DNA of 26,296 bases from a virus. Numbering within the stretch: position 1 is the first letter of the stretch; every line of letters begins with the position of its first letter. The notes beneath the pieces are model-generated. The model had not been told where the DNA came from and did not search any database. It was given only the letters and a program-made list of their open reading frames with translations. A program made the position numbers and the translations under genes. This document shows positions 1 to 26,296 of the stretch, in pieces. Location of the stretch: the IMG/VR virus record IMGVR_UViG_3300021165_004471, positions 1-26,296 of that record; one strand, 5' to 3'.

Positions 1-2124
1 AGTAAAGTAAAAAGTATCACTTGTTGTTAGTACCTTAGGTCCGATATATTTTAATTTTACATTGGTCACAAAATTATCTCTTTGGCCATCATCAAAAAGT
101 ATAAAATCAGATGATACATCAGCACCATCTGATGCACCATATCTCACTGTAAATTTGTTATCAAATAGTTGAGCCTTATTTAATGTAAAAATATTATCAG
201 TTGAATTTGTTACCGCAATTTTGGATTCATTTGTTACCTCTGTTACTGTTTTTGTAATATGCGATGTACTTGATTGTGTTTGAACAATAAGCGTAAAAGG
301 AACGTTTGCAGCCCAACCTCCTGACGACGGTGGTGTAATAGTAATAGTACCTGTAGGACCTCCAGATACACTTCCCACAGGATATGTTACGCTTGCGTCA
401 ATTGCACCAACGTTAAGTATAAATGAACTTGAGCTTGTGTCGGTTAATGTCTGACCTGTACCTAAATTTATACTTATAACACCAGTTGAAGCAGCGGTGG
501 TTCCTGAAAAATGCAACAGTGAATTATATGTAACATTTTGTACACTGTTAATGGCATCATACGGAAGTTTAAAAACATTGGTATTCAAATTTGTATCTGT
601 AATAGGAGCTGTTACAGCAATGTCTACCAATGGATTTGCTTCCGGTGATCTGATATATGTAATTTCCGAAATATTACCTCCATTTGTTAAAACAATATCA
701 TACAAATAAATTCTATAATCGGCCGCACCATTGGTTTCGATTGCTCTTATTCTCGTTGTACCAATATTTGTTTGTGAACCGGGTGCACCGATACCAATAG
801 TGTATATTTTTGAATAATCTGTTATTGCAGGAATGTCTCGACCACGATTAGCCGCGATCAATGTTCCTATGCAATAATTACCAATTGAAGCATAAATATT
901 ACTGTTTACAAAATCACTTAATGGTGCTCTTGCTTTATCAGATAACAATTCAGTTTTGGAAGGAGGTTCAACTCTAAAGCCGTCAACGTATGCAATGCTT
1001 GAATCAACACCAATGTAATATTTTTCTTTGGCTGCCTGATCAGTGATAATACCAACACTAGAAAGCTCAGCTCCGGATGTATATCTTCCAAGACGATATG
1101 TTTCTGAAGTATCTTTAAAACATTCTTTTAATTCCAATTTAAAAGGTTTTAAAGCATAATTACCTGATTCTTCAAATGTTCGTTTGGCCAATTCTCGGTC
1201 GATTGATGTATAACGATCACGAACAACTTCAACAACACTGCTGTTAACAATTGTAATAAGTGATATTGAGCTATCATCGGATTGACCCGATGGTAAAAAC
1301 CCTAATGTTAAATCAATAGCATAACGATCGGCGCCTGGTTCTTTATAGTTTAAAGTACCATTTGCATTGTCATATAATGTTGAATCGAGAGCGGCAGCAA
1401 TTTGTTTTTCTTGAATGAGTAATACACCTGAACCGTTTATTTTAGTATCAACAAGTGTCTTATCAATAAAAAAGTTTTGCGCTGGAGTTGCAACAAAGCA
1501 TCCTTTTGTAAAAAATAATCCTTTATCTAGAAATATACCTGCGGCAAATTTTTCTGCAACGGCAACGGTTAAGCTTAAGGTTGTATTAGGAGTTAAACTT
1601 GTTGCAACAAGAGTAGCATTATTGCTGAATGTTTTAATGTTGGTTCGAACATTTGTGCTAGGATTATTAACTACAACGGAATTATTATATCTGATATAAA
1701 GAGTGTAAATTGATTGACTAATTCGATTAAATCCTATAACATCAGCAGTTAAGTTTAAATTACTGCCAACAACCTCTGCGATACCGGTATTGGTAATTGT
1801 CGTTTCGACTGATGTTATTGTGCCTACAATTTCGGATGTTAAATTTATTCCTGTTACATCAATGGCAGAAATGTTATTGTCAAACGTGACATTTCCACCA
1901 ATTACAGCCGCACCATCTTTCCAAACACTTCCACCAAATTTATCAATTTGTGATTGCAGTATGGACTGCATTTGGTTCAATTCTCTTACCTGGACGCTAT
2001 ACCCAGGTTTGAAAAGAATACGAAGATAATTTTTATCATCTGGTGTTTTTCCGTTTATATCTCCTGATGGATATTTTTCGGAAAAATCATCGTAATATTC
2101 AGTGTTATATGTTGTTATTGGCAT
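1..2124 (-). CDS. DUF4815-type virion structural protein (C-terminus outside the window)
   Basis: The reading frame is open without a stop from the ATG at 2122-2124 to the window edge, giving at least 708 residues; the C-terminus is missing. Residues 38-60 hold the segment FKPGYSVQVRELNQMQSILQ, followed by KFGGSVWKDGAAVIGGN. I recognise this from the DUF4815 family of large structural proteins in T4-like cyanophages, which lie after the gp6/gp8 baseplate genes. The part near the window edge is rich in Thr, Ser, Val and Gly and looks like beta-sandwich repeats, as in fibre or baseplate-periphery proteins. The start overlaps the stop of the upstream gene by one base (TAATG), so translation is probably coupled. 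By position it is the counterpart of the T4 gp9-gp12 region, but I see no direct similarity to those proteins. The family call is fairly secure; the exact role on the particle is not. Confidence 0.75.
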   Translation of the reverse strand, partial: MPITTYNTEYYDDFSEKYPSGDINGKTPDDKNYLRILFKPGYSVQVRELNQMQSILQSQIDKFGGSVWKDGAAVIGGNVTFDNNISAIDVTGINLTSEIVGTITSVETTITNTGIAEVVGSNLNLTADVIGFNRISQSIYTLYIRYNNSVVVNNPSTNVRTNIKTFSNNATLVATSLTPNTTLSLTVAVAEKFAAGIFLDKGLFFTKGCFVATPAQNFFIDKTLVDTKINGSGVLLIQEKQIAAALDSTLYDNANGTLNYKEPGADRYAIDLTLGFLPSGQSDDSSISLITIVNSSVVEVVRDRYTSIDRELAKRTFEESGNYALKPFKLELKECFKDTSETYRLGRYTSGAELSSVGIITDQAAKEKYYIGVDSSIAYVDGFRVEPPSKTELLSDKARAPLSDFVNSNIYASIGNYCIGTLIAANRGRDIPAITDYSKIYTIGIGAPGSQTNIGTTRIRAIETNGAADYRIYLYDIVLTNGGNISEITYIRSPEANPLVDIAVTAPITDTNLNTNVFKLPYDAINSVQNVTYNSLLHFSGTTAASTGVISINLGTGQTLTDTSSSSFILNVGAIDASVTYPVGSVSGGPTGTITITPPSSGGWAANVPFTLIVQTQSSTSHITKTVTEVTNESKIAVTNSTDNIFTLNKAQLFDNKFTVRYGASDGADVSSDFILFDDGQRDNFVTNVKLKYIGPKVLTTSDTFYFT

Positions 2125-3590
2125 TAGAATTGAATTATAAGAATTAAATCTTCAGTTTGACCGGAAGCACGTGTTATAAATGAACGATTTTCAGTAAATA
2201 ACACTTCGGCATTACCGTCGTTTATAAACTCACCATTATTTATGGAAGTATAAGCATATTCGGTCGCAGCAGAACCAATCTTAATGACCCTAGATGATCC
2301 ATTGGCAGTACTTGATGGTAATTCTCTATATCCGCTACTTTGGTTTTGGTGAAAATATAATTTTTTAGTAACTGCATCATAATAGTCTGCATATCCTACT
2401 GTTTGACCTGCTGCATTTCTTAAAACGGACGAATTTACACCAAGTGATATTGTTGGAGTGCCAGAAAGAGTTATGTATTTTAATGCATTTAAAGTTCCCG
2501 CACTTGCTTGTCCGGGTTCAACAGTAGGATTTTTGACAATTGATATTTGTCTATAACGTGAATAAAAGTTATCACCTGAAACGCTATCATCAAGACTTAT
2601 TGAAATTCCTGCAAACCACGAAGGCATTACAGCTGATGGATCATATGCAAAACCTTTGGGTGGAGCAATTGTAGGAACGATCGTTGCTTTACTTCCACTT
2701 CCACTAAATTCGATTGATGCAAATAATGCGCCTATTGCCGCATTGGTTCCGCTGTATGCGGGCCAACCTGCAGGAAAGGATACACTGTCAATGGCTCCAT
2801 TCGAATCAACCGTAAAAGTTAAAGGTACTACCTCTGTTGCGCTGCGGTCGTTTGCGGTAAAACCGTCATTTACTTTTAATTTTAAAACGGAAGGATTAGT
2901 TCCACCCGTGGCGTATCCTGCGCCGCCGTTTACAATGGTAAAACCTGTAACCAAACCGCCGCATTGAGTTGTTGAATTTGTTTCTTCTGTACCAGTTAAT
3001 TTTGTTGTACGAATATCAGTAAATGTGTTGTTTCTGATAATTGATGTTAATGGTGTTTCTTGAACCAAAGCCCAAATGTAACCATCACTTAAAGTAAATG
3101 GCGCATATTTAGATGATGGTTGAACAAACGGTACCACTGTGGATCCAGTTAATATATTAGGACCAGTTTTTAAGCATAAAAATATTGCGCCGTTTATTGT
3201 TACATAACATGGTTTCGATGTACCTGATGGATAAAAAGGCGCACTGTTATACGAGCTGTATGCTTGATATACATTACCAGTTATCCAAGGTACCGCGGGT
3301 ATTACTCTTCCAACACCGGTAAGTGCGTTTAAGGAAACCAAAGTACTAAGATTATTCAATACTTCCAATTCATCGGCACGTGTGCCTACAGCAACTGGAG
3401 GAATAAAATTTGTGGAAGTTTCATCAATCACGACCGGAGGTGTACCAGCAACTGTTTGCTCGGGCCAAGAATCTTGTCTACCAATACCAAGGTAATATTT
3501 ACCGTTTGTTTGAGTTGATTGAGCTGATATATCGTTTAAAAATAATCGTGTATTATTTCTGCGAAAGTTTTCTGTGATAATTGCTGACAT
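2124..3590 (-). CDS. Virion structural protein, putative gp8-like baseplate wedge subunit
   Basis: This 488-residue protein begins MSAIITENFRRNNTRLFLND and continues with YYLGIGRQDSWP near residues 32-43. That N-terminal pattern (ITE.FR..N, then Y..IGR...WP) is typical of a structural protein annotated as baseplate wedge or gp8-like in T4-like cyanophages. T4 gp8 itself is shorter (about 334 residues), so the assignment rests on pattern and position between gp6 and the DUF4815 protein. A glycine-rich motif TIVNGGAGYATGG lies around residues 218-230 and resembles the NPGSGYT modules in the gp53-like protein of this window. The start is supported by the conserved N-terminus. A perfect TATAAATA late promoter ends only 5 nt before the ATG, so a transcript from it would have almost no leader. 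The wedge assignment is an inference. Confidence 0.6.
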   Translation of the reverse strand: MSAIITENFRRNNTRLFLNDISAQSTQTNGKYYLGIGRQDSWPEQTVAGTPPVVIDETSTNFIPPVAVGTRADELEVLNNLSTLVSLNALTGVGRVIPAVPWITGNVYQAYSSYNSAPFYPSGTSKPCYVTINGAIFLCLKTGPNILTGSTVVPFVQPSSKYAPFTLSDGYIWALVQETPLTSIIRNNTFTDIRTTKLTGTEETNSTTQCGGLVTGFTIVNGGAGYATGGTNPSVLKLKVNDGFTANDRSATEVVPLTFTVDSNGAIDSVSFPAGWPAYSGTNAAIGALFASIEFSGSGSKATIVPTIAPPKGFAYDPSAVMPSWFAGISISLDDSVSGDNFYSRYRQISIVKNPTVEPGQASAGTLNALKYITLSGTPTISLGVNSSVLRNAAGQTVGYADYYDAVTKKLYFHQNQSSGYRELPSSTANGSSRVIKIGSAATEYAYTSINNGEFINDGNAEVLFTENRSFITRASGQTEDLILIIQF

Positions 3591-3595
3591 AGTAT

Positions 3596-3603
3596 TATTT
3601 ATA
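3596..3603 (-). promoter_or_regulatory. T4-type late promoter TATAAATA
   Basis: The minus strand reads TATAAATA here, identical to the T4 late promoter consensus, and only 5 nt separate it from the ATG at 3588-3590. With T4 geometry (element at about -13 to -6) the +1 base would be the A of the start codon. It lies in the 53-nt gap after the collagen-like fibre gene, and the gap shows nothing else. Confidence 0.65.
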
Positions 3604-3643
3604 TGCTATTTTATATGATTGAAATTTTTATAAGAACATGAGA

Positions 3644-4567
3644 TTATGCCAATACGCAAAATGAACCAGAAACAGGATTTGCTGCTGCTGAGGCGAGTCC
3701 TCCTACATAAAAAGCAATACCAAATCCTGATGTAGTTTTAGAAAATATTTTGGGAACACGTTGATAATCATCTGTATTATTATCGGCCAAATTCATTGCT
3801 GGAATAACTGCATATGTAGCATTAGGCATGGCCACTGAAAAGAGAACAGTATATTTTCCAGTTGCCGTTTTGGTTACCGAAGCAATATTAGTGTTTGCTC
3901 CACTAGTTAAAAACCTCGCGGTATGATCACCGTTGGTAACTCCAGCTGCATTTTTTGTTGCATCAAAATCACACCAAGCTCTTACACCAAAAATGGGAGC
4001 GTTTCCAGTTTGAGCGCCATTTAGTTTAGGAGCAGTAATGTTTGCGTCTGCAATTTTTGCAGTGGTAACATTTAAGTTTGCAATTTTCTCTGTGGTAACA
4101 TTTAAGTTTGCAATCTTTGCTGTGGTAATATTGGAATCAAGAATCTTTGCCGTTGTGATGTTAGAATCAAGAATCTTTGTAGTAATTACCGCATTCGCGC
4201 CAATATTGGCTTCAGCTATAACTCCAACTGATAGTATGCCGCCAGTATTAAGTATTGTCGTGGTGTCAACATTGGATGCTCCTGATGCACCTGTATCACC
4301 TTTAGCTCCTTGAAGTCCTTGAAGTCCTTGAAGTCCTTGAGGTCCAGTGTTTCCTGTATCACCTTTGGGTCCTGTAATTAGATTTAAATTATCAGCCAAA
4401 GTAATAAGTTCACTTGCCAATTTGGTGGAAGTAATTTTCTTATTGGTTCCAGTTGATGCAAATGTTGTATCACTAATGTCAACAAAAGTAAAAAGATCAT
4501 CAGCGGCTAAAACAGCGGACCCAATTGAACCAAGTTGCGTTACAGTTTTTGAATTTCCTAAAGGCAT
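3644..4567 (-). CDS. Collagen-like tail fibre protein with decapeptide repeats
   Basis: The 307-residue protein has four visible parts. Residues 1-65 form an N-terminal region that probably attaches to the particle. Residues 66-98 are eleven uninterrupted Gly-X-Y triplets (GPK GDT GNT GPQ GLQ GLQ GLQ GAK GDT GAS GAS), a collagen-like triple helix. Residues about 121-182 are ten-residue repeats of the type NITTAKILDS / NVTTAKIANL, common in phage fibre shafts. From about residue 195 (VRAWCDFDATKNAAGV, then TGKYTVLFSVAMPNATYAVIP) comes a beta-rich C-terminal domain like those ending many marine phage fibres, likely the trimerising or receptor-facing tip. It is preceded by its own TATAAATA element. 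It is not related in sequence to T4 gp12 or gp37. The fibre role is confident; receptor and location on the tail are unknown. Confidence 0.8.
   Translation of the reverse strand: MPLGNSKTVTQLGSIGSAVLAADDLFTFVDISDTTFASTGTNKKITSTKLASELITLADNLNLITGPKGDTGNTGPQGLQGLQGLQGAKGDTGASGASNVDTTTILNTGGILSVGVIAEANIGANAVITTKILDSNITTAKILDSNITTAKIANLNVTTEKIANLNVTTAKIADANITAPKLNGAQTGNAPIFGVRAWCDFDATKNAAGVTNGDHTARFLTSGANTNIASVTKTATGKYTVLFSVAMPNATYAVIPAMNLADNNTDDYQRVPKIFSKTTSGFGIAFYVGGLASAAANPVSGSFCVLA
4050..4199 (-). repeat. Five tandem 30-bp repeats in the fibre shaft
   Basis: Five consecutive 30-bp units start at 4050, 4080, 4110, 4140 and 4170. The first two differ at only a few bases and the third to fifth form a second sub-family. 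They encode the ten-residue NxTTxKIxxx shaft repeats of the fibre protein, so unit number sets shaft length. Confidence 0.85.
4307..4342 (-). repeat. 9-bp tandem repeats coding Gly-Leu-Gln
   Basis: The plus strand shows TCCTTGAAG three times in tandem (4307, 4316, 4325) followed by a one-base variant at 4334. On the coding strand these give the Gly-Leu-Gln and Gly-Pro-Gln triplets of the collagen segment. Gain or loss of a unit keeps the reading frame. Confidence 0.85.
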
Positions 4568-4575
4568 ATATGTTG

Positions 4576-4583
4576 TATTTATA
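4576..4583 (-). promoter_or_regulatory. T4-type late promoter TATAAATA
   Basis: A perfect TATAAATA on the minus strand lies 8 nt before the ATG (4565-4567) of the collagen-like fibre gene, in the short gap after the 435-residue structural gene. With T4 spacing the leader would be only about 3 nt. Confidence 0.65.
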
Positions 4584-5891
4584 TTATCCTAGCTCAATAT
4601 AATCTTGATCTTGGAATTGCGCATATTCTTTATTTTCATGAAGCAGTATATTTTGCGGTTCAGCGTTAAATGTCAGCACAGGAGATTCGGGGAATTTGTA
4701 TGTCGATGTTCCGTCAGGGCGTCTATAGTCAAATGTACCATCAGGGCGATTATAAGAAGAATAAGAAAGCGGTTGTTCTCCAGGAAATTGTATCAACGAT
4801 GTTAATGCAACACCGTTTAATGTCAACGCATATCTTCCATTAAATGTTACAATTCCTGTTGTAATATATGTTGAAAGATTTAAAAACTTACAACCATTGG
4901 TTTCGCTGTACGGTTCATTCGCGTCAAACAATGTTTTATTTAAAAACCCACTGTCTTTTAAAGTACATTCATCAATAAACTTTAAACCGTTATAGTCATA
5001 ATCGTATCGAACAAGAGAATTTCTACTGTTGCGTGATTGAATAATTAATCGTAATGCAGCAATAAGATATGCTTCTTGCGTTGTTGGATGCGGCCAATTT
5101 GGACCTAATGGCAAATCAGCTGACCAATCATCTTTTCTTGAATCAGCTTGAAATGTAAACCTAAGAAGCAATTCGCGAAACCAACCTGGTTGATATAACG
5201 GTGTATGTTGTCCTGGATATTCCATTAACAACTGTTTTATCCATTCCGTATTGTTTTCAACAATATTAAAAATTGGTCTTTTTTGTGCGTCAAAAGTATT
5301 TGGTGAAAATAATTGAATGGCAAGTTCATAAAACATTTGCAACCCAGCTGGATGTAAAAAGTTATTAAATGCATCAAACCATAATGATGAATCAAGAGAC
5401 GAACGAACGACATATGAAAACTTTTGCCAATAATAACTGTCTTGAATTTTTGATGCATGTGACGGCAAAGATTTTTCAGGTGAACTTGACGGTTCAAATA
5501 AAAGCTCTTTAGGATAACGAATGCTTGCAGTTTCATTAAATAAAAGTTTAAACATTGTAAGAATATTATCCTCACTACCTCTACTATTATAATATCGAAC
5601 GACAATTTTATATAAAGTTACACGATCAAGCACTCGTGAATTTGGAACATTTTTTGCAATTAATCCTTGAATTGAATCAAGATATTTAAGAGAAACATTA
5701 TCCAAATCTTTATCTTGCAAAACATTGTTTATTTCCAATGATGGACCGTTTGGGCCATTTAAATAATTATAGTATTCTTCCAAAAATTGCACCAACTGTT
5801 CGGCTTGTCCGCGAATAGTTTCAGGCAATAGCGTATTAACACCATAGCTTTCAACGTTTCTTGGAGCTGCATTTGCGATACTATATAACAT
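4584..5891 (-). CDS. Virion structural protein in the gp7 position of the baseplate wedge cluster
   Basis: The protein has 435 residues and lies directly after gp6 (3-nt gap), where T4 carries gene 7. The N-terminal third contains IRGQAEQLVQFLEEYYNYLN (about residues 26-45), then SRVLDRVTLYKIVVRYYNSRGSED (about residues 84-107), followed by a KLLFNE segment. This combination (FLE.YY..LN, then a helical stretch ending Y.S.GSE..., then a short beta part) is one I associate with large structural proteins of T4-like cyanophages. The C-terminal part is aromatic- and Asn-rich, with two RPDGTF-Y type short repeats near residues 385-396. I cannot show homology to T4 gp7, which is more than twice as long, so the wedge role rests on gene order. 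Confidence 0.55.
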   Translation of the reverse strand: MLYSIANAAPRNVESYGVNTLLPETIRGQAEQLVQFLEEYYNYLNGPNGPSLEINNVLQDKDLDNVSLKYLDSIQGLIAKNVPNSRVLDRVTLYKIVVRYYNSRGSEDNILTMFKLLFNETASIRYPKELLFEPSSSPEKSLPSHASKIQDSYYWQKFSYVVRSSLDSSLWFDAFNNFLHPAGLQMFYELAIQLFSPNTFDAQKRPIFNIVENNTEWIKQLLMEYPGQHTPLYQPGWFRELLLRFTFQADSRKDDWSADLPLGPNWPHPTTQEAYLIAALRLIIQSRNSRNSLVRYDYDYNGLKFIDECTLKDSGFLNKTLFDANEPYSETNGCKFLNLSTYITTGIVTFNGRYALTLNGVALTSLIQFPGEQPLSYSSYNRPDGTFDYRRPDGTSTYKFPESPVLTFNAEPQNILLHENKEYAQFQDQDYIELG

Positions 5892-5894
5892 TTT

Positions 5895-7862
5895 TTATCT
5901 TTCTCGTGAAAACGGTTGATAATCAATTGTACGACTCGACCCACCTATTGCAATGGTATCAACTTCACCGATAATACTCAACCGATTAACATCAATTGAT
6001 AGCAGCTGATTGCGTTTTGGTGAAATATCATTTGAAGAAGGAATTAAATCAATGTTAAATGTTAGCAATTCCTGACCATCATCGCCTTTTAAACCTTCAA
6101 TATCCAATATTCCTTTTTCCAAATCAATCGTGCCAATAGGAGGAACTTCATTACCATTGTTATCTTTAAATTTACTAATTTGTCCTGATTCCAATGTATA
6201 TCTAAACACATTACGAATACCTTCAACATTTGAAGCTTCATCACCCAAATAAACTTTATTACCTCTTAATAACCAGGAGTCACTATATGCAATAGTTTTA
6301 TTATCAATTACCGCAAGAGGTGTTCCAAAATCCAAATTTATTCGTGCCGGCACCGTATCCACTTGTTCCGCTTCAACTTTAAATATTTTTGAAACAAACA
6401 CGCGAACCAAACTGTTAAGAATTGAAGCATCACAAGTATCAATAGATCTTAGTAAATTTGAATGACGGAATACTTTTTCAAATGATTCCAAATAATCACG
6501 ATTAAATTCACTGATTATGGTAAAAACTTTGTTTTGCAATTGGTTTGTGGATAATAATCCAAGATTACTATTATATTTAAAAAGAACATCAAGAACAAGT
6601 GTTACTCTTTGAGGATCAACAAGCACAGGAGTTATTGATAATATTTTTTTGCTGTCAAGAAAAGTAAGAACGGATTGTTTTTCATCCGAAGTAAGTGTCA
6701 GTCCATTTTGTTCTCCATTGCTATTTTGTGTTTGCGGTTGAATACTTATAAAAACATTACCATATTGAACTGGAATATTACTTTCACCGCCCCATACAGC
6801 AATACTTTTTGCAATAGGAAAATTTGAATAAATTAATGATTTATAATCATTAGCAGTTACTGCTCGGTTTTGCGCGACAAATGCCGCCGGAGCATTTAAT
6901 CGAATACTATCAATACTTTCTCTTTCATTGCCACCAAAAGCTTTTCCTGGAACAGTGTTACCAAATGAATCAACGATAGGAACTGTTGTTACTAAAGAAC
7001 CGTCGGTATATTCCGGAGGAGTGTCAACATATGTAAAAGTACTAGCTCCATTTGATAATGAACCGGTTGTTGTTAAATATTCGATTTCAACAACTCCTAA
7101 ATTTGGTGGTTTTTTACCAAAAACATCATTGTTACTAAAATATATTTCATATTTACCATATGCGTTTTCCTTTAAAAAGTACAGTGGAGCATCAGCTAAA
7201 AATGATTCATTTGTTAATTCAAGCGATGTAAAATTTCTATATACTTCAAATACATCACTATTTTTTTGATCATAAACTCTAACAATTAAAGTGGAAATGT
7301 CGATATTATCATCCTCAATCGAATATACGGTTTTATCAAAAGAATTTGTAATTGGAAATTTGTTTGTTCTTATGGAACCTTCTCTTAATGTAATATTATT
7401 TTTAAAATATCTGTTTGTATCAGGATTATATTCTAAACGATGATCATCAAGTGTGGTATAAACATATGAATCATCGCCGTATGATGTTTTAAAAAGTGAA
7501 CCTTTCTTTAAATCAATATGTGTAAGAGGATTATTGGTATTAGCTTTTTTAATAAATTGTATTCCAACATTTACTGTTGGTGAAGATTTACTGCGAGGAA
7601 TATATCCTAAAAGTTTGGCATTCGAAATAACACTACTTCTTAATTGAGCGGTATCAATAAAGCTTTCGTTTACGGCAGTGTGAGCCAACATGGCATTATA
7701 ATGCGTGTTATATGACAATACATCCAACAATTGATTTAATCCTGATCCTGTGTAATCGTAATCTTTAAACGGTTCCGTATTTTTAAAATAAGTTATAAGA
7801 TTGGATTTAATTGCATCAAAATCCAATTCGGTAACGTCCAAGCGTTTTTGTAAATTTGCCAT
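5895..7862 (-). CDS. gp6: Baseplate wedge protein gp6 (baseplate J-like)
   Basis: The length of 655 residues is close to T4 gp6 (about 660). The N-terminus MANLQKRLDVTELDFDAIKS followed by FKDYDYTGSGLNQLLDVLSYN and AMLAHTAVNESFIDTAQLR is the characteristic gp6 start. The middle region (about residues 300-410) has ESIDSIRLNAPAAFVAQNRA and TANDYKSLIYSNFP, the baseplate J core shared by contractile injection systems. In T4, gp6 dimers form the inner ring of the hexagonal baseplate and change shape when the sheath contracts. It follows gp25 with a 9-nt gap, the expected order since gp25 and gp6 bind each other. There is no separate promoter, so it is probably expressed from the late promoter before gp25. 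No anomaly was seen. Confidence 0.93.
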   Translation of the reverse strand: MANLQKRLDVTELDFDAIKSNLITYFKNTEPFKDYDYTGSGLNQLLDVLSYNTHYNAMLAHTAVNESFIDTAQLRSSVISNAKLLGYIPRSKSSPTVNVGIQFIKKANTNNPLTHIDLKKGSLFKTSYGDDSYVYTTLDDHRLEYNPDTNRYFKNNITLREGSIRTNKFPITNSFDKTVYSIEDDNIDISTLIVRVYDQKNSDVFEVYRNFTSLELTNESFLADAPLYFLKENAYGKYEIYFSNNDVFGKKPPNLGVVEIEYLTTTGSLSNGASTFTYVDTPPEYTDGSLVTTVPIVDSFGNTVPGKAFGGNERESIDSIRLNAPAAFVAQNRAVTANDYKSLIYSNFPIAKSIAVWGGESNIPVQYGNVFISIQPQTQNSNGEQNGLTLTSDEKQSVLTFLDSKKILSITPVLVDPQRVTLVLDVLFKYNSNLGLLSTNQLQNKVFTIISEFNRDYLESFEKVFRHSNLLRSIDTCDASILNSLVRVFVSKIFKVEAEQVDTVPARINLDFGTPLAVIDNKTIAYSDSWLLRGNKVYLGDEASNVEGIRNVFRYTLESGQISKFKDNNGNEVPPIGTIDLEKGILDIEGLKGDDGQELLTFNIDLIPSSNDISPKRNQLLSIDVNRLSIIGEVDTIAIGGSSRTIDYQPFSRER

Positions 7863-7871
7863 ATATTTTCT

Positions 7872-8309
7872 TTATCTTAATCTGCTTAAATACAATTGAA
7901 ATTCTTCATTTCTGTCATTAAAAACAACAAAGCCTATTGTTATAACATAAGAGTTTCGTTCACTATCATCTTGAATTTGAACTGTGACGTCTTTTACTCT
8001 TGGTTCAAATTGACTTATGACTCTTAAAATGTTATCTTTTAATGCCAATGATGTAAATAAATCAACCGGTTCAAATAGTAAAGCTCTTATTCCTGCACCA
8101 ATTTCAGGATGAAACGGTCTTTCTTTAAAACTCGTTTGGACCAAATTGCTAATGGAATTTTTAACCGCAGCAATATCATAAACAGGTTTTATATCTTTGG
8201 ATGTAGGATGTATATTAAATGATAAGTCCAAATCGCTATAAACAACCTGTCTAGAAATGTTACTTGACTTTTTACTAGCAACATTGTAGTCTGAAAGAAT
8301 TAAACTCAT
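7872..8309 (-). CDS. gp25: Baseplate wedge protein gp25
   Basis: At 145 residues it is near the T4 gp25 length (132). The diagnostic region is SFKERPFHPEIGAGIRALLFEP (about residues 60-81) and the EPR motif at residues 102-104 in SQFEPRVKDV, conserved across gp25/GpW-type baseplate proteins and type VI secretion TssE. gp25 joins the inner baseplate to the first sheath ring through gp6. It is the first gene of a minus-strand late transcription unit: a perfect TATAAATA ends 9 nt before the ATG, and gp6 follows after 9 nt. An N-terminal extension of about 40 residues precedes the core and is slightly longer than in T4. Confidence 0.93.
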   Translation of the reverse strand: MSLILSDYNVASKKSSNISRQVVYSDLDLSFNIHPTSKDIKPVYDIAAVKNSISNLVQTSFKERPFHPEIGAGIRALLFEPVDLFTSLALKDNILRVISQFEPRVKDVTVQIQDDSERNSYVITIGFVVFNDRNEEFQLYLSRLR

Positions 8310-8318
8310 GGTTAAAAC

Positions 8319-8326
8319 TATTTATA
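8319..8326 (-). promoter_or_regulatory. T4-type late promoter TATAAATA before gp25
   Basis: A perfect minus-strand TATAAATA, 9 nt before the gp25 ATG. With T4 geometry the transcript would carry only about 4 nt of leader. It lies in the 44-nt gap between gp25 and the Ig-domain gene. Confidence 0.7.
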
Positions 8327-8353
8327 CTAAATGATTTACGCTGGTTCGACATT

Positions 8354-10804
8354 TTAAGCATTTTTAGGACCACCGCTAATAACTCTTACTTCAATAGGTG
8401 TTGTATACGACGGTTTTGTGCCGGCGCCTTGATTTTTTGATTTTGACGTAATTGAACTAAACAATGCTTTATCACCTGCGCAAAAATAATCAATAACATT
8501 TTTACTCATTCCACCAGCATCATCAACTCGCACTTGGCCGCTTCCAACAGGAGCTTTTGTATCTGCATATCTTATTTCCAATACGGTACCAAACTTCCAA
8601 TAGTTACTGGCCACACTTGTACCTTTAACCAATTTATTATTTCTGGTTCCCAAATATTGCCAATCTTCTTTAATTGAACCATTCGCAATATCAGCTTCGG
8701 TTGTTTTATCAAACGAAGATCCATCATCGGCTTTAACATGGCCGTATGCACTCATGTACCATGGTAACCAGTCTCCTGTACCTCCTGGATTGTAAAAGTT
8801 TCTTATAATTTGTGCATTCCGATTAATAATATCAGATACAACGGCTGCGCGATCTTCAAATTCTTTAAGTATTGGTGCTGACCAAGATGAATTTTTAGTA
8901 GCAGTATCTTTAATCGCTGCTTCAAATTCGGTGAGATATTGTGAATCCTTTGTATCATCAACTGTTTTGGAAATTTTATCGTGATAAGCAAGGGAGATGG
9001 TGTGCAATAATGATATACTTGATGTATAAGTTTCCTTTTCTGTTCCAGTATATGATAACAGTTTCCCTTGATCCGCCTCAATTTGTTCTTTTAATTGAAA
9101 AGTAAATGCATCATATTCCTCTTTAGCTTTAGTACTATATTCGGAAATTCCAACAGGAGCTGTCACACCTTCCACACTTGATGGCGGAACACCCATAGGA
9201 ATATTTGTTACAGGTGGAACTGGAGCTCCATTAAAACTATAATTTGTAAGTTTACAAAAATCAGAATTTAATGCTTGTTCAACAATGCCTGATATACCAC
9301 TTACGGCAGCAAAATCATTTAATACTTTATTTGTTTCTTCAATTAAATCAATTCCTGTAGCATTTTTAAGTATACCTATTGCCTCCAATAGTGTAGGTTT
9401 TCTTGGATTGAAATTTTTAATTTGATCAACTACTTGTTGAATTTTATTATATTTTTGTTCTAATGCTTTAAGATCTTCAAATGTTAAACCTGTGGTATCG
9501 TTTAAAAGTCCTTCAAGTTTCTTTGTTGCCAATTCAACAGCTAAATCTTTTAAACGATTGGGAAGATTTTTAGCACAATCGGCCAATGATTTCGCTTGAG
9601 ATAATACATTAATAGATTCTAATGGAAAACCATCAAGCAATGAACCACTATCATCACCTAAGGAATTTCCAAATGCATTTGATTTCTCTTCTCTAATTTC
9701 GACGGAGTCTTCAACAAAAGGTTCGGTTACTGTTACACGTGCACTGTTTGAATTTACATATCCTGCAGCATTTTCAATTCGCACCCAAGCAGATTTTGAT
9801 TCCTGCGCATTGGTTATTACATATGAAGACCCAACGGCTCCGACAATAAGATTATCTGTTATACCTGAAGCTCCAAAATACCATTGGTATGACACAGCAC
9901 TGGAATTTGGTGAAGGTGCAACAACAACGTTTAATGTTGCGGATTGACCTGCAGACACACTTACAGGCAGTGGTTCGGTACTTATTACCGGCGGATCAAT
10001 CACTGTTATTGTTACGGCGTTGCTTGTAACAAGACCTATCGTGCCACTTTTTTTAACACCAACATAAAAATTTTTAGTAATTGTTAACGGTAATGGTGTA
10101 AATGTGGAGGACGTTCCGCTTTGTAATAAAATATCTGGTGATGAATCTTCATACCACTCATATATTAATGGTTCTACGATGGCTGGTATTGTTGCTGCAA
10201 CAACACTTAATTCATTTGTTCTATTTTTATTTACCGAAAAACTTAAAGGTTGTGTTGATATTTCAATAACACTAAGCTCAACAGTTGGTGATAGTACAAA
10301 TTGCGAACTAAAAGTACCGCTTAATTTAATTTTTACAAAATAACTTTTACTTTGAGTTAATGGCGGTGGTGTATAATTAGTACCAGTATGAAGTAAAACA
10401 CCAGAACCTCCCTGCTCATACCACTCATATACAAAAATAGTTTCCGCAGTAATAGTTGCTGGAACTGGTAATGCTAGAATAGATAAAGTAGTTGTAGTAT
10501 TTTTACTTAATGTTGTATTTAAAGGAGGTGTAACAATATCTACTACAGTTACAGTTACGGGGTTGCTTGTAACAAAAGTTTCAGGCACGGAGATTTCCGA
10601 AATTTTAACATAATAATTTTTACTTGTTAAGGATAATGGAACATATGATGCTGAAGGACCGCTTTGTAATAAAACATCAACAGTTGCGTCTTCGTACCAA
10701 TCATATTTTAATGTACCACTTCCTGTTGCAACTACACTTAATGTAATAGAAGCATTTTTAAGAACAGCCTTACTTACAGGCTGAGTTGTTATTGTTACCG
10801 CCAT
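8354..10804 (-). CDS. Ig-repeat virion protein with C-terminal 3D/double-psi barrel-like domain
   Basis: The 816-residue protein starts with four Ig-like domains (about residues 1-90, 91-182, 183-271, 272-362). Each has the pattern TxP-x-SVxxxxx-LSVVA followed by YxWYE and a closing VTVTV strand. Residues about 363-660 are mostly helical. The last 145 residues contain LGTRNN, KFGTVLEIRYAD, VRVDDAGG (about 758-765) and NVIDYFCAGD (about 770-779). The order of a 'GT.' strand, a D-D-x-GG loop and 'IDYF' matches the 3D domain of MltA-like and RlpA-like double-psi barrels that act on peptidoglycan. The gene lies between the needle beta-helix gene and gp25, so it is probably a hub or wedge component exposed at the tail tip. 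Ig domains in phage virions often bind surface sugars weakly. Whether the 3D domain is catalytic cannot be decided from sequence alone. Confidence 0.75.
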   Translation of the reverse strand: MAVTITTQPVSKAVLKNASITLSVVATGSGTLKYDWYEDATVDVLLQSGPSASYVPLSLTSKNYYVKISEISVPETFVTSNPVTVTVVDIVTPPLNTTLSKNTTTTLSILALPVPATITAETIFVYEWYEQGGSGVLLHTGTNYTPPPLTQSKSYFVKIKLSGTFSSQFVLSPTVELSVIEISTQPLSFSVNKNRTNELSVVAATIPAIVEPLIYEWYEDSSPDILLQSGTSSTFTPLPLTITKNFYVGVKKSGTIGLVTSNAVTITVIDPPVISTEPLPVSVSAGQSATLNVVVAPSPNSSAVSYQWYFGASGITDNLIVGAVGSSYVITNAQESKSAWVRIENAAGYVNSNSARVTVTEPFVEDSVEIREEKSNAFGNSLGDDSGSLLDGFPLESINVLSQAKSLADCAKNLPNRLKDLAVELATKKLEGLLNDTTGLTFEDLKALEQKYNKIQQVVDQIKNFNPRKPTLLEAIGILKNATGIDLIEETNKVLNDFAAVSGISGIVEQALNSDFCKLTNYSFNGAPVPPVTNIPMGVPPSSVEGVTAPVGISEYSTKAKEEYDAFTFQLKEQIEADQGKLLSYTGTEKETYTSSISLLHTISLAYHDKISKTVDDTKDSQYLTEFEAAIKDTATKNSSWSAPILKEFEDRAAVVSDIINRNAQIIRNFYNPGGTGDWLPWYMSAYGHVKADDGSSFDKTTEADIANGSIKEDWQYLGTRNNKLVKGTSVASNYWKFGTVLEIRYADTKAPVGSGQVRVDDAGGMSKNVIDYFCAGDKALFSSITSKSKNQGAGTKPSYTTPIEVRVISGGPKNA

Positions 10805-10806
10805 AA

Positions 10807-11586
10807 TTAATTATCCAAATTGATTGTTGAGCCTTTAATTTGAACAGCACCTGAACTGTCCAAAGTTGTTTCTCCTTTACATTTAACTGTAAACATTGAA
10901 CCATTAATTGATGTTTCACCTGTATCAGTTAATATATTATTAGTTGAAGAAATTTTTAGGCTACCCGTGGTTTTTATAATACGATCATATGCAAGACTTT
11001 TATCAGGACCTAATACTGTTGTTTGGTTTTTTCCGAGAACAAATAAACTATTTCCATCATATATTGATGAATTATTCCCTCCGTGAATTTCCAATCTCCT
11101 ACCAGTGGATATATCCACTTCGCTTTTGCCTTTAATTGTATGTTTATGGTCACCTTGAACTGTAATTTTTTCATTAGTGCCAATGTTCATTGCATATTCA
11201 TCCGATATTTCTGCAATCATTTGACCTCCAATTTTTGATCGTTTGGTGCCTACAATTGTTTCACTGTAATCACCATTAACTTCAAGATTATAGTTTCCAT
11301 TAACAACTGTATTACAATTTCCCATTACGGTAATATTAACATTACCGCTAACGGTAATATTGTCATCACCAAAAACAACTTTAAATCCACTACCCAAAAC
11401 CGTTAATGTATGATCACCAGTAGCATTTATTTCCTCACTGGTTCCGGATTTGTGCGCACGATATAGTCTTTCATTACCAAAAGTATCATCCACTTCCATC
11501 ACGTGACCACTACGTGTTTTAGTAACGCTGTTGTAAGGATAAACCGAATCACCTTTAGCTACTGGAGCTGACCATTCACTTGCCAT
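10807..11586 (-). CDS. gp5C-like beta-helix needle protein (VgrG-type)
   Basis: From the ATG at 11584-11586 the protein has 259 residues. After a short N-terminus (MASEWSAPVAKGDSVYPYNS) it runs into repeats of about eight residues such as DDNITVSGNVNITVMGNCNT and VNGNYNLEVNGDYSETIVG, then GKSEVDISTGRRLEIHGG. These are the G/N-D-x-x-x-x-V-x rungs of the triple-stranded beta-helix that forms the T4 gp5 C-terminal needle and VgrG spikes. In T4 this needle is part of gp5; here it is a separate gene directly after gp5. A TTG codon at 11602-11604 overlaps the gp5 stop (TTGA) and could add six residues. I prefer the ATG because a GATAAATA late promoter variant lies between the two starts. The needle role is confident. 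Confidence 0.88.
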   Translation of the reverse strand: MASEWSAPVAKGDSVYPYNSVTKTRSGHVMEVDDTFGNERLYRAHKSGTSEEINATGDHTLTVLGSGFKVVFGDDNITVSGNVNITVMGNCNTVVNGNYNLEVNGDYSETIVGTKRSKIGGQMIAEISDEYAMNIGTNEKITVQGDHKHTIKGKSEVDISTGRRLEIHGGNNSSIYDGNSLFVLGKNQTTVLGPDKSLAYDRIIKTTGSLKISSTNNILTDTGETSINGSMFTVKCKGETTLDSSGAVQIKGSTINLDN

Positions 11587-11594
11587 AGTATTTG

Positions 11595-11602
11595 TATTTA
11601 TC
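11595..11602 (-). promoter_or_regulatory. Late promoter variant GATAAATA
   Basis: One base away from TATAAATA, overlapping the end of the gp5 gene and ending 8 nt before the ATG of the needle gene. It may allow extra late transcription of the needle and following genes. Confidence 0.45.
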
Positions 11603-12593
11603 AAACAATTAAAGATGCAACACTTCGTACACTTTTAAGATATCTAGTTTTTTCGTAAACACCATTGCCTTCTCTGCTTCCTGCCGCATTTGTATTACCT
11701 TCAATACATTTAAAAGAACCGTTTGAATCGCTATTTGTTGCGGCAATACCAATATGACTAAAACTAAACACAACGAGATCTCCGGCATTAATTGTTCTTG
11801 GATTTACTATAAGTTTTGCAATCGAAGGATTTGATTGCGCCCATGACTCATATCCACCACCTTTAAATGCTGATGCGCTTTTAGGTCTAATATCATCAGT
11901 CAATACTCCAGTTTGTTGAACACACCAAGAAGTAAATGCAGCACACCATGGCGCACGATCATTATAACCTCCAGGATAACTTGTTGCGCCCCAAAATTCC
12001 GAAATTCCAGGCCCTTGGTTTACAGATGTTTCATATGTATTTCCTACTCTACTTTTTGCAATGGCAATCATTTTTTCTCGTATACCTCCTGCGACATTTG
12101 GAGGAGGAGGAGGATTTTCCAATGTTGATAACGGATTACTTCCACCTACGACATTTCCGCCATAACTTGCAATTCCACCAGATTGACTTCCACTGGCTGC
12201 TCCGGCTGGAATATCATTTCCGCCACTGATACCGTATGAACCATAAGGATCTTTAAATCCTACACCGCTCATTGAACCAATACCATTATCATAACCACCA
12301 ACATCAGCAGCTGATGCAATACTGCTTAATATTACAGGATCTTGCATTTCAGTTCCATCTCTAAAAAATCCAAATACCCAACTTCCAGGAACCAATCCGG
12401 TCGCACTGGTACCTACGCCGCTTGTACTTGCACTTGTTACAGGTAGTAAACAAGTTGACCATGGAAGATCTTCCGTGGGAAGTTCGGCTTTATCATCTGT
12501 ATGAAAACCTAAACAACGAACTCTTACTCTACCCGCTCCGGTCGGATCGGATACATCTTCAACAACGGCAGTAAACCATGTATTAATTTTCAT
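11601..12593 (-). CDS. gp5: gp5-like baseplate hub protein with CHAP peptidoglycan hydrolase domain
   Basis: Residues 1-95 form the OB-fold typical of gp5/VgrG hubs: WFTAVVEDVSDPTGAGRVRVRCLGFH, then DLPWSTCLLP, then LVPGSWVFGFFRDGTEMQDPVIL. Residues 96-167 are a Gly/Ser linker ending in five prolines. Residues 170-330 are a CHAP-like cysteine amidase/endopeptidase of the kind seen in TIGR02594 proteins: APWCAAFTSWCVQQTG gives catalytic Cys217, GDLVVFSFSHIGIAATN gives His280, and IEGNTN (298-302) supplies the third polar residue. In T4 this position in gp5 holds a lysozyme, so the tail-associated enzyme here would cut peptide or amide bonds rather than glycan strands. It sits just after the gp27-like hub gene, as expected for partners. 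The cut for T4-style maturation is not visible. Confidence 0.88.
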   Translation of the reverse strand: MKINTWFTAVVEDVSDPTGAGRVRVRCLGFHTDDKAELPTEDLPWSTCLLPVTSASTSGVGTSATGLVPGSWVFGFFRDGTEMQDPVILSSIASAADVGGYDNGIGSMSGVGFKDPYGSYGISGGNDIPAGAASGSQSGGIASYGGNVVGGSNPLSTLENPPPPPNVAGGIREKMIAIAKSRVGNTYETSVNQGPGISEFWGATSYPGGYNDRAPWCAAFTSWCVQQTGVLTDDIRPKSASAFKGGGYESWAQSNPSIAKLIVNPRTINAGDLVVFSFSHIGIAATNSDSNGSFKCIEGNTNAAGSREGNGVYEKTRYLKSVRSVASLIV

Positions 12594-12597
12594 ACTT

Positions 12598-13974
12598 TTA
12601 TTGATCTTTCATTATTTTAGCAGTAGTGGTGTATTTACCATCGGTAAAATTATGAACCGCAACTGCTACCAAATATATTCCCGATAATGCTTTATCTTCA
12701 TCATCATCTGGATCATTGGCTGTATTAATTTTTGCATTATATTCCTCAATGTTGCAAGATTTAGGAACCTTAATTTCAATTTTTTTACCTGGGTTTAAAG
12801 CAAAATCTCCATATATTTCAATTTGGTGATTTAATGTTTCCATATTGGACAAATAAGATTTTATACGTCCTAAACTGTCTGTCATAACAGTGGAACTGTT
12901 TGGGTTTCCACTGGCATTACTATTACTATTTGTGGAAACCAGCGTGCGACTTGCATCAGGTAAATTGGTTAAAGGTTCTGCGACAGCTGCAATTCCATTT
13001 GTTATAAAATTAAGAGTTTTACCATAAGGAGAATCTTCGAGTAATTTATTCTTTTTTATTTTAGCATCTTTATCTCTATTAAATATTTTGGAAATAAATG
13101 ATTTTTTAGCATAATCTGTAACAACTGTTTTATTGGAAAAAGCACCATCGTTCGCTTGCTTTAATTTGTCCAATTTTATATTGCTTTTCATATTAATAAT
13201 TTTATCCAAATTTTCCTCATATGCTTCAACTGTTCCAGGAACAGCCACCTGTTGCGGCTTATATTGATATGTTTTATATAGTTTTCTTTTAAGAAGTTTT
13301 GTTAATGATGTAATTGCAATAAGATTGGAACTTATTCTAGGAAAAATGAAAAATGGCGCACCTTCTGCATCAAAAGCTTTTTGTCTTAACCATTCAATTG
13401 CTTTAAGAGGACTTTGAATAACAAGCACTCCGTCAAATGAAGATACACATGAATCAGTAACAATTACATTTGTCATGTTAAGATCTTTTTGAAAAACTTT
13501 TTTAATGTTATCAACCACATTTCCTTTAACACTTCGACTTATTCTTTTTAACATTGATAAATATGCAAAATCCGATACGGCAATTAAATCGTATTCTTGA
13601 ACACTTGATTGTGGTGATTTTTGATAGTTTGGATATTCCTTAACTAAAAAGGTAAGGTTAACTTCAACGGTCCGAGTATTTTTATCATTTGCTTTTTGTA
13701 ATATTATGTGTATAATCTCTTGTCCACTTACAGCAAAGTCTTCAAAAAAATTAACATTATCTCGTATGCGAGCATTAAACATAATCACGGGACTGAAAAG
13801 TTCTTCGGTAAGTGTAAAACTTGTAACAATAGGTTGAAGATCAAAAAGTTCACCTTTCTGATTTCTTATAATCATTTTTTTAACAAAAAATGCACCAGAT
13901 ACGTTTTGAAACTCACCATCTTTTGATACACCTTTTGGTGTATTGCTGGTTACAGTATTATCATAAGATGCCAT
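12598..13974 (-). CDS. gp27: gp27-like baseplate hub protein
   Basis: This 458-residue protein begins MASYDNTVTSNTPKGVSKDG and has the segment FVKKMIIRNQKGELFDLQPI (about residues 30-49), then TLTEELFSPVIMFNARIRDN (about 54-73) and EVNLTFLVKEYPNY. These fit the first tube-like domain of gp27/VgrG-type hubs. The middle part DGVLVIQSPLKAIEWLRQKA followed by GAPFFIFPRISSNLIAITSL corresponds to the second domain. T4 gp27 has 391 residues; the extra length here is mainly a polar insert around residues 240-380. gp27 forms the trimeric socket that holds gp5 and begins the tail tube channel, and gp5 follows with a 4-nt gap. No own promoter was seen. I judge the hub assignment from pattern and order. 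Confidence 0.75.
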   Translation of the reverse strand: MASYDNTVTSNTPKGVSKDGEFQNVSGAFFVKKMIIRNQKGELFDLQPIVTSFTLTEELFSPVIMFNARIRDNVNFFEDFAVSGQEIIHIILQKANDKNTRTVEVNLTFLVKEYPNYQKSPQSSVQEYDLIAVSDFAYLSMLKRISRSVKGNVVDNIKKVFQKDLNMTNVIVTDSCVSSFDGVLVIQSPLKAIEWLRQKAFDAEGAPFFIFPRISSNLIAITSLTKLLKRKLYKTYQYKPQQVAVPGTVEAYEENLDKIINMKSNIKLDKLKQANDGAFSNKTVVTDYAKKSFISKIFNRDKDAKIKKNKLLEDSPYGKTLNFITNGIAAVAEPLTNLPDASRTLVSTNSNSNASGNPNSSTVMTDSLGRIKSYLSNMETLNHQIEIYGDFALNPGKKIEIKVPKSCNIEEYNAKINTANDPDDDEDKALSGIYLVAVAVHNFTDGKYTTTAKIMKDQ

Positions 13975-13978
13975 AATT

Positions 13979-15367
13979 TTATCTGTTTAATAAATCAAAA
14001 TAATTTTTTGAAAAATTTCGAATTGCGTCAGGTCTTATTACCTTAATATTTCTTTTATTTAAATTGCCTTGATTTTCCTTTTCATAAAAACTTATTCTTC
14101 CGACAGCGCCTCGCAAATTTGAAATTGATGTACCAATCGCCGTGACTCCAGAAGTTGGAGGTGAAAATGTAACAGACGGGGTGGTTGTATATCCTGAACC
14201 TGGATTTGTTATAATAACTGACGTCACAATCCCTCCATTAATTACTGCTGTGCCGGTCGCTGTAATATGACCATCTGGGGCAGCTGTGAATGTAACGGTA
14301 GGAGCAGTTGTATATCCCGAACCCGGATTTGTTATTCTAACAGAATTTGCCAAATTTAATCTTAATACATCATATAATGAAACTGGAATAGTAGTTGTTA
14401 TTGATTCACCATCAACTGCATCTGTTTGAGTTAATGTATATTGAGCTGTTGCGTTTCTGTAAAGTGGCCATGAATAATTATTTAAATTGGTATTAGGATC
14501 CCGAACCTTTAAATATTTTTTATCAAAAATATATCTTTCCTCGTCTCCTATAAGGTATCGTGGTACACTGCCTGGTAAGTCATCGGCAAGAAATCCTGGG
14601 TAATAGAATTTATCAATCGGTTCAAAATATTTGACCGCTGCTGCAACATATCGTGCTTTTAAACTTTTATTGGCTTCAAAAGCAGCAGCTTCTGTAACTT
14701 CATTATATGGATTAACCCATGACAATTTAAATACATCTTTGTTTAACAGTGAGTCTCTAGATGTGACATTGCCAGCAGAATCACGAATATCATAAATTAC
14801 AAGTTGGCATGTTGTATTATCATATTTTAATATTTTTGCCGTAGGTAAATCGCCGCCGCCGTCTAATGCAGGAGATAATCTTAAATATGGCAAATATTCA
14901 TCTTGGTCATCAATTGGTGATAATAAATCATTTTTTGGAATTAATGGAACAACTGAAAAATCTGATTCCATTTTTTCGGCAATAAGTTTTGGTAATTGGT
15001 TATTATTGTCCAATGATTCATGAAGAATTGGGTTAAAAGTAATTGCGCTATAAGGATCGTATTCATTAATTATCATTGCTTCGAAGGCATGACTGTTTAA
15101 CGGCCAAGCATTACTTAATCCTTCTTTAAGACTATCATTGACAACAAAAAATGTCCAATAATATTGTGCGGTCCCATAAAGATTATACGAAAGATTATCT
15201 GGTCTTTCACCGTCTTGAATTTCATGAAAAGTATAATATGTTATTTTGTCTTCATCAATTGTATTAATGTCAACTGTTTTTGTAATGTCAACTTGAACGG
15301 AAAAAGATCCATCATTGTTAACATCAAACAATACTTTTGGGAATTTATTAAAATAGTTTATAGCCAT
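13979..15367 (-). CDS. gp53: gp53-like baseplate wedge protein with C-terminal Gly-Ser-Gly-Tyr repeats
   Basis: The N-terminal 110 residues match the gp53 pattern: YYTFHEIQDGERPDNLSYNLYGTAQYYWTFFVVNDS (about residues 44-79) parallels T4 gp53, where a '.RPEELA...YG.PQLYWVLL.CND' segment is found, followed by a YDPY motif. In T4, gp53 (about 196 residues) clamps the baseplate wedges together. This version is 462 residues long. The extra C-terminal part holds two copies of ITNPGSGYTT.P.VTF (about residues 345-400) separated by a GTAVINGGIVTSV turn, a beta-repeat module that recurs in marine phage structural proteins. It lies between gp48-like and gp27-like genes with a 4-nt gap to the next gene. 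The gp53 identity is good; the function of the added module is unknown. Confidence 0.82.
   Translation of the reverse strand: MAINYFNKFPKVLFDVNNDGSFSVQVDITKTVDINTIDEDKITYYTFHEIQDGERPDNLSYNLYGTAQYYWTFFVVNDSLKEGLSNAWPLNSHAFEAMIINEYDPYSAITFNPILHESLDNNNQLPKLIAEKMESDFSVVPLIPKNDLLSPIDDQDEYLPYLRLSPALDGGGDLPTAKILKYDNTTCQLVIYDIRDSAGNVTSRDSLLNKDVFKLSWVNPYNEVTEAAAFEANKSLKARYVAAAVKYFEPIDKFYYPGFLADDLPGSVPRYLIGDEERYIFDKKYLKVRDPNTNLNNYSWPLYRNATAQYTLTQTDAVDGESITTTIPVSLYDVLRLNLANSVRITNPGSGYTTAPTVTFTAAPDGHITATGTAVINGGIVTSVIITNPGSGYTTTPSVTFSPPTSGVTAIGTSISNLRGAVGRISFYEKENQGNLNKRNIKVIRPDAIRNFSKNYFDLLNR
14187..14336 (-). repeat. Imperfect direct repeat coding NPGSGYT modules
   Basis: Two closely similar stretches at about 14187-14214 and 14309-14336 both encode ITNPGSGYTT in the C-terminal half of the gp53-like protein, about 122 bp apart. 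The DNA differs at a few third-codon positions only, which suggests duplication followed by drift under protein-level constraint. Confidence 0.7.
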
Positions 15368-15379
15368 ATTTTTAGTTTT

Positions 15380-16339
15380 TTAACCACCAATTCCGTATAC
15401 ATTTTGATTTGCTTTAAAAGTGCTTCCTCCATCATTTTTTACTGCTGCCCTTGTTGTTTCCGTATTAGTTGGTGTTTCGGTTGTGCCAACTGAAGGGCTG
15501 CTCAAAGTTTCTACGGTTCCATCAGGATTTATTTTTTGATATGAATTTAAGAAATCTTTTTGTTCGTATGCTTTTGTTTCGAGTAACTTAATATCTTCAT
15601 ATGTTAATGCACGAGATTCTTTAAATGCAATTGTAATATCCGTTTCTATTGGTGAACCGTCACTATGCCAAATATTAACACTCGAATTAAAATTGGTGGT
15701 TAAATCGGTAAGATAGCATTCAAATATTTTAGGTAAATATGATATATCACTACCAGTAACACCATCTATAAATCTTATTCTCCAAGTTGGAGGGTATTTT
15801 AAGGAAATAAAATTACCTATAGGATATAAGTTTGATCTAAATCCTTTTACAATGTTTGCAACTGTTTGTGATTCACTTTGACTTTTTGCGATAAATTTAA
15901 AAGAAAAAGTGAATCCTCTTGTACCAACGCCAGTAAATTCTGTTGTAACATTTTTATTTAATGTTGCTCCCATTCCAATAGAAACTCCAGTTTTCACTTC
16001 GCCGTCAATAGGTGCTTTTCCAATAGCTCCAGCAATAAGATCTTTCATACTCGCCTTTTCATATGCGTTGGTTCCAGTTTTTACTGCTCCGGCGATTGCT
16101 CCTTCAAGTCCATCTGCTTTAGCTCCTGCACTGACATTTTTTGCTGCGGCCATTGCAAGACCTCCTATAATTCCCAGAGACGCATCATTATATGATGCGC
16201 CGTCACCAAAAGAAATACCTGAAGGAATTGGAACATAAACAACAAATTCACCTTTATCATTAGGAGCAAAACATTTAAGCTCCATCATAGGTCTTTTTGC
16301 GCTTTTTAATTCGTCGGGAAATACTAGTGGTGATGCCAT
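15380..16339 (-). CDS. gp48: gp48-like baseplate tail tube cap
   Basis: The protein has 319 residues. The N-terminal half has an Ala/Gly-rich low-complexity stretch (about residues 45-110, IIGGLAMAAAKNVSAGAKAD). The C-terminal half has the tube-like features of gp48: RGFTFSFKFIAKSQSESQTV, then ISLKYPPTWRIRFID, then YLPKIFECYLTDLTTNFNSS and ETDITIAFKESRALTYEDI. T4 gp48 (364 residues) shows the same order of 'F.W/F.L.P.S..E', 'NPTVW', 'GPC.I.S' and 'EITMRE'. gp48 caps the hub and, with gp54, starts tail tube polymerisation. It is the first gene of the long minus-strand baseplate operon and has its own TATAAATA element 19 nt before the ATG, shared in mirror arrangement with gp4. The tail has many Thr and Asn residues. 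The gp48 versus gp54 identity is likely but not certain. Confidence 0.75.
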   Translation of the reverse strand: MASPLVFPDELKSAKRPMMELKCFAPNDKGEFVVYVPIPSGISFGDGASYNDASLGIIGGLAMAAAKNVSAGAKADGLEGAIAGAVKTGTNAYEKASMKDLIAGAIGKAPIDGEVKTGVSIGMGATLNKNVTTEFTGVGTRGFTFSFKFIAKSQSESQTVANIVKGFRSNLYPIGNFISLKYPPTWRIRFIDGVTGSDISYLPKIFECYLTDLTTNFNSSVNIWHSDGSPIETDITIAFKESRALTYEDIKLLETKAYEQKDFLNSYQKINPDGTVETLSSPSVGTTETPTNTETTRAAVKNDGGSTFKANQNVYGIGG

Positions 16340-16346
16340 ATAAATA
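16339..16346 (+). promoter_or_regulatory. T4-type late promoter TATAAATA before gp4
   Basis: A perfect TATAAATA on the plus strand, 19 nt before the gp4 ATG. Its first base is the last base of the complement of the gp48-like start codon. The predicted +1 is about 16352, followed by a TAAGG ribosome binding site (16353-16357) 8 nt before ATG. Confidence 0.75.
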
Positions 16347-16358
16347 GTTGTATAAGGT

Positions 16359-16366
16359 TATTTATA
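16359..16366 (-). promoter_or_regulatory. T4-type late promoter TATAAATA before the baseplate operon
   Basis: A perfect minus-strand TATAAATA, 19 nt before the ATG of the gp48-like gene. It shares its outermost base with the A of the gp4 start codon. The predicted +1 is about 16353, directly next to the +1 of the opposing promoter. Confidence 0.75.
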
Positions 16367-16830
16367 TGACATACAAAGGTAGATTTGTTCCGCAAAATAT
16401 TTTAAAATATGAAGGTAATCCGATGAGGATTCAATACCGATCGTTGTGGGAACGACAAACATTTCGTTGGTTGGATGCCAATCCAAATGTGGCAAAATGG
16501 AGCAGTGAAGAAGTAATTGTTCCGTATATGTGCCGAACAGATAATAGAAAACACTTATATTATCCTGATTTGAAAGTTACATTTAAAAATGGTTCAACAT
16601 ACCTTATTGAAATTAAACCTAAAAGGGAAACAATAGAACCTAAAAGAAAAGCAAGAACAAAAGCATTTTTGCTTGAAGTTACGACATATGCAAAAAATAT
16701 TTCCAAATGGGAAGCCGCTGCATCTTACGCAAAAGATAAAGGTTGGAACTTTGAAGTATGGCACGAAGGTACATTACAATCATTAGGTATTGTTTTATTA
16801 CTTAAGGAAAGTAAAAAGAAAACCATTTAG
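16366..16830 (+). CDS. gp4: Head completion nuclease gp4
   Basis: Starting at the ATG at 16366 (preceded by TAAGG) the protein has 154 residues, almost the T4 gp4 length (about 150). The start MTYKGRFVPQNILKYEGNPM and RIQYRSLWERQ, then SSEEVIVPY are near-signature gp4 segments. It has a PD-(D/E)xK type nuclease pattern: Glu49 in the SSEE segment, Pro67-Asp68 in YYPDL, and Glu82-x-Lys84 in LIEIKPK. This is the same fold group as TnsA-type endonucleases. In T4, gp4 is needed to finish DNA-filled heads before tail joining. An upstream TTG at 16348 would give six more residues but lies before the expected +1 of the late promoter. The gene opens the plus-strand unit. The assignment is confident; catalytic activity is inferred from residues. 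Confidence 0.93.
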   Translation: MTYKGRFVPQNILKYEGNPMRIQYRSLWERQTFRWLDANPNVAKWSSEEVIVPYMCRTDNRKHLYYPDLKVTFKNGSTYLIEIKPKRETIEPKRKARTKAFLLEVTTYAKNISKWEAAASYAKDKGWNFEVWHEGTLQSLGIVLLLKESKKKTI

Positions 16831-16837
16831 AAATGTT

Positions 16838-16845
16838 TATAAATA
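16838..16845 (+). promoter_or_regulatory. T4-type late promoter TATAAATA
   Basis: A perfect plus-strand TATAAATA in the 36-nt gap after gp4, 21 nt before the next ATG at 16867. A TTTAGGG stretch (about 16847-16853) in the leader may serve as ribosome binding site. Confidence 0.7.
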
Positions 16846-16866
16846 GTTTAGGGAATTTCTACGATT

Positions 16867-17499
16867 ATGGATAATATACAACAGTTTGTTGCATTGATTG
16901 CAAATAAAGGAGGAGTCGCTAAAAAAAATCGTTTTAGAATTAGGATATATTTGAACAATGAATTGGCGCCACTTTCGGCATCAGGTGACGGAGGTCGTGA
17001 TATGTCCTTGCTATGTGAAAGCGCAAGTTTTCCAAGTAAAACAATAACTTCAATTGATTATAGCATTTGGCGCAATCCTATAAAAATACCAACAGGTTTT
17101 ACCAATGAAGATGTCACAGTTGTTTTCCACTTAACAAATGATTATTACATTAAAAATATATTTGACTTATGGTTAAATTCAATAGTTGATGTTGATACGT
17201 ATTTTGCTGCGTATGATACAAAATTTAAAACTACGGTGGAAATTTTTCAACTTGACGAACAAGATCGTGCAGTTTATGGTGTGACATTAAAAGATGCATA
17301 TCCAATTTCAATGAGTGCTGTTGAATTGGATAATACAGTAACTAACGTTACTCAAAAATTAACAGTTGATTTTACATATAGCACATGGGTTCCAGCCGGT
17401 AAGGATAAACTTGATAGTATTGATACTTACACTGGTGATATTAATTTTACTCCGGACGAACAACCTAATAATCCAAATTTTGACGCAGTTCTTTCTTAA
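16867..17499 (+). CDS. Tail-tube-fold protein, likely gp54-like baseplate tail tube initiator
   Basis: The 210-residue protein has the arrangement of gp19/gp54 tube proteins: NRFRIRIYLN (about residues 22-31), LCESASFPSKTITSIDYSIW (about 49-68), NEDVTVVFHLTNDYYIKNIF then DLWLNSIVD, and a closing GVTLKDAYPISMSAVELD followed by LTVDFTYSTW. These correspond to the first strand, the P-loop with 'SFPS', the central beta-helix-strand and the C-terminal strand of the tube fold. T4 gp19 has 163 residues and gp54 320. Position between gp48/gp4 and gp26/tape measure favours gp54 (T4 order 26, 51, 27, 28, 29, 48, 54) over the major tube protein, which in T4 sits beside the sheath gene. An acidic/Pro C-terminus (about 190-210) follows. 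The tube fold is confident; the choice between gp54 and gp19 is not. Confidence 0.7.
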   Translation: MDNIQQFVALIANKGGVAKKNRFRIRIYLNNELAPLSASGDGGRDMSLLCESASFPSKTITSIDYSIWRNPIKIPTGFTNEDVTVVFHLTNDYYIKNIFDLWLNSIVDVDTYFAAYDTKFKTTVEIFQLDEQDRAVYGVTLKDAYPISMSAVELDNTVTNVTQKLTVDFTYSTWVPAGKDKLDSIDTYTGDINFTPDEQPNNPNFDAVLS

Positions 17500-17547
17500 A
17501 TGACTTGAAATTTTACCATATATAGTATTACAACAAAACAATAAATT

Positions 17548-18255
17548 ATGCCATTACCAATCCTAGAATCGTCCAAGTACACCGTAATAATTCCTTCAAC
17601 AGGAAAAACAATTGAATATCGTCCGTTTCTTGTTAAGGAGGAAAAAATACTCTTAATCGCGCAAGAATCAAATGATTCAACTCAAATGTTTTCATCAATG
17701 AAAGAAATTATTCGTTCGTGTACATTTGAAAAACTTGATGTTGATTCCATTACAAGTTATGACCTTGAATATATTTTCTTAAAACTTCGTTCAAAAAGTA
17801 TTGGTGAAGTTAGTGATATAAACTTGGAATGTTCTGAGTGCAAAACATTAAATCCTGTCAGCATTGTTATTGATGAAATTGAAGTTAAAATTGATCCGAA
17901 AGCAAGTAAAACCGTAATGTTAACTGAAACAGTCGGTGTTAACTTACGTCATATTCGTGTTAAAGATATGGCGCAATTGTCGGATGATAAAAAACCACAA
18001 AGTGAAATTATCAATAATGTTGTTATGGCTTCCATTGAATCCATTTTTGATGCAGACACCGTTTATCCTAGTGACAAATCAACACCTGCGGAATTAACCA
18101 CATTTATCAATTCATTAAATCGTGAGCAAATGGGAAAAATTGAAAAGTTCATTGAATCAACACCTAAGGTTCAAAAAGATATTGACTTTAAATGCTCAAG
18201 TTGTGGCCACGATAACAGCATTAATGTTTCCGGCACACAATCTTTTTTCGTATAA
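17548..18255 (+). CDS. gp26: gp26-like baseplate hub / tail assembly chaperone (zero-frame product)
   Basis: The 235-residue protein belongs to the T4 gp26/gp51 type (T4_baseplate family): PLPILESSKYTVIIPSTGK, EYRPFLVKEEKILLIAQES, SMKEIIRSCTF, SYDLEYIFLKLRSKSIGE. It has two CxxC pairs, Cys95-x-x-Cys98 and Cys216-x-x-Cys219, which could together hold a zinc ion. T4 gp26 has 208 residues. It lies directly before the tape measure gene, the place occupied by tail assembly chaperones such as lambda G. The zero frame ends TCT TTT TTC GTA TAA, and the TTTTTTC there is a canonical -1 slippery heptamer leading into an open frame of 60 codons. The 48-nt gap upstream has no clear late promoter, so it is probably transcribed from 16838. 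The role in hub or tape-measure assembly is inferred. Confidence 0.82.
   Translation: MPLPILESSKYTVIIPSTGKTIEYRPFLVKEEKILLIAQESNDSTQMFSSMKEIIRSCTFEKLDVDSITSYDLEYIFLKLRSKSIGEVSDINLECSECKTLNPVSIVIDEIEVKIDPKASKTVMLTETVGVNLRHIRVKDMAQLSDDKKPQSEIINNVVMASIESIFDADTVYPSDKSTPAELTTFINSLNREQMGKIEKFIESTPKVQKDIDFKCSSCGHDNSINVSGTQSFFV
18243..18249 (+). promoter_or_regulatory. -1 ribosomal frameshift slippery site TTTTTTC
   Basis: The heptamer T-TTT-TTC is in the correct register with the gp26 codons (TCT|TTT|TTC) for tandem slippage. It sits inside the only window (18225-18255) where the gp26 frame and the downstream -1 frame overlap without stops. The zero-frame stop TAA is two codons later. I see no strong downstream hairpin. 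Confidence 0.75.
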
Positions 18256-18431
18256 GCCTCTCGCATGAATCATTGGCAAATTACTATCAAACTAATTTTG
18301 CTTTAATGCAACATCACAAATACAGTTTAAGTGAGCTTGAAGGCATGATGCCATGGGAGAGGGAAATTTACGTCAGCTTGCTATCAAACTATATTAAAGA
18401 GGAAGAATTAAAGCAGAAAAATAATAAATAG
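18249..18431 (+). CDS. -1 frame C-terminal extension of gp26 (gp51 / lambda GT-like)
   Basis: Reading the -1 frame from the slip gives 60 codons ending with TAG at 18429-18431. It begins RISLSHESLANYYQTNFALM and continues with YSLSELEGMMPWEREIYVSL and IKEEELKQKNNK. The pattern 'SHESLANYY...NFALM..H.YSLSELE.MMPWEREIYV.LL...IKEEE' is strongly protein-like and resembles the T-part of tail assembly chaperones in tailed phages. No start codon exists before the conserved part; the first in-frame ATG (18306) would drop the SHESLANYY segment. The natural product is therefore a 294-residue gp26-extension fusion. In T4, genes 26 and 51 are neighbours, so this may be the gp51 counterpart. The frameshift has to be tested by experiment; a separate 41-residue protein from 18306 is the alternative. 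Confidence 0.72.
   Translation, partial: RISLSHESLANYYQTNFALMQHHKYSLSELEGMMPWEREIYVSLLSNYIKEEELKQKNNK
18423..18430 (+). promoter_or_regulatory. Possible late promoter variant AATAAATA
   Basis: One base from TATAAATA, 6 nt before the tape measure ATG (18437). It overlaps the last codons of the -1 extension. In this AT-rich DNA the match alone is weak evidence, and the tape measure could also be read from the upstream promoter. Confidence 0.35.
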
Positions 18432-18436
18432 TATAT

Positions 18437-21013
18437 ATGGCCGATACAGCACCTATAACAGAAACAGGAAAGGCTTTAGCTCAAATTTCAGCACAATTAG
18501 CGTCCTCGAAAGATGGCGGTTACTTGCAAGCAATAGCAACTAAACTTAATGCCAAGTCGGGAAGCGCCCAAAATGATCCTTTTGCTGGATTTAAAATACC
18601 GCAACTTACAGATATTGCAAAAGGTTTGACGTTCGGTTTGGCTCCTGGGCTGATTAAAAAATCGGTGGCAGGAATGCAAATATTCATGGAATCATTGAAT
18701 GCAATGGACATTGATGATGTTGAAAAATCCAGCAAGATAATACAATTGGTTGATGGGTATAGTACTGCCATTAGAAATTTTGGGGAAATCCCTTGGATGA
18801 AAGCATTCAAAGGAACATTTTTATTAGAAAAATTTACAGACAGATTTAAAAAAATTGGAGCTGTTTTGGGAAGTAGAGAAAACATAAATGCACTAATACC
18901 GTTTAAAAACTTTGCGATGTCTTTTGGTATACCATTAAAACTTATAGGAACCGCATTATCATCCTTTGCTAAAATACAATGGACTTCTGTCTTTATAAGT
19001 ACAATCTTTTTGAATAAAATAATGTCCTCATTGGCAAAAATGGGTAATACCTTTGGTCAAAATCAAGGAACTTTTGAAAAAATGGGTGAGATAATGGAAA
19101 AGTTTACAACTCCATTAGAACAATTCATAACAGCGTTTAACAATATGAAATTTGTTAAAATGTTTATTGGAGTAAAAGTTTTGGAAAAAATCATAGCTCC
19201 TTTGGTAAATGTTGCAAAGGGTATTTCAAAAAATAAAAAAATACTTGAAAGATTTGGAGCAACATTAAATGTCTTTGCCACACCATTAAAGAAGTTTGTA
19301 ACGGCGTTTAACAATATGAAATTTGTTAAAATGTTTATCGGAGTAAAAGTTTTGGAAAAAATTATTCAACCTTTGGTAAATGTTGCAAAGGCTGTTTCTA
19401 AAAATAAACAAACGTTCGAGCGATTTGGAGAAACATTATCCAAAATTACCGAACCATTAAAAGTGTTTGGTGAAACGTTTGATAAAATTGGCAATGCATT
19501 ACTTAAAGCTTCCGTTTCATTACTAATAGTTTCCGGATCGTTAGTACTGGCAGCATTTGGCTTAAAACAAATTGGAGAAATTAATTTGGAACAAGCTGTT
19601 GCGGGTATTGTTACGTTAGGAGTTATGGTGGGAGCGGTATACGGTTTATCCAAGATCGCAGAGAAAGCGATAAAAGGTGCTGCAGCATTGGCAATCGTTG
19701 CTGGATCATTAGGACTGGCCGCGCTATCTTTAAAATTATTCGCCGGCATTGAATGGCCCGCGTTGGGGAAAGCTGGTGCAGCTTTGGGCGGGTTGGTAAC
19801 TGCATTGGCATTAATAGGTGTAATTATGATGGGCCCACTTGGTGCAGGACTTTTAACGGGAGTGGCAGCTTTGGCTATTGTTGGTCTTGCTATGATACCA
19901 TTTGCTGCAGGTATGGCAATATTAGGTGCTGTAAATTGGAAAGGTTTTGATGGTATATTGGGTGCGATTGCAAGCCTTGCCGCTGGATTATTTTTGTTAT
20001 CGGTTGGAGTTCCCGCACTGGTACTATCAGCAATTGCGATCATACCATTTGCATTAGGTATGGCAATATTAAGTGCGGTAAACTGGGATTCAATTACAAA
20101 AAGCGGTGCGGCATTAACAGCCCTAGGTGAAGGAGTTGGCAACATAAGCTTCTTTGCTCTTGCAAAAGCCGCATTAGGTATAATACCATTTGCCGCAAGT
20201 ATTGTTGCATTAAGATTGGCCGTTGGTAAAGATAATAAAATATCTACATTTTTAGAAAAATTCAATAAAGGTTTAAAAGATTTAAAAGGTGAATCTTTAT
20301 TGCTGGCGGCCAAAGGCATATTGGCATTATCCGGTGCTCTTGTTGCATTTGCAGGAGCACAAGTTGTAGCAGGTATTGGAAACTTAGTAGGCAAAATACT
20401 ACGTTTTGGTGGAGATGGTCCTATTGAACAACTTATAAAATTGGCAAAACATGGTTACAATTTAAGTATTCTTGGTACTGGTGTTAAAGATCTTGCCGCA
20501 GGCCTTAAAACATTAACTGGAATTGACAGCGAACTTGATATTCTAGATAATTTGGCCGATAGGTTTAAAGGATTTGACGCACTTGATCCTACAGGAATTA
20601 AAGCTTTTGCCGAAGGTCTCAATGTGCTTGTCACTGCACTTACCGCATTGTCTCAATTGGATGGTAAATTGTCTGTTCTTGATCAAATACCTTTTGATAA
20701 ACTTAAAAGTTTAAGTGAATCAATAAAACCAGGAGCTCCATTAATTCAAATTGTAAACGGTCTTAAAGAATCCGAACAATCAAAAGAAACCTCGATGCTA
20801 TTACAAAAAGGTATTCAATCAAACGCACCAACGGTAGGAGCTCAATTAAGAGAATCAGGCTCCTCAATGAATTCGTCAACAATAATTGTTAATAATAATA
20901 ACGGTGGTAATGTTACCAACAACAGTTCATCATCAAGTAATGTGAACAACAACGGTTCGGTTAACACTCCTATTATTACGGCAAGCGGAAGTGGAATGTT
21001 TATCGCTGAATAA
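18437..21013 (+). CDS. gp29: Tail tape measure protein (gp29-like)
   Basis: This 858-residue protein follows the gp26/extension pair as tape measures do. It has a long helical N-terminal part, a strongly hydrophobic Gly/Ala-rich middle (about residues 360-610, including ALAIVGLAMIPFAAGMAILG and AIAIIPFALGMAILSAVNW), and a C-terminal tail rich in Asn, Gly and Ser (NNNNGGNVTNNSSSSSN). An almost identical 57-residue unit occurs twice in tandem (about residues 232-288 and 289-345), containing AFNNMKFVKMFIGVKVLEKI. T4 gp29 has about 590 residues, so this tail may be longer; at the usual 1.5 angstrom per residue the protein would span roughly 130 nm. The hydrophobic segments may interact with the inner membrane after injection. 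I cannot align it to T4 gp29; the call rests on features and order. Confidence 0.8.
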   Translation: MADTAPITETGKALAQISAQLASSKDGGYLQAIATKLNAKSGSAQNDPFAGFKIPQLTDIAKGLTFGLAPGLIKKSVAGMQIFMESLNAMDIDDVEKSSKIIQLVDGYSTAIRNFGEIPWMKAFKGTFLLEKFTDRFKKIGAVLGSRENINALIPFKNFAMSFGIPLKLIGTALSSFAKIQWTSVFISTIFLNKIMSSLAKMGNTFGQNQGTFEKMGEIMEKFTTPLEQFITAFNNMKFVKMFIGVKVLEKIIAPLVNVAKGISKNKKILERFGATLNVFATPLKKFVTAFNNMKFVKMFIGVKVLEKIIQPLVNVAKAVSKNKQTFERFGETLSKITEPLKVFGETFDKIGNALLKASVSLLIVSGSLVLAAFGLKQIGEINLEQAVAGIVTLGVMVGAVYGLSKIAEKAIKGAAALAIVAGSLGLAALSLKLFAGIEWPALGKAGAALGGLVTALALIGVIMMGPLGAGLLTGVAALAIVGLAMIPFAAGMAILGAVNWKGFDGILGAIASLAAGLFLLSVGVPALVLSAIAIIPFALGMAILSAVNWDSITKSGAALTALGEGVGNISFFALAKAALGIIPFAASIVALRLAVGKDNKISTFLEKFNKGLKDLKGESLLLAAKGILALSGALVAFAGAQVVAGIGNLVGKILRFGGDGPIEQLIKLAKHGYNLSILGTGVKDLAAGLKTLTGIDSELDILDNLADRFKGFDALDPTGIKAFAEGLNVLVTALTALSQLDGKLSVLDQIPFDKLKSLSESIKPGAPLIQIVNGLKESEQSKETSMLLQKGIQSNAPTVGAQLRESGSSMNSSTIIVNNNNGGNVTNNSSSSSNVNNNGSVNTPIITASGSGMFIAE
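19130..19400 (+). repeat. Tandem duplication within the tape measure gene
   Basis: About 100 bp from 19130 recur almost unchanged from 19301, an offset of 171 bp (57 codons). Both copies encode TAFNNMKFVKMFIGVKVLEKI followed by PLVNVAK. Differences are few and mostly silent, so the duplication looks recent or is kept similar by recombination. Confidence 0.85.
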
Positions 21014-21016
21014 CAT

Positions 21017-21277
21017 ATGCCAAAAATTTCAAGAATAGGAATTGATACAGCAGGCGGATTGATATTATCAAATGTTGCATCATGCCAAGTGTACATTAAT
21101 GGCGCAGAGGCCGTTTTGAAAGGCGCTATTGTACAACCTCACGGTGATCATTCAAATAGTACTATGGTCGGATCCAGCGGATCTGTGTTTATAAATGGAC
21201 TTGGTGTTGTGCGCCAAGGAGATGCAGCAAGTTGCGGTCACGTTGCAACAGGTACCGCACAAACATCGGCCGCTTAA
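21017..21277 (+). CDS. PAAR-repeat spike tip protein (gp5.4-like)
   Basis: The protein has 86 residues, close to T4 gp5.4 (97). It starts MPKISRIGIDTAGG and contains the PAAR features: GAIVQPHGDH (His42 and His45), SVFINGLGVVRQGD and CGHVATG (Cys73 and His75). These three His and one Cys are in the right places to hold the metal ion near the point of the cone. PAAR proteins cap the beta-helix needle of contractile phages and type VI secretion systems. It follows the tape measure after 3 nt, away from the needle gene itself. The stop overlaps the stop of the opposing glutaredoxin-like gene by 3 bases, so the two genes end tail to tail with no room for a terminator between them. Confidence 0.92.
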   Translation: MPKISRIGIDTAGGLILSNVASCQVYINGAEAVLKGAIVQPHGDHSNSTMVGSSGSVFINGLGVVRQGDAASCGHVATGTAQTSAA

Positions 21278-21543
21278 TTTTCCATTCCGTAGACCAGATC
21301 AAACAATTGAATGTGGCTTAATATTCCTCCGCATTGTCGGATCAGTACATCATTTTCATATATCAACGTTGATGGAATATCAATCAGCTTTTTTTCCAAA
21401 ATCATATGAAAGTTACGTTCATTATCAATGTCGATAATTTTGTACGATACATCATTTCGAAGAGAACAAAAATGTTCAAGCAAGCAATGATAGTTACTAC
21501 AATCCTTGCAATTTAAAATACTGTATACTTCGATCTTAATCAT
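21274..21543 (-). CDS. Glutaredoxin/thioredoxin-like protein
   Basis: The 89-residue protein shows a thioredoxin-fold pattern: a first strand MIKIEVYSIL, then the active site Cys12-Lys-Asp-Cys15, later IPSTLIYEN with the conserved cis-proline at Pro57, and CGG at residues 71-73. T4 encodes the comparable small redox protein NrdC, which gives electrons to ribonucleotide reductase; whether this one does the same is unknown. It is read toward the PAAR gene and is separated from gp32 by a perfect hairpin at 21552-21584. A GATAAATA late promoter variant overlaps that hairpin, 23 nt before the ATG. It could be a late gene next to an early one. Confidence 0.75.
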   Translation of the reverse strand: MIKIEVYSILNCKDCSNYHCLLEHFCSLRNDVSYKIIDIDNERNFHMILEKKLIDIPSTLIYENDVLIRQCGGILSHIQLFDLVYGMEN

Positions 21544-21551
21544 ATGCTAAA

Positions 21552-21584
21552 TTGGCGGTATGATTTTATTTATCATACCGCCAA
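21552..21584 (-). terminator. Perfect 13-bp hairpin after gp32, probable terminator
   Basis: Arms TTGGCGGTATGAT (21552-21564) and ATCATACCGCCAA (21572-21584) are perfectly complementary, with a 7-nt loop. On the minus strand the second arm ends in CCAA followed by TTTAGC, a short T run. It lies 26 nt after the gp32 stop. The T run is short for a strong intrinsic terminator, so it may partly work as an mRNA 3' end protector. Confidence 0.7.
21567..21574 (-). promoter_or_regulatory. Late promoter variant GATAAATA in the hairpin loop
   Basis: The minus strand reads GATAAATA across the loop and start of one arm of the hairpin. It ends 23 nt before the glutaredoxin-like ATG. One mismatch to TATAAATA; could simply reflect loop composition. 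Confidence 0.4.
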
Positions 21585-21609
21585 AACGTTCAGATGTTTA
21601 AAAGATTAA

Positions 21610-22524
21610 TCAGCCTTGTGCAAGTTTTGCAAAATAGCTTAATGAATCATCTTCTTCCTCGTCCTCAACTGGAGCATTATATGTTGATTCAACGGCAACA
21701 TTTTCAGGTGCTTCGGATGCACGAGAAGTTGAAGCGTGAGTGTTTTCATAAACAGGTTTGGTGTCAACGGTTGCACCTGCGGCTTCAGCACCAATAACTT
21801 CAATAAGTTTGCGCTTAAGGTCTGCATAACTTTTATATTTTGCAGGGTCAATAAAATCCGCAAGTGAATAAAGTTGTCCATAAATTTCTTCCAAACGTGC
21901 TTCATCACCGTCAAACAATTCGCTTGGCTTGTCAAATTCACTTTTGTCATAATTACGATAACCTTCAACATTACGAATTTTAAGCTTAAAGTTGCAACCT
22001 GTCCAAAAATCAAACGGATTGATTGGTTGTTCATCTTGAAATTGTGGTTGCATAACATCCATAATCTTATCAAAGATTTTTTTACCAAATTTGTACAGCA
22101 CAACCTTACCTTCATTTTGAGGATTTGCAGGATCACTGACAACAAGCGCATTAACAATGTAATGCAGTCGGCGTTTGCGATCACGAGCAATTTCCTTATC
22201 AGATTCAACACCACTGTTCCAAAGCAAGCTGTTTGCTTCGCTGACAGGATCGGGTGCGCCAATGCTGGTAAGACTGTTTTCAATGTACCAACGTCCAGTT
22301 GGTCCTTTAAATCCATGATCCCAAAAACGGACCCATGGTAGATCTTCACCTTCCTTTGCAGGAAGAAAACGAAGAATTGCATAACCGTTTCCGGCTTTAT
22401 CAACAGCTGGAGCCCACAGACGATCATCGCCATAGGACTTGGTTGCTCCTGATACTTTTTCCGCGGCATTGACAAGTTTATCAATTGCGGCGGAACGATT
22501 TTGTTTTAGTTGTTCGAATGACAT
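21610..22524 (-). CDS. gp32: Single-stranded DNA-binding protein gp32
   Basis: The 304 residues match T4 gp32 (301) along most of the length: SFEQLKQNRSAAIDKL at the N-terminus, YAILRFLPAKEGEDLPWVRFWDHG, TGRWYIEN (77-83), ALVVSDPANPQNEGKVVLYK followed by FGKKIFDKIM, and an acidic C-tail around 286-293 ending SYFAKLAQG, which in T4 recruits replication partners. A basic RKRR at 116-119 fits the T4 LAST-type motif region. The zinc-binding His-Cys3 set of T4 gp32 is absent: residues 84-110, where it would be, hold no cysteine, and the only cysteine is Cys177. gp32 coats ssDNA and coordinates replication and recombination. It has a sigma70-like promoter and a 59-nt leader with repeats that suggest autogenous control. 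Confidence 0.95.
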   Translation of the reverse strand: MSFEQLKQNRSAAIDKLVNAAEKVSGATKSYGDDRLWAPAVDKAGNGYAILRFLPAKEGEDLPWVRFWDHGFKGPTGRWYIENSLTSIGAPDPVSEANSLLWNSGVESDKEIARDRKRRLHYIVNALVVSDPANPQNEGKVVLYKFGKKIFDKIMDVMQPQFQDEQPINPFDFWTGCNFKLKIRNVEGYRNYDKSEFDKPSELFDGDEARLEEIYGQLYSLADFIDPAKYKSYADLKRKLIEVIGAEAAGATVDTKPVYENTHASTSRASEAPENVAVESTYNAPVEDEEEDDSLSYFAKLAQG

Positions 22525-22583
22525 AGTTTTACAGTGTATTGTTTGTGTTGTATTGTTATTTGTTTGTGTTGTGGGTTGTCCAC
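22525..22583 (-). promoter_or_regulatory. gp32 mRNA leader: 5' hairpin plus repeated A/C-rich tract
   Basis: The predicted transcript starts near 22583 with GTGGACAACCCAC, a small stem (GTGG/CCAC). It is followed by about 45 nt made almost only of A, C and a few U. Inside it a 13-nt unit ACAACACAAACAA occurs twice (22560-22572 and 22539-22551), 21 nt apart. No Shine-Dalgarno sequence is visible. The layout resembles the T4 gp32 autogenous operator (folded 5' site followed by unstructured repeats), though the sequence differs. Confidence 0.55.
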
Positions 22584-22589
22584 TTGTGT

Positions 22590-22618
22590 ATTATACATTA
22601 TGTGCTTACATTTGTAAA
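22590..22618 (-). promoter_or_regulatory. Host sigma70-like promoter for gp32
   Basis: Minus strand: -35 TTTACA (22613-22618), 17-nt spacer, -10 TATAAT (22590-22595). The -10 is a perfect match and the -35 has one mismatch to TTGACA. The -35 lies within a small palindrome TTACA-AA-TGTAA. It overlaps the end of gp59, so gp32 can be expressed apart from the upstream operon. Confidence 0.75.
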
Positions 22619-23230
22619 CATATTTAATATAATATTTTTGTATTTTTCAAAGTTCACTTCTGAACGAAGAAAAGGTTTGTATTTAATAATCTTATGGTTT
22701 ATATCGCAATATATTCCAAGAGGATCACTAAAAGTTTTTGCATTGTTTGTGTAATGAACCAAGGTATCAAGCACAACCAATGATTCCAAGCAAATGGCAT
22801 TTGATTGGTATAGTTTATATATACCAGGAATTTTTCCAACCGGCGATGAAACAAATGCATCGTCAAAATTGGCATAGTTGTCTCGCAACGTTGCCATATC
22901 ACTTTTAAAGCGATAGCTTAATGCTTGTATCGAGCATAAGTATTCATCATAACAACTTTTGCTCATGTTGGATATCCAAGTCTTATCACGCAAAATGTTG
23001 GATAAAAAATAAAGAATCAAATCATTCTTTTTAGGATATGTTCGTGCCAATTTTTCAAATTCATATTTGTTGCGATGACTTAAAAATTTTTCCTTTTTAA
23101 GCCGTGGCCCTTTAAAGTTAAATTTAAAAGCATCATAACTTGAATCCTTTTTAAAATGTAAGCACATGGAAGTATAGATGCTCCATACTTCAAACGGACT
23201 GATATTTGTTTCTGCGCTTAATGTTATCAA
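22598..23230 (-). CDS. gp59: Helicase loader gp59
   Basis: The 210-residue protein is close in length to T4 gp59 (217) and aligns by eye: SSYDAFKFNFKGPRLKKEKF corresponds to T4 'KYDVIKYNW......YQ', HRNKYEFEKLARTYPKK to 'RRDKYFFQKLSEKYK', and KLYQSNAICLESLVVLDTLV to 'KLLQSNIISFETFILLDSFL'. gp59 loads the gp41 helicase on gp32-coated forks, and it lies between gp33 and gp32 as in T4. The reading frame starts with TTG at 23228-23230; the first ATG would remove 21 residues of the matching N-terminus, so I accept TTG. The start overlaps the gp33 stop (TTGA), which indicates coupled translation. Confidence 0.88.
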   Translation of the reverse strand: MITLSAETNISPFEVWSIYTSMCLHFKKDSSYDAFKFNFKGPRLKKEKFLSHRNKYEFEKLARTYPKKNDLILYFLSNILRDKTWISNMSKSCYDEYLCSIQALSYRFKSDMATLRDNYANFDDAFVSSPVGKIPGIYKLYQSNAICLESLVVLDTLVHYTNNAKTFSDPLGIYCDINHKIIKYKPFLRSEVNFEKYKNIILNMFTNVST

Positions 23231-23493
23231 AACAATGACGATGTTTTGGGAAGTAGATTATTGCGTTGTGCTTCTGCTTCAAGTTTTGCTTTAAGACTTC
23301 CAACACACAATTTGGAAATGTCAACAGGATCAAGAGCTTTGGTATCACAATAATGTATAATGGCTTCAACGTATGACATATCCATTTTTTGTACAAGAGA
23401 TTCTATGGCCATTGCAAACTCTTGTTTTGAAATAATGTTAAGATTCAGTATTTCCTTTTTTGTCTTTTTCGGTTCTTCAATTTGTGTTTCCAT
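23227..23493 (-). CDS. gp33: Late transcription co-activator gp33
   Basis: The 88-residue protein corresponds to T4 gp33 (112 residues). The core SKQEFAMAIESLVQKMDMSY followed by VEAIIHYCDTKALDP and LKAKLEAEAQRNNLLP matches T4 'FIIEKMVEEFGMSYLEATTAFLEENSIPE...IEKIQSEAIDENLL'. gp33 binds RNA polymerase and the sliding clamp, enabling late promoters (TATAAATA) to be read with gp55. Many such elements are present in this window. The C-terminus ends KTSSLF instead of the acidic-hydrophobic TLDFLL clamp-binding tail of T4; the N-terminal 20 residues are Lys/Glu-rich. It follows the 408-residue unknown with a one-base TAATG overlap and precedes gp59, as in T4. Confidence 0.88.
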   Translation of the reverse strand: METQIEEPKKTKKEILNLNIISKQEFAMAIESLVQKMDMSYVEAIIHYCDTKALDPVDISKLCVGSLKAKLEAEAQRNNLLPKTSSLF

Positions 23494-24719
23494 TAGATTC
23501 TGTTTTCAATTACTTTTAGTACTATTGTTTGTGTGTTTATGCGACCATTTATTTTTTTCTTTTTCAAAGGTACACCATCAAAAATCTTGTCAAGTTTTTT
23601 AGGTGTCGCTCCAAGAATTGCCGCAAGTATATCCTTAGGTTTGCGTAAAGTAGCGCCAAAACTGCTTTCGGCGTCATACATTTTTATTGTAGTACCTTGA
23701 ACGGCAAACCCAGAAGATCCGGATGCATAATACACATTCAGTTGTTTTGTTTTGGTATTAAAAGTGTACAATCGTTGCGCTGTAGGAATTCGAGCAGGAT
23801 TAATGCTGTCAAGGTTATATTCAGCACTATTAGTTTGATATTGTAGTCGCGCCACTTGCTTATCGGCATTCTTAACCTTTTTGGTTCTTGGTTTGCGCGA
23901 ATTGTTTTTAATATTGGCATGATTTTTAACATCGGTAATAAAATCTTCAAGAATTTTTACAATTTTACGCAACGATGGTTTTGACAAATAAGAGTAACCT
24001 TCAACATATTCTTTATCAATTTTTTGAAGTGCGCCATTATATTCTTCATGATGTTTATATATCCAATCAAGAATAAATTTGCAACCTTGAACTGGAACTT
24101 TATGATTTTTTAAGTATCCTACCAAATCCATTGACGTAGGATTTTTTGATGTATCAGCCCAATCATCAAGTAAAGAATCAAGCGGCGCAATAATATCTTT
24201 TTCAACATTGGTTTTAATACGTTCCAACGGAGTAGGAATATAAGCTTTAGGCGGTGCATGCACTGCTTCATCAATTAAAGATTTTTTGGCTTGTTTCAAT
24301 ACTTTTAATGCATCGCGAATAAGATTGTGCGCAACATCTTCATCATCCTTTGGAATCGGAGGAGCATCAACGTCATGAAAAGGAAGCGATTCAAAATATT
24401 CCACTGCATTTGGATGTAATGAAGGCATACCTTTTTCCAAGCATCGCACCAATTTTCCTACGGTTGAAGGAAGTGCATACGGTGGTGCTTCTTTAATGGA
24501 TGCAAGTTCATCTTTGGTATAACCGTTCTTTTTCATCCATTCAAGAACCATTGGCTTCATTGATGCAGCATCAAGATAGTAATTGTAAAAATTTAAAGCG
24601 CGAGAACGAACACGAAAAAAACGGTCCACGGTCCACTGTTCCCATCCGTGCCAATCCGGCTCATCTCCGGTCCATTTACTGTCTCCAGCAATTACTCTTC
24701 CTGCTTTAAAAATACTCAT
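23493..24719 (-). CDS. Conserved phage protein of unknown function (408 residues)
   Basis: I do not recognise a functional family with confidence; similar-looking proteins occur in T4-like marine phages near gp33. The N-terminus MSIFKAGRVIAGDSKWTGDE then PDWHGWEQWTVDRFF is Trp-rich. The middle part (about residues 120-280) is helical with a Lys/Asp-rich character. The segment NNSRKPRTKKVKNADKQVARLQYQTNSAEYNLDSI (about 272-306) is strongly basic, and then RIPTAQRLYTFNTKTKQLNV leads into a beta-rich C-terminal domain with GATLRKPKDILAAILGATPK. That a basic middle and a compact C-domain sit in a replication/late-transcription operon suggests a nucleic-acid or polymerase-associated role, but this is a guess. 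It overlaps the DUF2693-like gene upstream by 4 nt (ATGA) and gp33 downstream by 1 nt. Confidence 0.6.
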   Translation of the reverse strand: MSIFKAGRVIAGDSKWTGDEPDWHGWEQWTVDRFFRVRSRALNFYNYYLDAASMKPMVLEWMKKNGYTKDELASIKEAPPYALPSTVGKLVRCLEKGMPSLHPNAVEYFESLPFHDVDAPPIPKDDEDVAHNLIRDALKVLKQAKKSLIDEAVHAPPKAYIPTPLERIKTNVEKDIIAPLDSLLDDWADTSKNPTSMDLVGYLKNHKVPVQGCKFILDWIYKHHEEYNGALQKIDKEYVEGYSYLSKPSLRKIVKILEDFITDVKNHANIKNNSRKPRTKKVKNADKQVARLQYQTNSAEYNLDSINPARIPTAQRLYTFNTKTKQLNVYYASGSSGFAVQGTTIKMYDAESSFGATLRKPKDILAAILGATPKKLDKIFDGVPLKKKKINGRINTQTIVLKVIENRI

Positions 24720-24970
24720 ACTGTTGGTTTAAAATCAATAATGTTGGCAACAATAAATGATCTCCAACCATCATTTTCCAAATCGTATACACGACAAATT
24801 TCATCGTTTAAAACTTTTGTAGTATTGTCATTTGCAGGATGATTAATTGTTGGAATAAGATTAAAATTGGATGTGCAAATCATATGCCGTATTGTTCCAT
24901 CCTTTTTTGTAAAGGAAATTTGCACCGGAACTTCCGATTCAACTAATAATTTTTTAATTTGTTCTTTCAT
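24716..24970 (-). CDS. DUF2693-like small protein
   Basis: From the ATG at 24968-24970 the protein has 84 residues. QISFTKKDGTIRHMICT (about residues 17-33) followed by a loop and then VYDLENDGWRSFIVANIIDF is the pattern of DUF2693-type proteins of T4-like phages: a beta-barrel-like fold with 'KKDGT.R.M.CT' and 'GWRSF....I'. Function is unknown. A TTG at 24986-24988 in the same frame would add six residues but lies inside the promoter, so the ATG is the better start. A sigma70-like promoter ends only 9 nt before the ATG, so the leader would be about 3 nt long. It is the first gene of the operon that continues through the unknown, gp33, gp59 and probably gp32. Confidence 0.75.
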   Translation of the reverse strand: MKEQIKKLLVESEVPVQISFTKKDGTIRHMICTSNFNLIPTINHPANDNTTKVLNDEICRVYDLENDGWRSFIVANIIDFKPTV

Positions 24971-24979
24971 GATAGATGT

Positions 24980-25007
24980 ATTATACAATAAATGGAGTGA
25001 ATGTAAA
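24980..25007 (-). promoter_or_regulatory. Host sigma70-like promoter for the gp33-gp59 operon
   Basis: Minus strand: -35 TTTACA (25002-25007), 16-nt spacer, -10 TATAAT (24980-24985). The same GTTTACA and TGTATAATACA blocks occur in the gp32 promoter, so the two promoters are alike beyond the minimal consensus. Confidence 0.72.
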
Positions 25008-25009
25008 CA

Positions 25010-25597
25010 TTAAAGTTCACGAGTTATCACGCTGCAATTTTTAGGAATGTCGTTCGTGCCAACAAATTGTTGTACCGTAGTGCCGTCCAAATACATCAGC
25101 GCCAAACGAATCCATTCTCCATGTGATACAATAATAACATCAGTTTCACACGCGCAGTGTAGTAATGCGTGTTGCAACATATTAAAAAAGGTTACAACAC
25201 GAACATGTGCATCGGCAAAGCTTTCACCGAAGAGCGGTCTGTGATAAAAGTTAAAATGCACCTTTGCGTCAAATTCACGAGACGAGATTAAATCTCTAAG
25301 ATTTCCCCACTCGCGCTCTCGCAATAATGCATTTTCAAATATTTCAATGTATCTAAAATCATTTGTAAACTTTTCCTTAATGACTGAAGATGTTTCCAAT
25401 GCACGTGCATACGGACTTGTAAACAATTTTACATCCTTTCCTGGACCAATAGTGTCCAGCAAAATTTGCGCACATTCTTTTGCTTGCGTGTAACCATGCG
25501 GCGTAAGCTCTATTTCACTGTCATGTTTTTTGTAATATTCAACAGGATTAACATTACCGACACTTTGTGCGTGGCGTACAAGAAATATTTTACTCAT
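25010..25597 (-). CDS. Histidine phosphatase family protein (phosphoglycerate mutase-like)
   Basis: The 195-residue protein starts MSKIFLVRHAQSVGN with the RHG-type motif Arg8-His9-Ala10. Further catalytic residues in family order are Arg65 in FTSPYARALETS, an acid in LLREREWG (Glu93 or Glu95) and His159 in IIVSHGEWIR. LFGESFADAHVRV (about 122-134) is also typical. His9 would take up the phosphate. Members act on sugar phosphates, nucleotides or phosphoproteins, and the substrate cannot be predicted here. The family occurs in T4-like marine phages. The gene overlaps the 49-residue membrane protein gene upstream by 8 bases and ends beside the gp33 operon promoter. Confidence 0.88.
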   Translation of the reverse strand: MSKIFLVRHAQSVGNVNPVEYYKKHDSEIELTPHGYTQAKECAQILLDTIGPGKDVKLFTSPYARALETSSVIKEKFTNDFRYIEIFENALLREREWGNLRDLISSREFDAKVHFNFYHRPLFGESFADAHVRVVTFFNMLQHALLHCACETDVIIVSHGEWIRLALMYLDGTTVQQFVGTNDIPKNCSVITREL

Positions 25598-25739
25598 GAT
25601 CTTTTTTATGTTTTTGTATTAATTGTTTCAAATGTGCATCATCCTCAGAAACTTTAGAAAGAACATGCAGCGTGATTAATATTGATATGGCAATTATTGT
25701 ACAAGCAATTCCCAAACATACAATTGTTGATGTGTCCAT
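25590..25739 (-). CDS. Small single-pass membrane protein (49 residues)
   Basis: The ATG at 25737-25739 starts MDTSTIVCLGIACTIIAISI followed by LITLHVLSKV, a hydrophobic segment of about 20 residues (6-27), and then a polar tail of SEDDAHLKQLIQKHKKDHE. This is a textbook short membrane protein with a charged C-terminal tail, probably facing the cytoplasm or periplasm depending on topology. The stop lies inside the start region of the phosphatase gene (8-nt overlap), and the 84-residue gene ends 4 nt before the ATG, so the gene fits into the operon. I cannot name a family. Small phage membrane proteins of this kind often act on lysis timing, superinfection or host membrane functions; nothing here decides between them. 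Confidence 0.65.
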   Translation of the reverse strand: MDTSTIVCLGIACTIIAISILITLHVLSKVSEDDAHLKQLIQKHKKDHE

Positions 25740-25743
25740 AATA

Positions 25744-25998
25744 TTAGAATGATTGTTTCATGGAAGGATCATATTCCGTTTCACGCATTTTGTAGTAGAT
25801 ACGTTCCAATGTTTTGCTTGCGGTCGGTGAAACAACAAGCCATCCATCTTTTTGGCGTGTCATACTCCAATCTTTGCCAAGACCAAATCGGCCTCGCTTC
25901 ATAAAAACGCCTAGTGCTTCACGCGCGTTGCGGCCGCGAACGATAATTTCCTCACCTTTGGAATTAAGAACGGTGTAATCTTTGTCTTTAGTAATCAT
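25744..25998 (-). CDS. Unknown small basic protein (84 residues)
   Basis: The protein begins MITKDKDYTVLNSKGEEIIV, then RGRNAREALGVFMKRGRFGL, KDWSMTRQKDGWLVVSPTAS and ends SMKQSF. It is basic and has the look of a compact alpha/beta protein, with a helix (NAREALGVFMKRG) between two short strands and a beta-hairpin at GWLVV. I do not recognise it. It lies in the same operon direction as the membrane protein and phosphatase. The 25-nt gap upstream contains no clear promoter, so it is probably read through from beyond the window edge. Confidence 0.6.
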   Translation of the reverse strand: MITKDKDYTVLNSKGEEIIVRGRNAREALGVFMKRGRFGLGKDWSMTRQKDGWLVVSPTASKTLERIYYKMRETEYDPSMKQSF

Positions 25999-26023
25999 AA
26001 TATGTGATTGTTGTTTTTTGATA

Positions 26024-26296
26024 TTAGTCTTTGATTCGTAATTGTTCCACTTTGATACCCATCTTATCTGCGATTTGTTGCAATGTTAGCTCCACCACTT
26101 TTGGACGTTTATCAATGATTTTTCCATCGGAGTCTTCGTAACGGATTAGATTGCCATTGTCATCACGTTCGGTTTTGGTCCAATAACCATCGTCACTTTC
26201 CTGACCGATTTCATAGCCATGCGCGTCACGTTCAAATTTGCTCCAATGGATCTCGGAGGTTTCATAATAAATTAGAAAAAAAGATAAAAATATAAA
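26024..26296 (-). CDS. Protein with WxK-x-ERD repeats, N-terminus outside the window
   Basis: The frame is open from the stop TTA at 26024-26026 (minus strand TAA) to the window edge. Read N to C the visible part includes two or three degenerate repeats: YYETSEIHWSKFERDAHGYE, then ESDDGYWTKTERDDNGNLI, then RYEDSDGKI. The pattern E-S-D-G-x-W-x-K-x-E-x-D-x-N-G is common in repetitive phage and bacterial proteins and forms tandem beta-hairpins. The end VVELTLQQIADKMGIKVEQL looks like a small helical domain. The first good Met is residue-internal, so the start lies upstream of the window or uses the Phe-rich stretch near 26276-26296. A shorter overlapping ATG frame at 26263-26265 is not convincing. 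Confidence 0.6.
   Translation of the reverse strand, partial: FIFLSFFLIYYETSEIHWSKFERDAHGYEIGQESDDGYWTKTERDDNGNLIRYEDSDGKIIDKRPKVVELTLQQIADKMGIKVEQLRIKD

Follow-up and report, generated by a model that had tools for sequence, protein, structure and literature searches.

The window, by which we mean the whole 26.3-kb viral contig that was analyzed, has T4-type tail genes aboard. PHROG matches on its plus strand give the gene order tail tube, tail assembly chaperone (TAC), tape measure, and the features at this locus are as follows.

16867..17499, plus strand: upstream tail-tube-like gene (gp19/gp54 type), matching phrog_3629 and phrog_45 "tail tube" (E ~1e-33)
17548..18255, plus strand: gene 26, putative short TAC, zero frame, 235 aa (Pfam T4_baseplate, phrog_150; AlphaFold2 model)
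18243..18249, plus strand: slippery heptamer T_TTT_TTC, in register and conserved among related loci
18249..18431, plus strand: −1 frame extension after the predicted slip, 60 codons plus stop (phrog_634; purifying selection in the −1 frame)
18257..18267, plus strand: 5′ arm of a predicted stem, CCUCUC G CAUG, with a 7-nt spacer from the heptamer
18352..18362, plus strand: 3′ arm of the same predicted stem, CAUG G GAGAGG, within the PWER-motif codons
18437..21013, plus strand: probable tape measure gene, 858 aa, matching phrog_4372 "tail length tape measure protein" (7e-07)

The gene 26 product matched Pfam T4_baseplate (PF12322) at 2e-53 and phrog_150 at 7e-58. The match of the upstream tail-tube-like gene to Pfam Phage_T4_gp19 fell below the cut-off, and its counterpart in relatives is annotated as a "baseplate tail tube initiator." Elsewhere in the window, on the minus strand at 10807-12593, a gp5-like baseplate hub/lysozyme is split over two ORFs, that at 11601-12593 matching phrog_430 positions 18-169 and endolysin families and that at 10807-11604 matching positions 321-537 of phrog_430. 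The downstream ORF overlaps the upstream stop as TTGA, and an ATG lies six codons further on.

The last codons of gene 26 are TCT TTT TTC GTA TAA, such that the heptamer sits one sense codon (GTA) before the stop. The −1 frame stays open between 18225 and 18431; the stop-free stretch common to both frames is exactly 18225-18255, with the heptamer inside it. Neither in the window nor in most other loci does a −1 frame start codon lie upstream of the conserved SHESL motif, and the earliest possible start in the window is a TTG at 18273, within that motif. An earlier note on this DNA had claimed each of these points, namely, the gp26 ORF, the position of TTTTTTC in the register TCT|TTT|TTC, the confinement of the shared open stretch, and the lack of a start before the patterned part of the extension, and a check of the ORFs bore them out to the exact coordinate. 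From the window by itself, the probability of a chance heptamer is not negligible, since synonymous redraws of the same Ser-Phe-Phe tail yielded the heptamer 27% of the time. It is the conservation of the heptamer across loci, not the window alone, that makes the slip site convincing.

We assembled a first set of 95 loci (80 IMG/VR contigs, the window, and 14 isolates) and a second set of 166 further loci that came from three additional scans and in part overlaps the first. Alignment of gp26 loci, which the earlier note had proposed, found both the heptamer and the −1 frame to be conserved: TTTTTTN was present in register at the 3′ end of gp26 in 94 of the 95 loci of the first set (60 TTTTTTC, 31 TTTTTTT, 2 TTTTTTA, and 1 TTTTTTG) and in 166/166 loci of the second, counts that are not independent because the loci are related. 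In-register TTTTTTN occurred in the bodies of gp26 genes at only 14 per 21,315 codon positions, and chance would be expected to place the heptamer in the last 12 codons of ~0.75 loci. The extension lay in the −1 frame in every first-scan contig long enough to show it. It is also under purifying selection, for which the same note had suggested looking, with a dN of 0.03 to 0.19 and a dS that ranges from 0.3 to saturation, a pattern confined to the −1 frame; between most locus pairs tried, synonymous sites were near saturation. The sole locus with a broken run (L064, TGTTTTC) retains an intact extension in the −1 frame.

Maynard and K414, relatives of the Ackermannviridae type, have a −1 extension without the T heptamer and were left out of the set. 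In Salmonella phage Maynard (L096, 2301-2474) and Vibrio phage K414 (L095, 2199-2399), this gp51-like −1 extension carries a PW motif, and the K414 junction reads TAATG. A Shine-Dalgarno-like GGAGG located 10 to 14 nt upstream of the heptamer, in the codons of an LEG motif, is common in relatives (L082, L084, L035, and L077, for example), and the Glu of this motif is encoded by GAG in 25/39 cases, versus 23% over the gene body (p 1e-7, uncorrected for relatedness). By analogy with dnaX, this GGAGG is possibly a frameshift stimulator in those relatives; we do not claim it for the cassette in the window because no Shine-Dalgarno-like GGAGG lies upstream of the heptamer there.

The −1 product matched phrog_634 (PHROG 634), "baseplate hub assembly catalyst" (gp51), with an E value of 3.6e-29, and by this match the extension corresponds to the conserved C-terminal portion of gp51 in T4. 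The joined product of 294 residues aligned along T4-type gp51 (hhalign, 242 columns, E 7.5e-24), and single tblastn pieces covering its residues 23-284 matched Klebsiella and Aeromonas gp51. The first 200 residues of T4-type gp51 are themselves homologous to T4-type gp26 (E 2.4e-16), and T4 gp26 and gp51 are, judging from their sequences, paralogues. The two genes are separate and divergently transcribed in T4-type genomes, which have the heptamer at neither the end of gene 26 nor the gp51 junction. Here, the long form is not an in-frame gene of its own, the extension being −1 relative to gene 26. The gp51 homology and the separate, heptamer-free genes of T4-type genomes thus indicate that two genes supply the short and long forms in T4 and that one gene supplies both in most of the sampled relatives, by predicted slipping.

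The AlphaFold2 model of gp26 had a pLDDT of 92.8. When this model was realigned to Foldseek's top 999 chains, the best two were the HK97 TAC (Z 7.0) and YqbN (Z 6.4), which we take to be a TAC of the XkdN family. Both matches span gp26 residues 1-87, and the next chain had a Z of 4.6. For gp26, neither Foldseek alone against the PDB nor a profile search of the PDB sequences gave a significant match. Because Foldseek alone was not significant, and with Z below 8, the modeled similarity offers moderate support for a TAC-like fold of the gp26 N-terminal domain. The gp26 protein also has two CxxC motifs, CSEC at positions 95-98 and CSSC at 216-219, a pair that suggests a zinc ribbon; similar cysteine pairs occur in T4-type gp26 and gp51.

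In the predicted stem downstream of the heptamer, bases that start 6 to 7 nt past it across loci, CCUCUC at 18257-18262 in the window, pair with GAGAGG at 18357-18362, the latter lying in the conserved PWER codons. Its spacer agrees with the 5 to 9 nt that is typical of −1 frameshift stimulators (PMC5009743). Across loci, the 125 nt past the heptamer had a mean fold z of −2.23, versus −0.45 in control stretches of the same contigs, and the signal emerged at this length, local 45-nt hairpins past the heptamer being on average no better than controls. Scored against control positions, the best contiguous helix with a 5′ arm at +4..+11 fell within the top 5% for 70% of 79 loci, and the same test placed it there in 57% of 77 new, nonredundant loci.

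Third codon positions on both arms covary between loci (C with G, T with A), and among 990 third-position pairs, 18257-18362 had the highest rank for compensatory changes on the same branch. The alignment-wide covariation score was 44.8, compared with a mean maximum of 55.4 for sequences simulated on the tree. Because this covariation is not significant against the tree simulation, the case for the stem rests on synonymous-recoding tests, in which codons were redrawn with the protein kept and stem strengths were compared. With the 5′ arm at +3..+8, 60.6% of 155 loci had a stem in the best 5%, versus only 2.6 to 11% at seven other offsets. At p<=0.05, the test was passed by 61% of the loci of set 1 and 58% of those of set 2, and ~40% of loci had no significant stem at the canonical position. 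For the window, the interrupted duplex of −18.7 kcal/mol had a P of 0.0025 against synonymous redraws and the regional fold a P of 0.017, while the uninterrupted 6-bp core alone was not significant (P 0.08). These redraws show that the predicted stem just 3′ of the slip site is selected beyond amino-acid content.

While the start of the 5′ arm is nearly invariant among loci, the 3′ arm lies ~30 to 150 nt downstream, depending on the lineage. It ends near +113 in most loci, at +91/92 in L051, L053, L065, L148, and L183, at +86/87 in L048, L049, L060, and EniLVp02, at +59 in L039, L047, L070, and S-WAM1, at about +35 in the P-SSM2 group and ME01, at +43 in S-PM2, at +29 in Cr30, and at +153 in L042, L045, and L151. 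The relocated 3′ arms of the predicted stem fall mostly inside the coding sequence of the extension. These observations bear on whether the stem might be a by-product of conserved protein motifs rather than a frameshift stimulator, which we regard as unlikely but as deserving real weight. Each arm of the commonest stem does lie in the codons of a conserved motif, the covariation score falls inside its tree-based null, and a significant stem is missing from a sizable minority of loci. Against this, redraws that keep the protein seldom reach the observed stem, the excess is confined to the canonical spacer, and a stem is also predicted in lineages where the 5′ arm pairs with a different motif.

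The slip site itself is open to other explanations. The extension might be a separate small gp51 that is re-initiated after the gp26 stop, as many public records imply by annotating it as a gene of its own. Several relatives do offer a start for such a gene, with an ATG that overlaps the gp26 stop (TAATG/TGATG) in Vibrio CZ01 (L088), EniLVp02 (L099), Rhizobium I1_9 (L089), Caulobacter Cr30 (L090), and Delftia W14 (L094) or that lies a few codons past it in P-SSM2, S-PM2, DLP6, and S-WAM1. However, the slippery heptamer is kept in all of these relatives, and the combination of an ordinary start codon with no conserved slippery site, which the earlier note had named as a finding that would speak against frameshifting, was not seen among them. 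Frameshifting is thus the common factor, and in these relatives a separate small gp51 might possibly be made alongside the fused form. In the window, the only start available for re-initiation (the TTG at 18273) would cut off the SHESL motif, with no earlier start there or in most loci, and the T4 equivalent is the long fused form; we therefore consider re-initiation as the source of the extension improbable. No public record that we examined has a joined gp26-gp51 gene: most annotate two separate genes, and KU686210 (S-WAM1), KJ019078 (ACG-2014d), and MW272540 (ZPAH1) leave the extension unannotated.

Still less probable is slippage of RNA polymerase, rather than of the ribosome, as the event that joins the two frames. 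The site is indeed a run of six to eight T residues, but six T residues flanked by C, as in the window, are short for polymerase slippage, and neither the fixed codon register X_XXY_YYZ nor the selection of a predicted stem at a ribosomal spacer is what that explanation would call for. Homopolymer runs are also prone to sequencing and assembly errors, and T4-type gp51 is one in-frame fused gene, such that gp26-gp51 might really be a single open frame here too. The same run and the same −1 relation recur, however, across hundreds of independent contigs, and also in cultured isolates whose genomes were each finished separately, and on the strength of this conservation we rejected sequencing error, to which we attach next to no probability.

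A −1 frameshift of the lambda G/GT type from gp26 to gp26-gp51 in this marine phage fits the conservation of the heptamer, the homology of the −1 extension to gp51, the absence of a start codon upstream of it, and a location ahead of the tape measure gene. To this reading we give a probability of about 0.93. We infer that slipping occurs, at some rate, that the stem stimulates it, and that it has a role in tail assembly. Most ribosomes translating gene 26 would stop at 18255 and release the short TAC of 235 residues, and some would move back by one base at T_TTT_TTC and continue past the stop in the −1 frame as far as 18431. The resulting long form would have 294 residues, comprising gp26 residues 1-234 and 60 residues like the end of T4 gp51. 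The mRNA stem formed by 18257-18267 and 18352-18362, beginning 7 nt past the heptamer, would probably impede the ribosome and raise the rate of slipping. By analogy with lambda gpG/gpGT, many short and few long copies may coat the tape measure protein, recruit tail tube subunits, and then leave. The earlier note had put forward short and fused forms made by a G/GT-type slip in this T4-type phage, a reading that the sequence supports. Most sampled relatives are likewise predicted to frameshift, but not T4 itself, in which the long gp51 is an in-frame gene apart from gp26.

That T4-like gp26/gp51 can be joined by frameshifting is largely known. Vladimirov, Gautam & Davidson (2022, Virology 566:9), as represented in the papers that cite them, reported it for this phage group and for the same proteins, with poly-T −1 signals cited as known in T4-like TAC genes (PMC12846349). 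They are also cited for some T4-like phages encoding the short form and a fused long form in separate genes with no frameshift (PMC10885494), an arrangement that differs from the frameshift predicted for the window phage. A 2016 review described T4 as an exception to G-T frameshifting (PMC5009743). Cyanophage gp51 has been reported to be without ~200 N-terminal residues (PMC3037559), and these first 200 residues would seem to be missing because most relatives make the long form by frameshifting.

As predicted for the window phage, lambda has short and extended forms in gpG and gpGT, but the window heptamer is a different one, the short form of the window phage is larger (235 aa) and has two CxxC motifs, and we claim no sequence homology between the two systems. 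The TAC genes of Vandenendeviridae/Andersonviridae, exemplified by phage Adele, share a poly-T −1 site and an unbroken −1 frame before the tape measure gene; they belong to other phage families, and the parts of that report available to us do not mention a downstream stem (PMC12846349). Barley yellow dwarf virus and the IS3411 family share the linking of sequence 3′ of a slip site to a distant downstream sequence (PMC5009743). In those systems, however, the loop of a nearby stem pairs with a distant loop or bulge (PMC5009743), whereas the window has a single predicted stem, of which the 5′ arm keeps the usual spacer and the place of the 3′ arm, inside coding sequence, differs by lineage. A predicted stem with a relocating partner is apparently unreported, Vladimirov et al. 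(2022) being known to us through citing papers only.

For the T4 superfamily as a whole, we think it likely that gp26/gp51 frameshifting involves a selected mRNA stem with a 5′ anchor fixed ~4 to 8 nt past the slip site and a replaceable 3′ partner and that this stem was lost where T4 split the gene. On the frameshift reading, T4 is the odd one out, with most of the superfamily sampled making the two chaperone forms by frameshifting. If the stem is real, these phages would form a natural series for studying how a frameshift stimulator stays in place and takes on a new partner even as the protein encoded across it is conserved.
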